64,000 bases of DNA. It comes from Amycolatopsis lexingtonensis (GTDB lineage: Bacteria > Actinomycetota > Actinomycetes > Mycobacteriales > Pseudonocardiaceae). The stretch spans positions 6,794,501 to 6,858,500 of the forward strand of contig NZ_JADBEG010000001.1 of NCBI RefSeq assembly GCF_014873755.1. The letters run 5' to 3'. Of the stretch, positions 1-64,000 are shown piece by piece. Each line of letters begins with the position of its first letter. Position 1 is the first letter of the stretch. The notes below the pieces were generated by a model. It ran no database searches, was not told the origin of the DNA, and worked only from the letters and a program-made list of their open reading frames with translations. Both the position numbers and the translations under genes were made by a program.

Positions 1-536
1 GCGGTGGTGGCGCCGAGCTCCATGCCGCCGGTCGCGATGTAGACGAGGTGCGAGCCGATCCGGTTGATCTCCAGCAGCAGCACGCGCAGCAGCTGCGCGC
101 GGCGCGGGGCTTCGATCTGCAGCAGCTTCTCGACGCCGAGGCAGTACGCCATCTCCGTCGAAAGCGGGGCCAGGTAGTCCATCCGCGTCACGAAGGTGAC
201 GCCCTGGGTCCAGGTCCGGTACTCGCAGTTCTTCTCGATGCCGGTGTGGAGGTAGCCGATGACCGACCGCAGCTGCGTGACGGTCTCGCCCTCCATCTCC
301 AGCACGAGCCGGAGCACGCCGTGCGTCGACGGGTGCTGCGGGCCCATGTTGATGACCATGCGCTCGTCGTGCTGGGCGTCGGCGATGACGTCGTCCCAGT
401 CGCCGCCGGAGACCGTGTAGACGCGGCCCTCGGTGGTGTCACGGGAATCGGCGTAGCTGACGTCGTCGGTGCTGTCGCTGCCCGGCGCGCTCGTGTCCGT
501 CCCGGTGGTGACGTCGGAAAGGTTCTCGGTGCTCAC
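1..536 (-). CDS. nuoD: NADH-quinone oxidoreductase subunit D (3' end cut by window edge)
   Basis: The 49-kDa subunit of complex I, which lines the quinone-binding cavity in the peripheral arm. Only the first 178 residues are in the window. After a hydrophilic, probably disordered N-terminus of about 60 residues comes the family signature [10 protein letters not shown] at residues 64-73, one of the conserved segments around the quinone head-group site, then the start of the alpha-helical core. The GTG start is set by a four-base GTGA overlap with the nuoC stop, so translation is probably coupled. It is the fourth gene of a nuoA-B-C-D run on the minus strand and continues beyond coordinate 1. 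Identity is firm; the rest of the protein cannot be judged. Confidence 0.95.
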
Positions 537-1282
537 GAGTACGACCTCCGCTGGTCCGGCGGCGGGATCTCCGCGCCCTTGTATTCGACCGGGATCCCGC
601 CGAGCGGGTAGTCCTTGCGCTGGGGGTGGCCGTCCCAGTCGTCCGGCATGAGGATGCGGGTCAGCGCCGGGTGGCCGTCGAAGACGATGCCGAACATGTC
701 CCAGGCCTCGCGCTCCTGCCAGTCGGCGGTCGGGTAGATCCCGACCAGCGACGGCACGTGCGCGTCCTCGACGTCGAGGGTGACCTCGAGGCGGATCCGG
801 CGGCGGTAGGTCAGCGACGTGAAGTGGTAGACCGCGTGCAGCCGCTGCGGGACGTCGACGCCGTAGTCCACGCCGGACACCGAGGACAGCAGCTCGAAGC
901 GGAGGCCGCCGTCGTCGCGCAGCACCTTCGCGATCGCGGGCAGGTGCTCGCGGGCGACGTAGAAGGTGATCTCGCCGCGGTCGACCGTCGTCTGCAGGAT
1001 CGCTTCGGCGGGGATCTTGTTGTCCGACAGAGCGGCGTAGAACTCGTCGGCGAACTGGTCGAACCAGCCGCCGTACGGGCGCTCGGCCGGCGCGGGGCTG
1101 TAGGCCGGGAGCCGGACGCCGCCGTAGCCGGAGGTGTCGCCGGTGCCGTGGACACCGAACATGCCCTGGCGTTCGCGGCCGGTGACGACCGCTTCGGCGG
1201 GCCGGGTGCCGGTCGGCTCGAGGCCGCCTTCGGCACGCTCGGCGCTGGACTGCTCTTCGCCGGGTTGGGGGTTCTCAGTCAT
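533..1282 (-). CDS. nuoC: NADH-quinone oxidoreductase subunit C
   Basis: The 30-kDa subunit of complex I (249 aa), part of the peripheral arm next to NuoD and NuoB. The first ~60 residues are hydrophilic, longer than in enterobacterial NuoC and typical of actinobacteria. The folded domain follows, with the family signature around [10 protein letters not shown] (residues 190-199) and the RKDYPLGG segment near residue 222. The ATG start lies four bases past the nuoB stop, and the stop overlaps the nuoD GTG. It is a separate gene here, not the fused NuoCD found in enterobacteria. Confidence 0.95.
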
Positions 1283-1286
1283 CGCT

Positions 1287-1835
1287 CTACTTCTTCGCGT
1301 ACTTGATCGACGACGCGACGAGCTCGGTGCGCGCCCCGCTGGCGGCGCGGATGGCGGCGCGGCGGGCGTTGATCGGCTCGTCCTGGATCTTGGCGTGCAG
1401 CTTGAGGATCGCGTCCAGCAGCATCTCCGGCCGCGGCGGGCAGCCGGGCAGGTACATGTCGACCGGCACGATGTGGTCGACGCCCTGGACCACGGCGTAG
1501 TTGTTGAACATGCCGCCGGAGGAGGCGCAGACGCCCATGGCGAGCACCCACTTGGGCTCGGCCATCTGGTCGTAGATCTGGCGCAGGACCGGGGCCATCT
1601 TCTGCGTGACGCGCCCGGCGACGATCATCAGGTCGGCCTGCCGCGGCGTCGCGCTGAAGCGCTCCATGCCGAAGCGGGCGATGTCGTAGCGGGAACCGCC
1701 GACGGTCATCATCTCGATCGCGCAGCAGGCGAGCCCGAACGTGGCCGGCCACATCGAGTTCTTCCGCGCCCAGTTGACGAGACCTTCGAGGCTGGCCAGC
1801 AGGATGCCGTTGGGGAGTTTCTCTTCGAGGCCCAT
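1287..1835 (-). CDS. nuoB: NADH-quinone oxidoreductase subunit B
   Basis: The PSST subunit (182 aa), which carries the terminal 4Fe-4S cluster N2 that passes electrons to menaquinone. All four cluster ligands are visible: Cys37 and Cys38 (LACCAIE), Cys103 (GVCASSGG) and Cys132 (PGCPPRPE). The frame is open for a further 68 codons upstream, but that part overlaps nuoA and is not NuoB-like. The ATG at 1835, reading [10 protein letters not shown] and lying four bases past the nuoA stop, is therefore taken as the start. Length and motifs are standard for the family. Confidence 0.96.
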
Positions 1836-1839
1836 GGGT

Positions 1840-2259
1840 CTAGTTCCAATCCAGGCCGCCGCGCCGCCACACGTAGGCGTACGCGAAGCCGACCGTCGCG
1901 ATGAACAGCAGGATCTCCACCAGGCCGAACGTGCCCAGCGCGTCCGCCTGCACGGCGAACGGGTAGAGGAAGACCATCTCGATGTCGAACAGGATGAACA
2001 GCATCGCGGTGATGTAGTACGCGACCGGCATCCGGCCACCGCCGACGAGCGGCTGCGGGGACGGCTCGATGCCGCACTCGTACGCCTCGAGCTTCGCCTT
2101 GTTGTAGCGGCTGGGGCCGACGAGCGGGCCCAGCAGCACCGACAGCACGGCGAAGCCGAGCGCCAGGACGAACAGGATCACGATGGGCAGGTAGGGCTTC
2201 AGACTGGGAGCCTCTTGCGCCAGCTGCACCGTGTCGGTTCGGGTCAGCAACGTCAGCAC
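1840..2259 (-). CDS. nuoA: NADH-quinone oxidoreductase subunit A
   Basis: Small membrane subunit of complex I with three predicted transmembrane helices (about residues 23-45, 78-100 and 103-125). The conserved YECGIEP segment, whose Cys sits near the quinone channel, lies between helices 1 and 2. The GTG at 2259 (139 aa) is chosen because a GGAAAGGA ribosome-binding sequence lies about 13 bases upstream; an in-frame ATG at 2331 would add a basic, un-NuoA-like 24-residue tail. First gene of the nuo operon, with two Rex boxes 140-190 bases upstream. Confidence 0.92.
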
Positions 2260-2400
2260 GGGGTCTTCGCCATCCTTTCCGCGCCGATGCGGTTGTGCTT
2301 GTGGTGGGGAACCGCTTGGCCTCGTCGGCACCCTAAGGGACCTGGGTCACACCGCCGAGGGTCAGGGTCTCCTTACGGCCCGTGGCTGGACCGGGAGGTG

Positions 2401-2451
2401 CTTGTGAAATAGTTCACAAGCCACTCGTCGTGGATGTGAAGCGATTCACAA
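2401..2451 (-). promoter_or_regulatory. Two Rex operators (ROP) upstream of the nuo operon
   Basis: Box 1 at 2401-2420 is a perfect inverted repeat with 8-base arms CTTGTGAA/TTCACAAG and a four-base spacer. Box 2 at 2435-2450 is TGTGAA-GCGA-TTCACA. Both fit the actinobacterial Rex consensus TGTGAA-N4-TTCACA. The centres are 32 bases apart, about three helical turns, so two dimers would bind the same DNA face. Rex control of nuo is established in Streptomyces coelicolor, and a rex gene lies at 36806. Elsewhere in the 2260-2686 gap the only promoter-like sequence noticed is TATAAC on the minus strand near 2505-2510; it could not be confirmed. Confidence 0.85.
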
Positions 2452-2686
2452 AGCATGGGGGGAGTCTAGGACGCGACTCACACTCTTGTCCCTAGGCCCC
2501 CGTGTTATAAGGGTGCCCTAAGTTCCGGCGCCATCGTTGTCGCGACACGATGACGGCCCGCGCGCGACCTGCGCGAAGGCCGTTCAAGATCGGCTGGCGG
2601 CCGGACAAAACGGACATCGTGGTGTGAGCTATCCCACTGGCCGTACGGCCAACTTGCTAGGCCACCCGAGTGCCCGCGCGCGCAAA

Positions 2687-2747
2687 GGTCGGCACTTTCA
2701 CGTGAAAGTGCCGACCTGGGGCCCGCACTTTCACGTGAAAGTGCGGG
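2687..2747. repeat. Two tandem TTTCACGTGAAA palindromes after menJ
   Basis: A perfect 30-base palindrome (2687-2716, arm GGTCGGCACTTTCAC) is followed 5 bases later by a perfect 26-base palindrome (2722-2747, arm CCCGCACTTTCAC). They share the core GCACTTTCACGTGAAAGTGC but have different flanks, each symmetric in itself. They lie 12 bases past the menJ stop. Similar cores occur at 9004-9021 and 9406-9431. Likely hairpin terminators or a dispersed intergenic element. Confidence 0.85.
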
Positions 2748-2758
2748 GTTGGCCGGGG

Positions 2759-4045
2759 TCAGCGCGGGGAGGGAGCAGCCTTCGCGAGGGCCGAGATCAG
2801 GCGGTCGACACCGTCGCCGCCCTTGGCGTCGTAGCAGCCGGAGAGGCCCTTGTAGACCAGCGGCAGCAGCTTGTTGATGCGCAGGCCGTACTTGGTGCAC
2901 GCGTGCATGATCTTCGGCTTGCCGATGATCTTCGCGAAGACGTTGCCCAGCTGGTAGTAGCCGCCCATCAGCTCGCCGACCGCGCGCGGGTACGCCTCCA
3001 AAGCCCGCTCGCGCGAAGGGCCTTCGCGCCGGGCCAGGGCCTGGACCACGACCTCCGCCGCGATCTGCGCGGATTCCATCGCCGCCGAGATGCCTTCGCC
3101 GTTGAACGGGCTGACCATGCCGCCCGCGTCGCCGAGCAGCAGCAGGCCGTCGCGGTAGTGCGGGGTGCGGTTGAAGCCCATCGGGAGGCCGGCGCCGCCG
3201 ACCTTGCCGATCGCGTTCTCCTCGCGGTAGCCCCACTCCTCCGGCGTCCCGTCGAGCCACTGGCGCAGCAGCGCGCGGTAGTCGGTGTTCCGGAACGACG
3301 CCGACGTCGACAGCATGCCGAGGCCGACGTTGACCGTGCCGTCGCCGAGCGGGAACGCCCAGCCGTAGCCCGGCAGCAGCTTCGAGTCCCGCGGGTCGGA
3401 CTTGTCCCACAGCTCGAGGTGGCCCTCGATGAACGGGTCGTCGTGGCGCGGGCTCTTGTAGTACTGGCGCACCGCGACGCCCATCGGGCGCTTCTCGTTC
3501 TTCTGGATGCCGACGCTGAGCGCGAGCCGCGCGGACACGCCGTCGCAGGCCAGGACCAGCGGCGCGCGGTAGTGCACCGGCGTCTTCTCCGGACCGACCT
3601 TCGCCTCGACGCCGACCACGCGCCCGCTCGCGTTGGTGATCGCGCTGGTCACCGTGGTGCGCTCGTACAGCCGCGCGCCCGCCTTCACCGCGAGCTTCGC
3701 GAGGAGGTCGTCGAAGTCGTGGCGGGTGCGGGAAACGCCGTACGGCGGGTAGCTCGTCAGGTCCGGCCAGTCGAGTTCGAGCGTCAGGTCACCGGTGAGG
3801 ATCCGCAGGCCGCGGCTGTGCACCCAGCCGGCGTCCTCGCTGGTGTCGATGCCCAGGTCGATGAGCTGCTTGACGCCGCGCGGGGTCAGGCCGTCGCCGC
3901 AGACCTTCTCGCGCGGGAACTCGGTCTTCTCCAGCAGCAGGACGTCGACGCCCGCGCGCGCCAAGTAGGTGGCCACGGTGGACCCAGCGGGTCCGGCGCC
4001 GACGACGATGACTTCGGCGTCCTGGTCTGCGGTGCGACGACTCAT
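2759..4045 (-). CDS. menJ: Geranylgeranyl reductase family FAD oxidoreductase (menaquinone reductase)
   Basis: A 428-aa flavoprotein of the geranylgeranyl reductase family. In mycobacteria the homologue (Rv0561c, MenJ) saturates one isoprene unit of menaquinone. The dinucleotide-binding GAGPAG is at residues 16-21, followed by the acidic end of the second strand (LLLEK). A CDGVSARLA motif lies mid-protein, and the second FAD motif GDAGGMVSPFNGEG is near residue 300. It starts 10 bases after the menG stop, so the two are probably co-transcribed and act late in the same pathway. Substrate is inferred from family and neighbourhood; other members act on chlorophyll or archaeal lipids. Confidence 0.88.
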   Translation of the reverse strand: MSRRTADQDAEVIVVGAGPAGSTVATYLARAGVDVLLLEKTEFPREKVCGDGLTPRGVKQLIDLGIDTSEDAGWVHSRGLRILTGDLTLELDWPDLTSYPPYGVSRTRHDFDDLLAKLAVKAGARLYERTTVTSAITNASGRVVGVEAKVGPEKTPVHYRAPLVLACDGVSARLALSVGIQKNEKRPMGVAVRQYYKSPRHDDPFIEGHLELWDKSDPRDSKLLPGYGWAFPLGDGTVNVGLGMLSTSASFRNTDYRALLRQWLDGTPEEWGYREENAIGKVGGAGLPMGFNRTPHYRDGLLLLGDAGGMVSPFNGEGISAAMESAQIAAEVVVQALARREGPSRERALEAYPRAVGELMGGYYQLGNVFAKIIGKPKIMHACTKYGLRINKLLPLVYKGLSGCYDAKGGDGVDRLISALAKAAPSPR

Positions 4046-4055
4046 GAACGCGAGT

Positions 4056-4745
4056 TTAGGCAGGCTTGCGCGCTCGGTGGATCGCCACGACGCCGAATGT
4101 GAGGTTCAACCACTCGACGTCGGCCCAGCCCGCGCTCGCGATGATCTCGCCGAGCGTGCGCTGGTCAGGCCAGGCCAGCATCGATTCGGCCAGGTAGGAG
4201 TACGCCTCGGGGTTCGACGACGTCCGCTTGCCGACCCAGGTCAGCAGCTTCAGCATGAACCGCCGGTGGATGAACCGGATCGGGGCGAACGGCGGGGTCG
4301 AGACCTCGCAGATCACCAGCCGGCCGCCGGGCTTGACCACCCGGGCGATCTCGGTGAGCGCCGCCTTCGTGTCGACGAAGTTGCGCAGCGCCAGGGAGAT
4401 CGTCACGGCGTCGAAGCTGTCGTCGGCGAACGGCAGGTTCAGCGCGTCCGCGGCGACCATCGGGACCTTGCGGTGCAGCCCGGCGCGGAGCATGCCGAAC
4501 GAGAAGTCCGCCGCCAGGCACCAGGCGCCACCGCGGGCGTACTCGACGGTGGACACCCCGGTGCCGGCGGCCAGGTCCAGGACCTTCTCGCCGCGGCGGG
4601 CGTCGAGCACGCGGGCGGTGGTGGTGCGCCAGCGGCGGTCGAAGCCGAAGGTCATGAACGAGTTCGCCCGGTCGTACCCGTCCGCGACGCCGTCGAACAT
4701 CGCGGCGACTTCGTGCGGGTCCTTGTCCAGGCTTGCGCGTGACAT
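4056..4745 (-). CDS. menG: Demethylmenaquinone methyltransferase
   Basis: SAM-dependent C-methyltransferase (229 aa) that converts demethylmenaquinone to menaquinone, the last common step of the pathway. The UbiE/COQ5 signature [17 protein letters not shown] is at residues 24-40 and the SAM-binding motif LDLAAGTG at 56-63, with a later motif ISLALRNF typical of UbiE. The UbiE family covers both ubiquinone and menaquinone methylation. In this menaquinone-only genome type, next to menJ and near menD-B-E-A, the menaquinone role is the sensible one. Confidence 0.93.
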
Positions 4746-4754
4746 GGCTTGAGA

Positions 4755-5300
4755 TTAGTCGCGTGGCTTGACGAAGGTTGCGAGCACCAGCCAGACGAGC
4801 CCGCCGAAGCGCGCGACCGGGATCAACGGGTAGAGCACGTCGGTCAGCATGCTCAGCCCCGAGAGCCCGGCCAGCGCGGCGACGACGTAGCCGGTGACCG
4901 CCAGCCACTTCCGTTCGGTGCGCGCCACGTCCGCGATGAGCAGCGCGAGCGGGACCGCGAACCCGAACGCGCCCGCGGCGAAGGCCAGCGAGGTGAACGG
5001 GCGGGCGACGTCCGGGTTCTGGGCGGCGGTCCAGGTGGCGAGGCCGCTCAGCAGCAGCGACCCCGACGCGAGCAGGCCGCCCGCGTAACCGAGTTGCGGT
5101 GGTCTGGCGGCCGCCGTCCAGACCGCGAGGGACAGCCCGGCGCCGAAGACGACGAGGGCCAGCAGCTGGACGAGCCCCTGGTGGGCGGCGTCGTAGGCGG
5201 CGACTTCGGCCGCGGACGAGTCCGGGCGGGTGCCGGTGGCGCCGAGGACTCCCCCGGCGACGGTGAACAGGCCGTAGGCGATGACCGCGATTCGTTTCAT
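4755..5300 (-). CDS. Membrane protein of unknown function, divergent from marR
   Basis: A 181-aa protein with about five to six hydrophobic helices and short loops; no family recognised with confidence. The ATG at 5300 (MKRIAVIAYG) is preferred because a longer in-frame start at 5336 would run through the MarR operator. It ends 9 bases before menG, so it could be the first gene of a menG-menJ transcript. Its divergent placement opposite a MarR-type repressor, with a palindrome between them, suggests it is a target of that repressor. Role unknown. Confidence 0.75.
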   Translation of the reverse strand: MKRIAVIAYGLFTVAGGVLGATGTRPDSSAAEVAAYDAAHQGLVQLLALVVFGAGLSLAVWTAAARPPQLGYAGGLLASGSLLLSGLATWTAAQNPDVARPFTSLAFAAGAFGFAVPLALLIADVARTERKWLAVTGYVVAALAGLSGLSMLTDVLYPLIPVARFGGLVWLVLATFVKPRD

Positions 5301-5310
5301 GTCATAAACG

Positions 5311-5326
5311 ATTACACTGGTGTAAT
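5311..5326. promoter_or_regulatory. Probable MarR operator
   Basis: ATTACAC-TG-GTGTAAT is an inverted repeat with 7-base arms in the 53-base gap between the divergent membrane protein (start 5300) and marR (start 5354). A short, AT-rich palindrome between a MarR gene and its divergent neighbour is the standard arrangement for a MarR-dimer site. Confidence 0.75.
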
Positions 5327-5353
5327 GGATTGTCAACGACTACGGTTTCGGGC

Positions 5354-5806
5354 ATGAACGGTTTCGGCAGCGCGTTCCTGCTGGCCCAGGTGGGTGCGCA
5401 CGCGGCGCAGCGGTTCACCGAGCGGATCGGCGAGCTGGACCTGACGCCGCCGCAGGTCGGGCTGTTGCGGCTGGTCGCGTCGCGGCCGGGGCAGAGCCAG
5501 CAGGCGATCGCGGCCCAGCTCGGCACCCCGCCGACGCGCCTGGTCGCGCTGGTCGACGGGCTGGAGAAGCGCGGGCTGGTCGAGCGCCGCCGAAACCCTG
5601 ACGACCGGCGGCTCTACGCGCTGGAGCTCAGCGAGGACGGGCGCGCGTTCATGGGCCGCGTCGCCCAGGCCGCGGCCGCCCACGACCGCGCGCTCACCGC
5701 GGCGCTGTCGGACGACGAGCGCGCGAGCCTCCACGCCCTCCTCACCAAGATCGCCGCCGACCAGGGCCTCACCCCCGGCGTCCACCCCGGCTACGGAAAG
5801 CCGTGA
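5354..5806 (+). CDS. MarR family transcriptional regulator
   Basis: A 150-aa winged-helix regulator. The recognition region reads SQQAIAAQLGTPPTRLVALV and is followed by the MarR wing RRNPDDRRLYAL, in which the DDRR signature is intact. The ATG at 5354 (MNGFG) is preferred over the TTG at 5330, which would overlap the operator flank. It probably represses itself and the divergent membrane protein through the palindrome at 5311-5326. The ligand is unknown. Its stop is three bases from the convergent glycosyltransferase stop. Confidence 0.88.
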   Translation: MNGFGSAFLLAQVGAHAAQRFTERIGELDLTPPQVGLLRLVASRPGQSQQAIAAQLGTPPTRLVALVDGLEKRGLVERRRNPDDRRLYALELSEDGRAFMGRVAQAAAAHDRALTAALSDDERASLHALLTKIAADQGLTPGVHPGYGKP

Positions 5807-5809
5807 AGC

Positions 5810-6913
5810 TCAGCGGAAGGCGGCCAGCATCCCGGCCACCGCGGCGGGCCAGGTGAACTGCTCCGCCCGGGCACGGGCCGCCGCGCGGCGCAGGTCTTCG
5901 GGGCTGTCGAGGAGGTTCGTCACGGCGGAGGCGAACGCGGGCGCGTGATCGTCGACCGCCGCGCCGCACCCCGGGCCGACGATCTCCCGCAGCGCCGACG
6001 ACGCCGACACCACCACCGGCGTCCCGGACGCCAGGGCCTCCAGCGCGGCGAGCCCGAACGTCTCGTGCGGGCCGGGCGCCAGGGAGACGTCCGCGCTGGC
6101 CAGGAGCCGCGCGACGTCGCCGCGGCCGGACAGGAAGCCCAGGAACGTGACCGGCAGGCCGCGCGCCCGGCGTTCCAGCGCGCGGCGGCGGGGGCCGTCG
6201 CCCGCCACCACCAGCCGCACCTTCACACCGGCCTCGGTCAGCGAAGCGACGGTGTCCACGCTGCGCTCCACGTGCTTCTCCGGCGACAGCCGTCCACAGT
6301 GGACGAGCAGGGCGTCCGCGCCGCCGGCCAGGTCGGTGCGCCAGCCGTCGTCGCGCATGGCGGGCCGGAACGTCGCGAGGTCGACGCCGAGCGGCACCCG
6401 GTGGACGTTCGGGGCGGCGATCCGGTCGAACTCCGCGCGCGCGAACGCCGTCGTGCAGACCACCGTGTCGTAGCTCTCGGCCATCCGCCGGTTCGCGACG
6501 TCGGCGACGCGGCGCGCCACCGGCTCGGGCAGCAGGAACTGCTCCAGCAGCCGGTCGAGGCGCTCGTGCGAGATGACCGTGCTGGGGACGCCGTGGCGCC
6601 GCGCCCAGCCACCCATCCCGCGCAGCGTCAACCGGTCCGACACCTCCAGCCGGTCCGGTTCGAGTCTTCGCAGCACCGCGCGGACGCGGTGCGGGTCGAC
6701 CGCGCGGTACCCGCCGGTGCCCGGAATCTTGGGCGCGGGCAAGGAAAACCGCCGCACACCGGTCGGCAGGACTTCGTCGGCGTACCGGGTGCCGGGCACC
6801 ACGAGCGTCACCCGGTGGCCGCTCGCGACGTAGCCGGCGCCCAGGTGGTGCAGCGCGGTGCGGAGCCCGCCCGAACGCGGCCCGTAGAAGTTCGCGAGCT
6901 GGACGATGTGCAT
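5810..6913 (-). CDS. Glycosyltransferase family 4 protein
   Basis: A 367-aa GT-B-fold glycosyltransferase. The N-terminal domain opens with a glycine-rich loop after the first strand (FYGPRSGGLR). The C-terminal domain has VVAGDGPRRR and the GT4 nucleotide-sugar signature HETFGLAALEALASGTP with its E-x7-E pair. It begins one base after the mgtA stop and is surely co-transcribed with it. It probably adds mannose or a related sugar to an envelope glycolipid or polysaccharide, but donor and acceptor cannot be read from sequence. Confidence 0.85.
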   Translation of the reverse strand: MHIVQLANFYGPRSGGLRTALHHLGAGYVASGHRVTLVVPGTRYADEVLPTGVRRFSLPAPKIPGTGGYRAVDPHRVRAVLRRLEPDRLEVSDRLTLRGMGGWARRHGVPSTVISHERLDRLLEQFLLPEPVARRVADVANRRMAESYDTVVCTTAFARAEFDRIAAPNVHRVPLGVDLATFRPAMRDDGWRTDLAGGADALLVHCGRLSPEKHVERSVDTVASLTEAGVKVRLVVAGDGPRRRALERRARGLPVTFLGFLSGRGDVARLLASADVSLAPGPHETFGLAALEALASGTPVVVSASSALREIVGPGCGAAVDDHAPAFASAVTNLLDSPEDLRRAAARARAEQFTWPAAVAGMLAAFR

Positions 6914-6914
6914 G

Positions 6915-8033
6915 TCAGGCCGCGCGGACGGCCCGGCCCCGCACGGCTTCGTAGTGCCCCACGAGCTCGTGGCAGACGGCCGGCCAGGTCCTGCCGAGCA
7001 CGACCTTGCGCGCCTTCTCGCCGAGCCTCGCCCGCAGCGCCGCGTCGCGCAGCGCGTCGACCTTCTCGACCAGCGCCGGGCCGAACAGCTCGCGCTCGGC
7101 GGGCAGCAGGTAGCCGGTGCGGCCGGGCAGGACGAGGTCCTTCGGGCCGCCCGCGTCCGGGGCGAGCACGGGCAGGCCGGACGCCATCGCCTCCTGCACC
7201 GCCTGGCAGAACGTCTCGTGCGGTCCCGTGTGGACGAAGACGTCGAAGCTCGCGTACGCCTTGGAGAGCTCTTCGCCGTACTTCGCGCCGAGGAAGGCCG
7301 CGCCGGGCAGCTGTTCTTTCAGCGCGGGCAGTTCGGGCCCGTCGCCGACGACGACCAGCCGGATCCCCGGCACCCCGGCCAGCGCGGCCAGCCGGTCGAC
7401 TTCCTTTTCCGGCGCCAGCCTGCCGACGAACCCGACGAGCAGCTCGCCGTCCGGCGCCAGCTCGGCTCGCAGCGCCGGGTCGGCGTGCGACGGCGAGAAG
7501 CGGTCGATGTCGACGCCTCGCGCCCACCGGTGCACGCGCGGGACGCCGTGCAGCTCCAGCTGCGCGACCGAGTCGCTGGACGGCGCGAGCGTCCGGTCGG
7601 CGCGCGAGTGCAGCCGCCGCACCCAGCGCCAGGCGGCGCGCGCGGCGATGCCGAAGCCGTACGCGGCGGCGAACCCGGCGATGTCGGTCTGGTAGACGGC
7701 GATCGACGGCACGCGCAGCCGCCGCGCCGCCGCGAGCCCTCTCGCGCCGACGACGAACGGCGACGCCAGGTGCACGACGTCCGGCCCGAACGCGCTGAGC
7801 GCGTTCAGCACCGTGCGCGTCGGCACGCCGATCGGCAGGGAGTTCACGCCGGGGAAGTCCAGCGCGGGGATCCGGACCACCGGGGCGCCGCGGTAGGAGT
7901 CCGGGCCGGGGCCGGGCGCGATGATCAGCACGTCGTGCGCGCGTTCGCGCAGGTGCTCGACGACCCGCAGGACGGAGTTGGTCACGCCGTTCACCTGGGG
8001 CAGGAAACTTTCGGTGACTATGGCGACTCGCAC
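6915..8033 (-). CDS. mgtA: GDP-mannose-dependent alpha-mannosyltransferase-like GT4 (MgtA-type)
   Basis: A 372-aa GT4 enzyme resembling mycobacterial/corynebacterial MgtA (Rv0557), which transfers mannose to a glucuronic-acid diacylglycerol anchor during lipomannan-type lipoglycan synthesis. Landmarks are the N-terminal glycine-rich acceptor loop ([12 protein letters not shown]), the donor-domain [15 protein letters not shown] and the signature [17 protein letters not shown]. Rv0557 is also beside menG in Mycobacterium tuberculosis, which supports orthology. The exact lipid acceptor in this organism is inferred. Confidence 0.82.
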
Positions 8034-8162
8034 GTCTTGGACGATCGCACCCGATCCTGGCGACCGCGTGACACGGCGGCCAACGCTGCCGGAACAGATC
8101 GGCTACGACATGTCATCTCAAGGTCGTGTCCCGGAAACCAGGGTGACCCAGACTAAGCAGGC

Positions 8163-8999
8163 ATGACCCTCTTGTCCTCCCGGCCGCCGCGGCCCGTCGA
8201 GCCCGGCCTGCTGTCGAGGGCGCTCGAAGTGGCCGGACGGCTGGCCAACGACGCCACCGACGTGATCACCGCGACCGCCGGCCGCGGCGCCCACCCGTCG
8301 ACGCTGGACTCGCCCTTCGACTGGGTCACCGACACCGACCGCATCCTGGAGCGCCACACGCGGCGCGTGCTGACGGCGGAGTTCCCGGGCATCCCGGTGG
8401 TCGGCCACGAGTTCGGCGCCGACCACGGCGCGGACGTCGCCGAGTACCGCTGGGTGGTCGACTCGGTGGACGGGACGGCGAACTACGTGGCCGGCGTGCC
8501 CTGGTGCGCCTACAGCCTGGCGCTGGTGGACGAGGCCGGACCGGTGGTGGGGGTGGTCGCGGACCCGTACCGCGCCCAGATCTACGCCGCGGCGCGCGGA
8601 CGAGGGGCCCGCGCGAACGGCAAGCCGGTCCGGCTGACGGACCGCTGCGTGACGGCGGGCGCGCTGGTCTGCACGGAGTTCGCGAGGAAAGGGCCGTGGC
8701 CGGGCATGGGCGGCTTCATCGAGCGGGCCGCGGCGGCCCACGCGGGGGTCCGGGTGCTGGGGTCGGCGGCGCTGTCGATCGCCCAGGTGGCACTGGGCCA
8801 CGCGGCGGCGGCGGTGCTGCACAGCTACCACGAGTGGGACGTGGCCGGGTCCGTGGCGATGGCGATCGAGGCGGGCGCGGTGGTGCTGGACCGGCACGGG
8901 GAGGACACGGCCCTGCCGACGGACGGCCTCCTGGTGGCGGCGCCGGGGGTGGCCGACGAGGTGCTGGGCTGGTGGCAGGAGACCGCGCACGCGGGCTGA
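8163..8999 (+). CDS. Inositol monophosphatase family protein
   Basis: A 278-aa member of the Mg2+-dependent IMPase/FBPase superfamily. Metal-site motifs are present in slightly divergent form: WVTDTDR (residues 54-60), HEFG (82-85) with the metal-binding Glu83, DSVDGT (100-105, usually DPIDGT) and HEWDVAGSVA near residue 222 for the WDxAAG motif. Likely a phosphatase of inositol phosphate, histidinol phosphate, PAP or a sugar phosphate; actinobacterial paralogues differ in substrate and this one cannot be assigned. It diverges from mgtA, sharing a 129-base promoter region. Confidence 0.85.
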   Translation: MTLLSSRPPRPVEPGLLSRALEVAGRLANDATDVITATAGRGAHPSTLDSPFDWVTDTDRILERHTRRVLTAEFPGIPVVGHEFGADHGADVAEYRWVVDSVDGTANYVAGVPWCAYSLALVDEAGPVVGVVADPYRAQIYAAARGRGARANGKPVRLTDRCVTAGALVCTEFARKGPWPGMGGFIERAAAAHAGVRVLGSAALSIAQVALGHAAAAVLHSYHEWDVAGSVAMAIEAGAVVLDRHGEDTALPTDGLLVAAPGVADEVLGWWQETAHAG

Positions 9000-9003
9000 G
9001 CGC

Positions 9004-9431
9004 CACTTTCACGTGAAAGTGCCGCTTTGGGCCCGGTCGCGCGGTCGGCGGCGGAGGTCATGAACGAGTCGTTCACCGCGTCCGACGACAGGGTCCCGGC
9101 AAAGTCGGGTCGGTGCGGTCCGCAGCGGTGCGCCAGCGTCTTGAATGACTCATTCAGGACCTCCGAAGACCTGAATGAGTCATTCAAGACGTGGGGCGAG
9201 CGGGTCACCGTCGGCGGAGTGGCCTGGCCGCGCGACTTTGCCGAAGCCCTGGCGTCCGACGACGTGAACGAGTCGTTCATGGCGTCGGCCCAGCCACGGC
9301 GGTCGGTCATGCCGCCGCTGCGAGTGGCTGGGAAGGTCGCGAATGACTCATTCGGGACCGCGGAGGTCGCGAATGAGTCATTCGCGACCTCCGGTTACGT
9401 ATCCGCCGCCGCTTTCACGTGAAAGCGGCGG
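9004..9431. repeat. Cluster of palindromic intergenic elements
   Basis: The whole gap between the IMPase and DUF3592 stops (convergent genes) is filled with palindromes. They are CACTTTCAC/GTGAAAGTG at 9004-9021; TGAACGA-G-TCGTTCA at 9061-9075 and 9265-9279; a pair of TGAATGA-S-TCATTCA units with 22-base arms at 9137-9158 and 9170-9191 around the 11-base spacer ACCTCCGAAGA; a CGAATGA-S-TCATTCG pair with 21-base arms at 9334-9354 and 9370-9390; and a perfect 26-base TTTCACGTGAAA palindrome at 9406-9431. Changes between units are compensated on both arms, so pairing is conserved rather than sequence. Confidence 0.88.
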
Positions 9432-9435
9432 TCGG

Positions 9436-9882
9436 TCAGGCTGCTGCCGGGGCCGGGGCGGCGCGCTTGTTCGCCCGGCGGATCCACCACAACAGCGGGC
9501 CCGCCACCAGCCACGTGAAGAGGATGAAGCTCCCGAGCGGCAGCAGCGTCAACGTCGCCGAGCGGCCCGCCACCCTGGCCAGCTCCGGGTCGGACGCGTC
9601 GTACTCGATGCGGACCAGCTGGCCCGCCGCCAGGCCGTCCGGGTACAGGACGCCGTTCGCCGGGCTGTGGACGATGCCGTCCGGGGTTTCGAAGTGGATG
9701 ATCGTGCGGTCGAACGCCACCGAGTCGACCGTCGCGGTCGCGGTGCCGAGCTGGGCGGAGATCGCGCCGTCGTTGCGGATCGCCGCGAACAGCAAGCACA
9801 CGCACATCACGGTGAGGAGCGAGGCGACGCCGAGGGTGGCCCACCACCCGACGCGCCTCGCCCGCTCACCTCTCGTGCTCAC
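9436..9882 (-). CDS. DUF3592 domain-containing membrane protein
   Basis: A 148-aa protein with two hydrophobic helices, about residues 12-34 and 110-135, flanking a soluble beta-rich segment (roughly 40-105). That segment reads like DUF3592: ATATVDSVAFDRT, then VRIEYDASDPELARV. The C-terminus is Ala/Arg-rich and cytoplasmic-looking. Function unknown. It is a single gene between the palindrome cluster and the M1 peptidase, 22 bases after the peptidase stop and convergent to it only in numbering, since both lie on the minus strand. Family assignment is from the loop pattern. Confidence 0.75.
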   Translation of the reverse strand: MSTRGERARRVGWWATLGVASLLTVMCVCLLFAAIRNDGAISAQLGTATATVDSVAFDRTIIHFETPDGIVHSPANGVLYPDGLAAGQLVRIEYDASDPELARVAGRSATLTLLPLGSFILFTWLVAGPLLWWIRRANKRAAPAPAAA

Positions 9883-9904
9883 GCCGCGAGCGTAGCGGTC
9901 TTGC

Positions 9905-11416
9905 TCAGTGCGCGTGTTCCGCGGCGAGGAACCGGTGGTTCGCCTGGATCTGGTCGAACGACTTCGGCTTCGCCGGGGCAGCGAAGCGGGAAACCGCCGC
10001 CGCGCCGTTCGGGCCCACCGCGGGCTTGCCCGCCGTGTACAGCCAGGTCTGGAACAGGTCGTGCAGCGGCTTGCCCGAGATCTTCTCCGCCAGCGCGATG
10101 AACTCCAGGATCCGGCCGTCCTTGCCGCCCTTCTGGACCTGCCACGTCTGCAGGATCTTGAAGAACGCCTCGTCGCCGACCGCGGTCCGCAGCGCCTGCA
10201 GCGTCAGCGCGCCGCGGTCGTACACGGCGTTGTCGAACTGGTTGTCCGCGCCCGGGTCGGCCGGGACGAGCTTCCACAGGTCGGCGTCGGCCGCGTTGGA
10301 GTCGTAGGTGTACTGCGCCAGCTCGGCGACCGTGCCCTCGCCCTCGTGCTCCGACCAGAGCCACTCGGCGTAGGACGCGAAGCCCTCGTTCAGCCAGATG
10401 TCGCTCCAGCGGCCGAGGGAGACGTTGTCGCCGTACCACTGGTGCGCGTTCTCGTGCGCGATCAGCGTCGTGTTCGAACCCGCGCGGAAGTTGCGGGCGC
10501 CGTAGGTCGGCCGGGTCTGGTTCTCCAGGGAGAACGTGATGCCGCTGGTGACGACGCCGCCCTCCGCCTCGAACGGGTACGGGCCGAACTGGGTGGCCAG
10601 GAACTCGTTGATCTCCGGCGTCCGCTCGACGCTCGCCTTCGCCGCGTACAGCGAGTCGCCGAGGTCGGCGCCGTACGCGGTGACGAACGGCTTGCCGTCC
10701 GGCGTCGTGGACTGGACCAGCTCGTACTTGCCGACGATGAACGACGTCAGGTAGGTGGCCTGCGGCTTGGTGCTGCGCCACTGCCAGCGCGTCCAGCCCG
10801 CCCGGCTCTTCGTGGTGCGCACGAGCGAGCCGTTGGAGATGGCAACGTTGTCGTCCGGGGCTTCGATCGAGACGTCGTAGGTCGCCTTGTCGGTCGGGTG
10901 GTCGTTGGCCGGGAACCACCACGCCGAGCTCTGCGGCTCGTCGATGCCCAGCGCGCCGAACGACCCCTTCTTCCAGGCGTTGAGGCCGTCCACCTGCTCG
11001 GTCGACGGCGTGTCCGAGTAGGCCACGACGACCGTCGCGGTCTGGCCCTTGAGCAGCGGCTGCGCCGGGGTGACGACGAGCTCGCCGTTGCCGGTCTGGT
11101 TCGTGAACTGCGCCGGGCGGTTGTTCACGCGCACGCTCGACGCCTTCAGCGCGAAGTCGAGGTCGAACCGCGAGAGGTCCTGCGTCGCGGTGAGCAGCAG
11201 CGTGGTGGTGCCGGCCAGCACGTCGGTCGCGGGCTGGTAGGTAAGGCGGATGTCGTAGTGCAGCACGTCCGTGCCGCCGTTGCCGGCGTTCGGGTAGTAC
11301 GCGTCACCGATGCCGGGAGCACCGGGTGACGGGGCCGCACTGGCGGTGCCGGCGAGCAGCACCGAGGCGACCCCGGCCGCGAGCACACCGAGGCCGGTGC
11401 GAGTTCTTGCACGCAT
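9905..11416 (-). CDS. Secreted M1 family metallopeptidase
   Basis: A 503-aa zinc metallopeptidase of the aminopeptidase N clan. A Sec signal peptide (basic start, hydrophobic core, TASAA cleavage region near residue 28) indicates export. An N-terminal beta domain precedes the catalytic domain, which has HENAH at 321-325 and the third zinc ligand Glu344 in LNEGFAS, 18 residues past the second His as expected. The usual GAMEN exopeptidase motif appears as SLENQ. The protein stops after the catalytic and helical regions, without the large C-terminal domain of classical PepN, which is common in secreted actinobacterial M1 enzymes. Confidence 0.9.
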   Translation of the reverse strand: MRARTRTGLGVLAAGVASVLLAGTASAAPSPGAPGIGDAYYPNAGNGGTDVLHYDIRLTYQPATDVLAGTTTLLLTATQDLSRFDLDFALKASSVRVNNRPAQFTNQTGNGELVVTPAQPLLKGQTATVVVAYSDTPSTEQVDGLNAWKKGSFGALGIDEPQSSAWWFPANDHPTDKATYDVSIEAPDDNVAISNGSLVRTTKSRAGWTRWQWRSTKPQATYLTSFIVGKYELVQSTTPDGKPFVTAYGADLGDSLYAAKASVERTPEINEFLATQFGPYPFEAEGGVVTSGITFSLENQTRPTYGARNFRAGSNTTLIAHENAHQWYGDNVSLGRWSDIWLNEGFASYAEWLWSEHEGEGTVAELAQYTYDSNAADADLWKLVPADPGADNQFDNAVYDRGALTLQALRTAVGDEAFFKILQTWQVQKGGKDGRILEFIALAEKISGKPLHDLFQTWLYTAGKPAVGPNGAAAVSRFAAPAKPKSFDQIQANHRFLAAEHAH

Positions 11417-11533
11417 TCGAATCCCTCCAACGGGTGAGGTTCAGCGCGCTCGAACGTAGCCAGCCAAGGGGGTGCCAGGTACCGGCGAAGGAAGGTTCTT
11501 ACCTCCTGGGACCCGGTCCGGAAACCGGTTGAC

Positions 11534-13210
11534 TCAGGCCGAGGAGACCGCCGCGGACACCGCCGCGCGCAGGCGGGCGTGCAGGTCGCGGTGCCGGGCG
11601 CGGTCCACCCGCACCTCGACGACCCGCAGGCCGGGTGCCGGGGCCAGCGCGGCCCGGAACTCCGTCAGCGTCTCCGCCACGACGTGCGGGACGCGGTACC
11701 CGGCGCACAGCGCGCCCAGGTCGGCGCCGTGCGGGGTGCCGAAGACGCGTTCGAAGCTCGCCGCGTGTTCCGGCGCGCCCTGCTCCAGCAGCGAGAAGAT
11801 GCCGCCGCCGTCGTCGTTCAGCACCACGATCGTCAGGTCCGGGCGCTGCTCGGCCGGGCCGGTCAGCAGGCCGGAAGCGTCGTGCAGGAACGTCAGGTCG
11901 CCCAGCAGCGCGTACGACGGCCCGCGGTGGACGTACGCGGCGCCGATCGCCGTGGACACCGTGCCGTCGATGCCCGCGACGCCGCGGTTGCGGTGCACCA
12001 GGACGTCCGGGCGCAGCCGCCCGGCGAGCGCCACGTCCCGGGTCGGGTTGGACGAGCCCACGACCAGCAGCGAGTCCGGCGGCAGCGCGTCCACCAGCTC
12101 GGTCGCCACGCGCAGCCCGCTGGGCCACGGCTCTTCGGCCAGCGTCGCGGCGACGGCGGCCGCGGCGGCCTCGTCGGCGCGGCGCCAGCTCGCCAGCCAC
12201 TCCGGGTCGGCGGGCTTGGTCGGCTCGTCGAACCACTGCCCGACCTGCCGGACGTTGTGCGCCGGCGCCGGCCAGTCCGAGTCCGGCCGGACCAGCAGCA
12301 CCTCCACCGAGGCGTCCGAGAGCACCTTCTGGATCTGCCGGAACACCGTCGGGCGGCCCAGGCAGAGCACCTGCTCCGGCTTGTGCCGCGAGATGAACTC
12401 CTCCACGCCCAGCAGCCACGCGCCGGACGAGATCGCCGTGCCGCCGGACAGCCCGATCCCGCCGGTCTCCGAGATCACCGGCCAGCCGTGCTGCTCGGCC
12501 CACTCGCTGGCCGCCTGGACGCCGGTGTCGCACGCGATCACCAGGCCGTGGCGCGCCGACGGCACCACGAACGACGGCAGCGCGCCGAAGTCGGGCAGCT
12601 CGGTCCAGCGGGAGCCGTCGGGACGGCCGTCCAGGGACTCGTACCACTCGCCGTCGTCGTTCACATCGGGGACGAGCGGCTCACGGAACGGGATGTTCAG
12701 GTGCACCGGCCCGCAGCGCCACTCGCCGTAGGCGGCGTTCCAGGCGCGGCAGATCTGGCTGCGCCAGTACGAGTTCTGCCCGGCCCGCCGCTCGGCGACG
12801 GCCAGCTCGTCGAAGTACCGGATGGCGTCGCCGTAGAGCTGGTGCTGGTCGATGACCTGCGACGCGCCTGCGGCCCGCAGCTCGGGCGGCCGGTCGGCGG
12901 TCAGCACGATCAGCGGGACACCCGCCCGGTCGGCCTCCAGGACCGCCGGGTGGAAGTTCGCGGCCGCGGTGCCGGACGTGCAGAGCACGGCCACCGGGCG
13001 GCCGGTGCGCGCGGCGATGCCGAGGGCGAGGAACGCGGCCCCGCGCTCGTCGATGCGGACGTGGAGCTGGAGCTTCCCGGCCGCCGCCGCGTCATACAGC
13101 GCGATCGACAGCGGCGCGTTGCGGGAGCCCGGGCAGAGGACGACGTGCGAAACGGTGTTGCGGACGAGTTCGTCGACGATGACCCTGGCCTGCGCGGTGG
13201 AAGGGTTCAC
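11534..13210 (-). CDS. menD: SEPHCHC synthase (MenD)
   Basis: A 558-aa ThDP enzyme that adds the succinic-semialdehyde unit from 2-oxoglutarate to isochorismate, the first committed step of menaquinone synthesis. The N-terminal PP domain has VVLCPGSRNAPLS and the cofactor-activating Glu in IDERGAAF. The ThDP-binding motif runs from GDLTFLHD to LNDDGGGIF near residues 430-465. It diverges from menB across only 51 bases, so the promoters must lie in or next to 13211-13261. menF, menC and menH are not in the window. Confidence 0.94.
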   Translation of the reverse strand: MNPSTAQARVIVDELVRNTVSHVVLCPGSRNAPLSIALYDAAAAGKLQLHVRIDERGAAFLALGIAARTGRPVAVLCTSGTAAANFHPAVLEADRAGVPLIVLTADRPPELRAAGASQVIDQHQLYGDAIRYFDELAVAERRAGQNSYWRSQICRAWNAAYGEWRCGPVHLNIPFREPLVPDVNDDGEWYESLDGRPDGSRWTELPDFGALPSFVVPSARHGLVIACDTGVQAASEWAEQHGWPVISETGGIGLSGGTAISSGAWLLGVEEFISRHKPEQVLCLGRPTVFRQIQKVLSDASVEVLLVRPDSDWPAPAHNVRQVGQWFDEPTKPADPEWLASWRRADEAAAAAVAATLAEEPWPSGLRVATELVDALPPDSLLVVGSSNPTRDVALAGRLRPDVLVHRNRGVAGIDGTVSTAIGAAYVHRGPSYALLGDLTFLHDASGLLTGPAEQRPDLTIVVLNDDGGGIFSLLEQGAPEHAASFERVFGTPHGADLGALCAGYRVPHVVAETLTEFRAALAPAPGLRVVEVRVDRARHRDLHARLRAAVSAAVSSA

Positions 13211-13261
13211 CGGCAGGCTCCGAACAGATCACAAGTGTCCACAGGTCCTATTCTCCCAAAC

Positions 13262-14185
13262 GTGGATGACGCCCGAGTTTCCGAGCTGTTCGATCCGGCC
13301 GCGTGGACCGAGGTCGAAGGTTTCGCCTTCACCGACATCACCTACCACCGCTCCGCCGAGAGCCGCGGCGGCAAACGCGTCGTGCGCGTCGCGTTCGACC
13401 GCCCGGAGGTCCGCAACGCCTTCCGGCCGCACACCGTCGACGAGCTCTACCGGGCGCTGGACCACGCCCGGATGAGCTCGGACGTCGGGTGCGTCCTGCT
13501 CACCGGCAACGGCCCCTCGCCCAAGGACGGCGGGTGGGCGTTCTGCTCCGGTGGTGACCAGCGTATTCGCGGACGCTCCGGCTATCAGTACGCCAGCGGC
13601 GAGACCTCCGACACGGTGGACCCCGCCCAGGCCGGCCGGCTGCACATCCTCGAGGTCCAGCGGCTGATCCGGTTCCTGCCGAAACCGGTGATCGCGGTCG
13701 TGCCGGGCTGGGCCGCGGGCGGCGGGCACTCCCTGCACGTGGTGTGCGATCTCACCCTCGCCTCGGCCGAGCACGCCAAGTTCAAGCAGACCGACGCCGA
13801 CGTCGGCTCGTTCGACGCCGGCTACGGCTCGGCCTACCTGGCGAAGATGGTCGGCCAGAAGTTCGCCCGCGAGATCTTCTTCCTCGGCCGCGAGTACTCC
13901 GCCGAGCAGATGCACCACATGGGCGCGGTCAACGCCGTCGTCCCGCACGCCGACCTCGAAAAAGAGGCGCTGGACTGGGCGTGGACGATCGTGGGCAAGT
14001 CGCCGACGGCGCAGCGGATGCTCAAGTACGCGTTCAACCTCACCGACGACGGCCTGGTCGGCCAGCAGCTGTTCGCCGGCGAGACCACCCGCCTGGCGTA
14101 CATGCAGGACGAAGCCGTCGAAGGCCGCGACGCGTTCCTGCAGAAGCGCGACCCCGACTTCAAGGACGTCCCCTATTACTACTGA
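13262..14185 (+). CDS. menB: 1,4-dihydroxy-2-naphthoyl-CoA synthase
   Basis: Crotonase-fold enzyme (307 aa) that closes the second ring of the naphthoquinone from o-succinylbenzoyl-CoA. The oxyanion-hole segment WAAGGGHSLHVVCDL is near residues 150-165. The conserved region SFDAGYGSAYLAKMVGQKFA and the family-typical C-terminal extension ending DVPYYY are present. The GTG at 13262 (MDDARVSELF) gives the length expected from mycobacterial MenB (314 aa); the frame is open far upstream, but only as the antisense of menD. The 3' end probably overlaps menE. Confidence 0.94.
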   Translation: MDDARVSELFDPAAWTEVEGFAFTDITYHRSAESRGGKRVVRVAFDRPEVRNAFRPHTVDELYRALDHARMSSDVGCVLLTGNGPSPKDGGWAFCSGGDQRIRGRSGYQYASGETSDTVDPAQAGRLHILEVQRLIRFLPKPVIAVVPGWAAGGGHSLHVVCDLTLASAEHAKFKQTDADVGSFDAGYGSAYLAKMVGQKFAREIFFLGREYSAEQMHHMGAVNAVVPHADLEKEALDWAWTIVGKSPTAQRMLKYAFNLTDDGLVGQQLFAGETTRLAYMQDEAVEGRDAFLQKRDPDFKDVPYYY

Positions 14186-15311
14186 GCTGCTCCCGATCCA
14201 CCTCGATGGCTCCCCCGGCGCCCTCGAGACCCTCGACCGCGCGGTCGCGGACGCCCTCGGCGGCGGCCCGGCGGTGCTGCCCTTCGCCGACCCCGCGCTG
14301 CGGGACGCGATGGCGCCGGGCGAGCCCGCCGAGCCGGACACCGCCGTGGTCATCGCCACCTCCGGCTCGACCGGCGCGCCGAAGGGCGTGCTGCTCTCGG
14401 CCCGCGCGCTGGTCGCGTCCGCCGAGGCCACGCACACCCGGCTCGGCGGCCCCGGCCACTGGCTCCTGGCGACGCCGGCGCAGTACATCGGCGGGCTGCA
14501 GGTGCTGGTCCGCGCCCGGCTGGCCGGGACCACGCCGGTGTTCCTGACCGGCACCGGCTTCCGCCCAGACGACTTCGCGGCCGCGGCGGCCAAGCTCTCC
14601 GGCGGCCCGCGCTACACCGCGCTGGTGCCGACCCAGCTGGTCCGGCTGCTCGACGACGGCGGCGCGGGCCTGGCCGCGGCGAAGACGTTCGACGCGATCG
14701 TGCTCGGCGCCGCCGCGACCACCCCCGCCCTGCGTGAACGCGCCGCCGACGCCGGGATCCGGATCGTGCCCGCGTACGGGATGAGCGAGACGGCCAGCGG
14801 CTGCGTCTACGACGGCGTCCCCCTGGACGGCGTCCGCGTCGACCTCGACGGCGGCCGGATCCGCATCGCCGGCACCGTCCTCGCCCACGGCTACCGGCTC
14901 CGCCCGGACCTGACCGCGGCGGCCTTCGAGGACGGCTGGTTCACCACGTCCGACCGCGGTGTCCGCCACGCCGACGGCCGCATCGAGGTGCTGGGCCGCG
15001 CCGACGACATGATCAACACCGGCGGCGTGAAGGTGTCGGCCAACGCGATCGAACGCGTGCTGTGCGCGCAGCCCGGCGTGCGCGACGCGTGCGTCGTCGG
15101 CCTGCCGGACCCGGAGTGGGGCGAGGCGGTGGTGGCGCTGGTCGTCCCGGCGGGCGAGCCGGGCGACCTGCGCGCGGCGGTCCGCGCGGAACTCGGCCCG
15201 GCGTCGACGCCGAAGCGCATCGAGTTCGGCACCGAGCTGCCCCTGCGCGGCCCGGGCAAGATCGACCGGGCGGCGGTGAAGACCCGGCTCCAGCCGGGTT
15301 CGCGCGGCTGA
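14175..15311 (+). CDS. menE: o-succinylbenzoate--CoA ligase, probable ATT start
   Basis: Adenylate-forming ligase that activates o-succinylbenzoate for MenB. The ATP-binding motif [11 protein letters not shown], the YGMSETASG motif, the hinge region FTTSDRG and the C-terminal catalytic Lys in [11 protein letters not shown] are intact. The first ATG/GTG in frame (GTG 14274) would remove about 33 residues of family-like sequence ([11 protein letters not shown] onward). Upstream of it the frame has no ATG, GTG or TTG, but an ATT at 14175 sits 8 bases after AAGGA (14162-14166) and gives 378 aa, near the usual length. It would overlap menB by 11 bases. The start is inference; the function is firm. 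Confidence 0.85.
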
Positions 15312-15362
15312 ATGGCGGCACTTCGTTGACATTCACGGCGTGCGCACGCTTGGCTACCCACC

Positions 15363-15506
15363 ATGACGCGCTGGCTACGCACCGCCCTGATCAGCACCGC
15401 CGTCGCTCTGGGGGTCCTCCTTCCCGCGAGCGCGGCACTGGCCGACGGCCCCGCCGTGGACCCGAACAGCGGCCAGCTCACCTGGCAGCTGCCGACGACC
15501 GACTGA
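15363..15506 (+). CDS. Small secreted peptide (47 aa)
   Basis: A short ORF with the layout of an exported peptide: MTRWLRTA (basic n-region), a hydrophobic core [13 protein letters not shown], then SAALA as a signal-peptidase site, leaving a mature peptide of about 20 residues that starts [10 protein letters not shown]. No ribosome-binding site is visible. TTGACA at 15326-15331 and a weak -10 just upstream suggest a leaderless transcript starting at the ATG. A strong hairpin follows at 15510. No homologue recognised; it could be a signalling or envelope peptide, or a chance ORF, but promoter, signal peptide and terminator together argue for a gene. Confidence 0.6.
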
Positions 15507-15509
15507 TCC

Positions 15510-15572
15510 CCGGCCCGCCCGGCGGGAACCGTGCCAACCCCTCGATGGCACGGGTCCCTCCGGGCGGGCCGG
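15510..15572 (+). terminator. Two-tier terminator hairpin
   Basis: The outer 13-base stem is CCGGCCCGCCCGG (15510-15522) with CCGGGCGGGCCGG (15560-15572). The inner 8-base stem is CCGTGCCA/TGGCACGG. It begins four bases past the stop of the small peptide. No U-tract follows, as is usual in actinobacteria. The rest of the gap to menA (15573-15691) shows nothing recognisable. Confidence 0.8.
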
Positions 15573-15691
15573 TGTTCCCTCACCCTGCTCCCCGCACCTT
15601 GCGCATACCTTGCGGACCGCATGAACGAGCTGGCCGCACGCGATGGCCGGGTTCCCGCCGGGCACTGATCGACATGGCGTTGAATGGCGCC

Positions 15692-16561
15692 ATGGCTTCA
15701 GTGAGCGAGTGGATCGAGGGGGCCCGGCCGCGGACGCTGCCCAACGCGGTGGCGCCGGTGGTGGCGGGGGTCGGCGCGGCGGTCGCGCTGGACGCGTTTT
15801 CCTGGTGGCGTTCGGTGCTGGCGCTGCTGGTCTCGCTCTCGCTGATCGTCGGCGTCAACTACGCCAACGACTACTCCGACGGCATCCGCGGCACGGACGA
15901 GAACCGCGTCGGGCCGCTGCGTCTGGTCGGTTCGGGAGTAGCCGCGCCGAAGGCCGTGCTGACCGCCGCACTGGTCTCGCTGGGGCTGGCCGGGGTGCTG
16001 GGGCTCGTGCTGGTCGTCGCCAGCGGGCACTGGTGGCTGCTCGTCATGGGCGCGCTGTGCATCCTCGGCGCGTGGTTCTACACCGGCGGCAAGAAGCCCT
16101 ACGGCTACTACGGCTTCGGCGAGATCGCCGTGTTCGTCTTCTTCGGGCTGGCCGGCGTGCTCGGCACCGTCTACGTCCAGGCGGGCCGGGTCAGCTGGGC
16201 CGCACTCGCCTGCGCGGTCGCGGTCGGGTCCTTCTCGACGGCGGTCCTGACGGCCAACAACCTGCGCGACATCCCCACCGACATCGAGTCCGGCAAGCGC
16301 ACCCTGGCCACCCGCCTCGGCGACGGCGGCACCCGGCGGCTCTACCTGGTGCTGATCGCGGTGCCGTACGTGCTGAGCATCGTCCTCGGGATCTCCCAGC
16401 CGCTGCTGCTGATCACGCTCGTGACCGCTCCCCTGCTGCTCAAGTCGGTGCGCGCGGTGGGCGGCGGGCAGCAGGGGCGGGCGCTGATCCCGGCGTTGCG
16501 GGACACCGGTCTGGCGATGCTCGCCTGGGCCGTGCTCGCCGCCGTGGCGCTGAGCTTCTAG
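15692..16561 (+). CDS. menA: 1,4-dihydroxy-2-naphthoate polyprenyltransferase
   Basis: UbiA-family integral membrane prenyltransferase (289 aa) that joins the polyprenyl tail to DHNA. The first Asp-rich motif is [14 protein letters not shown] near residue 55 and the second is [18 protein letters not shown] near residue 190; both bind Mg-diphosphate. About eight to nine hydrophobic helices. The ATG at 15692 is preferred; an in-frame ATG at 15674 would add six residues. The stop codon TAG forms the palindrome CTAG with the stop of the convergent gene, so the two coding regions overlap by four bases. Confidence 0.93.
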
Positions 16562-17637
16562 CCCTCCGGGACGAAGAACTTCCCGGTCGTCAGGAACTCC
16601 TCGAACATCGCCTTGTGCGGCGCGATGTCCAAGCCCTGCTGGGCCAGCCACTCGTCGTTGTAGTACGTGTGCGCGTACCGCTCGCCGCCGTCGCACAGCA
16701 GGGTCACGACGCTGCCCGCCTGGCCGTCCTCGACCATGCGGGAGATGAGCCGGAACGCGCCGTAGAGGTTGGTGCCGGTCGAGCCGCCCGCCCAGTGGCC
16801 GGTGCGCTCGCGCAGCAGGCGGATGGCCGCCAGGGAGCCCGCGTCGGGCACCTGGAACATCTCGTCGATGACGCCGGGCACGAACGACGGCTCGCAGCGC
16901 GGGCGCCCGATGCCTTCGATCCGCGACGGCATCCCGGTGGCGTAATCGGTCGCGCCGGTTTCCCAGGCGCCGTAGAACGACGAGTTCTCCGGGTCGACCA
17001 CGCAGATCTTGGTCGTGTGGCGCTTGTAGCGGACGTACCGGCCGAAGGTCGCGCTCGTGCCGCCGGTGCCCGCGCCGACCACGATCCACGCCGGGACCGG
17101 GTGGCGTTCCGAGCGCATCTGCGCGAACACCGACTCGGCGATGTTGTTGTTGCCGCGCCAGTCCGTCGCGCGCTCGGCGTAGGTGAACTGGTCGAGGTAG
17201 TGCCCGCCGCACTCGGCCGCGAGCCGCTCGGCCTCCGGGTACATGGCCGGGGCTTCGTCGACGTAGTGGCATTCGCCGCCGTAGAACTCGATGAGGGCGA
17301 TCTTCTCCCTCGACGTCTTGCGCGGCACGACGGTGATGAAGCGCAGCCCGAGCATGCGGGCGAAATACGCCTCGGAGACCGCGGTCGAGCCGCTGGAGGC
17401 CTCGACGAGCACGGTGTCCGGCCCGATCTGGCCGTTGACCAGCCCGTACAGGAACAGCGACCGGGCCAGCCGGTGCTTCAGCGAGCCGGTCGGGTGGACG
17501 GACTCGTCCTTGAGGTAGAGGTCGATGCTCCACTCCGGGGGCAGCGGGAAGACGTGCAGGTGGGTGTCCGCGCTGCGGTTGGCGTCGGCCTCGATGATGC
17601 GGACGGCTTCACGGACCCAGCTGCGGCTGTGGCTCAT
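16558..17637 (-). CDS. PLP-dependent cysteine desulfhydrase / cysteine synthase family protein (Cds1-like)
   Basis: A 359-aa fold-type II PLP enzyme. The PLP lysine is Lys54 in [10 protein letters not shown], the substrate loop is SSGSTAVSE, and the phosphate-binding loop is [14 protein letters not shown]. Sequence style matches mycobacterial Rv3684 (Cds1), which degrades L-cysteine to H2S, pyruvate and ammonia, rather than CysK or CysM. That assignment is from recollection of the family and needs a search. It overlaps the DUF4229 gene by four bases (ATGA) and shares its stop palindrome with menA. Confidence 0.75.
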
Positions 17638-17921
17638 TCGGGCTGCCCGGACGTGTCGCCGCGGAGCTGGGCGCGCAGCTGGGCACGGGCGCGGGCGCGC
17701 TTCTCGTTGCGCTTCGCCAGGCCGGCCGTGACCCGGGCGTTGAGGCCGCGGAACAGCAGCAGGCCGAGCGGGAGCCCGACGACCAGGCCGATGAGCAGCG
17801 CCACCAGCAGCGGCACGCCGGCCAGGGACAGGCCCCAGGCGATCGCCCCGACCAGCACGAACCGCGCCAGCAGGTACAGCGTCAGGTCACGCGGCAGGTT
17901 TCCGGCCTTCTCGTCGCTCAC
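17634..17921 (-). CDS. DUF4229 domain-containing membrane protein
   Basis: A 95-aa protein with two hydrophobic helices (about residues 14-33 and 36-57), then a basic tail rich in Lys, Arg and Ala ([18 protein letters not shown]). This is the layout of DUF4229, commonly found beside menA in actinobacteria. Function unknown. The GTG start gives MSDEKAGN. The stop overlaps the ATG of the Cds1-like gene, implying translational coupling. Confidence 0.8.
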
Positions 17922-17932
17922 ACCAACGCAGG

Positions 17933-18415
17933 CTACGCCCCGCCCGCCCGGTCCTTCTGCAGGCCCGCGTTGTTCGGGCGGCCCTCGAACCGCGTCGAGA
18001 GCACGACCGTGGTGTGCGTCCGCCCGACGCCGGGGATGCGGCGGAGCCGGCCCAGGGTCCGCTCCAGCTCGTCGACGGTCGGCACGCGCACCTTGACGAC
18101 GAACGCCTCGTCGCCCGCCACCGCGTAGCAGCTCTCGACTTCGTCGAGTTCGCCGAGCGCGTAGGCGACGTCGTCCTCGGTCGCGGTGTCGGTGGGATGG
18201 ATGCCGACGAGGGCGGTGACGCCGAGCCCGACCGAGCTCGGGTCGACGACCGCGTGGTAGCCGGTGATCACGCCGGCGGCTTCCAGCTTGCCGACCCGCT
18301 CGTGCACCGATGAGGCGGACAGCCCGACGGCCCGCCCGAGGTCGGCGTAGGTGGCCCGTCCGTTGATGCGCAACGCCGCGATGATCTTCCGGTCCAACTG
18401 ATCCACGGGGATCAC
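17933..18415 (-). CDS. Lrp/AsnC family transcriptional regulator
   Basis: A feast/famine regulator of about 160 aa. The N-terminal helix-turn-helix reads LDRKIIAALRINGRATYADLGRAVGLSASSVHERVGKLE, here in two overlapping helices. The C-terminal RAM ligand-binding domain has the VESCYAVAGDEAFVVKV segment. Starts at GTG 18415 (MIPVDQLD) or GTG 18406 (MDQLD) are both possible; the longer frame to 18451 has an unlikely N-terminus. Ligand, probably an amino acid, and targets are unknown; the adjacent cysteine-degrading gene is a candidate. Confidence 0.87.
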   Translation of the reverse strand: MIPVDQLDRKIIAALRINGRATYADLGRAVGLSASSVHERVGKLEAAGVITGYHAVVDPSSVGLGVTALVGIHPTDTATEDDVAYALGELDEVESCYAVAGDEAFVVKVRVPTVDELERTLGRLRRIPGVGRTHTTVVLSTRFEGRPNNAGLQKDRAGGA

Positions 18416-18685
18416 TCTATGCGGTTGGACAATCCCCCATTGGCACCACACCAGGCCGCCGGTGACCCGCGGGAACGGCGTTCCCGCACTTCACGTCACG
18501 AAATAATAGTTGCAGACCGTAAACAAACTGTCCGTTTTGACCTTTAAGGGCTCTTTACTCTTGGACAACCGTTCGAGTACCTGACGGGTGAAGTGCAACG
18601 ATTGCCGTGTTGGCTACCCCGGCGCGACGGGCAGAAGGGCCCGGATGCCTCCGGTATAGCAGTGAGTTCGTTAAGGAGGCGGAAA

Positions 18686-18898
18686 ATGACCGCGACGATG
18701 GGCGGACGCCTGCTCACCCCAGGCGAGGTGGCAGCGCTGTTCCGGGTGGACCCCAAGACGGTGACGCGGTGGGCGACGGCGGGCCGCATCGGCTCCATCC
18801 GGACCCCGGGCGGGCACCGCCGGTTCCGGGAGTCCGAGGTGAACGAGCTCCTGGCCGAGCTGACCACCGACGCCAGCGAACCGGCGCGCAACGCCTGA
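18686..18898 (+). CDS. bldC: BldC, MerR-like developmental regulator
   Basis: A 70-aa protein that is essentially one winged-HTH domain: LLTPGEVAALFRVDPKTVTRWATAGR followed by the wing IGSIRTPGGHRRFRESEV (given here in segments of one domain). Length and sequence match BldC of Streptomyces, which binds DNA as head-to-tail oligomers and holds back sporulation. AAGGAGG (18673-18679) sits 6 bases before the ATG. The 270-base upstream gap is unusually AT-rich around 18500-18560 and includes TTGACC at 18537, probably promoter sequence; no -10 could be fixed. Confidence 0.92.
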   Translation: MTATMGGRLLTPGEVAALFRVDPKTVTRWATAGRIGSIRTPGGHRRFRESEVNELLAELTTDASEPARNA

Positions 18899-18912
18899 AC
18901 CAGCTCCGGCGC

Positions 18913-18961
18913 GGGGCCGTGTCGGGTACGGGGAACAACCCCGTCCCGCGCGGCCCCTTTT
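18913..18961 (+). terminator. Terminator after bldC
   Basis: The stem is GGGGCCG...ACGGGG with CCCCGT...CGGCCCC, with small internal mismatches and loop AACAA, followed by TTTT at 18958-18961. It starts 15 bases past the bldC stop. Confidence 0.8.
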
Positions 18962-19049
18962 CGTTCGCCGCGTCACCCGCCTGACGCGGCGGGAGCCGAA
19001 ACCCGGCCGAAGAGGCTAACCTCGGGGGACCCACACGGAAGGATCCGGC

Positions 19050-19232
19050 ATGCTCGCTCTGCTCGCGGCGGTCGGCGCGCTGGTCGTCGCCCTGCTCCTG
19101 TGGCGGTCGTTCGCCGGTCAGCGGATGGTCCCCTCGACCCCGCGCCGCGCCCCGCTCGCCCCGGACGACGATCCCGACTTCCTGCGCCAGCTGGCCGAAC
19201 AGCAGCGCAAGCGCCGGGACGAAGAGGGCTGA
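19050..19232 (+). CDS. Small single-pass membrane protein
   Basis: A 60-aa protein with one N-terminal hydrophobic helix (about residues 2-21, MLALLAAVGALVVALLLWR), then a short linker (VPSTPRR) and a charged tail ending QRKRRDEEG. A GGAAGGA ribosome-binding sequence lies about 7 bases upstream of the ATG. No family recognised; size and topology suggest a small membrane-anchored accessory protein. It stands alone between the bldC terminator and the convergent ParA-like gene. Confidence 0.65.
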   Translation: MLALLAAVGALVVALLLWRSFAGQRMVPSTPRRAPLAPDDDPDFLRQLAEQQRKRRDEEG

Positions 19233-19248
19233 GCCGCCCGGGCCTGGC

Positions 19249-20616
19249 CTACCGGTAGCCCTGCGAGAGCGGGGTCGCGAAGCCGTCGGCGACGGTCGCC
19301 GCCAGCTCCAGCAGCGCCAGGCGCGTGTCGCCGGTGAGCCGGTCCAGCTCGATCTCCGCGCCTTCCTCCAGGTGCGGGTCGAACGGCACCTTGCAGACCG
19401 CCCGGACCTTCGCGCCGAAGTGGGCCGACAGCTTGTCGAGGTCGACCGAGCCGCCCTTGGGGCGGACCGAGTTGATCACCGCGACCGAGCGCTTGACCAG
19501 CTCGCCGTAGCCGTGGGCCTCGAGCCAGTCCAGCGTCGCCGAGGCGCTGCGGGCGCCGTCGACCGAGCCGGACGAGACCACCACCAGCGCGTCCGCGACG
19601 TCCAGGACGCCCTTCATCGCCGAGTGCATCAGGCCGGTGCCGCAGTCGGTGAGCACGATGTTGTAGAAGTGCTCCAGCAGGTTGACCGTGCGCCGGTAGT
19701 CGTCCTCGGAGAAGGCCTCCGACACGGCCGGGTCCTGCTCGCTGGCGAGGATTTCCAGCCGGCTCGAGCCCTGGGACGTGTACGACCGGACGTCGCTGTA
19801 GCGCGTGATGCGGGCCGCGTCGCGCAGCAGGTGGCGGACCGTCGCGGTGGTCTCCAGCGGGAGCTTCTGCGACAGCGTGCCGCGGTCCGGGTTGGCGTCC
19901 ACGGCGACGACCCGGTCGCCGCGCAGGGAGGCGAACGTCGCCCCCAGCGTCGTGGTCACCGTGGTCTTGCCGACGCCGCCCTTCAGCGACAGCATCGCGA
20001 TCTTGTAGCAGCCGCGCAGGGGCTGGTTGACGCGCGCGATGAGCTCGCGGCGGCGGGTGTCCGCGGGGCTCTCACCCGGGTTGACCAGCTTGCCGCTGCC
20101 GACGTAGAGGGCCTTGCGCCAGCCGGACTGCGGGGGCCGCTTGACCTGCTTGACCAGGTGCGCCGTGGACAGGTCGTGGCCGTGGCCCGGCTGCTGCGGC
20201 GGCGCCGCGTGCCGCCCGCCCTGGGGCTGCGGCAAGCCGGACGGCTGCTGGGGCTGCTGCGGGTACTGGGCCTGGGCGTACTGCTGCGCCGGGTCGCCGT
20301 ACTGCGGCTGCAGCGGCGGCAGGTTCTGGTCGTAGCCGTACTGCGGCCCCTGGGGCACCTGGTGCGGCCCGGACACCGCCGGGTTCACCTGGTGCGGCCC
20401 CGAGACGGCCGGGTTGACCTGGTGCGGGCCGGACACCGCCGGGTTGGGCGGCGGCGGGACGGCCTGCGTGGGCTGCACGTCGTAGGCCCCGGACGTCTCC
20501 GGGTGCGGGTGGGAGTCGGTCCGGTCCTCGGCGAACAGGCCCGGTTGCTGCGGGGCAGCGGCCGGGTCGGCCTGTTCGGGGTGGCCAGGAGCCGATTCTT
20601 CGCTGGGTCCGGTCAC
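19249..20616 (-). CDS. MinD/ParA-family ATPase with proline-rich N-terminal repeats
   Basis: A 455-aa protein in two parts. Residues 1-165 are Pro/Gln-rich and disordered, with three exact tandem copies of NPAVSGPHQV at residues 58-87. Residues ~200-455 are a deviant-Walker-A ATPase: KGGVGKT starting at Lys212, VDANPDRGTLSQKL for the second motif, and a later LTDCGTGL. This layout resembles the ATPases associated with ESX/type VII secretion (EspI-like) or SCO-type MinD proteins in actinobacteria. No ESX genes are nearby, so the role, possibly polar localisation or secretion control, is open. Confidence 0.82.
   Translation of the reverse strand: MTGPSEESAPGHPEQADPAAAPQQPGLFAEDRTDSHPHPETSGAYDVQPTQAVPPPPNPAVSGPHQVNPAVSGPHQVNPAVSGPHQVPQGPQYGYDQNLPPLQPQYGDPAQQYAQAQYPQQPQQPSGLPQPQGGRHAAPPQQPGHGHDLSTAHLVKQVKRPPQSGWRKALYVGSGKLVNPGESPADTRRRELIARVNQPLRGCYKIAMLSLKGGVGKTTVTTTLGATFASLRGDRVVAVDANPDRGTLSQKLPLETTATVRHLLRDAARITRYSDVRSYTSQGSSRLEILASEQDPAVSEAFSEDDYRRTVNLLEHFYNIVLTDCGTGLMHSAMKGVLDVADALVVVSSGSVDGARSASATLDWLEAHGYGELVKRSVAVINSVRPKGGSVDLDKLSAHFGAKVRAVCKVPFDPHLEEGAEIELDRLTGDTRLALLELAATVADGFATPLSQGYR
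20356..20445 (-). repeat. Three 30-base in-frame tandem repeats
   Basis: These encode three consecutive copies of NPAVSGPHQV in the N-terminal tail of the ParA-like ATPase. DNA copies differ at synonymous positions (for example gccgggttcacc versus gccgggttgacc on the plus strand), so the repeat is old enough to have drifted while the peptide was kept. Confidence 0.85.
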
Positions 20617-20693
20617 CGGTGTAAACCTCCGCGCACTCCGCCCGACATCGCACTCCCCCGGTCACGACGGTAGTCGGAGTCCTCCCGGGACGC

Positions 20694-21662
20694 TCAGCCC
20701 ACCCCGGCGTAGGAGTGCAAGCCCGCCGTGACGAGGTTCACGAAGAACAGGTTGAAGATGATCGCGGCGAACCCCACGATGTTGATGGCCGCGGCCCGGG
20801 CGCCGCGCCAGCCCGCGGTCGCCCGCGAGTGCAGGTACGCCGCGTAGACCACCCAGGCGATGAACGCGACCGTCTCCTTGGGGTCCCAGCCCCAGAACCG
20901 GCCCCACGCCGACTCGGCCCAGACCGCGCCGCAGAGCACGCCGAAGGTGAACACCGGGAAGGCGAAGATGGTGGTCCGGTAGGCGATCCGGTCGAGGACG
21001 TCGGCCGCGGGCAGCTTCGAGGCGAACCGGGCGTACTTCGTCTCGTCCTTCTCGTAGGCCGCGCGGAACAGGTAGAGCACGCTCGCGACACCCGGCACGA
21101 GGAAGACGCCGGAGCCGATGATGGCCGCCGAGACGTGGATGACCAGCCAGTACGACTGCAGCGCGGGCTGGACCGGCGCCGCGATCGTGTACAGCAGCGT
21201 GCCGTTGATGAACATCAGGATCACGACGGGCAGCAGCAGGAAGCCGGTGAGGTGCCGGACCGGGAACTTCCACATCACGAGGATCCAGGTGACCACCGTG
21301 ATGAAGGTGACCGCCATGCCGTACTCGTACATGTTGCCCCACGGCGCGCGGTGCACGGCGAGCCCGCGCAGCACGATCGCCGACAGCTGCAGCAGGGCGC
21401 CGAGCACGAGCAGCGACGCGCCCATCTTGCCGATCCGCTCGGGACGGCCGGCCGTGCGCTGCGTGGCCTCGACCTCCTCGACGGGCGGCCCGCCGGCGCC
21501 GACGAGCTCGCGCGCCCGGAGCTTCGCCCGCTCGGTGGCGAGCCGGCCCTTGGCGCCGAAGCCCTGCTCGATCAGCGTCATCATCAGCGCGACGACGTAG
21601 ATCGCCGCGGCGGTGGTGTAGAGCCAGTCGCTGTAGGTCGACAGCGTCTCGTTGATCGGCAT
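20694..21662 (-). CDS. ccsB: Cytochrome c biogenesis protein CcsB (CcsA/ResC-type haem exporter)
   Basis: A 322-aa integral membrane protein with about eight helices, the haem-handling partner of ResB in System II cytochrome c maturation. The tryptophan-rich WWD-type segment reads WGRFWGWDPKET and is followed by conserved His residues in YLHSRA and GLHSYAG, the presumed haem ligands. Naming varies (ccsA, resC, ccsB). It starts three bases after the resB stop and ends the ccdA-resB-ccsB run. Confidence 0.93.
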   Translation of the reverse strand: MPINETLSTYSDWLYTTAAAIYVVALMMTLIEQGFGAKGRLATERAKLRARELVGAGGPPVEEVEATQRTAGRPERIGKMGASLLVLGALLQLSAIVLRGLAVHRAPWGNMYEYGMAVTFITVVTWILVMWKFPVRHLTGFLLLPVVILMFINGTLLYTIAAPVQPALQSYWLVIHVSAAIIGSGVFLVPGVASVLYLFRAAYEKDETKYARFASKLPAADVLDRIAYRTTIFAFPVFTFGVLCGAVWAESAWGRFWGWDPKETVAFIAWVVYAAYLHSRATAGWRGARAAAINIVGFAAIIFNLFFVNLVTAGLHSYAGVG

Positions 21663-21665
21663 GCC

Positions 21666-23261
21666 TCAGCCCTTCTGACCACTGATCAGGCGTTCACTGA
21701 TCCGGTGGAACTCTTCGCCGTACCCGGCCTGGTCGGTGCGGGCCAGCCCGGCGACCTCGATCACGGTACCCGGGTCGTCTTCGGTCCCCGGCTTCACCCG
21801 CACCCACAGCCGCCGCCGCTTGACCAGCAAGGACGCGCCGAGACCGAGGAACATCGCGATGGCGAAGCCGAGCACGAACCCCTGCGTCGGGTCGTGGGAG
21901 ACCTGCAGGGACACCCAGTGGTTGACGCCGTCGAAGCGGACCTTCGTGCCGTCGTCGAGCTTGATCTCCTGGCCGACCTTGAGGTTCTCGCGGGCGACCT
22001 TCTTCAGCCTGCCGTCGTCCACGAGCGACTGGTCGATCTCGAACACCGACTGCCCGCGCCCGGCGTCGAGGCCGAGGTCGCCGCGCATGATGTCGACCGC
22101 GACGGACGGGTCCTTCAGCTCCGGCGCCGACGACGTCAGGACGTTGCCGTGCATAAACGCCGTGGGGGCGAAGAGGCCGGTGACGGCGAGCTGGCGGGTG
22201 CGCCGCTGCACCTCGTCGGTGACGCCGGGCTGGTCGAACTTCGTCGCGCCCTCGGCGAGCATCGTGGTCGGGTCGACCGTGCGCCACTGGGTGTTCTGGG
22301 TGCGCTTGGTGCCGTCCGGGAAGGTGACCGTGAACTGCGGCGAGTAGCCCTGGCCGAGCAGGTACACGCGGTCGCCGGCGGTCCGCAGCGGGGAGTTGAC
22401 CTCGAGGCCGTACGGGCGCCAGGTGTTCGTTTCGAGGTCTTCGCCGGACTGGTACTGGATGTTCGCGTGGTAGTACTCCGGCTCGCCGGCCGGGGTGTAC
22501 CGCACGGTGAAGTCGTTCACCTTCACGCAGAACGGGTCGAGGTCGGTGCCGTCGACGCGCAGCCCGGCGTTGAAGGAGTCGTAGTTGTAGATGCCGGAGT
22601 TGCAGAAGCTGTCGCCGTCGGCCTGGACGATGACCTGGCCCTCGTAGCCGAACATCTTGCCCAGCGCGAAGAACACGATCAGGCCGAGCATGCTGAAGTG
22701 GAAGACGAGGTTGCCGGTCTCGCGCAGGAATCCGCGTTCGGCGGAGATCGTGCGGACGCCGTCGGCTTCCTCGCGCTCGATCCGGCGCCAGCCCGACAGG
22801 TGCTTGTGGACGGTGGCGATCTCCGCTGCGACGTCGGACTTCCCCCGGCCGAGCCGGTAGTGCGGCATCCGGGCCAGGTTGCGCGGGGTCAGCACCGGCT
22901 TGGCGCGCATCGCCTTGACGTACTCGAAGCTGCGCGGGGTCAGGCAGCCGACCAGCGAGATCATCAGCAGCAGGTAGATGGCCGAGAACCAGATGCTGGA
23001 GTAGACGTCGTAGAACTCGAGCTTGTCGAGCAGGGTGCCCCACCAGCCGTGCGCGCTGATGTACTCGTCGACCTTGGGGGCGTTGAGCTTCCGCTGCGGC
23101 AGGAGCGCGCCGGGCAGGGCGGCCAGCGCGAGCAGGAACAGCAGGACGAGCGCGGTGCGCATCGACGTCAGGCCGCGCCAGGTGTTGCGCACGAAGGCGA
23201 AGGCGCGCTTCGACGGCGTCGGGCCTTGCGGGGTCTTGGGAGGTGCTTCGGTGGTGGTCAC
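21666..23261 (-). CDS. resB: Cytochrome c biogenesis protein ResB
   Basis: A 531-aa membrane protein of System II. Helices at about residues 35-55, 90-110 and 185-205 precede a large extracytoplasmic domain, and a last helix lies near residue 465. It holds apocytochrome and haem together with CcsB. The GTG at 23261 (MTTTEAPPK) overlaps the ccdA stop as GTGA. The frame runs another 318 codons upstream, but only as the antisense or alternate frame of ccdA. Confidence 0.92.
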   Translation of the reverse strand: MTTTEAPPKTPQGPTPSKRAFAFVRNTWRGLTSMRTALVLLFLLALAALPGALLPQRKLNAPKVDEYISAHGWWGTLLDKLEFYDVYSSIWFSAIYLLLMISLVGCLTPRSFEYVKAMRAKPVLTPRNLARMPHYRLGRGKSDVAAEIATVHKHLSGWRRIEREEADGVRTISAERGFLRETGNLVFHFSMLGLIVFFALGKMFGYEGQVIVQADGDSFCNSGIYNYDSFNAGLRVDGTDLDPFCVKVNDFTVRYTPAGEPEYYHANIQYQSGEDLETNTWRPYGLEVNSPLRTAGDRVYLLGQGYSPQFTVTFPDGTKRTQNTQWRTVDPTTMLAEGATKFDQPGVTDEVQRRTRQLAVTGLFAPTAFMHGNVLTSSAPELKDPSVAVDIMRGDLGLDAGRGQSVFEIDQSLVDDGRLKKVARENLKVGQEIKLDDGTKVRFDGVNHWVSLQVSHDPTQGFVLGFAIAMFLGLGASLLVKRRRLWVRVKPGTEDDPGTVIEVAGLARTDQAGYGEEFHRISERLISGQKG

Positions 23262-24031
23262 AGCGGTAGCTCCAGGTTGCCCGCGAGCTCGTTGCGGAGC
23301 CAGCCCATCAGGTCCCCCCAGACGCCGGTGACCAGCAGGATGCCGACGATCAGCAGCAGCACGCCGCCGAAGACCTGCACCTGGCGGCCGTGGCGGCGCA
23401 CCCAGTCGGTGGCGCGCACGGCCCAGCGGGCGCCGAGCGCGATGAGCAGGAACGGCAGCCCGAGGCCGAGGCAGTAGACGGCGATCAGCAGGTAGCCGCG
23501 GGCCTCGGCCCCGCCGGTGGCGCTGGCCAGCGTGGTGACGGCCGACAGCGTCGGGCCGATGCAGGGCGTCCAGCCGAGGCCGAAGATCGCGCCGAGCAGC
23601 GGGGCACCCCAGACGCCGCCGCGCGGGACATGGTGCGAGCGGACCTCGCGCTGCAGGCCGGGGATCCAGCCGAGGAAGACCAGCGCCATGGCGATGGTCA
23701 GGACCCCGCCGATGCGCTGCAGGAGGTTCTGGTTGAGCACCAGCGTGTCGGCCAGCCAGACGAGGGTGCCCAGCGTGCCGACGAAGACGACGGTGAACCC
23801 GAGCACGAAGAGCAGGGCGGCGCCGAGCACGGCCCAGCGCCCCTTCTTGCGCTCTTCGTCGGCGCTGACCGCGGGGGCGTCCGCGCCGACGAGCGCGGCG
23901 AGGTACGCGAGGTACCCCGGCACCAGCGGCACCACGCACGGCGAGGCGAAGGAGATCGTTCCGGCCAGCAGCGCGACGCCCGCGGCGAGCAGCAGCGGTC
24001 CGGAGATCGCCAGCTCGGTAACGGAGTTCAC
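23258..24031 (-). CDS. ccdA: Cytochrome c biogenesis thiol transporter CcdA
   Basis: A 257-aa DsbD-beta-like membrane protein that passes electrons from cytoplasmic thioredoxin to extracytoplasmic thiol carriers. The two redox Cys are in FASPCVVPLVPG (near residue 32) and GWTPCIGPT (near residue 155), in equivalent positions of the two half-repeats. About six helices. It feeds the TlpA/ResA-like protein encoded upstream at 24240 and so supplies reduced apocytochrome to ResB/CcsB. GTG start at 24031. Confidence 0.93.
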   Translation of the reverse strand: MNSVTELAISGPLLLAAGVALLAGTISFASPCVVPLVPGYLAYLAALVGADAPAVSADEERKKGRWAVLGAALLFVLGFTVVFVGTLGTLVWLADTLVLNQNLLQRIGGVLTIAMALVFLGWIPGLQREVRSHHVPRGGVWGAPLLGAIFGLGWTPCIGPTLSAVTTLASATGGAEARGYLLIAVYCLGLGLPFLLIALGARWAVRATDWVRRHGRQVQVFGGVLLLIVGILLVTGVWGDLMGWLRNELAGNLELPL

Positions 24032-24135
24032 CCCGTTGAGGGTAGGGAGTGAGGTCCGGGTGAGAACGCCGGGGCCGCTTCACAGGACCTCGGTCACAGC
24101 AGTTCAGGACCTTGGTCCCGCCCGTCCGGCCCCCA

Positions 24136-24230
24136 CCCGAGCGCCCCAATGTGGCGTTCGGTGCGTCAGACGCACCCAATGTGGCGTTCGGTGCGTTGGA
24201 CGCAACCAACGCCACATTGGGGCGCTCGGG
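24136..24230. repeat. CCAATGTGGC palindromic element after tlpA
   Basis: Outer arms of 23 bases (24136-24158 and 24208-24230, beginning CCCGAGCGCCCCAATG) are perfectly complementary. Between them lie two copies of a unit reading CAATGTGGCGTTCGGTGCG, each ending in its own mini-hairpin, such as GGTGCGTC-A-GACGCACC. The element starts 10 bases past the stop of the TlpA-like gene. A second copy is at 44659-44745. Probable terminator or dispersed element. Confidence 0.85.
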
Positions 24231-24239
24231 GCCAGCGGG

Positions 24240-24806
24240 TCAGGCGGGCTCGGCCTCCAGGCGCTGGGTCACCGGGAGGAGGTCCTGGGCCAGTACCGGC
24301 CGCAGGAAGACCGCCGCCACGCGGTGCTGTTTGTCCAGGATGATCGTCGACGGGATGATGTTGCGGGGGTAGCCGCTCAGCTTGAGCAGCACCCGGCCGT
24401 CCGGGTCGTAGATCGACGGGTACGTCAGCTGGCGGTCGCGGACGAAGTCCTGGGCCACCTCGCGGGCCGGGTCGCGGACGTCGATACCCACCACCTGCAC
24501 GCCGGGCGCCTGGCGAGCCAGCGACTCCAGCTCCGGCACCTCCGTGCGGCACGGCCCGCACCACTGGCCCCAGAGGTTGAGCACCACGACCTTGCCGGGG
24601 AAGTCCGCCAGCGACAGCTGCTTGCCCTCGTGCATCAGGTCGTCGCCCGCCAGCACCGGCGCGGTCTGGCGCTGGGCGACGTCGTAGGTGATGTCGACCT
24701 TGCCGCCCGGGGAGACGAAGCTGAAGCTGCTCCCCTGCACCACCGCGTCCTTGCCCGCGCTGCAGCCGGCCAGCGCCAGCACCGCCACGATGACCAGCCG
24801 TTTCAT
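24240..24806 (-). CDS. TlpA/ResA-like thiol-disulfide lipoprotein
   Basis: A 188-aa lipoprotein (LALAGC lipobox, Cys15) with a thioredoxin fold facing outside the membrane. The active site is WCGPC at residues 82-86, and the cis-Pro region is near IIPST. It most likely keeps apocytochrome c haem-binding thiols reduced, using electrons from CcdA, and lies just upstream of ccdA-resB-ccsB on the same strand but separated by a palindromic element. The ATG overlaps the preceding phosphatase stop (ATGA), so it is translated with that gene. Confidence 0.9.
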   Translation of the reverse strand: MKRLVIVAVLALAGCSAGKDAVVQGSSFSFVSPGGKVDITYDVAQRQTAPVLAGDDLMHEGKQLSLADFPGKVVVLNLWGQWCGPCRTEVPELESLARQAPGVQVVGIDVRDPAREVAQDFVRDRQLTYPSIYDPDGRVLLKLSGYPRNIIPSTIILDKQHRVAAVFLRPVLAQDLLPVTQRLEAEPA

Positions 24807-25429
24807 GCCCCGGTCACCTTCGGGTCGGTGGTGCCGGCCGGCTCGCTGTAGACGATCTCCCGCAGCGAGCCGCCGTCGAAGACCAGCGACGTCAGCGACG
24901 CCAGCGAGCACTGGCGGCGGCGGGGGTCGTGCCACAGCTTCTTGCCCTCGAGGAACCGCCGGAGCGTCCAGATCGGCAGCTGGTGCGACACGCAGAGGGC
25001 TTCGCGCCCGTCCGCCGCCTCGCGGGCCCGGTGGACCGCGCCGAGCATCCGGTGCGCGATCTCGAGGTACGGCTCGCCCCACGACGGCTTGAACGGGTTG
25101 ACCAGCTTCGGCCAGTGCTTCGGCTCCCGCAGCGCGCCGTCGCCGACCGCCACGTGCAGGCCCTCGAACTGGTTGCCCGCCTCGATCAGGCCCTCGTCGG
25201 TCTCGATGTCGAGCCGGTGCGCCGCGGCGATCGGGCCCGCCGTCTCCTGCGCGCGCTGCAGCGGCGACGCGACGACGTGCGCGAGGTCGTGGCCCGCGAC
25301 GGCCTCGGCGACCGTCAGCGCCTGGCGCTGCCCGCGCTCGGACAGCCGGTAGCCCGGCAGCCGGCCGTAGAGGATCTTCTCCGGGTTGTGCACTTCGCCG
25401 TGGCGCAGCAGGTGGACGACGGTGGTCAC
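24803..25429 (-). CDS. Histidine phosphatase superfamily protein
   Basis: A 208-aa phosphoglycerate-mutase-like phosphatase. The catalytic motif is LLRHGEV near residue 8, and the second conserved His is in CVSHQLPI near residue 152. Not a glycolytic mutase: the true gpm is at 58978 and this protein lacks its long insertion. Substrate unknown. The GTG start overlaps the hemL stop (GTGA) and its own stop overlaps the TlpA ATG, making a tight three-gene chain from haem synthesis to cytochrome maturation. Confidence 0.87.
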
Positions 25430-26727
25430 TGGACGGCTCCGGCCGCCGCGCGGGCCGCCGCGGGCAGGGCCGCTTCGATCACCGAGAACGCTTCGTCGTC
25501 CATGGCCGCGTTGACGAACCAGGCCTCGTACGCGCTCGGGGGCGCGTACACGCCTGCGTCGAGCAGCGCGTGGAAGAACGGCGGGAACCGCCACGTTTCG
25601 GACGCCTGCGCGCCGGCGTAGTCGCGGACCGGCCGGTCACCGAAGAACACGCTCACCAGGTTGCCCGCGTACTGGACGTGGTGCGCTACCCCGGCTTCGC
25701 CGAGAGCCGCTTCGAACAGCGACCCGAGGCGCTTCGCGTTGGCGTCGAGCGCCGCGTACACGGCGTCGTCGGCCGCACGCAGCGTCGCGAGGCCCGTGGC
25801 GACCGCGACGGGGTTCCCGGACAGCGTCCCGGCCTGGTAGACCGGCCCGCCCGGGGCGAGCTTGGCCATCACGTCGGCGCGGCCGCCGAAGGCCGCCGCC
25901 GGCAGGCCGCCGGACATCACCTTGCCGAACGTGTAGAGGTCGCCGGCCACGCCTTCGAGGCCGAACCAGCCCGCGCGCGAGACGCGGAACCCGGTCATCA
26001 CCTCGTCCATGACCAGCAGCGCGCCGTGCTCGTGGGCGATGTCGCGCAGGGCCGCGTTGAAGCCTTCGTCCGGCGCGACCGCGCCCATGTTGCCTGCCGC
26101 GGCTTCGGTGATCACCGCGGCGATCTCACCCGGGTTGTCCGCGAAGGACTTCCGGACGGCGTCGAGGTCGTTGTAAGGCAGCACCAGCGTGTCCGCGGCC
26201 TGGGCGCCGGTGACGCCCGGCGACGTCGGCAGCCCGAGCGTGGCGACGCCGGAGCCGGCCTGCGCGAGCAGCGCGTCGACGTGACCGTGGTAACACCCGG
26301 CGAACTTCACGATCTTCGAGCGGCCGGTGAACCCGCGGGCCAGCCGGATCGCGCTCATCGTGGCCTCGGTGCCCGAGTTGACCAGGCGCACCCGTTCGAC
26401 CGGTTCGACGCGGCCGATGATCTCCTCGGCCAGCTCGACCTCGCCGATCGTCGGGGTGCCGAACGACAGCCCGGACGTCGCCGCCGTGCGCGCCGCCTCG
26501 ACGACCGCCGGGTGCGCGTGGCCCAGGATCATCGGGCCCCACGAGGAGACCAGGTCGACGTAGCGGTTGCCGTCGGCGTCCCACAGGTGCGGGCCTTCGC
26601 CGCGGACCATGAACCGCGGGGTGCCGCCGACGGAGTTGAACGCCCGGACCGGCGAGTTCACCCCGCCCGGGATGGCCGCCTTCGCGCGTTCGAACCATGC
26701 CTTGGACTGCTCGGTTCCAGTGCTCAC
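25426..26727 (-). CDS. hemL: Glutamate-1-semialdehyde 2,1-aminomutase
   Basis: A 433-aa PLP enzyme that forms 5-aminolevulinate from glutamate-1-semialdehyde, the second step of the C5 haem pathway after HemA. The PLP lysine is Lys269 in [10 protein letters not shown], and the [16 protein letters not shown] motif near residue 120 is typical. ATG start preceded by other minus-strand genes but with a 19-base gap. It heads the hemL-phosphatase-tlpA chain, away from the hemA-C-D-B block at 31.8-36.8 kb. Confidence 0.94.
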
Positions 26728-26746
26728 GCCCCCAGTCTCGCAAACG

Positions 26747-27253
26747 TCAGCGAGCAGCCTCTTGGGTGATGGCCTGCGCGGTCACCGTGCCGTCTTCGCC
26801 CGCCTGCCCCTGGACGACGACGGTCGAGCCCGGCTTGAGGTCGGACAGCTTGGCCTGCTGGGTCACGCCGACGGTGGTCGAGTCCGATGTGGACACCTTG
26901 ACTTCGGCGCCCTGCGCGGTCTTGACGTACACCGTGGTGCCCTCGACACGGTCGACCGTGCCGGTGGTGCCGCGCCCGCCGGCGCCGCGGAAGCCACCGC
27001 CCTGCTGGCCGCCTTGGGTGCCCTGAGTGCCACCGGCCGGGCGGGTGGGCGTGGAGGAGGACGGCGAGCCGAACGCCGCGTGCGTCCAGGCGCCGCCGCC
27101 GAACGCGATCGCGAGGACGACGAGCCCGGCCAGCACCAGCGTGGTGCGCGAGAACGGCTTCGCGGCCCGGCGCATCTCGGCGTTGAGGTCGCCGTCGACC
27201 GCCGGGGCCGCGACGATCTCCTCCGCGTTCGGCGGGGTCGTGGGGGAAGACAT
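26747..27253 (-). CDS. Membrane-anchored small protein with DUF5666-like tail
   Basis: A 168-aa protein. A cytoplasmic segment of ~35 residues leads to one membrane helix (about 38-58), a Gly/Gln-rich linker, and a small outside domain (about 95-165) with repeated beta-strand phrases such as [15 protein letters not shown] and [13 protein letters not shown], which look like an OB-type or DUF5666 fold. Function unknown. It lies 9 bases after the MacB-type permease, so it probably belongs to that exporter operon. Confidence 0.72.
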
Positions 27254-27262
27254 CGGAACTCC

Positions 27263-28465
27263 TTATTCGTGACGCAAGGCGTCGATGGGCCGGAGCTTGG
27301 CGGCCCGGTTCGCCGGGAAGCTGCCGAAGAACAGCCCGATCAGGGCGGAGACCGCGAAGGCGAGCAGGATCGACGAGGGCACCACGACGGGCTTGATCCC
27401 GGAGATGGTGAACCGGCTGCCGATCAGCCCGATCGCGACGCCGAGCAGCCCGCCGAACAGGCTGAGCATGGTCGCTTCGGCGAGGAACTGGCCGAGGATG
27501 GCCGCGCGTGGGGCGCCGATGGCCTTGCGGATGCCGATTTCGCGGATCCGCTCGGTCACCGTGACGAGCATGATGTTCGTGACACCGATGCCGCCGACCA
27601 GCAGCGAGATCGCCGCGACCGCCGCCAGCAGCACGGTGAACGTCTCGGTCGCCGACGTCCGCGTTGCCAGCAGCTGCTCGGAGTTCTGGATCTGGTAGTC
27701 GGCGGTGCCGCCGAGCCGGATGCCGTGGCGGGCGTTGAGGATCGCGGTGATCTCCGACTGGGCCAGCGAAACCGAGTCCGCGCTGGTGGCCTGCACGGCG
27801 ATCTGGCTGAGGCTGCCGTACCCGGCGAGGGAGTTCTGGACGGCCGAGATCGGCGCGATGGCGACGTCGTCGGCGTTCTGCAGCCCGGTGCTGCCCTTCG
27901 CCTGCAGCACCCCGACCACGGTGAACTGGATGCTGTTCAGCAGGACGTTCTTGCCGACCGGGTCAGCGGTGCCGAAGATCGACTCCGCCGTCGTCGGGCC
28001 GAGCACGACGACCTTCCGCGCGGCCGTGACGTCTTCGGCGGTGAACAGCTGGCCCTGCGCGAGTTCGCGGTTGGTGGTCGTGAAGTACGCGGGTTCGGTG
28101 CCGGCGACGGTGGAGATGTCGTACGAGGTCTGCCCGTAGGTCGCGGTCGCCGTCGTGTTCACCACCGGCGACGCGGCTTTGACGTCCGGCGCGCCGACGG
28201 GGTCGACGAGCGCGTGGGCGTCCTGGACGGTCAGCGGCCGCGCCGACGCGCCCTGGCCGCCGCCGCGCGCCGGGGAGACGTTGACCACGTTGGTGCCGAG
28301 GCCCTGGATGCTGGCCGCGATGGCCGCGGACGCGCCGTTGCCGACCGCGACGAGCAGGATCACCGCGGCGACGCCGATGGTGATGCCGAGCGTGGTGAGC
28401 GCCGAGCGCAGCTTGTTCGCGGTGAGCCCGCGGACGGCGAAGCGCAGGATTTCGAGGAGGTTCAC
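27263..28465 (-). CDS. MacB-type ABC transporter permease
   Basis: A 400-aa FtsX/MacB-family permease: an N-terminal helix after RGLTANKLRSALTTLGITIG, a large periplasm-facing domain (about residues 50-270) and three C-terminal helices with the conserved LVGGIGVTNIMLVTVTERI region. It works with the ATPase encoded just upstream and the adaptor before that. The GTG start overlaps the ATPase stop (GTGA). Likely exports a peptide, lipid or toxic compound; the substrate cannot be told. Confidence 0.88.
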   Translation of the reverse strand: MNLLEILRFAVRGLTANKLRSALTTLGITIGVAAVILLVAVGNGASAAIAASIQGLGTNVVNVSPARGGGQGASARPLTVQDAHALVDPVGAPDVKAASPVVNTTATATYGQTSYDISTVAGTEPAYFTTTNRELAQGQLFTAEDVTAARKVVVLGPTTAESIFGTADPVGKNVLLNSIQFTVVGVLQAKGSTGLQNADDVAIAPISAVQNSLAGYGSLSQIAVQATSADSVSLAQSEITAILNARHGIRLGGTADYQIQNSEQLLATRTSATETFTVLLAAVAAISLLVGGIGVTNIMLVTVTERIREIGIRKAIGAPRAAILGQFLAEATMLSLFGGLLGVAIGLIGSRFTISGIKPVVVPSSILLAFAVSALIGLFFGSFPANRAAKLRPIDALRHE

Positions 28466-29166
28466 GAGACCGCTCCGACCGCGCGGGTCACTTCGTCGGA
28501 CACGATGAGCCCGTCGTCGACCCGCACGACGCGGTGCGCGTGCGCGGCGACCTCGTCCTCGTGCGTGATGACGACGATCGTGCGGCCGAGGCGGTTGAGC
28601 CGGTCGAACACGCCGAGGACGTCTTCGGTGCTGCGCCGGTCGAGGTTGCCGGTGGGCTCGTCGGCCAGCAGCATCGCCGGGCCGGTGACCAGCGCCCGCG
28701 CCACGGCGACGCGCTGGATCTGCCCGCCCGACAGCTCGCTGGGCAGGTGCTTGGCGCGGTCGGACAGGCCGACCATCTCCAGCGCCGCCAGCGCGCGCCG
28801 CCGCCGTTCCGACCGCTTCAGTCCACTGTAGACAAGCGGTAGCTCCACATTGGACAACGCCGACGTCCGCGGCACGAGGTTGAACGACTGGAAGATGAAC
28901 CCGATCTTCCGGTTGCGCAGCAACGCCAATTGCCGTTCGTTCAGCTTGCCGACGCCGAAGCCGTCCAAGAGGTACTGGCCGGACGTCGGGACGTCGAGGC
29001 AGCCCAGCATGTTCAGCAGCGTCGACTTCCCCGAGCCGGAAGCACCCATGATGGCGACGTACTCGCCCGGCCAGACGGTGAGCTCGACGCCGCGCAGCGC
29101 GTGCACCGCCGTCTCGCCGGCGCCGTAGGTCTTGCGCAGCGCGGAGACCGCGATCACCGGCTTCAC
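28462..29166 (-). CDS. MacB/LolD-type ABC transporter ATP-binding protein
   Basis: A 234-aa ATPase with Walker A GASGSGKS, Q-loop IFQSFNLVPR, signature ELSGGQIQRVAVARAL, Walker B MLLADEPTGNLD and the switch His in VITHED. The PTGNLD sequence places it in the LolD/MacB/FtsE group. The GTG at 29166 overlaps the stop of the upstream adaptor gene; the frame is open far upstream only as a shadow of that gene. Second gene of the adaptor-ATPase-permease operon. Confidence 0.9.
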   Translation of the reverse strand: MKPVIAVSALRKTYGAGETAVHALRGVELTVWPGEYVAIMGASGSGKSTLLNMLGCLDVPTSGQYLLDGFGVGKLNERQLALLRNRKIGFIFQSFNLVPRTSALSNVELPLVYSGLKRSERRRRALAALEMVGLSDRAKHLPSELSGGQIQRVAVARALVTGPAMLLADEPTGNLDRRSTEDVLGVFDRLNRLGRTIVVITHEDEVAAHAHRVVRVDDGLIVSDEVTRAVGAVS

Positions 29167-30451
29167 CCGCGGCCGCCGAATCCGCCGCCGGCGCCGGTGC
29201 CCGTGCCGCGCTGGCCGCCGCCCGGGAACCCGCCGGTCCCGCCACCGGGGAACCCGCCGGTGCCGCCGGTCCCGGTGCCGGTCCGGCCGGTGCCACCGGT
29301 GGTGCCGGCCGAGGCCCCGGTGAGCACGACGTTCTCGCCCTCGGTCAGCCCGGACGTGATCTGGACGGTCGACTCGCCGCGGATGCCGACCTGCACCTGG
29401 CGCGTCACGTTCTGCCCGTTCTCCTGCACGGTGACGACGTTGGTGCCGCCGGCGGTCGTCACGGCCGCGGCCGGCACGCTCAGCGCGTTGTCGGCGGAGG
29501 CGACGGTGATCACGACGCTCGCCGACTGGCCGGGCCGCAGCCCGTCCGGCGGGTCGGTCAGCGCGAGCTGGGCGCCGTAGGAGACGACGCTGCCGCTCGT
29601 GGTCGGGGTCAGGTTGACGCTCGACACGGTGGCCTGGACCGGCTTGTCCGGCAGCGCGTTGAGCGTCACCGTGGCCTTCTGGCCGGCTTTGACCTTGCTG
29701 ACGTCGATCTCGGCGACCGAGGTGTTCACGACGAGGCCGGTCATGTTGGTGATGGTGATGAAGCCGCTGCTGCTGGAACTGCTGCTGCTCGACGCGGTGC
29801 TGTTCGAGGACCCCTGCCCGCCCTGGCCGCTGCTCGACGACTGGGAACTGCCGCTGCTGCTCGCCGAGCCGCTCGAGGACTGCTGCCCGACGGTGCCGTT
29901 GACGGCGGTGACCGTGCCGGCGCCGGGTGCGTAGAGAGTCGTGTTGTCGAGGGCGGTCTGCGCGGTCTGGACCTCCAGCTGGGCCTGGTCGAGCTTGGCC
30001 TGCGCCGACGTGACGCTGTTGGCCGCCGACTGCGTGCTGTTCTGGCCGTTCTGCCCGGTCGTGGGGGTGGCCTCGGCGTCTTCGGCGGAATTCAGGCTGT
30101 CCTGCGCGACCGGTTCGCCTTCGCGACCTGAAGCTGTTTCGCCGCCTGGGTGCTGTCGACCGTCGCGAGCTTCTGGCCGGCGCTGACGACGTCCCCGACC
30201 TTGACGTCGATCGAGGTGACCTTGCCGGCCGTCGCGAAGTTCGCCGCGCCGGTGTAGCTGCTGGCGAGGGTCCCGGCGGCGGAGATGGTCTCGGTGACCG
30301 TCGCGCGGCGCACCGGGGTGCTGCGCGTCTGCGCCTGCGCCGTGTTCGGTTCGGGGCTGAATGCCTGGTATATCCCGAAACCCGCTCCGGCCAGCAGCAC
30401 GACCAGAGCACCGTTGATCACCCATGCCTTCGAGGCACGCACGCGCGTCAT
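29163..30451 (-). pseudogene. HlyD/MacA-type efflux adaptor, frameshifted
   Basis: Periplasmic-adaptor-like protein broken by one base. The N-terminal part (30451 down to 30113, 113 residues) has a membrane anchor (WVINGALVVLLAGAGFGIYQ) and the first biotinyl-lipoyl strand (GKVTSIDVKVGDVVSAGQK). The rest (30110 down to 29163, 315 residues) is in another frame: coiled coil AQAKLDQAQLEVQTAQTAL, second lipoyl strand TTLYAPGAGTVTAV, a Ser/Gln-rich insert, and a Gly-rich tail. Between the AAC codon at 30115-30113 and the GTC codon at 30110-30108 only two bases (30112-30111) remain, so one is missing. Either a sequencing error or a real lesion; the downstream genes look intact. Confidence 0.8.
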
Positions 30452-30513
30452 GCGGCAACCTTGGGACCGCCGCTTAGCAATTGACTGGGGGTTCCCTGTG
30501 CGGGAGCTGTGTA

Positions 30514-30852
30514 TCAGTCCTTGCGCTTGACCTGCCGCGCACGCATCGCGAGCAGCAGCTGACGCACCGCGTCGACCAGCAGCAGCGCGGCCACGGTCCC
30601 GAGCCCGATGGCGGCGGCGAGCGACCCGCCGAAGTACCGGTGCGACTCGAGCACGGCGCCGTCGTCGGTCCGCGTGACGACGGTGGCGGCGCCCCCGTGC
30701 CAGAGCGCGTAGGCACCCCACCCGGCGGCCACGGCCAGCACGACTTCCACGACGGCGACGAGCGTCCGCCACGGCTTGTTCAGGCGCGCCTGCGGGCCGG
30801 GCTCTTCCGGCGGCCAGAGCTCGGCCCCGGTGGGCTGCGGAAGGTCGATCAC
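30514..30852 (-). CDS. Small two-helix membrane protein
   Basis: A 112-aa protein, MIDLPQPTGAEL at the GTG start 30852, with two hydrophobic helices (about residues 31-51 and 77-99) around a short outside loop, and a basic C-terminus (ARQVKRKD). No family recognised. Its GTG overlaps the stop of a six-codon mini-ORF that itself overlaps the DUF3093 stop, so it is translated in series with that gene. Confidence 0.7.
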   Translation of the reverse strand: MIDLPQPTGAELWPPEEPGPQARLNKPWRTLVAVVEVVLAVAAGWGAYALWHGGAATVVTRTDDGAVLESHRYFGGSLAAAIGLGTVAALLLVDAVRQLLLAMRARQVKRKD

Positions 30853-30869
30853 AGCGGGGATTTTCTCAT
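30849..30869 (-). CDS. Six-codon coupling mini-ORF (MRKSPL)
   Basis: The ATG at 30869 overlaps the DUF3093 TGA as ATGA. The frame reads MRKSPL and stops at a TGA that overlaps the next gene's GTG as GTGA. It would let ribosomes leaving DUF3093 reinitiate and be handed on to the next gene. The peptide itself is unlikely to matter, and the arrangement could be chance. Confidence 0.35.
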   Translation of the reverse strand: MRKSPL

Positions 30870-31312
30870 GCTTCCGTCGGCGTCGCCCGGACGAGCCGGT
30901 CGAGCGCCTCCTGCAGGGCCTCGACGTCCTTCGCCCAAGCCAGTACGACGGTGCCGTCCGTGAGCTCCACCGGCAGCGAGTCGTACTTCCGCGGCACCGA
31001 CCAGCCGCCGCCGAGGACCCGCGCCCCGACCGGCGCACCGACGTCCGTCACCGACGCGAGCTGGTCCGCCGGGACCTTCTCGCGGCCCTGGCGCAGCTGC
31101 TTCGTCGTCACCTCGAGCGAGAGGAACCGGCGCCGCGCGTACACCCACGGCACGGTGATCGCGCACAGCCCGGCGCCGACCAGCAGCCAGCCCACGACGT
31201 GCACCGGGCCGCCGGTGACCAGCTCGAAGAGCGCGCCGGCCAGCGCGAACACCGGGCCCCACACGATGGCGCCCCAGCTCACGCCGGACTCGGCGTAGAG
31301 CCGGTCGCTCAC
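30866..31312 (-). CDS. DUF3093 family membrane protein
   Basis: A 148-aa protein with two close hydrophobic helices near the N-terminus (about residues 10-30 and 36-55), then a soluble domain ending ALDRLVRATPTEA. The arrangement and phrases such as RRRFLSLEVTT and YDSLPVELTDGTVVL fit DUF3093, a conserved actinobacterial family of unknown function. The GTG at 31312 overlaps the upstream membrane-protein stop (GTGA). Confidence 0.8.
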   Translation of the reverse strand: MSDRLYAESGVSWGAIVWGPVFALAGALFELVTGGPVHVVGWLLVGAGLCAITVPWVYARRRFLSLEVTTKQLRQGREKVPADQLASVTDVGAPVGARVLGGGWSVPRKYDSLPVELTDGTVVLAWAKDVEALQEALDRLVRATPTEA

Positions 31313-31845
31313 GGCTTGCGGCCGGCCTTCGGGAAGTAGCCCGCCACCGACGGCAGGTACATCAGCACCAGCGCGATCACGAACACCAGCACCGAGACCA
31401 GGGTCAGGTAGTTGATGATCGGCGCGATCGTCATGATCAGCAGCAGCATCACGATCGGCAGGATGGTCAGCACCGTCCGCGCCGAGCGCGTGCCTTCGCG
31501 GGCCTTGTACGCGAAGAGCAGGAACAGCAGCACGAACACGACCGCGCCGCCGAGCAGGTACCACAGCAGCGCCGTGACGCCGTCCGCGATCATCTGCGGC
31601 GTGTACTTCGGGTCGGTGGTCGCCTTGACGAACTGGTCGATGACGGCCGACTTGCTGCTCAGCAGCTGGACGTAGCTGAGGATGAGCACCACGCCACCGG
31701 CGAGCCACAGCCAGAACGACACGGCCACCGGACGCGGCGGCGTCGCCTTGGGCGCCTTTTGCCCCGGCAGCACCGGGTCCGGCGAGCGGCCCTTCTTGCG
31801 GCGTTCGTCGTCGGTCAGACCGGTGAGGTCCTCTTTGTCTTCCAC
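31309..31845 (-). CDS. Four-helix membrane protein
   Basis: A 178-aa protein: about 40 hydrophilic N-terminal residues (EDLTGLTDDERRKKGRSPD), then four hydrophobic helices at roughly 43-62, 93-113, 123-143 and 146-165. No catalytic motif is seen and no family is recognised. It lies 18 bases past the hemB stop and is followed by DUF3093 with overlapping codons, so it may ride on a hemB transcript. Confidence 0.75.
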   Translation of the reverse strand: MEDKEDLTGLTDDERRKKGRSPDPVLPGQKAPKATPPRPVAVSFWLWLAGGVVLILSYVQLLSSKSAVIDQFVKATTDPKYTPQMIADGVTALLWYLLGGAVVFVLLFLLFAYKAREGTRSARTVLTILPIVMLLLIMTIAPIINYLTLVSVLVFVIALVLMYLPSVAGYFPKAGRKP

Positions 31846-31863
31846 GGCGTGGACTCTAACCGG

Positions 31864-32835
31864 TCAGTCGAGCCAGGCAGCGGCTTCCGCGGCCCAATAC
31901 GTGAGGATCATGTCGGCGCCCGCGCGGCGGATCGACGTGAGGACCTCAAGCACGGTCCGTTCCCGGTCCAGCCAGCCGTTCGCCGCGGCGGCTTCGACCA
32001 TCGCGTACTCGCCCGAGATGTTGTACGCCGCCACCGGGACCGGGGAGATGTCCGCGGCCGCCTTGATGACGTCCAGGTAGGACAGCGCCGGCTTGACCAT
32101 GATCATGTCCGCGCCCTCGGCGAGGTCCAGCTCGATCTCACGCAGCGCTTCGCGGGCGTTGCCCAGGTCCTGCTGGTAGGTCTTGCGGTCGCCCTTGAGC
32201 TGCGAGTCGATGGCCTCGCGGAAGGGGCCGTAGAACGCGCTGGCGTACTTCGCGGAGTAGGCGAGGATCGCCTTGTCGCTGTGCCCGACCTCGTCGAGCG
32301 CCCGGCGGATGACGCCGATCTGGCCGTCCATCATCCCGGACGGCCCGAGCACGTGCGCCCCGGCTTCGGCCTGCGCGACGGCCATCTCGGCGTAGATGCG
32401 CAGGGTGGCGTCGTTGTCGACCAGGCCGTCGGCGTCCAGGACGCCGCAGTGGCCGTGGTCGGTGAACTCGTCGAGGCAGGTGTCGGCCATCAGCACGGTG
32501 GCGTCGCCCAGCTCGTGCCGCAGGTCGCGCAGCGCGACGTTGAGGATGCCGTTTTCGTCAACGGCTCCGGAGCCTTCGGGGTCCCGGACCTTCGGGATGC
32601 CGAACAGCATCAGCCCGCCGACGCCGGCGTTGACCGCGTCGACGGCGGCCTTCCGCAGCGTGTCACGGGTGTGCTGGACGACGCCCGGCATGCTCGCGAT
32701 CGGCTTCGGCGTGTCGAGGCCTTCGCCGACGAACATGGGGAGGATCAGCTGGCGTGGCCGCAGCGTCGTTTCGCCCACCAGCCTGCGCATGGCCGGGGTG
32801 GTGCGAAGCCTGCGGGGACGATGCTCGGGGAACAC
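31864..32835 (-). CDS. hemB: Porphobilinogen synthase (delta-aminolevulinate dehydratase)
   Basis: A 323-aa enzyme condensing two 5-aminolevulinates to porphobilinogen. Schiff-base lysines are in [13 protein letters not shown] and [11 protein letters not shown]. The metal-site segment reads [15 protein letters not shown]: two of the three zinc-type Cys are kept but the middle one is Asp, so the site is intermediate between zinc and magnesium types. GTG start at 32835. It follows hemD by about 100 bases, separated by a hairpin. Confidence 0.94.
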
Positions 32836-32869
32836 TCCAGCCAGGTTACTCCCGCCCGTTCCCGAAAAG

Positions 32870-32920
32870 CCGTGAAGGCCTCCTTCCCGGTCATAAAAGC
32901 CGGTAAGGAGGCCTTCACGG
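32870..32920. repeat. GTGAAGGCC hairpin between hemD and hemB
   Basis: Perfect 16-base arms CCGTGAAGGCCTCCTT (32870-32885) and AAGGAGGCCTTCACGG (32905-32920), with a loop that can form a small CCGG pairing. It starts 13 bases past the hemD stop. Probable terminator or attenuator, of the same general kind as the other palindromes at gene ends but with its own sequence. Confidence 0.8.
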
Positions 32921-32932
32921 ACTCTGCGAACC

Positions 32933-34465
32933 TCAGGAGCGGCGGGCCCGCTTCGCCTTGCGCGGCGGCGGCAGGGCGCCCTCCGCGCGGAGCCGGGCGG
33001 CGTGCTCGGCCAGCGCGTCCACCAGGTGCGGGACGTCGGCCTTCTCCGGCTGGACGTCGACCCGGAGCCCGAATTCCACCGCGGTTTCCGCGGTCTTCGG
33101 GCCGATGCACGCGACCAGCGTGCGGGTGTGCGGCTTGCCGGCGATGCCGACCAGGTTCCGCACGGTCGAAGACGAGGTGAAGCAGACCGCGTCGAAACCG
33201 CCGGTCTTGATCATCTCGCGGGTCTCGGCGGGCGGCGGGGCGGCCCGGACGGTCCGGTAGGCCGTCACGTCGTCGATCTCCCAGCCACGCTCGCGCAGGC
33301 CGGCCGACAGCGTCTCGGTGGCGATGTCCGCCCGCGGCAGCAGCACGCGGTCGACCGGGTCGAGGACGTCGTCGTACGGCGGGAACTCGGCCAGCAGGCC
33401 CTCGGACGACTGCTCGCCGGACGGGACCAGCTCCGGGATGATGCCGAACGAGCGCACCTTCGCCGCGGTCGATTCGCCGACGCAGGCGATCTTCACGCCG
33501 GAGAACGCGCGGGCGTCGAGGCCGAACTCCTCGAACTTCTCCCACACCGCGCGGACCGCGTTGGTGGAGGTGAAGACGATCCACTGGTAGCGGCCGTCGA
33601 CCAGGCCCTTGACCGAGCGCTCCATCTGCGCCGGGCTGCGGGGCGGCTCGACCGAGATGGTCGGCACCTCGTGCGACGTCGCGCCGTGGCCGCGCAGGCG
33701 CTCGGCCATCTCGCCGGCCTGCTCCTTGGTGCGCGGCACCAGGACCTTCCAGCCGTACAGCGCGCGCGACTCCCACCACGACAGCTTCGAGCGCTGCCCG
33801 GCGGCCTGGCCGATCGTGACGATCAGCGGCCCGACGAGCTCGCCCGCGTCGTTGGCGACCTTCTCGAGCGTGGTGTCGAGGGTGCGCTGGGTGTTGATGG
33901 TGCCGTTCGCGGTGACCGCGACCGGGGTCGACGCCGGGACGCCGTTGCCGGTCAGCGCCGACGCGGCCTCGGCCAGGTGCGCCGACGTCGCGTGCAGCAC
34001 CAGCGGGCCGGGCGCGGCGGCCAGCGCCGCCCAGTCGACCTCGCCGCGGACGTCGACCTCGACGTGCGTGCCGCCGAGCGCGACGCCCGCGTACGCCGGG
34101 ACGGCCGCGCCCGGGGAAACGCCCGGGATGACGTCGAACACGGCGCTCGTGCGCGCGACCGCCTGGACCTCGGCCACCACGGCCGGGGTGGTCAGCGGGT
34201 CGCCCGCGACCAGCCGCAGCACCAGCCGGCCGGCCTTGGCTTCGGCGGTCAGGTCCTTGGCGACCTCGGCGGCCTCGCCGACGGCGGGCCGGACCTCGGC
34301 GCCCTCGGCCGCCATGGCCAGCACGGCCTGGGGCACGTCGGGGTCGGTCACCACGACCTCGGCCTTGGTCAGCAGCTCCTGGGCACGGACCGTGAGCAGG
34401 CCGGCGTCGCCGGGCCCGGAGCCCACGAACGCTACGCGCCCGGTGGTCTTTCGCGCGGGGGTCAT
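32933..34465 (-). CDS. hemD: Fused SUMT-like / uroporphyrinogen-III synthase
   Basis: A 510-aa two-domain protein. Residues ~10-235 resemble uroporphyrinogen-III C-methyltransferase: [14 protein letters not shown] is intact, but the usual RLKxGDPxxFGRG is [12 protein letters not shown], so methylation may be weak or lost. Residues ~245-490 are the HemD domain ([45 protein letters not shown]) that cyclises hydroxymethylbilane to uroporphyrinogen III. The C-terminal tail is basic ([10 protein letters not shown]). This fusion is normal in actinobacterial rex-hemACD operons. Confidence 0.92.
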
Positions 34466-34490
34466 CTGTGCGTTTCTCCTCTTGCGGCGG

Positions 34491-34553
34491 CCGTGCGGGG
34501 TCGCACGGACGCAGGTCTCCTACACGTCTTTTCGAAGCGCTCGCGAGAGCGCT
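34491..34553 (-). terminator. Two hairpins between hemC and hemD
   Basis: AGCGCTC-GCGA-GAGCGCT (34536-34553, a 7-base stem with a four-base loop) starts at the hemC stop. CCGTGCG-GGGT-CGCACGG (34491-34508) lies just before hemD. They may attenuate readthrough from hemC to hemD, or process the message between them. Nothing else is seen in the 86-base gap. Confidence 0.55.
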
Positions 34554-35499
34554 ACTGAGCAGGGCCGGAGAAGACTCCGGCACCCAGGTCCAGCAGCTCG
34601 GCGGCCAGGTCCTTGCCCAGCTGGGCAGCCTGGTCCTTGTCGGCCAGCGCGGAGGCCCGGACCATGTCCACCGCGCCGTTCTCCCCTTCGGCCGCGGCGG
34701 TGCCGCGCAGCGAGATCCGTTCCACGACCTTGCCCTCGGCGTCGAGATCTTCGACGATCTCGGCGAGCGCGCCCACCGGCGCGCTGCACCCCGCCTCGAG
34801 CGCGGCCAGCAGGGCCCGCTCGGCCGTCACCGCGACCCGCGTGCCCTCGTCGTCCACTGTGGACGCGAGCAGCTGCTCGATGTCCACGTCGGCGGACCGG
34901 CACTCCACCGCCAGCGCGCCCTGGGCGGGCGCGGGCAGCATCTGGATCGGGTCGAGGGTCTCGGTGATCGCCTCGACCAGTCCGACCCTGGCCAGTCCGG
35001 CACGCGCGAGCACCACGGCATCGAGCTCGCCGTCGGTCACCTTGCGCATGCGGGTGTCGATATTGCCGCGAATCGGCACGATTTCCAAACCGAGACCCAG
35101 CGCACGCAGCTGCGCGGTGCGCCGCGCGGCCCCGGTGCCCACCGTGGAGCCCGGCGGCAGCTCGCCCAAAGTCAGCCCGTCACGCGCGATCAGCGCGTCC
35201 CGCGGGTCTTCGCGCGGCGGCACGGCGGCGAGCGTGATGCCCGGCTCCGGCGCGGTCGGCAGGTCCTTGTAGGAGTGGACGATGACGTCGACCTCGTTGC
35301 GCAGCAAGGCTTCCCGCAGCGCGGAGGTGAACACGCCGACGCCGATCGTCGAGATCGGCGCCATCGACTTGTCACCGGGAGTGGTCACCGTGACGATCTC
35401 GACCTCGACGCCGGTGGCGCGCAGGGCGTCGGCGACGGTCCCGGTCTGGGTCAGCGCGAGCTTCGAACCGCGCGTACCCATGCGAATGACTCTGGTCAC
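34552..35499 (-). CDS. hemC: Hydroxymethylbilane synthase (porphobilinogen deaminase)
   Basis: A 315-aa enzyme that polymerises four porphobilinogens. The dipyrromethane cofactor is carried on Cys238 in [10 protein letters not shown]. Substrate-site residues are seen in GTRGSKLAL near the start, HSYKDLPT, and [14 protein letters not shown]. The GTG at 35499 lies two bases past the hemA stop; an ATG seven codons in (MGTRGSK) is an alternative. Part of the rex-hemA-hemC-hemD series. Confidence 0.95.
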
Positions 35500-35501
35500 T
35501 A

Positions 35502-36809
35502 CTACTTCTTCTCTGGTGGGGGCTTCGGGCTCGCCACGGCGGCCGGTGCCTGCGGGTCGAGGCAGAACAGTTCTCGCAACGCGTTCGCGTAGTCGGTGTC
35601 GACCGTCTCGGCGGCCAGCTGCTTGACCCGCACCGTCGGCGCGTGGAGCAGCTTGTCGACCACCCGGCGGACCGTGCGGCCGACTTCTTCGCGGACCCCG
35701 GCGTCGAGCTCGGGGAGCCGGTTGTCCAGCCGCAGCAGCTCGGCGTCGACGACCTCGGCCGCGCGCTTGCGCAACGCCGTCACGGTCGGGGTCACCTCGG
35801 CGCTGCGCTGCCCGGCGAGGTAGTCGCGCACCTCGTCGAGGACGATCCCGGTCGCCTTGGCCGTCTGGCGCTCGGTGGTCGGGGTGCCGGCTTCGCGCAT
35901 CCGGCGCTGGATCGTGGCGAGGTCGACCACGCGCACGCCGGCGAGCTCGCCGACCGACGGGTCGACGTCGCGCGGCAGGCCGAGGTCGCAGACGACCAGT
36001 GCGCGGCCGCCGCGGGGCAGCACGTGCTCCGGTGTGAAGACGGCGTCCTGCGCGCCGGTGCAGCAGATCACGATGTCGGCGTCGCGCACCGCGTCGGCGA
36101 CGCCGGACAGCGGGACCGCGCGGGCCGGCACGCCCTGCTCGGTGACGTTCGCGGCGAGCCGGCGGGCGCGGGCGTCGGTGCGGTTGGCCACGGTGATCTC
36201 GCCGATCCCGGCCTTGCGCAGCTGCGACGCGCTCAGCGCGCCCATCGAGCCGGCGCCGACGATGACGGCGTGCTTGCCCGCGACGTCACCGGCCGCGGCG
36301 AGCGCCTCGGACACGACCGACGCGCCGAGCTGGTCCAGCCCGGTCTCGGTGTGGACGCGCTTGCCGACGCGCAGCGTCGTCTGGATCAGCTCGTGGAGCG
36401 TGCGGCCGACGGTGCCGGCCTCGCGCGCGGTGGCGTAGGCGGACCGGATCTGGCCGAGGATCTGCGTCTCGCCGACGACCATCGAGTCGAGGCCCGAGGT
36501 GACCGAGAACAGGTGCTCGACGGCGGCGCCGGCGTAGTGGACGTACAGGCTGTCGTAGAGCTCCGCGGGTTCCATCCCGGCCTGCCGGGCGAGCACCTCG
36601 GAGACGTCGTTGAGGCCGCCGTGGAAGGTCTCGACGACCGCGTAGACCTCGATCCGGTTGCACGTCGAGACGAGCATGACCTCGCTGACGTGCTGGGCCT
36701 GCTGCAGCTCGTCGAGCACCTTGCCGACCTCGGGCGCGGGGATCGCGGCGCGCTCCAGCGTGCTCAGCTCAGCACTCCGGTGCGAAAGACCGACCGCCAA
36801 CACGCTCAT
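35502..36809 (-). CDS. hemA: Glutamyl-tRNA reductase
   Basis: A 435-aa NADPH enzyme starting the C5 haem pathway by reducing Glu-tRNA to glutamate-1-semialdehyde. The nucleophile is Cys50 in [10 protein letters not shown]. The NADPH domain has [13 protein letters not shown] near residue 190, and the C-terminal dimerisation helices follow. The ATG start overlaps the rex stop (ATGA), so haem synthesis is translationally tied to Rex, an arrangement known from Streptomyces. Confidence 0.95.
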
Positions 36810-37720
36810 GAGCGCACCACCATTTCCCGTCCGCCGTCCGGACCCGAACCGTTCCGCCCGCCGCTTCCATTCTCGGACGGCGCACCGGGACCGCGTAATC
36901 CGGAATTGCCCTGATCACCGGCGGCGTCGTCCGCGCGGCGGGCCACGTGGAACGAGAGTATCTGCAGCTCGACGGCCAAATCCACTTTGCGGACCTCGAT
37001 GTGAGCAGGAACCTGCAACACGACCGGGGCGAAGTTGAGGATGCACTGGACACCGCCCGCGACCAGACGGTCACACACCGATTGCGCGGCGGTCGGCGGG
37101 GTGGCGATCACGCCGATGGAGATACCGCGCTCGGCGCAGATCCGCGGAATGTCGTCCATGTGCGACACCGGGAGGCCGCCGACCGGCACGCCGATCAGGT
37201 CCGCGTCCAGGTCGAACAGCGCTTCCACCGGGAACCCGCGCCCCGGGAAGCCGCCGTAGTTCGCCAGCGCGTGCCCCAGGTTGCCGATGCCGACCACGGC
37301 CACCTTGTGCTGCCGGGTCAGGCCGAGGATCCGCTCGATCTGGCTCACCAGGACGCCGACTTCGTAGCCGACGCCGCGCGTGCCGTAGGACCCGAGGTAG
37401 GAAAGGTCCTTGCGCAATTTCGCGGAATTGACGCCCGCGGCTTGGGACAGCTCTTCGCTCGACACCGTCGTGGCGCCCTGGTCGCGCATCCCGGACAGCA
37501 CCCGCAGGTAGACGGCGAGCCGCGCGACCGCCGCTTCGGGGATCTGCTTCGCCCGGACGGCCTCGGGGGCATCCCCGTTGCGGCCGCCGGCGTCGGCGGG
37601 TACGGCGGGCATCTCCGCGGTGGGGGCGTTGTCGGCGTCCGGGGTGCTCGGGCGGCGGGGCCGTCGCGGCACCCGGCCCGGGGAGTCCGCCGCGTCGCGC
37701 CTCCCCCGCTGTGTCACCAC
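36806..37720 (-). CDS. rex: Redox-sensing transcriptional repressor Rex
   Basis: An NADH/NAD+-sensing repressor. After a Pro/Arg-rich disordered N-terminus of about 55 residues comes the winged helix ([36 protein letters not shown]), then the Rossmann domain with [17 protein letters not shown] and [15 protein letters not shown]. The C-terminus carries an extra Gly/Ser-rich tail. The GTG at 37720 is chosen because AGGAG lies 9 bases upstream; GTG 37747 would add nine residues. Rex boxes are visible upstream of nuoA and, weaker, upstream of rex itself. Confidence 0.92.
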
Positions 37721-37851
37721 GCCCGTAGTCTCCTGCTCGCTGTGCACCCGGCGGCCATCGCCACGGCCATGCCGAACTGTGTCTTGACCCAGGAAGCGGA
37801 GTCCGGTTCGATGCCGGACCGCCCGGGGGCGATGGCCCTACGGTAGACCAC

Positions 37852-37869
37852 TTGTGAACGCACGCACAA
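37852..37869 (-). promoter_or_regulatory. Probable autoregulatory Rex operator
   Basis: TTGTGAA-CGCA-CGCACAA: one half-site matches the Rex consensus, the other deviates (CGCACA for TTCACA). On the minus strand it overlaps a plausible promoter with TTGTGC as -35 and TACCGT as -10, about 130 bases before rex. Autoregulation of rex is known in Streptomyces. Between here and the repeat at 37994 nothing else is recognised. Confidence 0.65.
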
Positions 37870-37993
37870 AGTCACTGGTCGGAGGCGGTTCCGGGCGGCG
37901 CCCGATCATGACACCGCGTCAGAATCCTTGCCCGCCAGGCACTTCCGCCGGCACCATCCGGCCCGGCTCGCGTCGGCTCTGGTCGCGGACCCG

Positions 37994-38050
37994 AGGTCTT
38001 GAATGAGTCATTCAGGTCTTCGGAGGTCCTGAATGACTCATTCAAGACCT
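37994..38050. repeat. TGAATGA-type inverted palindrome pair
   Basis: Arms of 23 bases (37994-38016 and 38028-38050), each itself a palindrome TGAATGA-S-TCATTCA, surround the 11-base spacer TCTTCGGAGGT. That spacer is the reverse complement of the one at 9159-9169, so this is the same element in the other orientation. It lies 35 bases past the stop of the molybdopterin oxidoreductase. Confidence 0.88.
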
Positions 38051-38085
38051 TTGGCGAGCCGGCGGAGGCAGGCGCTTCCGGTGCG

Positions 38086-39642
38086 TCAGCTCGCGTCGAG
38101 GCTCACCGAGTGCCAGCCGGTCGCGCCGTCGGGGACCGGGTCCGCGCGGTTCTCCGTCTGCGTGTACCCGTCCTGGTCCGTCGCCCGGACGAACGCCTGG
38201 TGCGTCCCCTTCGGCACGTCCAGCTCGATCCACCACATCCGCCAGGTGTCCTTGCTCACCTCGGCCGAGAGCGTCGCCGGCTGCCACGGCCCCTGGTCCA
38301 GCCGGACCTCGACCTTCGCGATGCCGGTGTGCTGGGCCCACGCCGTCCCCGCCAGCCGGACCTTCCCGGCCGGGACGCGGGCGAACCCCGACGGCGTGTC
38401 GATGCGCGACTCCGTCTTGATCGGCGCCTGCTCGCTCCAGCCGCGGCTGAGCCAGTACGCCTGCCGGTCGCTCCACTTGGTGAACTCCAGCGACTCGACC
38501 CACTTCGTCGCCGACACGTACCCGTACAGCCCGGGGATCACGAGCCGCGCCGGGAAGCCGTGCTCGACCGGGAGGGGTTCGCCGTTCATGCCGATCGCCA
38601 GCATCGCGCCGCGCTGGGGGTCGAGGGCGACGTTCGCCGGGGTGCCGCACGTCCAGCCGTCGACGCTGGTGGCGAACATCTGCTCCGCGCCCGCCCGCAC
38701 GCCGGCTTCGTCCAGCAGGTCCACCAGGTCGACGCCGATCCAGCTGGCGTTCGAGATCAGCGGGCCGCCGACCTCGTTGGACACGCACGTCAGCGTCACC
38801 CGGCGTTCGACCAGCGGCCGGTTGCGGATGTCGGCGTAGGAGAACGTCACCTCGCGGTCGACCATCCCGTGGATGCGCAGGCTCCAGTCCTCGGTCCGGA
38901 TCTGCGGCACGACCAGCGCGGTGTCGATGCGGTAGAAGTCGCCGTTCGGCGTGATGAACGGCGGTGAGCCCAGCTTCGCGAAGTCGGCGTCCGCGGGCAG
39001 CGGCGGCGCGGTGCGCGCGGGCACCAGCGGCCCGACGGTGGCCCGGGACTCCTCGGCGTTCGAGCTGGTCCCGGCCACCTGGCCGACCACCGCCGCGACG
39101 CCCGAACCCGCGACGACGCCGACGCCGGCGCGCAGGAACTTCCGGCGGTCGAAGCCCCGGTCATCGACAACGTCCGGCGGCAGCGCGATCCGGTGCAGCC
39201 AGGTGAACACCGCGAGCCCGGCGACCAGGGCGGCGACCGGCGCGAGCAGCGACACCTGCCCGAGGTCGGAGCGCGCGAACACGGCGGCGACCCCGGCCGC
39301 GCCGAGCACGAAGACCAGGATCTGCCCGGCACGCGGCGTCCGGCGCGAAAGCTGCCCGGCCAGCAGCGCGAACAGGACCAGCACCACGGCGAGCCCGACC
39401 TTGAGCACCGGCTTGTCCCAGGTGCCCAGCGTCCGCTCGGCCCACTTCACGATGCCGGTCGGGCTGTGGTCGATGACGTAGTTCGCCACGGCGATGAACG
39501 GCGACGCCGTGTACCCGACGAAGCCCGCGACCAGGTGCCCCACGCCGAGCGCGGCGGCCAGCGCGAGGATCCCGATCAGGGTCGCGACCGGCAGCGAAAG
39601 CCGCCGGGGCGCTTCGGGCGGCGCGTCCTGCAGAGTGCTCAC
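38086..39642 (-). CDS. Membrane-anchored molybdopterin-dependent oxidoreductase
   Basis: A 518-aa protein of the sulfite-oxidase/YedY fold. About five N-terminal helices (residues 17-150) are followed by a twin-arginine-like segment (DRRKFLRAGVGVVAGSG) at which the extracytoplasmic domain begins. The Moco-binding Cys is in RRVTLTCVSNEVGG, and a C-terminal Ig-like dimerisation domain follows (VEVRLDQGPWQPATL). Substrate unknown; relatives act on sulfite, methionine sulfoxide or nitrate. It stands alone, with a palindromic element after its stop. Confidence 0.88.
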   Translation of the reverse strand: MSTLQDAPPEAPRRLSLPVATLIGILALAAALGVGHLVAGFVGYTASPFIAVANYVIDHSPTGIVKWAERTLGTWDKPVLKVGLAVVLVLFALLAGQLSRRTPRAGQILVFVLGAAGVAAVFARSDLGQVSLLAPVAALVAGLAVFTWLHRIALPPDVVDDRGFDRRKFLRAGVGVVAGSGVAAVVGQVAGTSSNAEESRATVGPLVPARTAPPLPADADFAKLGSPPFITPNGDFYRIDTALVVPQIRTEDWSLRIHGMVDREVTFSYADIRNRPLVERRVTLTCVSNEVGGPLISNASWIGVDLVDLLDEAGVRAGAEQMFATSVDGWTCGTPANVALDPQRGAMLAIGMNGEPLPVEHGFPARLVIPGLYGYVSATKWVESLEFTKWSDRQAYWLSRGWSEQAPIKTESRIDTPSGFARVPAGKVRLAGTAWAQHTGIAKVEVRLDQGPWQPATLSAEVSKDTWRMWWIELDVPKGTHQAFVRATDQDGYTQTENRADPVPDGATGWHSVSLDAS

Positions 39643-39706
39643 GCCTCCATCTTCGGAGCGCGAGCGCCGAGCGGCGGCCCGGAACGGCTTACGGACGTGT
39701 TACGGC

Positions 39707-39943
39707 TCAGGCGAGTGCTCGCCGGAGCCGGTCCTCTTCGACGCGCCAGTAGCCGTGCTCGGCGCCGTCGACCAGGATCACCGGGACGCGGTCGCCGTAC
39801 TCCGCGCGCCACTCCGGGTCGGTGTCGACGTCCTCGGCCTTCCACGTGACGCCGAGCTCCCCGCAGATCCGCGCGACCTCGGCCTCCGCGACCTCGCAGA
39901 GGTGGCAGCCCTCGCGGCCCATGACCGTCACTTCGTGCGCCAT
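39707..39943 (-). CDS. Glutaredoxin-like protein
   Basis: A 78-aa thioredoxin-fold protein with the redox motif CHLC (in REGCHLCEVAEAE) near residue 13 and the cis-Pro in DRVPVILVDG. This DUF836/NrdH-like type in actinobacteria probably works with mycothiol or thioredoxin. ATG 39943 is preceded by GGAAGGA five bases upstream. It starts 10 bases past the stop of the acyl-CoA synthetase on the same strand. In mycobacteria a similar small gene lies near hemA/rex. Confidence 0.85.
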   Translation of the reverse strand: MAHEVTVMGREGCHLCEVAEAEVARICGELGVTWKAEDVDTDPEWRAEYGDRVPVILVDGAEHGYWRVEEDRLRRALA

Positions 39944-39953
39944 GACGTCCTTC

Positions 39954-41465
39954 CTACCGCAGCCGCAGGCGGCGCAGCTTCCCGGTGGCCGAGTGCGGCA
40001 GCGACTCGGCGAACTCGACCAGGTGCGGCACCTTGTACCCGGCCAGGTGGCCCGCGCAGTGGTCGACGACCTGCTGCTCGGACAGCGCCGCCCCGGCCGC
40101 CGGCACCACGAACGCCTTGACCGCCTCACCGCTGCGCTCGTCCACGACCCCGACGACGGCGGCCTCGGCCACCTCCGGCAGCTGCCCGATGACCTCCTCG
40201 ACCTCCCGCGGGAAGACGTTGAAGCCGTTGACGATGATCAGGTCGTTGGCCCGGTCGACCAGGTGCAGGTCGCCGTCGACGTCGAGGTAGCCGACGTCGC
40301 CGGTGCGGAACCAGCCCTCGTCGTCCGGCCCGTGCTCGCCGTCCGGCCAGTAGCCGGAGAAGAGGTTCGCGCCGCGGATCGACACCAGCCCGGTTTCGCC
40401 TTCGGCCTCGAAGACGTCGTCGACGTCGTCCGGGTCGAGTGGCACGGCCTGGTCGGTGCCGTCGCTGTCGACCAGCCGCAGCTCGATCCCGGGCAGCGGA
40501 CGGCCGACCGACCCCGGCTTCGGGTAGCCCGTGACCAGCGTCGACGTCACCACCGGCGCGCATTCGGTGAGGCCGTAGCCCTCGTAGACGTCGACGCCGG
40601 CGCCCTCGCGGATGGCGGTCAGCACCCTCGGGTGCAGCGGCGCGGCGCCCGAAGTCATCCGGCGCACGGTGGCCAGGCCGCGGCGCAGCTCGTCGGCGCC
40701 GAGCGCGGCGAACTCGGCGTACATGGTCGGGACGCCGGTGATCGTGGTGACGCCGTGCTTCGCGCAGTCGTCCAGGGTGCGCTGCGCTTCGAAGCGCTCG
40801 GACAGGACGGCGGTCGCGCCGACGGCGACGGCGTGCAGCAGGCCGGGCCCCAGGCCGTAGACGTGGAAGAGCGGGATGGTGAGCAGCACGCGGTCGTCGT
40901 GCTCCAGGACGCCTTCGACGTGGCCGAGCTGCTCCAGGTTCGCCAGCAGCGCGCGGTGCGACAGCATCACGCCGCGCGGTGGGCCGGTGGTGCCCGAGGT
41001 GTAGGAAACGACGGCGATGTCCTCGCCGCCGCGGCCCGCATCGACGAATTCGATTACTCCATCCGGGTCGCTTCGCGGAGTGAGACCGCTCACCCCGGCC
41101 GGCAGCTCCGCGTCCGCGTCCCGCTGGATGACAACCTTGGCACCGCTGTGCGCGAGCAGCTTCGCGAGCTCCGGGCCGGGCACCTGCGGCGACAGCGGCA
41201 CGACGACCGCGCCGGCGCGCAGCGCGCCGAAGAAGGCGACCGCGAAATCGACCGAAGTCGGCAGCCGCAGCGCGACCGGGTCGCCGGGCGCGACCCCCGC
41301 GTCCGCGAGTGCCTGGGCCTGGGCCTGGGCCGCGGCTTCGAGCTGCCGGTGCGTCAGGCCCAGGCCAGTGCCGGTCTCGAGCACGGCCGGGTGGTCCGGC
41401 CACGTGGCCGCGGACCGGGAAAGCAGCCCGCCGACCCCCGCCGTCGTCCCCTCTGGAGCACTCAC
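39954..41465 (-). CDS. AMP-dependent acyl-CoA synthetase
   Basis: A 503-aa ANL-superfamily ligase. The ATP motif is SYTSGTTGPPRGVMLSH, then FHVYGLGPGL, VYEGYGLTECAPV, WFRTGDVGYLD and the C-terminal catalytic Lys in SATGKLRRL. Probably a fatty-acid or aryl acid-CoA ligase; the acid cannot be named. Start at GTG 41465. It diverges from bldN, with a 314-base gap holding a leader ORF for bldN. Confidence 0.87.
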   Translation of the reverse strand: MSAPEGTTAGVGGLLSRSAATWPDHPAVLETGTGLGLTHRQLEAAAQAQAQALADAGVAPGDPVALRLPTSVDFAVAFFGALRAGAVVVPLSPQVPGPELAKLLAHSGAKVVIQRDADAELPAGVSGLTPRSDPDGVIEFVDAGRGGEDIAVVSYTSGTTGPPRGVMLSHRALLANLEQLGHVEGVLEHDDRVLLTIPLFHVYGLGPGLLHAVAVGATAVLSERFEAQRTLDDCAKHGVTTITGVPTMYAEFAALGADELRRGLATVRRMTSGAAPLHPRVLTAIREGAGVDVYEGYGLTECAPVVTSTLVTGYPKPGSVGRPLPGIELRLVDSDGTDQAVPLDPDDVDDVFEAEGETGLVSIRGANLFSGYWPDGEHGPDDEGWFRTGDVGYLDVDGDLHLVDRANDLIIVNGFNVFPREVEEVIGQLPEVAEAAVVGVVDERSGEAVKAFVVPAAGAALSEQQVVDHCAGHLAGYKVPHLVEFAESLPHSATGKLRRLRLR

Positions 41466-41660
41466 CCGCGGCCCGCCTTTCTCCGATCCCGGCCAAAGCG
41501 TTGCAAGTCTGTCATTCGGAGCGACGTCATGGGTGCTGACCGCGAGCGTCGCTTCTTCGCAACCCCGGAGCCACTACCTACTTCGCGGTAACTACACGTA
41601 TGCTGCACTGCGTCGCGGGGTGGTGTTGATCACCGCCGCGACCGGAGAGAGGGAGTCGCC

Positions 41661-41783
41661 GTGACGAACTTGCTTGCCCACGAAGTCGTGGGGCACGCGA
41701 GCCGGCAGGCCCCTGCTCGTCCGGGTTCCGGGGGTTCAGTGGCCCGTGAGGCCAGCTTCACCGCCGGAGGTGCTGCCCGATGA
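41661..41783 (+). CDS. 40-codon leader ORF coupled to bldN
   Basis: GTG 41661, with GGGAG 5 bases upstream, reads MTNLLAHEVVGHASRQ and ends at a TGA (41781-41783) that overlaps the bldN ATG as ATGA. It is in a different frame from bldN. The gap from 41466 to here holds only weak promoter-like sequence (TATGCT at 41599-41604). The good ribosome-binding site and exact overlap suggest a real upstream ORF controlling bldN translation. The peptide is unlike any family known to me. Confidence 0.55.
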   Translation: MTNLLAHEVVGHASRQAPARPGSGGSVAREASFTAGGAAR

Positions 41784-42475
41784 CCGTGCCGACCGCCGCC
41801 GTCAGCCGCGGGCCCGTCTTCATGTTCGCCGAGCGCGTGTTCGGCCGCTCCTCGGCCGTGCCCGTGAGCAGGCAGGCGTCCGACGACGAGCGCGCCGAGG
41901 CCGCGAAGGCCGAAGCCTGGGAGCTCGTGCGCGCCGCCCAGGACGGCGACTCGTCCGCCTTCGGCCGGCTCTACGACCGCTACGTCGACGTCGTCTACCG
42001 GTACGTGCTGTTCCGGCTCGGCGACCGCGACCTGGCCGAGGACGTCACCAGCGAGACGTTCCTGCGCGCCCTGCGCCGGATCACGTCGGTGAGCTACCAG
42101 GGCCGTGACGTCGGCGCCTGGTTCGTCACCATCGCCCGCAACCTCGTGCTCGACCACGTGAAGTCGAGCCGGTTCAAGCTCGAAGTGGTCACCGACGAGG
42201 TGACCGAGCCGGGCTCGGCGCCGTTCAGCGTCGGCGCGACCGCGCAGGCGGGCCCCGAGCAGGAGGCCATCACCCGCGCGACCCGCGCCGAGCTGCTGCG
42301 CTGCGTCGCGGAACTGGGCGACGACCAGCGGGAATGCATCATCCTGCGGTTCCTGCAGGGCCTGTCGGTGGCGGAGACGGCCGAGATCATGAACCGCAAC
42401 GAGGGCGCGATCAAGGCGCTGCAGCACCGCGCGGTACGCCGATTGGCACAACTTCTGCCCACGGGATTGCGCTGA
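41780..42475 (+). CDS. bldN: ECF sigma factor of BldN type
   Basis: A 231-aa extracytoplasmic-function sigma factor. An N-terminal extension of about 44 residues precedes region 2 (DSSAFGRLYDRYVDVVYRY, then LAEDVTSETFLRAL), and region 4 ends in the recognition helix SVAETAEIMNRNEGAIKALQ. The extension, and the next gene encoding an RsbN-like anti-sigma, identify it as BldN, which in Streptomyces switches on chaplin and rodlin genes for aerial growth. GGAGG lies 9 bases before the ATG. Whether the extension is processed, as in Streptomyces, is unknown. Confidence 0.88.
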   Translation: MTVPTAAVSRGPVFMFAERVFGRSSAVPVSRQASDDERAEAAKAEAWELVRAAQDGDSSAFGRLYDRYVDVVYRYVLFRLGDRDLAEDVTSETFLRALRRITSVSYQGRDVGAWFVTIARNLVLDHVKSSRFKLEVVTDEVTEPGSAPFSVGATAQAGPEQEAITRATRAELLRCVAELGDDQRECIILRFLQGLSVAETAEIMNRNEGAIKALQHRAVRRLAQLLPTGLR

Positions 42476-42588
42476 TCCCGCGAACTTTTCGGTCCGTCGA
42501 CCGGAACCGGTAACCCTGGCGGCTTCTGGATCGTTACTCCTGCCAGACCGGTGTCAGGACCGGCCATGGCCCGAGATGGAGCAGCGCA

Positions 42589-43656
42589 GTGAGGTTTGCG
42601 CGTGAGCGAGCCGAGAGCGACCGGTTCGCGCGTGCCCTGGAGCCGTCCCCGGTACGCCGGGACGGCGAGTTCGCCGACGAGCTCGCTCTCGTCGGCGCGC
42701 TGCGCGACCTCGGCGCCGCCGGGGCCCCGGACCTGGCGACCCGGCAGCGGATCCGCGCGGAGATCGCGGGCCGCCTGGAGACGGCGGCGGCCATCCCGCG
42801 TCGGAGGTGGCGGCCGCGGACCGCCGACCTGGTGGCCGCCGCGCTCTTCCTGGTCCTGGCGCTCTCGGGCCTGACGCTCGTGCTGTCCAGGAGCGCGTTG
42901 CCCGGTGACGCGCTGTACAGCGTGAAGCGAGCCGGGGAATCGACGGCGCTGAGCCTGACGTTCGGCGACCAGGCGAAGGCGCACAAGCACCTGGAGTTCG
43001 CCACCAACCGGATCACCGAGCTCGGCGAGCTGGCCGAAGAAGGCGCGAGCCAGGCCGACTACCGGACCGCGTACGACGACTTCGCCGCCGACCTGAAGGC
43101 GGGCGTCGCCCAGCTGGCCGCGGTGGCGACGAGCGACGGCGGCGGGGCGCAGGCGCTGGCCGACGTCCGGCTGTGGGCGCGCAACCAGGCGGCGCGGCTG
43201 GCGGCACAGCCGCAGCCGGCGGACGCGGTGCCGGTGTTCGGCGACGTCCGCGACCTGCTGGGCAAGGTCCAGGAGCGCACGAGCGGCCTGGTGGCGCGGC
43301 TGAACTGCTACGAGATCACCACCGGCACGTCCGACGAGCTGGGGCTGCTCCCGGCGACCGGCGAGTGCACGGCACGGCCGGCCCCGGCCGCGGGCCAGCA
43401 ACCCTCGCCCGCGCCGAGTTCGTCGACGCCGGGCGAAAGCACCGCGCCGCTCGCGACGGGCACGCAGCTGCCGCCCTCGGACGCGGCGGCCACCCCGGGC
43501 ATCCCGGCGCCGACCGGCGGCGTGACGCCCCCGCCGGTGTACGGCCAGCCGCCGGTGACCACCCGGCCGCCGTCGACGGCCCCGACGACGTCCACGCCGC
43601 CGCTGGTTTCGATCCCGCCGTTGCTGCCGGGTCTGCCGCCGATCGTGATCGGCTGA
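42589..43656 (+). CDS. rsbN: DUF5667 protein, RsbN-like anti-sigma factor
   Basis: A 355-aa single-pass membrane protein. The cytoplasmic N-terminus (about 85 residues) is the expected sigma-binding part. One helix follows (AALFLVLALSGLTLVLS), then the DUF5667 domain (YSVKRAGESTALSLTFGD onward), and a Pro/Ser/Thr-rich outside tail. In Streptomyces RsbN, encoded after bldN, holds BldN inactive. The gene follows bldN by 113 bases on the same strand. Confidence 0.85.
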   Translation: MRFARERAESDRFARALEPSPVRRDGEFADELALVGALRDLGAAGAPDLATRQRIRAEIAGRLETAAAIPRRRWRPRTADLVAAALFLVLALSGLTLVLSRSALPGDALYSVKRAGESTALSLTFGDQAKAHKHLEFATNRITELGELAEEGASQADYRTAYDDFAADLKAGVAQLAAVATSDGGGAQALADVRLWARNQAARLAAQPQPADAVPVFGDVRDLLGKVQERTSGLVARLNCYEITTGTSDELGLLPATGECTARPAPAAGQQPSPAPSSSTPGESTAPLATGTQLPPSDAAATPGIPAPTGGVTPPPVYGQPPVTTRPPSTAPTTSTPPLVSIPPLLPGLPPIVIG

Positions 43657-43753
43657 GGTCCGGGCCACACCTGCGCCGGGGCGGTGGGCGGCTCGCTACG
43701 CTGTGCGAAGGACCTAGACGTGCCGGACGTGGGCAGACGTGGAGGCGGTGTGC

Positions 43754-44647
43754 GTGTCAGCGTGGCGTGGCAGGGATAAGAGTCAGGAGCTGGAACGGCT
43801 CGCCACGCTCGCGGGCGAGGCCTCGGCCGAGGCCGCCCACGCCCGCGTGGTCGCCGAACCCCCCGCCCCGCCCGCACCGCCGGACCTCACGGCGGCCGCG
43901 TTCTTCGACGTCGACAACACGATGATGATGGGCGCGTCGATCTTCTACTTCGCCCGCGGGCTCGCGGCGCGCAAGTTCTTCACCTCGTCCGACCTGGCGG
44001 GTTTCGTCTGGGGCCAGATCAAGTTCCGGCTCGGCGGCCGCGAGAACAAAGAGGACATCAAGAGCCACCGCGAGCGCGCACTGTCCTTTGTGGCCGGCCG
44101 CACGGTGGCGGAGCTGACGTCGATCAGCGAAGAGATCTACGACGAGCTGATGGCGGACAAGATCTGGTCCGGCACGCGCGCGCTGGCCCAGATGCACCTC
44201 GACGCGGGCCAGCGCGTCTGGCTGGTGACGGCGACCCCGATCGAGCTGGCGGCGATCATCTCCCGCCGCCTGGGCCTCACCGGCGCGCTCGGCACGGTCG
44301 CCGAGACCCGTGACGGCGTGTACACCGGCCGCCTGGTGGGCGACCTGCTGCACGGCCGCGCGAAGGCACACGCGGTGCGGGCGCTGGCGTCCCGCGAAGG
44401 GCTGAACCTCAAGCGCTGCACGGCTTATTCGGACTCGGCCAACGACATCCCGATGCTGTCCGCGGTGGGCACGGCGGTGGCGGTCAACCCGGACGGCGGC
44501 CTGCGCGACGTCGCCCGCGCCCGCGGCTGGGAGATCCGCGACTTCCGCACCGGCCGCAAGGCGGCGAAGATCGGCGTGCCGTCGGTGCTGGGCGCCGGGG
44601 CGCTGGCGGGCGCGGTGGCGGCGGGCATGGCCTACCGCCGCCGCTGA
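43754..44647 (+). CDS. HAD-IB family phosphatase (SerB1-like)
   Basis: A 297-aa haloacid-dehalogenase hydrolase. The nucleophile motif is FFDVDNTMM near residue 53, then LVTATP for motif II and [11 protein letters not shown] for motif III, with a hydrophobic C-terminal tail that could touch the membrane. It resembles mycobacterial SerB1 (Rv0505c), but phosphoserine is not the proven substrate of that protein. The GTG at 43754 is preferred because TGGAGG lies 8 bases upstream; two earlier in-frame GTGs have no such site. Confidence 0.87.
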
Positions 44648-44658
44648 CCCCGGCCCCG

Positions 44659-44745
44659 AGCGCCCCAATGTGGCCTTCGGTGCGTCAGACGCACCCAAGG
44701 CGGCCTTCGGTGCGTCAGACGCAACCAATGTGGCCTTGGGGCGCT
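44659..44745. repeat. CCAATGTGGC element between convergent genes
   Basis: Outer arms AGCGCCCCAA (44659-44668) and TTGGGGCGCT (44736-44745). Inside are GGTGCGTC-A-GACGCACC (44679-44695) and a close copy at 44709-44726. It is the same family as 24136-24230, with symmetric base changes. It fills the gap between the SerB1-like and acyltransferase stops, so it could terminate both. Confidence 0.85.
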
Positions 44746-44748
44746 TGG

Positions 44749-45774
44749 TCAGCCGCGGAAAACCGACTTCCGCTGGGAAAGCCGCTGGTACAGGGCCTGC
44801 TGGATCGACTCGCGGACCTGGTCGGTCAGCTGGAACACCAGCATCGGGTCGTCCACGGCCTCCGGCTCGAACTCGTCCGTGCGGATCGGCTCGCCGAACT
44901 CGATGCTCCACTTCGTCGGCAGCGGGAGCGCGCCCAGCAGGCCGAAGTGCGGGAAGAACGGCGTCACCGGGAAGTACGGCAGGCCCAGCATCCGGGCCAG
45001 CACCTTGATGTCGCCGAGCTTCGGGTAGATCTCCTCGGCGCCGATCACCGATACCGGGATGATCGGCACGCCGGCCTTCAGCGCGGCCGACACGAAGCCG
45101 CCGCGGCCGAAGCGCTGGAGCTTGTAGCGGGACGAGAACGGCTTGCCGACGCCCTTGAAACCCTCCGGCCACACGCCGACCAGCTCGCCCTTGCGCAGCA
45201 GGCGTTCCGCGTCCGCGTGGCACGCCAGCGTCTGGCCGGACTTGCGCGCGAACGACCCCACCAGCGGGACCTGGAACACCAGGTCGGCGCCGAGGCCGCG
45301 CAGGTGGCGGCCGCCGGTCTCGTCGTGCACCGCGACCGCCGTCATCAGCGAGTCGAGCGGGATCGTGCCCGAGTGGTTCGACACCAGCAGCGCGCCGCCC
45401 GAAGCCGGGAGGTGCTCGACGCCGTGGGTCTCGACGCGGAACCAGTTCTTGTACAGCGCGCGCAGCGGCGGCAGGAACACCGCGTCGGTCAGCTCGGCGT
45501 CGAAGCCGAACTCGTCGACGGTGTAGTCGCCGGTCAGGCGGTCGCGGATGAAGCCGAGCGCCGAGCGCGCGGCGGCCGAAAGGGGCTCCTCGGGGGACGG
45601 CTGGTCCGCGCGCGGGAAGGCGACGACCGGTGCCTCTTCACGGTGGTCGCGTTCGGCCTCCGGCGCTCCCGGCTTTTCCCGGCCCGGTCCGTGCAGGGGG
45701 ATGACCTGCGCTTCGGCACCGCCCACCGTCTCCGCCTCGCTTCCCAGCTCGTCCCAGTCGTGCGGCCTGCTCAC
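44749..45774 (-). CDS. Lysophospholipid acyltransferase family protein
   Basis: A 341-aa PlsC-domain protein. A hydrophilic N-terminus of ~95 residues is followed by the acyltransferase motif NHSGTIPLD (the HX4D box) near residue 130, the PEGFKG block that binds glycerol-phosphate and the later PIIPVSVIGAEE. Related to mycobacterial Rv0502. The GTG at 45774 overlaps the SDR stop (GTGA). Likely acylates a lysophospholipid or a lipid-linked sugar; the acceptor is unknown. Confidence 0.87.
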   Translation of the reverse strand: MSRPHDWDELGSEAETVGGAEAQVIPLHGPGREKPGAPEAERDHREEAPVVAFPRADQPSPEEPLSAAARSALGFIRDRLTGDYTVDEFGFDAELTDAVFLPPLRALYKNWFRVETHGVEHLPASGGALLVSNHSGTIPLDSLMTAVAVHDETGGRHLRGLGADLVFQVPLVGSFARKSGQTLACHADAERLLRKGELVGVWPEGFKGVGKPFSSRYKLQRFGRGGFVSAALKAGVPIIPVSVIGAEEIYPKLGDIKVLARMLGLPYFPVTPFFPHFGLLGALPLPTKWSIEFGEPIRTDEFEPEAVDDPMLVFQLTDQVRESIQQALYQRLSQRKSVFRG

Positions 45775-46814
45775 CGGCTCTGCCCTGTCGCCGCGGCGAC
45801 GAGCACCTTGCCGGCCAGGCCCGCCAGCTTGCCGCCGTCGAGCACCGGCCGGAGCCCGCGTCCGACGATGTAGTCGTCGAACGCCTCTCGCGTGGTCCAC
45901 CGCGGGGTGTACCCGAACTCGTTCTTCAGCTTGGTGATGTCGACGACCCGGCCGAAGTTCAGCAGCCGGACCTGGTCGGCGGAAAAGTCCACGACGCGGG
46001 CGCCGCGCAGGACCTTGCCGACCGACGGCACCACGCTCCGCGGCATCGGCAGCTCGACCCGGCCCGCTCGCCGGATCGCCTGCGACAACGTGAGTACCCC
46101 CTCCGAGCCGACGTTAAAGACGCCGGGTTTGTCGGTGAGGCTCGCGCGTTCGAGCACGGCGAGCGCGTCCGAAGAGTGCAGCAGCTGGATCCGGGCGTCG
46201 TACCCGAAGACCGTCGGTACCACCGGCAGCGCGAAGTAGCGCGAAAGTACGGTGTCGGTCGACGGCCCGATGATGTTCGCGAAGCGGAACAGCGTCGTGG
46301 TGATGTCGGGGCGGCGGCGCACGAGGCCGCGCACGTAGCCCTCCATCTCGACCGCGTCCTTCGCGTACCCGCTGGTCGAGGTCGGGATGAGCTCGGAGTC
46401 CTCGGTGAACACCGCCTGCGAGCGGGCGCCGGCGCCGTAGACCGCCGCCGTCGACTTCACCACCAGCTTGCGGACCAGGGGCGAGCGCTGGCACGCGGCG
46501 AGCAGCCGCATCGTGCCGATGACGTTGACTTCCTTGATCGCCGTGCGGCGGCCCGGCCCGGCCGGGTGCGCGGTGCAGGAGGCGTGCACCACCGTGTCGA
46601 CCTTGGCGGTGCTGATCACCTTGGCGATCAGCGGGTTCCGGATGTCCGCGCGGACGAACTCCGCGTGGCCCATGCGCTGCAGGACCGTCTTGTCCGGGGG
46701 AACCGTGTCGACACCGATGACCCGTTCGAAATCGGGGTTGTTGCCCAGCCGGGCGAGCAGTTTCCCGCCCAGTTCGCCGGCGACCCCGGTGACGAGCACG
46801 ATGTTCGACGGCAT
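45771..46814 (-). CDS. NAD-dependent epimerase/dehydratase family protein
   Basis: A 347-aa extended SDR related to mycobacterial Rv0501 (called GalE2). The cofactor motif is TGVAGELG at residues 9-16. The Tyr is in SGYAKDAVEMEG, where the normal YxxxK spacing is not kept (Tyr-Ala-Lys-Asp-Ala), so sugar-epimerase activity should not be assumed. It is co-translated with the acyltransferase, as in mycobacteria. Confidence 0.85.
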   Translation of the reverse strand: MPSNIVLVTGVAGELGGKLLARLGNNPDFERVIGVDTVPPDKTVLQRMGHAEFVRADIRNPLIAKVISTAKVDTVVHASCTAHPAGPGRRTAIKEVNVIGTMRLLAACQRSPLVRKLVVKSTAAVYGAGARSQAVFTEDSELIPTSTSGYAKDAVEMEGYVRGLVRRRPDITTTLFRFANIIGPSTDTVLSRYFALPVVPTVFGYDARIQLLHSSDALAVLERASLTDKPGVFNVGSEGVLTLSQAIRRAGRVELPMPRSVVPSVGKVLRGARVVDFSADQVRLLNFGRVVDITKLKNEFGYTPRWTTREAFDDYIVGRGLRPVLDGGKLAGLAGKVLVAAATGQSR

Positions 46815-47022
46815 GCGACTCCCTGCGGCGTAGGGCGTGGTGGGGGTGGACGATCACCCGAAGTGCGCGGGCCTGCACTCACTGGAAGCATCGCGCGGAC
46901 ACCCTTGAGATGTTACCGCTCTTCAGTGGTAGCTCCGGGGTGTCTTACGTGCTATTAACCGCAGTTCCCCGGAAAGCGACGAAGGCCTCACTCGAACGGG
47001 GGGAACCGGCCCACCACATGGA

Positions 47023-47053
47023 CGTGGCCCGTCCAGAGACTGGACGGGCCACG
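47023..47053 (-). terminator. Terminator after bS22
   Basis: Perfect 14-base stem CGTGGCCCGTCCAG/CTGGACGGGCCACG with loop AGA, 18 bases past the stop of the 33-codon bS22 gene. No U-tract. The rest of the gap to the SDR gene (46815-47022) presumably holds the SDR promoter; nothing specific is seen. Confidence 0.85.
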
Positions 47054-47070
47054 GTCACGCACAGCAGGAT

Positions 47071-47172
47071 TTACTTGCCGGCCTTACGACGCTGGACGCG
47101 CGTACGGCGAAGCAGCTTGCGGTGCTTCTTCTTCGACATGCGCTTGCGGCGCTTCTTGATCACAGAGCCCAT
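47071..47172 (-). CDS. Small ribosomal subunit protein bS22 (AURKAIP1/COX24 domain)
   Basis: A 33-aa, extremely basic protein: [19 protein letters not shown], then [14 protein letters not shown]. It matches the tiny actinobacterial protein (Rv0500B in M. tuberculosis) seen as bS22 in mycobacterial ribosome structures, a relative of the mitochondrial AURKAIP1/COX24 domain. AAGGAG lies about 6 bases upstream of the ATG. It has its own terminator. Too short for most gene finders. Confidence 0.9.
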
Positions 47173-47327
47173 GGGCGCTCCTTAGGTCGTCGTCGGTCAC
47201 GCTGCCCGGCGCAGCGTCCAACGGGTGGAGCGCACAGGCACGAGCGGTTTTCCAGGTTACCCGGCACCCGGTGCGGGCCGGTCGGCGGGCACGTCGTAAG
47301 GCGACGTGCCGCCGGCCGCGGCGTGGA

Positions 47328-47543
47328 TCAGCCCACGTCGTAGTAAGCGCCCTGGAGGTACTCGTGCACTGCTTTTTCCGGCACCCGGAAGGACTTCCCG
47401 ACCCTGACGGCGGGCAGCTCACCCGAGTGCACGAGACGGTAGACGGTCATCTTGGAGACCCGCATCAGCGTGGCCACTTCGGCGACCGTCAGGAACTGGA
47501 CCTGCCCGACTGCCGGCAGATCCTCCTTCTTGTTCGGCGACAT
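47328..47543 (-). CDS. Excisionase-type helix-turn-helix protein
   Basis: A 71-aa DNA-binding protein of the MerR/excisionase HTH_17 type: FLTVAEVATLMRVSKMTVYR, then LVHSGELPAVRVGKSFRVPE. It is the counterpart of Rv0500A, which is next to bS22 and proC in mycobacteria too, so it is a housekeeping regulator and not an excisionase of an integrated element. The ATG 47543 gives MSPNKKEDLP; the frame upstream is shadow. Confidence 0.88.
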   Translation of the reverse strand: MSPNKKEDLPAVGQVQFLTVAEVATLMRVSKMTVYRLVHSGELPAVRVGKSFRVPEKAVHEYLQGAYYDVG

Positions 47544-47725
47544 GTTTACCGCGTCCTTCGACACGTGTCGCGCCACGAGGCTTCCCCACCTGTGGTATCG
47601 ACACGCACGTGCTCTATCGAGAGTAGCGGGACTGGTGGGACTAATGCGACGCCTGTCACCGAGATGGGCCCCTACCAGCGCTAACGCACAGGCACCCACG
47701 CGTGCAATACCCGGGGAATCGCCCA

Positions 47726-48286
47726 TTAAGGCGAATTCGGACCCGTCGTACCCGGTTCCAGGGGCAGCCGGAGCGCCCGGACGGTGAACGAAATCGCGTG
47801 GTACCAGCCGCAGACGAGCAGCAGGTCGAGCGCACCCTCGTCGCCGATCGCCCCGACGAGGTCCGCCCAGGTCCCGTCGGCCAGGTCGGCGGTCGCGTGC
47901 AGTTCGTCGACGGCTTTCAGCACCGCGCGGTCGCCCGCGTCCCAGCACGCGTCGGCCGGGCCACCGGTGGCGAGCGAGCGGACCTGCGTGTCGTCGAGCC
48001 CTGCCTTGGCCGCGTAGACGTCGATGTGGACGCCCCACTCGTAGCCGGCGCCGCACAACGCCGTCGTGCGGTCGATAACCAGCTCGCGCTGCCGGACGGT
48101 CAGCGCCGAGTCCCGGGAGAAGTAGTAGCGCCCCCAGCCCGCGACACCCTTGGCCAGCGCCGGACGGCGGGCCCACACGCGGAAGAGCCCGATCGGCGGC
48201 CCGAGCCGGTCGAGCGCTTCGGCCGTCTCGGCGTCGAACGGCGGCTCGAGCGGCGCGATCCGCGGCTGCTTCGATTTCAGAGGCAT
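47726..48286 (-). CDS. Carboxymuconolactone decarboxylase family protein
   Basis: A 186-aa AhpD-like helical protein. The core reads LTVRQRELVIDRTTALCGAGYEWGVH near residues 65-90, shown here as two adjoining motifs, but the AhpD CxxC pair is not present, so peroxidase activity is doubtful. The ATG 48286 (MPLKSKQPRI) is preferred over GTG/ATG 48337, which would overlap the regulator gene. It diverges from an HxlR-type gene across 41 bases and is probably its target. Confidence 0.82.
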   Translation of the reverse strand: MPLKSKQPRIAPLEPPFDAETAEALDRLGPPIGLFRVWARRPALAKGVAGWGRYYFSRDSALTVRQRELVIDRTTALCGAGYEWGVHIDVYAAKAGLDDTQVRSLATGGPADACWDAGDRAVLKAVDELHATADLADGTWADLVGAIGDEGALDLLLVCGWYHAISFTVRALRLPLEPGTTGPNSP

Positions 48287-48305
48287 GCCCGGCACGCTAA
48301 CATCG

Positions 48306-48326
48306 GTGCTTCGGAAAGGAAAGCAC
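48306..48326. promoter_or_regulatory. Candidate HxlR operator
   Basis: GTGCTT-N9-AAGCAC, an inverted repeat in the 41-base gap between the divergent carboxymuconolactone decarboxylase gene and the HxlR gene. It covers the AAAGGA ribosome-binding site of the latter. Short and only suggestive. Confidence 0.4.
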
Positions 48327-48327
48327 G

Positions 48328-48657
48328 ATGACCCCACTCCCGGGCCGCCCCGTCCGCGGCTCGACGACCGGCCGCCCGATCATGGCGCTGCTCGACCTGC
48401 TCGGCAGGCGGTGGACGCTGCGGATCCTCTGGGAGCTGCGCGGCGACTCGCCCCTCACGTTCCGCGCGCTCCAGCAGCGCTGCGACGGGGTGTCGTCGAG
48501 CGTGCTGGCCACGCGGCTGCGCGAACTGGGCGAAGCGGACCTGGCCGACCACGCCGGCGACGGCTACACCCTCACCGACCAGGGCCGTTCCCTGTTCGGC
48601 ACGCTCGTCCAGCTGGACGCCTGGGCCACCGGCTGGCGGCCCCGTCAGCCTTCGTGA
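48328..48657 (+). CDS. HxlR family transcriptional regulator
   Basis: A 109-aa winged helix: MALLDLLGRRWTLRILWEL, then FRALQQRCDGVSSSVLATRL for the recognition region, and a wing ending DGYTLTDQGRSL. The conserved Cys of redox- or aldehyde-sensing HxlR proteins near the N-terminus is absent, so it may sense something else. AAAGGA lies about 6 bases before the ATG. Its last 13 bases overlap the convergent proC gene. Confidence 0.87.
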   Translation: MTPLPGRPVRGSTTGRPIMALLDLLGRRWTLRILWELRGDSPLTFRALQQRCDGVSSSVLATRLRELGEADLADHAGDGYTLTDQGRSLFGTLVQLDAWATGWRPRQPS

Positions 48658-49454
48658 GCCTTGCCCAGCTCGACCGAGCGGTCCTTCGCGGCTTCGATCG
48701 CCGCCAGCATGGCGGCGCGCACGCCGTGCTTCTCCAGCTCGCGGATGGCGTTGATGGTCGTGCCCGCGGGCGACGTCACGGCCTCGCGCAGCAGCACCGG
48801 GTGCTCCTCGGACTCGGCGAGCATCTTCGCCGCCCCGACGGCCGACTGGATGATCAGCTGCCCGGCGAGCGCCCGCGGCAGGCCGAGCAGAATCCCGGCG
48901 TCGATCATGGCCTCGACCAGGTAGAAGAAGTACGCCGGCCCGGACCCCGACAACGCCGTGACGGCGTCCTGCTGCGCCTCCGGCACCTCGACGACCTGCC
49001 CGACGTGGGACAGCAGGTCCCGCACCACGGCGAGGTGCTCGGCGGTGGCGTGCCGGCCGGCGGAGATGGCGCTCATGGCCTCGTTGACCAGCATCGGCGT
49101 GTTGGGCATGACCCGCACGACCGGCACGCCCTCGGCCAGCCGCCGCTCGTAGAGCGAGGTCGGCAGCCCGGCGCACAGCGAGACGACGAGCGAGGACGGC
49201 CCGAGCAGCGGCGCGAGCTCGTCGAGCACGGGATCGATGTCCTGCGGCTTCACGGCGACGACGAGCACGTCGGCCTGCTTCGCGGCATCCTCGACCTCGA
49301 CGCCGCGAACGCCGTAGCGGGCGGTGAGCTCTTCGACCCGCGCCGGGTACCGCTCGGTGAAGAGCAGGTCGCCCGGCTCGTGGCCGCCGTGCAGCAGCCC
49401 CGAGAGCAACGCCTCGCCGATCTTTCCCGCACCCAGCACCGCGATGACCGTCAT
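48645..49454 (-). CDS. proC: Pyrroline-5-carboxylate reductase
   Basis: A 269-aa NAD(P)H enzyme making L-proline. The Rossmann loop VLGAGKIGEALLSGL starts at residue 6; the family signature near residues 160-190 includes ALSGSGPAYFFYLVEAMID, and the C-terminal SPAGTTINAIRELEKHGVR is intact. ATG start. The 3' end overlaps the HxlR 3' end by 13 bases. In mycobacteria proC is also beside the HTH and bS22 genes. Confidence 0.95.
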   Translation of the reverse strand: MTVIAVLGAGKIGEALLSGLLHGGHEPGDLLFTERYPARVEELTARYGVRGVEVEDAAKQADVLVVAVKPQDIDPVLDELAPLLGPSSLVVSLCAGLPTSLYERRLAEGVPVVRVMPNTPMLVNEAMSAISAGRHATAEHLAVVRDLLSHVGQVVEVPEAQQDAVTALSGSGPAYFFYLVEAMIDAGILLGLPRALAGQLIIQSAVGAAKMLAESEEHPVLLREAVTSPAGTTINAIRELEKHGVRAAMLAAIEAAKDRSVELGKAHEG

Positions 49455-49543
49455 GCGCTCAAGCGTGCCAAACGCGGCTCAGGCATCCGGTGCCGGGCTC
49501 GCCCTCGGCCGCCCGCCTCCGTCCGCGCCGCGCGGTTCCGAAC

Positions 49544-49596
49544 GTCTTGAATGACTCATTCAGGTCTCCGGAGGTCCTGAATGACTCATTCAAGAC
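49544..49596. repeat. TGAATGA-type inverted palindrome pair
   Basis: Arms of 21 bases at 49544-49564 and 49576-49596 around an 11-base spacer TCTCCGGAGGT. The arms match except for the centre base of the second arm (C where G would pair), so the only mismatch lies at the palindrome centre. It sits 36 bases past the thioesterase stop; the rest of the 178-base gap holds nothing else recognised. Confidence 0.86.
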
Positions 49597-49632
49597 ACCG
49601 GCCGCGGCCGAGCCGGCCGCATCGAACCGCGG

Positions 49633-50460
49633 TCAGCCGCCCGGGGCCGGAGCCAAGCCGAGCTGGCGGGCCTGGCACACCAGGCGGCCCTGGGAGTCCA
49701 CCACCGTCGCGTCCGAGTCGAACCACGACTCGTGCACCGACCGCGACTCCACCACCACCCGCAACCACCCCGGCGCCGGCCGCGTGCGCAGCAACGCCGT
49801 CAGCTGGACCGTCGGGGCCCAGCCGATGCGGCCCAGGTTCATCACCACCGGCGGGTTCACGTCGGACGCCAGCAGCGTGAAGTACGGGTCGACCAGGCTG
49901 TGCCGCGGCCGGACCCACAGCCGCATCCGGGGCGGCTCGCCCGTGCGGCCGGCCAGGTAGCCCGCCGTCGCCGGGTCCAGGCGGACCTCGCAGCCCTTGG
50001 CCAGGTTGAACGGGCCCTCCGTGCTCTCCGCCATCGCGAGCGCGCCGGGTGGGGGCTCGGCGGGCATCGCCGGGACGTCGGTCCACTCCGGGCGGCGCAT
50101 CGGGAGCCGGCCGGTCGTCACGCGCGCCTCGACGCAGCTGCGGCCACGCTGCTCCAGCCGGACCTCGACGACCGTCGCGCGGCGGCCGACCTTGCGGACG
50201 TCCGTGCGCAGCAGCACCGGGCCCAGCGCCGGCGCGTGCAGGAACTCCGCGCTGACGACGAGGGGCTCCGCGTGCGGCTCCCCGCGTTCGTGCAACGCGG
50301 CGATCGCCGCCTTGGCCAGCAGGGCCAGCAGGAAACCCCCGTGCGGGTGGGAGCCGATGGCCCATTCCGCACGCAGCACCGCGGTGAAGGTGCCGTCCCC
50401 CAGCGACCGCGCCGCACTCGCCGTGTCGAAGGACGCGGCGGTGCCGTCCGTTCCGCTCAC
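49633..50460 (-). CDS. Acyl-CoA thioesterase family protein (TesB-like double hotdog)
   Basis: A 275-aa protein with two hotdog-fold halves. The first has GSHPHGGFLLALLAKAA, the N-terminal hotdog motif, the second PVVMNLGRIGWAPTVQLTALL and VESRSVHESWFDSDA. This is the TesB/4HBT_3 pattern, close to mycobacterial Rv0499-type proteins. Substrate is probably a medium- or long-chain acyl-CoA. ATG start at 50460; no operon partner. Confidence 0.82.
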   Translation of the reverse strand: MSGTDGTAASFDTASAARSLGDGTFTAVLRAEWAIGSHPHGGFLLALLAKAAIAALHERGEPHAEPLVVSAEFLHAPALGPVLLRTDVRKVGRRATVVEVRLEQRGRSCVEARVTTGRLPMRRPEWTDVPAMPAEPPPGALAMAESTEGPFNLAKGCEVRLDPATAGYLAGRTGEPPRMRLWVRPRHSLVDPYFTLLASDVNPPVVMNLGRIGWAPTVQLTALLRTRPAPGWLRVVVESRSVHESWFDSDATVVDSQGRLVCQARQLGLAPAPGG

Positions 50461-50594
50461 GAACGCTCCGCGCCGATCGGGGAATCCGGGAAGGGGACGA
50501 TCAACGCGGGCGACGGGTTCACGGTCCGAACTTTACGGGTTGCACCGGTGGAAATGGAGACGGGCGTAGTCGTGTCCTGTCGGAAAGTGCTCGT

Positions 50595-51407
50595 TCATTG
50601 GCCGAGGTGGAAACGCGCGAACAAAAGCGCCTCCGCGAGATCGCGCACCCGCTGGGCCGCGGTGACGGCGTGCCGGGTGTTGATCTCCAGCACGATCTGA
50701 CCGGCGAAACCGCTGCTGACCAGCTTCTCCAGGAGTTCGGTGCACGGCTGGCCACCCCGTCCGGGTACCAGGTGTTCGTCCTTCGGGACGCCGGTGCCGT
50801 CCGCCAAGTGGACGTGCGTGAGGCCTTCACCCATCCGCTGCGCGAGCGCCAGCGCGTCCATTCCGGCTGCCGCTGTGTGGGACAGGTCGAGCGTGTAGTG
50901 CCGGAACCCGACGTCCGTGGGGTCGATCGACGGCCGGAATGCCGACACCCGGGAAGTGCGCGAACCGCCGGGCGGGCGCACCTTGAACATGTTTTCCACG
51001 GCGATTTCGACGCCGCTCGACTCTTCCAGCTCGTCGACGAGATCACCGAACGCGTCGCCGTAGCGGCGTTGCCAGCGGAACGGCGGGTGCACGACGACCG
51101 TGCGGGCTCCGAGTTCGAGCGCGGCCTCGACCGACATCCGCAGCCGGACGACCGGGTCCGGCGACCAGATCCGCTGCGTGATCAGCAGCGACGGCGAATG
51201 GATCGACAGCACGGGCACCCCGGTGCGGCGGGACCAGCGCCGCAGCGCCGAGACGTCCTGGCTGACCGCGTCGGCCCAGACCATCACTTCGACGCCGTCG
51301 TAGCCGAGCTCGGCGGCGAGCTCGAAGGCCGCGCCGGCTTTGAGGGGCCACACCGACGCCGTGCTCAGGCCGACCGGCACCGGCTTCTCGTCTGTCACGC
51401 GCGCCAT
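50595..51407 (-). CDS. Sugar phosphate isomerase/epimerase-like TIM barrel
   Basis: A 270-aa AP-endonuclease-2 superfamily barrel, like mycobacterial Rv0498. Metal-ligand-type residues are seen in YDGVEVMVW, VVVHPPF, EIAVENMF, YTLDLSHTAAAG, THVHLADG and LEINT. Function in the family is varied (isomerase, epimerase, dehydratase) and not known for this branch. ATG start at 51407; a GTG three codons in is an alternative. The 134-base gap to the thioesterase gene shows nothing else. Confidence 0.82.
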   Translation of the reverse strand: MARVTDEKPVPVGLSTASVWPLKAGAAFELAAELGYDGVEVMVWADAVSQDVSALRRWSRRTGVPVLSIHSPSLLITQRIWSPDPVVRLRMSVEAALELGARTVVVHPPFRWQRRYGDAFGDLVDELEESSGVEIAVENMFKVRPPGGSRTSRVSAFRPSIDPTDVGFRHYTLDLSHTAAAGMDALALAQRMGEGLTHVHLADGTGVPKDEHLVPGRGGQPCTELLEKLVSSGFAGQIVLEINTRHAVTAAQRVRDLAEALLFARFHLGQ

Positions 51408-51483
51408 CCTGCCTCGTGAGGCGAGGGTGCGCGGAGCCGCCGGGCCGGTAGGGGGACGCGGATCACCGCGTCCCCCGCGGACG

Positions 51484-53136
51484 TCAGCGGCCGACGAGGA
51501 GCAGCGCGGCGGGCGACACCGTCACCACCAGGCCGACCAGCACGGCCAGCACGGTGGTCTGCAGGTCTTCGGCTCGGCGGATCTTCCGCACGATCCAGAC
51601 CAGCGCGACGACCACCAGCAGCGCCGCGACCAGCGCGGCGGCCGGGATGTTCACCCACAGCCAGTTGAAGCCGAGCCAGACGGCGGCCCCGCCGACCACG
51701 CCCATCGCCAGCTGGCCGGCGAGCGCGAGCCACGCCTTCCCGGGCGACGCCGCGGCCGCGGGTTCCGCGGCCGGCTCGGGCACGTCGTCGTACTCGTCGT
51801 CTTCGTAGCCTTCGCCCTGCTCGTAGCCGTAGTCGTCCTGCTCGAAGTCCGGGCCGTCGGCCGGGTAGCCGTCGGCGAACTCGCGCTCGTACGGTTCGAG
51901 GTCGTCCGGGATCGGCGCGCGCGACGCGCGGTCGCCGGGTGCGAACGGCATCGGCGGCGGGTACGCGCCGGTCGGCGGCCCCGCGTCGTAGGCGGCCTGG
52001 TAGCCGCTGCCTTCCGGGGCGAACCCTTCGGGCTCGAAGTCGTCCTCGGGGTAGCCGTCGCCGGGCAGGTCGGTGGGCACCGCCGGCATCACGCCGATCT
52101 CGGTGTCCTCCAGCTGCTCCTTCTGCCGGCGCTTGCGCCAGTTCGCGAGGCCGGCCGGCGAGGAGGGCTCGTCACCCTTCTTCGACGGCGCGGGCGGCTC
52201 GTCGTCGGGCACCGCCGAGAACTGCTCGGTGTAGGCCTCCGGCGGGGGCTGCGGACGGCGGCTGGGAGCCCGGCGCGGCCGGCCCGGCGCGGCGGGGGGC
52301 GTGCTGAACGTGCCGCTGGCCATCGGGCCGGGCGGGACGTCGACGTCGGCGTCCGGGGTGCCGTTGAGCCCGTCCAGCCGCGCCGACAGCGGGCCGCTGG
52401 GCGGCGGGGGCGTCGGGAGCTGCTGCGAGGGCTGGGGCGGGGTCGGCAGCTGCTGCGACGGCTGCGGCGGCCCGGGGCGGCGCCGCACCGGCGGGACGGC
52501 CCCGCGGGTCTCCTCGGCGGCGGGCGGCGGGACCGGCAGCTGCTGCGACGGCTGCGGCGGCGGGGGAGGCGGCTGGCGCCGGGGCGCGCGCGGCGGCACG
52601 GGCAGCTGCGCGGACTCCTGCGGCCGCGGCGGCGCGGGCGGCTCTTGCGGAGCCGGCCGCGTGAACTGCCCGGACTCCTGCGGCGGCCGGGCGAACTGGC
52701 CCGGCTCCGGCGGTGCCGGGCGCTGGTACTGGCCGGACTCGGCGCCACCGGGCGCGGGGCGCGCCGGCGGCGGCTGCGGCGGCTGGACGGGCCGGGGCAG
52801 CGGCTGGGAGTCCTGCGGGACCGCGCGGGGCGCGGGCGGCGGCGGGGGCGGCGGTTCGGCGCGACGCCGGCCACCGGGGCGGCCGGGCGGCGGCGGTGGG
52901 GGCGGGGTGCCCTCCGAGGCGACCCGGTCGATGATCGCCTGCGGGCCGGTGTCGCTCACGCCCGGGCGCCGGTGCGAGCCGGTCGCGCCCGGCGCGGCTT
53001 CGGGGGTGCCGGGTTCGTCGTCGTCATCGGCCGCGCGCCGCCGTCGGCGGCGTCCGCCGTCGACCTGGGCGCCGTGCTGGGCGAGCAGCTCAGCCACCGT
53101 CTTCTGCGGCTGGTCGCCTCCGGTCTGGTCCGTCAT
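51484..53136 (-). CDS. Long proline-rich membrane protein
   Basis: A 550-aa protein. Residues ~60-320 are dominated by Pro, Gln, Arg and Ser, with recurring SQQLPTPP and SQQLPVPP phrases. Acidic and Tyr-rich stretches follow (YGYEQGEGYEDDEYDD), then three to four hydrophobic helices (about 445-545) and a short end. Resembles mycobacterial Rv0497 in having a disordered front and C-terminal membrane anchor, but is much longer. Role unknown; the helices suggest a scaffold at the membrane. Low-complexity GC-rich sequence makes small assembly errors here plausible. Confidence 0.75.
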   Translation of the reverse strand: MTDQTGGDQPQKTVAELLAQHGAQVDGGRRRRRRAADDDDEPGTPEAAPGATGSHRRPGVSDTGPQAIIDRVASEGTPPPPPPPGRPGGRRRAEPPPPPPPAPRAVPQDSQPLPRPVQPPQPPPARPAPGGAESGQYQRPAPPEPGQFARPPQESGQFTRPAPQEPPAPPRPQESAQLPVPPRAPRRQPPPPPPQPSQQLPVPPPAAEETRGAVPPVRRRPGPPQPSQQLPTPPQPSQQLPTPPPPSGPLSARLDGLNGTPDADVDVPPGPMASGTFSTPPAAPGRPRRAPSRRPQPPPEAYTEQFSAVPDDEPPAPSKKGDEPSSPAGLANWRKRRQKEQLEDTEIGVMPAVPTDLPGDGYPEDDFEPEGFAPEGSGYQAAYDAGPPTGAYPPPMPFAPGDRASRAPIPDDLEPYEREFADGYPADGPDFEQDDYGYEQGEGYEDDEYDDVPEPAAEPAAAASPGKAWLALAGQLAMGVVGGAAVWLGFNWLWVNIPAAALVAALLVVVALVWIVRKIRRAEDLQTTVLAVLVGLVVTVSPAALLLVGR

Positions 53137-53293
53137 ACCTGGTATTCCCCTGCGCGCTCCGGGTCCTCGGCACCTCGCGGGGAGGTACCCGACGGCATCC
53201 CGGCGGCGCAGCGCGCGCTGTACGCCGACCTCTGCATGTCCGTCACCTCTCCACCGTGCCCGTTCTCCGTCCGGGAAGTCCAGCCGGGTGCTT

Positions 53294-54277
53294 TCACCGG
53301 TCCTCCTGTGCGGTCAAGCGCCCCGCGAGGGCGGCTCCAGTCTCATCCGCGCCGTTGGAATGGTCCAGCCGCCGCAGGATCACACCCTCTCGCAGAGCCC
53401 ACGGGCAAATCTCGAGTTCGGGCACACCGAGCGCCCGCATCGTCGCCTGCGCGACGAGCGCGCCCGCCACCAGCTGGTGCGAGCGGCTCGAACTGACCCC
53501 CTCGAGCTGGGCCAGATCGGCCGAGGGCATCCGCGAAATGAAGGCCAGGAGCTGGCGCAACGCGGTGTCCGTGAGCGTACGTCGGACGCGCGGGCCCGCC
53601 GCCGAGGGGGCGGCGCCGGTCAGCCGCGCGAGCGAGCGGAAGGTCTTCGACGTCGCCACCACGCGATCCGGTTCACCCCATTTGGTGACCTTGCGCGCGA
53701 GATCGGTGAGCTGGTCGTCCAGCCACGCCGATGTCGCGACGAGTTCGGAGCGCGTCGGCGGGTCGTGCTTGAAGCGGGTGCGCGTGGTGCGCCCGGCCCC
53801 CAGCGGCAGCGATTCGGCCAGCACGGGTTCTTCGTCGCGGCCCATCGCGACTTCCAGCGAGCCGCCGCCGATGTCGAGCACGAGCAGCTGCCCGGCCGAC
53901 CAGCCGTACCACCGGCGGACGGCGAGGAACGTGTGCCGGGCCTCGTCGACCCCGGAGAGGACCTGCAGCTCGACGCCGGTCTTGTCGGCCACGCGGGCCA
54001 GCACCTTGGCGGAGTTCTTCGCTTCGCGGACCGCGGAGGTGGCGAAGGCCATCAGCTCTTCGCAGCCCAGCCGCGCGGCGGCGTCCTTGGCGGATTCGAC
54101 GGCGGTCACCAGCTCGTCGGCCCCGGCCCTGGCGAGCTCCCCGCCGGGGGTGATCTGCTCGGCCAGCCGGAGCACCGACTTTTCGGAATGCATCGGCGTC
54201 GGGTGGGCGCCACGGTGGGCGTCGACCACGAGCAGGTGGACGGTGTTGGAACCGACGTCGAGTACCCCTAGGCGCAC
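53294..54277 (-). CDS. ppx: Ppx/GppA family exopolyphosphatase
   Basis: A 327-aa phosphatase of the ASKHA fold that removes orthophosphate from polyphosphate or (p)ppGpp. The first nucleotide-binding motif is LDVGSNTVHLLVVDA near residue 5, and the second is VLDIGGGSLEVAMG near residue 140. It matches mycobacterial Rv0496 (Ppx1) in length and place, near the SenX3-RegX3 phosphate system. GTG start at 54277. The 157-base upstream gap holds no clear element. Confidence 0.92.
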   Translation of the reverse strand: MRLGVLDVGSNTVHLLVVDAHRGAHPTPMHSEKSVLRLAEQITPGGELARAGADELVTAVESAKDAAARLGCEELMAFATSAVREAKNSAKVLARVADKTGVELQVLSGVDEARHTFLAVRRWYGWSAGQLLVLDIGGGSLEVAMGRDEEPVLAESLPLGAGRTTRTRFKHDPPTRSELVATSAWLDDQLTDLARKVTKWGEPDRVVATSKTFRSLARLTGAAPSAAGPRVRRTLTDTALRQLLAFISRMPSADLAQLEGVSSSRSHQLVAGALVAQATMRALGVPELEICPWALREGVILRRLDHSNGADETGAALAGRLTAQEDR

Positions 54278-54306
54278 GGGGGTCCAGGGTACCGGCCCAG
54301 GCGCCA

Positions 54307-54412
54307 GGTCTCGAACTTGTAACCGAAAACACTCGGTGCGGTACCGCCCCGGCGCGCCTCCCGGCCGCGGCGGTACCGCCCGGAATGCCGCTTACGTCTC
54401 GAACTTGTAGCC
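54307..54412. repeat. Duplicated regX3 3' end plus paired GCGGTACCGC palindromes
   Basis: The last 18 coding bases of regX3 (54395-54412, encoding GYKFET) recur at 54307-54324 with 16 of 18 identical, in the same orientation, in the short gap between ppx and regX3. Two identical GCGGTACCGC palindromes (54338-54347 and 54370-54379) lie between the copies. It looks like the scar of a partial duplication or the remains of a second response-regulator gene. Confidence 0.7.
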
Positions 54413-55081
54413 CAGGCCCCGGACCGTCACCAGGTGCCGCGGCGAGCCCGGGTCCGGTTCGATCTTCGAGCGCAGCCGCTTCACGTGGACGTCGAGCGTC
54501 TTCGTGTCGCCGACGTAGTCCGCGCCCCACACCCGGTCGATCAGCTGCCCGCGCGTCAGCACCCGGCCGACGTTGCGGAGCAGGTACTCCAGCAGGTCGA
54601 ACTCCTTGAGCGGGAGCGAAACCTCGGCGCCGTCCACCGTCACGACGTGCCGCTCGACGTCCATCCGGACCGGGCCGGCCGAGAGCACCAGCGGGGCCAG
54701 CTCGCCCTCCGAGCCGGGCTCGCCGCCGCGGCGCAGCACCGCCCGCACCCGCGCGATCAGCTCACGCGCCGAGTACGGCTTGGTGACGTAGTCGTCCGCG
54801 CCCAGTTCCAGGCCGACGACCTTGTCGATCTCGCTGTCGCGCGCGGTCACCATGATCACCGGCACGGCCGAGCGCTGGCGCAGCTGCTTGCAGACGTCGG
54901 TGCCGCTCATCCCGGGCAGCATCAGGTCGAGCAGCACGATGTCGGCGCCGTTGCGGTCGAACTCCTCCAGCGCGGCCTGGCCGGTGCCGGCGACGGCCGC
55001 GGTGAACCCTTCCTTGCGCAGCAGGAAGGCGAGGGGGTCGGCGAACGACTCCTCGTCCTCGACGATGAGAACCCTGGTCAC
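54392..55081 (-). CDS. regX3: Response regulator RegX3
   Basis: A 229-aa OmpR/PhoB-type response regulator. Phospho-acceptor Asp52 is in IVLLDLMLPG, the conserved Lys is in VTKPYSARE, and the winged helix contains SLPLKEFDLLEYLL and the recognition helix DTKTLDVHVKRLRSKIEP ending in GYKFET. It controls phosphate-starvation genes in mycobacteria with SenX3. The GTG 55081 overlaps the senX3 stop (GTGA). The frame upstream is shadow. Confidence 0.93.
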   Translation of the reverse strand: MTRVLIVEDEESFADPLAFLLRKEGFTAAVAGTGQAALEEFDRNGADIVLLDLMLPGMSGTDVCKQLRQRSAVPVIMVTARDSEIDKVVGLELGADDYVTKPYSARELIARVRAVLRRGGEPGSEGELAPLVLSAGPVRMDVERHVVTVDGAEVSLPLKEFDLLEYLLRNVGRVLTRGQLIDRVWGADYVGDTKTLDVHVKRLRSKIEPDPGSPRHLVTVRGLGYKFET

Positions 55082-56319
55082 AGGTTTCCTCCATGATCTG
55101 GGCTGTCCTGCCCGGTAACCACGAGCCTCGGGGTGCGCTCGGGGGTCTTCTCCTGCCGCGGTGCCGGCGAGGTCTTGGCGCCCTTGGCCGGCTCCGGGGC
55201 CGGCTCGGGGCGGACGTGCGCGGGGATGCGCAGGGTGAACGTCGACCCGGTGCCGGGACGGCTCCACAGCCCGACCGAGCCGCCGTGGTTGGCCGCGACG
55301 TGCTTGACGATCGCCAGGCCCAGGCCGGTGCCCCCGGTGGCGCGCGAGCGGGCCTTGTCGGCGCGGTAAAAGCGCTCGAAGACCCGCTGCTGCTCCTCTT
55401 CGGCGATGCCGATGCCGCGGTCGGTGACGGCGATTTCGACCATCCCGTCGGCCAGCCGCCTGCTGATCGACACCGGGCTGCCGGCCGGCGAGTACGCGAC
55501 CGCGTTCTCCAGCAGGTTCGACAGCGCGGTGACCAGCAGCGTCCGGTCGCCCTCGATGAGCAGGGAGCTGGGGTTGTCGGTGGTGATCCGGATGTCGGCC
55601 GACTCGGCCGAGAGCGTGGTGCGGCCGAGCGCCTCGCGGACGACCGCGTCGACCTCGACGACGTTGAGGTCGGGCAGCCGTTCGGCGCCCTGCAGCCGCG
55701 ACAGTGCGATCAGCTCGGTGACGAGCTGGCCCAGGCGCGTGGACTCGCGCAGGATCTTGCCGCCGAACCGGCGGACCTCTTCGACGTCTTCGGCGGCGTC
55801 AAGCACGGCCTCGGTGAGCAGCGCGATCGCGCCGACCGGGGTCTTGAGCTCGTGGCTGACGTTGGCGACGAAGTCGCGGCGCACGGCCTCCAGGCGGATG
55901 GCCTCGGAGTGGTCGACGGCCTCGACGACGGTGAAGCCGTCGCCGAGCGGCCGGACCTGGCCGAGCACCGCCTCCGGCTGGCGGCCGCGCGCCTCCAGCG
56001 GCGAAAGGTCGATCTCGATCGGCTCGTCGGTCTCGGAGACCTGCTCGGCGGCCTTGCGGGCCCGCGGGTCGGCCTGGTTGACCTTGACGAGGCCCAGCTC
56101 GTAGGCGCGCGGGTTGTGCAGCACCATGTCGCCGAACCGGTTGAGCACGACGATGCCGTTGGCCGAGGAGCGGACCAGCCGTTCGAGGAGTTCCGCGACG
56201 GTCGGGCCCGGCGGGCGGGCTTCCTCGCGGCGGGTGCGTGCCCGCGCCAGGAAGTAGCCGACCACCGCACCGGCCACCAGTGCGCCGATGGCCAGTGCGA
56301 GTGAAACAGGCGTGGTCAC
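55078..56319 (-). CDS. senX3: Sensor histidine kinase SenX3
   Basis: A 413-aa membrane kinase. One N-terminal helix pair (residues 5-26) is followed by a PAS-like region (about 45-135), the phospho-accepting His156 in VANVSHELKTPVGA, and the ATPase blocks LSNLLENAVAYSPAG, DRGIGIAEEEQ and GTGLGLAIVKHV. A Pro/Lys-rich C-terminal tail is unusual. The GTG 56319 is chosen at the membrane helix; the frame is open to 56400. It lies upstream of regX3, with gpm close by, as in mycobacteria. The 146-base gap to the aldo/keto reductase shows nothing specific. Confidence 0.93.
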   Translation of the reverse strand: MTTPVSLALAIGALVAGAVVGYFLARARTRREEARPPGPTVAELLERLVRSSANGIVVLNRFGDMVLHNPRAYELGLVKVNQADPRARKAAEQVSETDEPIEIDLSPLEARGRQPEAVLGQVRPLGDGFTVVEAVDHSEAIRLEAVRRDFVANVSHELKTPVGAIALLTEAVLDAAEDVEEVRRFGGKILRESTRLGQLVTELIALSRLQGAERLPDLNVVEVDAVVREALGRTTLSAESADIRITTDNPSSLLIEGDRTLLVTALSNLLENAVAYSPAGSPVSISRRLADGMVEIAVTDRGIGIAEEEQQRVFERFYRADKARSRATGGTGLGLAIVKHVAANHGGSVGLWSRPGTGSTFTLRIPAHVRPEPAPEPAKGAKTSPAPRQEKTPERTPRLVVTGQDSPDHGGNL

Positions 56320-56465
56320 GGGCCGATCGTAAGCTGAGAAGTGGCCCTTCGGCCTAGCGTTGTCCGCCTTGTCGTGAGCACCGCGACACCTGCGGAGCAC
56401 ATGTTCGCCGGGGCTTCAGGCGGCGTTCACCCGATCGATTCCGCGGCGAGACATACCGGGTGAAT

Positions 56466-57338
56466 TCACCCTTCCGCGTCCAACAGCTTCAAATCGTCCT
56501 CGGTGAGCTCCAGCGCCGCCGCCGCGACGTTCTGTTCGAGGTGCGCGACGTCGCCGGTGCCGGGGATGGCGAGCACGTGCGGGCCCTGGTGGAGGGTCCA
56601 CGCGAGCCGCACCTGCGCCGGGGTGGCGTCGTGGCGGCGGGCGACCTCGGCGACGCGCTCGTCCTCGCCCTGCCCGCTGGCGACGGCGAAGAACGGCACG
56701 AACGCGATCCCGCGCTCGGCGCACATCCGGACGATCTCGTCGTCCTCCCGGCGGGCGGTGAGGCCGTACTGGTTCTGGACGCAGACGACCGGCGCGATCG
56801 CCAGGGCCTCGGTGAGGTGTTCCGGGCCGACGTTGGAGATGCCCAGCTCGCGGATGAGGCCCTGCTCGCGCAGTTCGGCGAGCGCGCCGAACCCGTCGGC
56901 GAGCGAGCCCTCGCCGCGGTCGAGCCCTTCGCCGATCCGGTAGTTGGCGACGTCGAGGTGGTCCAGGCCCAGCTCACGAAGGTTCTCCTCGACCTGGGCC
57001 CGCAGCTGGTCCGGCCGGGCGGTGTAGAACGCGCCGGTGAAGTCGCGGCCCGGGCCGACCTTGGTGGTGATCGTCAGGCCGTCGTACGGCGCGAGGGCGC
57101 GGTTGATCAGCTCGTTCGCCGAGCGCGGGCCGGCGAAGTAGAACACCGCGGTGTCGATGTGGTTCACGCCGAGCTCGACGGCGCGGCGCAGCACGGCGAT
57201 CGACGTCTCGCGGTCGCGGATGCGGCCGTCCGAAGTGGACATCAGGCGCATCGCGCCGAAGCCGAGCCGGTTGACTTCGAAGGAGCCGAGCTGCCAGGTG
57301 CCCGCCGCGGCGGCGGGAAGGGTGGTGTCCGTGGTCAT
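56466..57338 (-). CDS. Aldo/keto reductase
   Basis: A 290-aa TIM-barrel oxidoreductase, NADPH-dependent by family. The active-site Tyr/Asp are in NHIDTAVFYFAG (Asp-Tyr-like), the Lys in LTITTKVGPG, and the C-terminal cofactor site near VLAIPGTGDVAHLEQN. ATG start at 57338. Diverges from a LuxR-type regulator with a palindrome between them, so it is a likely target of that regulator. Substrate unknown. Confidence 0.87.
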   Translation of the reverse strand: MTTDTTLPAAAAGTWQLGSFEVNRLGFGAMRLMSTSDGRIRDRETSIAVLRRAVELGVNHIDTAVFYFAGPRSANELINRALAPYDGLTITTKVGPGRDFTGAFYTARPDQLRAQVEENLRELGLDHLDVANYRIGEGLDRGEGSLADGFGALAELREQGLIRELGISNVGPEHLTEALAIAPVVCVQNQYGLTARREDDEIVRMCAERGIAFVPFFAVASGQGEDERVAEVARRHDATPAQVRLAWTLHQGPHVLAIPGTGDVAHLEQNVAAAALELTEDDLKLLDAEG

Positions 57339-57378
57339 GGCTCCAGCCTTCCGGCGCGGTGCGCGTGACCACCGGGTT

Positions 57379-57394
57379 TGGCAGTTTGCTGCCA
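57379..57394. promoter_or_regulatory. Candidate operator between aldo/keto reductase and regulator
   Basis: TGGCAG-TTTG-CTGCCA, an inverted repeat with 6-base arms, 41 bases from the reductase start and 12 bases from the regulator's GTG. Likely the binding site of the divergent regulator at 57406. Confidence 0.6.
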
Positions 57395-57405
57395 CACTGG
57401 AATGC

Positions 57406-58044
57406 GTGGAGAAAGTGACGGACGTCGTCGTGGTGCGGGGCGAGGCCGAGCTGTTCGAGCGGACGGCCCACCTGTTCGCGACCGCGACCGAGATCTCGTG
57501 CGCGGCCCGCGACCTGCACACCTGGTCGGTGGCACAGCCGAGCGCGCCGGAACGGGAACAGGCCGTGCGCTCGATGTCCGTGCGCAAGATGTACCTGCCC
57601 GGCGTGCTGTTCGACCCGGCGCTGGCGGAGCACCTGCGGTTCATGGCCACGCACGGCGCGCGCATCCGGATCACCGAGCGCGAGGTCAACGAGACGATCC
57701 TGCTGGACCGCCGGATCGCCATCGTCGCGGGCGACCAGGTCGGCGGCGTTCGCAGCTACACCGTGGTCAGCAGCCCGGAACTGGTCCAGGGCATCCAGTC
57801 GCTGTTCGAAGCGGCCTGGGCCGGCGGCACCGACCTCGAGTCCTACCAGGCCCGGTTCAGCGAGCTGGGCGCGCGCGAAATCCTGGAGCAGCTCGCGTCC
57901 GGCTGCAAGGACGAGACGGCGGCCCGCGCGCTGGGCGTCGGCCTGCGGACCTACCGGCGCCGGGTGGCGGAGCTGATGGAGGTCCTCGGCGCGTCTTCGC
58001 GGTTCCAGGCCGGGGCGCGGGCTCGCGAAGCCGGGCTCCTGTGA
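57406..58044 (+). CDS. TrmB/LuxR-like transcriptional regulator
   Basis: A 212-aa protein. The N-terminal two-thirds resembles a phospholipase-D/TrmB-type effector region (ARDLHTWSVA, then FMATHGARIRITEREVNET). The last ~55 residues form a helix-turn-helix (ETAARALGVGLRTYRRRVAEL). GTG at 57406 (MEKVTDVVVV) gives this length. It probably controls the divergent aldo/keto reductase via the palindrome at 57379. The ligand is unknown. Its TGA overlaps the next gene's GTG. Confidence 0.78.
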   Translation: MEKVTDVVVVRGEAELFERTAHLFATATEISCAARDLHTWSVAQPSAPEREQAVRSMSVRKMYLPGVLFDPALAEHLRFMATHGARIRITEREVNETILLDRRIAIVAGDQVGGVRSYTVVSSPELVQGIQSLFEAAWAGGTDLESYQARFSELGAREILEQLASGCKDETAARALGVGLRTYRRRVAELMEVLGASSRFQAGARAREAGLL

Positions 58045-58916
58045 AGCGGTTGCTCCTCGCGCTCGTCCTGACGGCTTCAGCGTGCTCCTCGGCGGTTTCC
58101 GGCACGGCGACGGCGCTGACGGGCAACCTCGCGGTGGTCAACGCGCCCGGGACGGCCGGCGCGCTCGCCGCCGTGAAGACCGCGGCCGAAGCGGTGTTCA
58201 GCTACGACTCGGCGAACCCGGCGGCGTTCGACCAGGCCGTCGCCGCGAACGTGACCGGGGCGGCGAAGGGCCAGCTCACGGCGTTGTTCGAGCAGGTCAG
58301 GAAGAGCCCGCAGCCGGTGCGCCTGACCACGACCGTGGCGCGGGCCGCGGCGCTGGAGCTGTCCGGCGGGAAGGTCCGCGAGCTGGCGGTGCTGGAGCAG
58401 GTCAGCGGCACCACGAAGGGCCTCGCGACGGTGGCGTTCACCGCGCTCGAGGACGGCGGGCGCTGGCGGCTCTCGGACATCGCCGTCAACCCGGCGCAGC
58501 CGTCCCCGGCCGCGCACCCGGACGACGGGAGCCTGGCGGGCCTGCGCGACTCGGCACTGGCCGGAGCGCGCACGGCCGCGGGCGCGCTGTTCACGACCGA
58601 CAGCGGCGACCCGGAAGGCAGCTACGCGCGGGCCGAGGCGGTCGCGGCCGAGCCGTTGCTGAGCGACTACCGCGCGAAGAAGGCGACCTACGTCGACGCG
58701 ATCCGGCGAAGCGGCACGAAGGTGGCGCTCGGCCCGGACCCCCTGAGCGGCGTCACGACGCTGACCGGCGGCCGCGCGACGGTGCTGTTCTTCACCACGC
58801 TGCAGGTGACCGGTCCCACCGGCACCACCGACCGCCCGTTCACCACGGAACTCGACCTCACCCGCGAAGGCACCACCTGGAAGGCGACCGCCGTCCGCCC
58901 GTTCACCGCGGCTTAA
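58041..58916 (+). CDS. Putative lipoprotein
   Basis: A 291-aa exported lipoprotein (KRLLLALVLTASACSS, lipobox Cys near residue 16). The body has two similar alpha+beta halves, each beginning with an alanine-rich helix (AAVKTAAEAVFSYDSANP and ALAGARTAAGALFTTDSGDP) as if a small NTF2-like domain were duplicated. No family named with confidence; Mce-associated proteins have a similar layout. Co-translated with the regulator (GTGA overlap), ending next to a palindromic element. Confidence 0.72.
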   Translation: MKRLLLALVLTASACSSAVSGTATALTGNLAVVNAPGTAGALAAVKTAAEAVFSYDSANPAAFDQAVAANVTGAAKGQLTALFEQVRKSPQPVRLTTTVARAAALELSGGKVRELAVLEQVSGTTKGLATVAFTALEDGGRWRLSDIAVNPAQPSPAAHPDDGSLAGLRDSALAGARTAAGALFTTDSGDPEGSYARAEAVAAEPLLSDYRAKKATYVDAIRRSGTKVALGPDPLSGVTTLTGGRATVLFFTTLQVTGPTGTTDRPFTTELDLTREGTTWKATAVRPFTAA

Positions 58917-58969
58917 AGGTCGTGAATGCCACATTCACGACCTTTAAGGACGTGAATGTGGCATTCACG
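58913..58969. repeat. GTGAATG-type double palindrome between convergent genes
   Basis: Two competing folds share one sequence. TTAAAGGTCGTGAATG pairs with CATTCACGACCTTTAA (58913-58928 with 58932-58947, loop CCA), or CGTGAATGCCACATTCACG (58921-58939) pairs with its complement at 58951-58969 around an 11-base spacer. It lies between the lipoprotein stop and the gpm stop, so it may end both transcripts. Confidence 0.85.
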
Positions 58970-58977
58970 GAGTTGGG

Positions 58978-59727
58978 TCAGCGGCCCTGGTTGGCGACCG
59001 CGGCGGCGGCTTCCTTGGCGGCCTCGGGGTCGAGGTACTCACCGCCCGGCTTCAGCGGCTTGAGGTCGTCGCCCAGGTCGTAGCGCAGCGGGATGCCGGT
59101 CGGGATGTTCAGGCCGGCGATGTCGGCGTCGGAGATCCCGTCGAGGTGCTTGACGAGCGCGCGCAGCGAGTTGCCGTGCGCGGCGACCAGCACGGTCTTG
59201 CCCGCGCGCAGGTCCGGCACGATCGCGGACTCCCAGTACGGCAGCAGCCGCTCGACGACGTCCTTGAGGCACTCGGTCAGCGGCGCGTCGTCGCCGAGGT
59301 CCGCGTACCGGGCGTCGCCGGCCTGGCTCCACTCGTCCTTCGGGTCGATCGCGGGCGGCGGGGTGTCGTAGGAGCGGCGCCAGAGCATGAACTGCTCCTC
59401 GCCGAACTCCGCGAGGGTCTGCTTCTTGTCCTTGCCCTGCAGGGCGCCGTAGTGGCGCTCGTTGAGCCGCCAGTCGCGCTTCACGGGGATCCAGTGCCGG
59501 TCGGCGGCGTCCAGCGCGATGTTCGCGGTGGAGATCGCGCGGCGCAGCAGCGAGGTGTGCACCACGTCCGGCAGCAGGCCGGCGTCGGCCAGCAACTGCC
59601 CGCCCTGGCGGGCTTCGCCTTCACCCTGTTCCGAGAGCGGCACGTCCACCCAGCCGGTGAACAGGTTTTCCGCGTTCCACGTGCTCTGCCCGTGGCGGAG
59701 CAGCACCAACGTCCCGAGTTCAGCCAT
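58978..59727 (-). CDS. gpmA: 2,3-bisphosphoglycerate-dependent phosphoglycerate mutase
   Basis: A 249-aa glycolytic mutase interconverting 3- and 2-phosphoglycerate. The phospho-His is His12 in [11 protein letters not shown], the second His in [17 protein letters not shown], and the [12 protein letters not shown] segment that distinguishes the cofactor-dependent type is present. Length agrees with GpmA. It lies next to senX3-regX3 as in mycobacteria. ATG start at 59727. Confidence 0.94.
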
Positions 59728-59990
59728 ACCGTCAGCCTGCCAGAACCGGTCCGTGATTCCACCAGTGACCTCGGCCTACCGAGAGTGTGTTACCCCCGAG
59801 TAACACCTCACCCTTCGACAAGTCCGAGCGTCAACAACGCGCAAATTCCGGGCAACAAACTGCACACCGTTATCGCTCGCCGGTAAATTCACTCGAACGG
59901 ACTAGTGAGTAGTCTTGTGATTACACGTCGAGATCTGACAGGTTGACTACGTCCCGAGCGGCCGGATTCCACGCACTCCCCGGCCGGATT

Positions 59991-60150
59991 CGGGCTTTGA
60001 CCGCGGCTCGTCTCCCCCCTGCCGAGCCGCGGCCCGCCCGGCCCCGTTGGCACCCCCCTCGTCACCGGGTCCTGATCGGCGGGAACTTCAGCGGGGCGGC
60101 TCGAGATCGCGACTCCCCCCTCCCTCGAGCCGTCCCGCCTGTCCCGTTCA
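59991..60150 (+). ncRNA. 6C small RNA
   Basis: Structured intergenic RNA on the plus strand with C-rich loops. Hairpin 1: CCGCGGCTCG (60001-60010) pairs with CGAGCCGCGG (60023-60032), and its loop contains CCCCCC at 60014-60019. Last hairpin: GCGGGGCGGCTCGAG (60091-60105) pairs with CTCGAGCCGTCCCGC (60124-60138, one G-U), with CCCCCC at 60115-60120. This is the 6C motif known across actinobacteria. A third C6 run (60053-60058) sits in the loop of a weaker stem, GCCCGG/CCGGGT (60036-60041 with 60065-60070). Ends are approximate. The stretch 59728-59940 is relatively AT-rich and presumably holds the gpm and 6C promoters. Confidence 0.85.
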
Positions 60151-60161
60151 CCTCGGCAAAG

Positions 60162-60214
60162 GTCTTGAATGAGTCATTCAGGACCTCCGAAGACCTGAAT
60201 GACTCATTCAAGAC
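60162..60214. repeat. TGAATGA-type inverted palindrome pair after the 6C RNA
   Basis: Arms GTCTTGAATGAGTCATTCAGG (21 bases; 60162-60182) and its complement at 60194-60214, with spacer ACCTCCGAAGA, exactly as at 9159-9169. It lies 16 bases from the DUF4349 stop and just downstream of the 6C RNA, so it may terminate both. Positions are given to save space; the arm differs from the 9137 copy only at the centre base. Confidence 0.87.
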
Positions 60215-60230
60215 AGCGCAGCGGCGGGCT

Positions 60231-61088
60231 TCACACCTCGGTCGGCTCCGGCCGGGCCGCGCGGCGGCGCCGGTTCAGCCACCAGCCACCCCAGGCCAGC
60301 GGGCCCACGATCAGCAAGAACGGCGCGATCGCGCCCAGCACGGTCAGCAGCCCCCCGCCGAAGGTCAGGAACGCGTCCCAGCCGCCGGCCAGCCCGCCCA
60401 GGAACCCGCTGTGGTCCTCTTCCGCCGGCGGGGGCGCCGCCACGCTGCGGATGCTCATCGCCACCGTTGCCATCGCGACGCTGCCCGCCAGCGAATTCCG
60501 CTGCTGCTCCAGCGATTCCAGCGCCGACTCACGGCTGGTCAGCTCGCTCTCGACCGAGGCGATCTCCGACACCGAAGTCGCCTTCGCGAGCAGCGCGCGG
60601 ATCCGCTCCACCGACGCCCGCTGCGTCTGCAGCCGCGCCTCGACGTCGACGACCTGCTCGGTCACGTCCTGGGTGTTCAGCTCCCGCTTCACCAGGCTCG
60701 TGCCCAGGTGCGAGAGCTGGTCGAGCGCGCCGTCGAGCTTGTCCGCCGGCACCGCGAGGCTGAGCGTCGCGTACTCCTCGCCCGTGCTCTCCTGCCCGGT
60801 GTAGCCGCCCGCGCCCTGCGCGATCCCGCGGGCCTGCGCGACGACGTCGACGACCTTGGTCGCGGTCAGCTCCAGCCGCGCGCTGCGGGACAGCTTCCGG
60901 TCGGTGGCGCCCGCCTGCGGCGGGGTCACCTTCGACTCCGGCTTGCCCGCCGTCCCCTGATTCGGCACGGCGGGCGCGACCCCGGCACTGTCCGCCGTGG
61001 ACGATGCCCCGTTCTCCCCCGCCGAGCAGCCGGCCAGCGCCAGCGCCGCCGCGGTGATCGCGAGCGCCGCTCTCCATCGAGTCCGCAT
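60231..61088 (-). CDS. DUF4349 domain lipoprotein
   Basis: A 285-aa lipoprotein (LALAGCSAG lipobox, Cys21). The DUF4349 domain (about residues 65-245) starts with DRKLSRSARLELTATKVVDV and contains a coiled coil (ELTSRESALESLEQQRNSLA). It ends in a membrane helix (about 245-268) and a basic tail. Lipid anchor plus a C-terminal helix is the usual form for the family; function unknown. ATG start at 61088. Confidence 0.87.
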   Translation of the reverse strand: MRTRWRAALAITAAALALAGCSAGENGASSTADSAGVAPAVPNQGTAGKPESKVTPPQAGATDRKLSRSARLELTATKVVDVVAQARGIAQGAGGYTGQESTGEEYATLSLAVPADKLDGALDQLSHLGTSLVKRELNTQDVTEQVVDVEARLQTQRASVERIRALLAKATSVSEIASVESELTSRESALESLEQQRNSLAGSVAMATVAMSIRSVAAPPPAEEDHSGFLGGLAGGWDAFLTFGGGLLTVLGAIAPFLLIVGPLAWGGWWLNRRRRAARPEPTEV

Positions 61089-61158
61089 CCTGCTTCTCCC
61101 TCCAGTTTCGACTGGCGGTGAGACGGATGTCCGGATCAGGGCCGTTGCACGGCTTGGG

Positions 61159-61671
61159 TCACGACTCGGTCAAGCCCGGTTCGTGCGGCCGCTCGGGGGC
61201 GACGAGGTGCTTGAACGCCTGGAGGTTGGCCAGCGACTCGCCGCGGGAGACGCGCCAGTCCCACTCGCGCTTGATCGACGTCGCGAAGCCGATCTCCAGC
61301 AGCGTGTTGAAGTCGCCGTCGGCGGCTTCGAGGACCTGGCCGAGCACCTTGTCGAGCTCGTCGGCGGACATCGTCTCCTTGCCGAACCGGCCGACCAGGT
61401 AGATGTCCCCGAGACTGTCCACTGTGTAGTGCACGCCGTACAGCTTCGCGTTGCGCTGCAACAGGAACCGGTAAACGTCCTCATGGGACTCGTCGGGACG
61501 GCGGCAGACGAAGGCCTCGACCGAAAACGCGTGGTCGCCGTCGACCAGCCACGCGTTCGTCTGCAGCTTCTTCGTCCCCGGCAGGGTGACGAAGTACTTG
61601 CCGGGACCGCGTTTGTCGTACTTCAGCTCGGCCGAGTCCAAAGTAGACTGGATCAGCTGGTCCAGGCTCAC
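61159..61671 (-). CDS. YbjN domain-containing protein
   Basis: A 170-aa protein of the YbjN/T3SS-chaperone-like fold, corresponding to mycobacterial Rv0487, next to mshA there too. Phrases such as [13 protein letters not shown] and [17 protein letters not shown] fit the domain. No enzymatic motif. The GTG 61671 ([11 protein letters not shown]) overlaps the mshA stop (GTGA), so it is made with MshA. Role unknown. Confidence 0.87.
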
Positions 61672-62972
61672 ACCGCCACCTCCGCGCGCAGTTCCAGCGC
61701 CTGCCGGAACGCGCTGGTGGCCTGAGCATAGATGTCGAGCAGCGCGTCCGTGGTGCGGCGCCAGGAGAACCGCCGCGCGTGCACGACGGCGTTGGCACCG
61801 AGTTCGGCGCGCCGGTCCGGGCGCAGCGCGACCGCGGCCAGCGCGTCCGCCCACTCTTCGGCGCCGTGCCCCGGCACCAGCAGGCCGGACACGCCGTGCG
61901 GCACCGCCACCGGCAGCCCGCCGACCTCGGCCGCGACCACCGGCGTCCCGCAGGCCTGCGCCTCCAGTGCGACCAGGCCGAACGACTCGTTGTAGCTGGG
62001 CACCGCGACGACGTCGGCGGCGCGGAAGACCCGGGCCAGGCGCTCGCCCGGCTGCGGCGGCAGGAACCGCACCTGCGCCTCGATGCCCAGCGAAACCGCC
62101 AGCTCCCGCAGCGCCTGCGGCTGCTCCAGCCCGGAGCCGGACGGGCCGCCGACGACCAGCACGACCAGGCGCGAAGCCAGCTCGGGTCGGCGGCGCAGCA
62201 TCGCGGCCGCGGCGTGCAGCAGCACGTCCGGCGCCTTCAGCGGCTGGATGCGGCCGGCGAAGGCGAGCACGACGTCGTCGTCGGCCAGGCCGAGGGCTTC
62301 GCGCGCGGCGTGCTGCGACCCCGGTGTGAAGCGTTCGAGGTCGACGCCCGGCGGCACGGCGTGCACCGCGTGCGGCTCGGCGTCGTAGAGGTCGATGAGC
62401 TGGCGCGCCTCGACGGCGGTGTTGGCCACCAGCCGGTCGGCCTCGGCGACCACCTGTTCCTCGCCGATCACGCGGGTGCGCGGTTCGGGCTTGTCGCCCT
62501 CGGCGAGCGCGGCGTTCTTCACCTTCGCCAGCGTGTGCGCGGTGTGCACCAGCGGGACGGACCAGCGGTCGCGGGCGAGCCAGCCGACCTGCCCCGAGAG
62601 CCAGTAGTGGGAGTGGATGAGGTCGTAGTGCCCTGGCTCGTGGAAGGCCTCGGTCCGCAGCACGCCGGAGGTGAACGCGCACAGCTGCGCCGGCAGCTCG
62701 TCGCGGCCCAGCGGCTCGAACGGCCCGGCCTGCACGTGCCGCACGGTCACCCCGGGCGCCAGCTCGGCCACCGGCGGCTGGTCGGACGCGGTCGCGCGGG
62801 TGAAGACCTCGACCTCGACGCCGCGGCGGGCCATCTCGGTCGCGGTCTGGCTGACGTAGACGTTCAGCCCGCCCGCGTCGCCGGTACCCGGCTGTTCGAG
62901 CGGGGAAGTGTGCACGGACAGCACCGCTATCCGGCGCGGCGCAGCCCGGAACCCCCGGTTGGAGCTGGTCAC
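61668..62972 (-). CDS. mshA: D-inositol-3-phosphate glycosyltransferase (MshA)
   Basis: A 434-aa GT4 enzyme that begins mycothiol synthesis by joining UDP-GlcNAc to inositol 3-phosphate. N-terminal acceptor loop [12 protein letters not shown], the IHSHYWLSG segment, donor domain [16 protein letters not shown] and the E-x7-E motif [16 protein letters not shown]. The GTG 62972 (MTSSNRGF) is preferred over the ATG at 63095, which would overlap the next gene. Mycothiol would serve the glutaredoxin and other redox genes here. Confidence 0.92.
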
Positions 62973-62994
62973 CTGGTCACGTCTCCTGCGTACT

Positions 62995-63810
62995 TCAGCA
63001 TTCCTCGGCGAATTGCCGCAGTACCGCGTCGAACTCGGCCGCGGACTCGGCGAAGGGCGCATGCCCCCCGTCAGCGAACCAACGCCCAACGGCACCCGGA
63101 ATCTTCCCGAGGGCGTGCTCGGCTACGGACGGTTCGATCACACGGTCGGCCGTTCCGTGCGCGATCAGAGCCGGTTTGTCCACCGTGACCAGCACTTCTT
63201 CGCTGCCGATGTCCCGGCGGAAGAGCGCCGAACGAATTGCGGGAGGCACGCTGAGAGACGCACCGAGCATGGCCTGGGCCTGCGCGCCGGGCACCGGCCC
63301 GGCGGCCATTCCCCGGCTGAATTCCGTGAGCGCGGGAACCGCTTCATCCCAATTGTCCGAAAGCATCGCCCGCATGTGCTCGCGCATCAGCGGCCCGACG
63401 CGCCCGCCCGCCCGGTCGCGGCCGATCTCGGTGATGGCCCCGACCAGCACGATGCCGCCCAGCCGTGCGGTGCCGTGCACCCGGATGTGGTCCATCAGCA
63501 CCAGGCCGCCGTACGACCAGGCGACGACGATCGCGCCCGGCCCGGCGAAGTCGAGAACCGCGGCGAGGTCGTCGGCCCAGACACGTGGGTCGTCGTAGCC
63601 CGCGGCCGGGACGTCGGAGGCGCCGTGCCCCCGAAGATCCATGGCGACCAGGCGGAACCGTTCGGTCAGGGCGGGGTCGGCGAACTGCGCCGCCCAGCAG
63701 CCTGCTGACTGCGCCCAGCCGTGCACGAACACGATCGGCCTGCCGTGCTCGGCTCCCCCGACCCGCAGGCCGAGCCGGACCCCGCCGTGCCCGGCGACTT
63801 CGGTGCGCAC
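62995..63810 (-). CDS. Alpha/beta hydrolase
   Basis: A 271-aa alpha/beta hydrolase. The oxyanion loop is [13 protein letters not shown] near residue 30. The nucleophile elbow is AWSYGG, with Ala in place of the first Gly of GxSxG. The acid is in GTADRVIEP and the catalytic His in [10 protein letters not shown]. Substrate unknown. GTG start at 63810 lies three bases past the preceding L,D-transpeptidase stop. Confidence 0.87.
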
Positions 63811-63813
63811 GCT

Positions 63814-64000
63814 CTACTTCGCTCCCAGCGACTTCCAGGCCGACCAGCTGTAGTTCCAGTCCTTGACGTCCGAGGCCATCGGCGCGCCCAGCTGGGAGCC
63901 GGTGATCTCGACCGGGTCGCCGACCAGCGCGGAGTCGAAGAAGTCCTTGGCGTCGGCCTCGAGGAGGTTGACGCAGCCGTGGGAGTTGTTGTTCTTCCCG
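63814..64000 (-). CDS. L,D-transpeptidase (5' end beyond window)
   Basis: The last 61 residues of a YkuD-domain L,D-transpeptidase, which crosslinks peptidoglycan 3-3. The catalytic Cys is in NNSHGCVNLLEAD, which is complete. A Trp-rich C-terminal tail follows (WNYSWSAWKSLGAK), as in mycobacterial Ldt proteins, where it packs against the catalytic site. The start and any signal peptide lie beyond 64000. Confidence 0.9.
   Translation of the reverse strand, partial: GKNNNSHGCVNLLEADAKDFFDSALVGDPVEITGSQLGAPMASDVKDWNYSWSAWKSLGAK

Follow-up and report, generated by a model that had tools for sequence, protein, structure and literature searches.

Some genomes of Amycolatopsis carry a real and abundant family of extragenic repeats, a REPIN-like variant for which no RAYT transposase has been found. 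The copy considered here lies in the window, i.e., the whole stretch of 64,000 nucleotides analysed from Amycolatopsis lexingtonensis, which falls within one contig of 10,737,921 bases in a genome of 10.74 Mb. Our preferred explanation, in which we place somewhat better than even confidence, is that the repeat forms a REPIN-like population whose unit is spread by an activity other than RAYT and turns over after genes, where its copies probably act as U-less terminators or 3'-end blocks.

All four sites in the window contain a 45-base core in which two copies of a 15-base odd palindrome (TGAATGA-S-TCATTCA) enclose a middle of 15 bases (exact cores at 9142-9186, 38000-38044, 49548-49592, and 60166-60210). 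Stem pairing extends outward as GTCT...AGAC, giving approximately 53 bases per site. In the focal element (37996-38048), GTCT is followed by arm 1 (38000-38014), the middle (38015-38029), arm 2 (38030-38044), and AGAC; the other three copies span 9138-9190, 49544-49596, and 60162-60214. The palindrome pairs that an earlier note had reported at these loci are real, as the window contains eight exact arms compared with none in 100 shuffles. Three sites share the middle GGTCTTCGGAGGTCC or its complement, and that of the 49548 copy deviates from it by a single base, in line with the earlier description. The arms are full inverted copies of each other, as was also claimed, at three of the four sites; the 49548 copy has C at both arm centres, and thus one pair is mismatched. 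Chance origin can be dismissed, given the empty shuffles and the absence of any match to a reversed control pattern throughout the host genome. An origin from a plasmid or phage was likewise rejected because positions 37970-38080 have no match in either of the two collections searched (plasmid and phage), and Rfam gave no match in the window at gathering scores.

According to our own gene calls, three of the four window copies, which the earlier note had described as never within an operon, sit between co-directional genes. The focal element is flanked by two minus-strand genes and lies downstream of one of them (38086-39642), whose stop codon is 41 bp away. The third and fourth copies are located 40 and 20 bp beyond the stops of the minus-strand genes 49633-50460 and 60231-61088, respectively. 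The second copy, between the convergent genes 8163-8999 (+) and 9436-9882 (-), is 142 bp beyond the stop of one and 249 bp away from that of the facing gene. The earlier statement that all copies lie 10-120 bases past a stop codon thus applies to three sites and fails at 9142. The latter copy is embedded in a longer composite repeat (family A), to whose left and right outer parts belong variant arms, TGAACGAGTCGTTCA, at 9061-9075 and 9265-9279. A complete variant element with the 15-15-15 layout of the core and the arms CGAATGA-S-TCATTCG is found at 9340-9384.

The host genome contains 269 exact pairs and 558 exact arms, of which 538 belong to exact pairs and 20 do not; doublets are therefore far more common than singles. 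In 0.864 Mb of host sequence (the window plus 40 stretches picked for the copies in them), 62 pairs are perfect, one has a single mismatch, and none has two or three. A further 21 places have four to eight mismatches; some of these are hairpins that share the layout but have different arm words, and others are shifted or chance matches. The middle has no preferred direction (orientations 21 vs. 24), and a directional role for it was rejected. Family A repeats are approximately 220-340 bp long, with the core between CCGGCAAAGTC and GACTTTGCCGG and parts of TGAACGA-type hairpins outside. The flanks that other copies have in common are shorter or nearly absent. Among 28 family A copies, mismatches affect 1 of 784 arm positions (0.13%), 10 of 420 middle positions, and 680 of 6050 flank positions (11.2%), although the 371-base query with which they were collected included the core and thus favoured copies with intact cores. 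The query yielded 30 loci (40 of 369 candidates were scored), of which 29 align across the core and 28 remain when the query's own locus is dropped. Either mutated copies vanish fast, or the arms are corrected or selected. In one genome, the core module of a locus (L189) breaks up a TGAACGA-type hairpin that is continuous at another locus (L183).

A scan of genome contigs for the repeat gave at least 120 stretches, and its distribution is patchy. Exact pairs occur in 14 of 80 genomes of the genus (the host included), in 1 of 310 other genomes of the family, and in none of 48 genomes from other families of the order. Relaxed pairs are present in 21 of the 80 genus genomes, at 1 to 279 per genome, and the other 59 have none. 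The highest counts were obtained for the host (G000, 279), G060 (102), G005 (97), G046 (90), G058 (89), G003 (76), G120 (73), and G054 (58), and the remaining 13 genomes have 1 to 30 each. Since G058 has 89 relaxed but no exact pairs and G003 has 76 relaxed and 14 exact pairs, the preferred arm words differ among genomes. The scan of this and related genomes that the earlier note had proposed thus returned 269 exact copies in the host and a range of 0 to 279 across the genus. The one family genome outside the genus (G209, seven exact pairs) gave matches that fit Allokutzneria sp. NRRL B-24872. Two of four loci in Allokutzneria contain three arms in a row at 30-bp steps (L091, 1957-2031; L053, 5547-5621), with middles unlike those of Amycolatopsis. 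L091 also has a degenerate fourth arm and two successive middles in opposite directions, and in this respect resembles a bacterial interspersed mosaic element. A search of one open library for the arm strings and for palindromic intergenic repeats of Amycolatopsis found no literature on this repeat.

Comparison of the syntenic window regions in 10 relatives (mean identity 88-95%) suggests that the copies are gained and lost. Site 60166 is empty in 5 of the 10 relatives (G003, G005, G059, G061, and G067), carries a CGAATGA-type element in G046 and a TGAATGA element with a different middle in G054, and is replaced by longer, other sequence in G056 and G063; the right flank is absent in G060. Site 38000 is empty in G063 and G067, has a TGAACGA-type element in G003, and corresponds to TGAATGA elements inside longer inserts in G005 and G060; the remaining five relatives have other sequence. 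Site 49548 is empty in G054, G059, and G067, contains a TGAATGA element in G046 and, with one arm mismatch, in G003, a CGAATGA element in G005, and TGAACGA-related hairpins in G060 and G063, and is occupied by other sequence in G056 and G061. No clean empty orthologous site was found for the 9142 copy among the 10 relatives. In a larger set of 85 alignment rows between host copies and relatives, a few of which are short and possibly non-orthologous matches, 24 are continuous across the site (the relative has a relaxed-type hairpin in 11 and lacks one in 13) and 61 are split, with a subject gap of less than 30 in 18 and other sequence in 43. Clean empty sites are thus in the minority. Several copies appear to be common to relatives, namely, L150_3203 (shared by the host, G003, and G060) and the 49548 copy (G003 and G046), which speaks against our preferred explanation. 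When 104 elements of all genomes were searched, 56 element-relative comparisons (25 elements) had a short subject gap, of which eight have overlaps longer than 50 bases and are ambiguous because hairpins recur inside them.

The junctions carry imperfect direct repeats of 14 bases in three relatives, 8 in one, and 0 in one at site 60166, of 16 bases at 38000 (G063), and of 19-28 bases at 49548. At site 24954 of G046, they measure 21-32 bases in four relatives and are longer in three, and other sites have little or no junction repeat. Overlaps measure approximately 12-31 bp at some sites and are missing at others, the range in unambiguous cases being from none to approximately 31 bp; there is no target duplication of fixed length, as would be expected of a MITE, and a uniform target duplication was rejected. 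As these repeats are imperfect and non-uniform, they define no insertion mechanism. The earlier suggestion of a mobile family and the suspicion that the repeat is more than a plain terminator would need are both supported by the 269 exact copies, the patchy range, the orthologous sites that are empty in relatives (in the case of three window copies), the nested insertion, and the much stronger conservation of arms than of flanks.

The unit is predicted to fold in two ways. The long hairpin, calculated without further flanks, has an energy of approximately -36.7 kcal/mol, compared with -7.4 kcal/mol for the two arm hairpins together and -6.6 kcal/mol for a single arm. With approximately ten flanking bases, the four window copies have predicted minimum free energies of -36.9 to -45.9 kcal/mol and z-scores of -5.8 to -9.9 (five folds, i.e., one strand for three copies and both strands for the 38000 copy). 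According to these models, the long fold and the two-arm fold are mutually exclusive and the long one dominates. The two exclusive structures proposed earlier are therefore retained in the sense of exclusivity, but they are unbalanced, the long fold being ahead by approximately 29 kcal/mol. This gap led us to reject a balanced regulatory switch; some hairpins with the layout of the core have arms unable to self-pair, which also speaks against such a role.

The position of the copies relative to genes is clearly biased. The 77 distinct host copies with a 15-base middle (out of 269) were placed by means of gene calls from a custom codon-usage script rather than a published caller. None of these copies lies within a called gene; 27 are convergent, 45 co-directional, and 5 divergent, compared with 9.0, 39.5, and 28.5 expected from intergenic bases (chi-square 56). 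The background for this expectation is not independent, as it was taken from the window and from stretches selected for their copies. The placement after stop codons noticed earlier is therefore non-random. In the co-directional class, the median distance is 57 bp from the upstream stop to the copy and 160 bp from the copy to the next start. A mixed set of 143 own and foreign copies comprises 60 co-directional, 50 convergent, 15 divergent, and 2 inside genes, with 16 unclassed at locus edges.

This bias, together with the stable hairpins, would also be expected if each copy were a standard bidirectional terminator kept in place by selection, with the shared sequence due to a trans factor or to frequent conversion between copies. 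We consider this explanation unlikely. The bias itself is not decisive: REPs in other bacteria are likewise placed between convergent and co-directional genes near 3' ends (PMC3733652, in part), and placement after genes is thus no proof of a terminator role. No terminator-like site with a U-run was found at 37700-38300, the one site scanned. Stable hairpins do follow the genes, and the flank consensus of the repeat is AGAC. Structured 3' ends that are U-poor outnumber U-rich ones in Streptomyces clavuligerus, 353 vs. 182 (PMC8269248, in part), and the missing U-run is thus compatible with termination. Indeed, U-less (I-shaped) terminators of GC-rich actinomycetes are, as outlined in part of the same source, also stable post-stop hairpins that have no U-tract and are usable both ways; however, in the Amycolatopsis repeat a single word with nested palindromes recurs unchanged hundreds of times, and ordinary terminators would not be expected to share one sequence. 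Orthologous sites often hold other hairpins. In relatives without the core, a stem of at least 14 is present in 20 of 41 co-directional comparisons vs. 49 of 166 control gaps (p 0.026) and in 10 of 18 convergent comparisons vs. 5 of 14 (p 0.31), the pairs being non-independent; this weak enrichment at replaced sites hints at interchangeable terminators and would be in keeping with a required terminator, and 21 of the 41 and 8 of the 18 comparisons show no such stem. Selection for termination alone also sits poorly with the 59 of 80 genus genomes that have no relaxed pair and has no need of self-palindromic arms that are identical in 269 places.

Which of the two pairings is kept was addressed with 261 distinct pairs, which were collected with a loose arm pattern ignoring the centres, many of them from loci chosen for containing exact pairs. 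In this set, 246 are perfect in both the long hairpin and the self-pairing of the arms (18 of these with another arm word), 2 retain only the long hairpin, 13 carry a mismatch that breaks both, and none keeps the arm symmetry with a broken long hairpin. The relaxed variants are real, as had been claimed: CGAATGA...TCATTCG and TGAACGA...TCGTTCA keep every pair through four-fold changes. A wider scan for long hairpins found related words with arms that are not self-palindromic, e.g., TGAAAGGGTCGTTCA with TGAACGACCCTTTCA. The arm centres are C or G in all 77 host copies tallied and complementary in 63; in the other 14, they are mismatched within the long hairpin. Taken together, the pair tallies, the wider scan, and the centres indicate that the long hairpin is common to a wider group, whereas self-palindromic arms are typical of its most numerous words.

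The same data bear on two further explanations. Each arm might be the site of a dimeric DNA-binding protein, such that pairs 30 bp apart (approximately three helical turns) would hold two dimers on the same face. The arms are indeed perfect odd palindromes, their centres are mismatched within the long hairpin in those 14 copies, three arms follow one another at 30-bp steps with other middles in the two Allokutzneria loci, and 18 of 20 elements that have changed and are still fully paired are altered in all four half-arms. We nonetheless regard this explanation as quite improbable: protein binding alone has no need of complementary centres (63 of 77), related hairpins keep long pairing with non-self-palindromic arms, the copies lie mostly after genes and not at promoters, and no candidate protein was identified. 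Alternatively, the repeat could be passive and functionless, kept perfect without a dedicated enzyme because replication or repair corrects imperfect palindromes from a template. This would account for arm changes that mostly involve whole words and are symmetric in those 18 elements; however, repair within a copy leaves unexplained the same word across 269 copies, the different dominant words per genome, and the insertion after genes, and 13 of the 261 pairs keep an uncorrected single mismatch, which makes correction alone a very doubtful explanation.

The closest known counterparts of the repeat, which we continue to regard as a REPIN-like population, are the REPINs of Pseudomonas and other bacteria, which are tied to RAYT transposases (PMC3116915, in part). 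According to this partial source, both have inverted, conserved palindromic ends, a less conserved middle of fixed length, and a long hairpin, and both are extragenic, occur in high copy number, and have the doublet as their unit. In Amycolatopsis, the inverted palindrome pair forming a single hairpin, the excess of doublets over singles, and the extragenic location were all found; the RAYT (Y1, PF01797) was not. It was found neither in the host nor in any of the 80 genus genomes searched, whereas 5 of 14 controls were positive, and mobilisation by RAYT was therefore rejected. The Amycolatopsis repeat also differs in its actinobacterial host and in its arms, which are perfect self-palindromes with centres only 30 bp from each other. 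REP dimers tagged with GTAG or CGTC are likewise located near gene 3' ends and have their members in opposite orientation, and the CGTC group has no dedicated transposase either (PMC3733652, in part). However, their stem words differ and their tag is described there as unpaired, whereas in the Amycolatopsis repeat the GTC(T) next to one arm is base-paired with the (A)GAC next to the other. Each of the bases G, T, and C precedes the arm in more than 90% of 121 non-host copies and is paired in the long fold; one copy in G054 has GACG beside the arm.

Searches with PF01797 and one IS110 protein revealed no transposase for the repeat, no autonomous copy, and no autonomous transposon sharing the CCGGCAAAGTC...GACTTTGCCGG of family A. 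An IS110-family transposase (PF01548 and PF02371) is nonetheless associated with the arms. It is present in three identical copies in the host (L319/L324 at G000:C1:1811534-1813124, G000:C1:3011681, and 9559609) and in two copies at 90% identity in G120. All five of these close elements start directly after the TCATTCA of an arm, with GGAC adjoining the right end; four are located between arm and middle, and one (L331) after the second arm. Eight weaker matches (50-63% identity; four in G009 and one each in G021, G044, G069, and G024) have no arm in their loci. The IS110 ORF between split arms (G000:1811766-1813031) was considered as an autonomous partner and rejected, since the element is inserted into the repeat and the repeat is its target. 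This is reminiscent of IS621, an IS110-family element that uses REPs as targets (PMC11208160, in part), although the element found here is not known to move the repeat. The 232 bases preceding the IS110 ORF contain GTCATTCAG and, 31 bases further on, GGTCCTG, both of which are also present upstream in the G120 copy examined. Judged by sequence match, these are two candidate guide words for the left and right target, in the order of the IS621 bridge RNA (PMC11208160, in part). For this IS110 element, which is probably RNA-guided, the repeat would serve as a landing site.

In our preferred explanation, the unit would be the inverted pair of 15-bp palindromes, which, as RNA or single-stranded DNA, would fold into one hairpin of at least 21 bp. 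It would replicate as a unit within the genomes of a subset of Amycolatopsis through an activity other than a Y1/RAYT transposase, presumably with a partner protein, and would carry variable flanks along, with copies quickly gained and lost. Copies would be tolerated chiefly after stop codons, where they would be transcribed and probably serve in both directions as 3'-end blocks or U-less terminators. That they help to end transcripts is likely, and this would be a by-product useful to the host that other hairpins can supply too. More tentatively, and with confidence short of even, we suggest that a single such activity may recognise the nested palindromes, spread them behind genes, and keep the arms perfect, with preferred arm words that differ between species. 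With approximately 270 copies, near-invariant arms, and no RAYT found in the genus, there may be another means by which such repeats are spread and maintained, which the species series (differing arm words and 0 to 279 copies) makes testable. Amycolatopsis is an antibiotic-producing genus, and these repeats would be prominent 3'-end signals when its transcription units are read.

Several other features of the window were recorded. TGAATGYSRCATTCA (58924-58968) was considered as a second dispersed family and rejected; with two exact pairs in the host genome and one in G067, it is so rare that it was treated as an ordinary terminator-like hairpin. This hairpin, TGAATGCCACATTCA...TGAATGTGGCATTCA, fills the gap between the convergent stops at 58916 and 58978, where the relatives compared carry different hairpins or none. 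Another nested palindrome, at 2693-2743 (also 9006 and 9412), has CACTTTCACGTGAAAGTG twice around a 15-base middle, and CTTTCACGTGAAAG occurs nine times in the 0.864 Mb, including three pairs with a spacing of exactly 33 bp. The ParB site is GTTTCACGTGAAAC; the nested palindrome of CACTTTCACGTGAAAGTG and CTTTCACGTGAAAG resembles it, and GTTTCACGTGAAAC itself is absent from the 0.864 Mb. The palindrome TGCGTC-N-GACGCA (nine in 0.864 Mb) and hairpins with ACCCAATGTGGCGTT arms were also seen (window positions 24162, 24174, 44681, and 44711). Finally, positions 59951-60150, upstream of the minus-strand gene 58978-59727, are 90-99% identical in 29 of 29 other loci (in one over 82 bases), compared with 75-94% for the adjoining gene end in the 27 loci where it aligned, and may represent an unrecognised RNA or leader.
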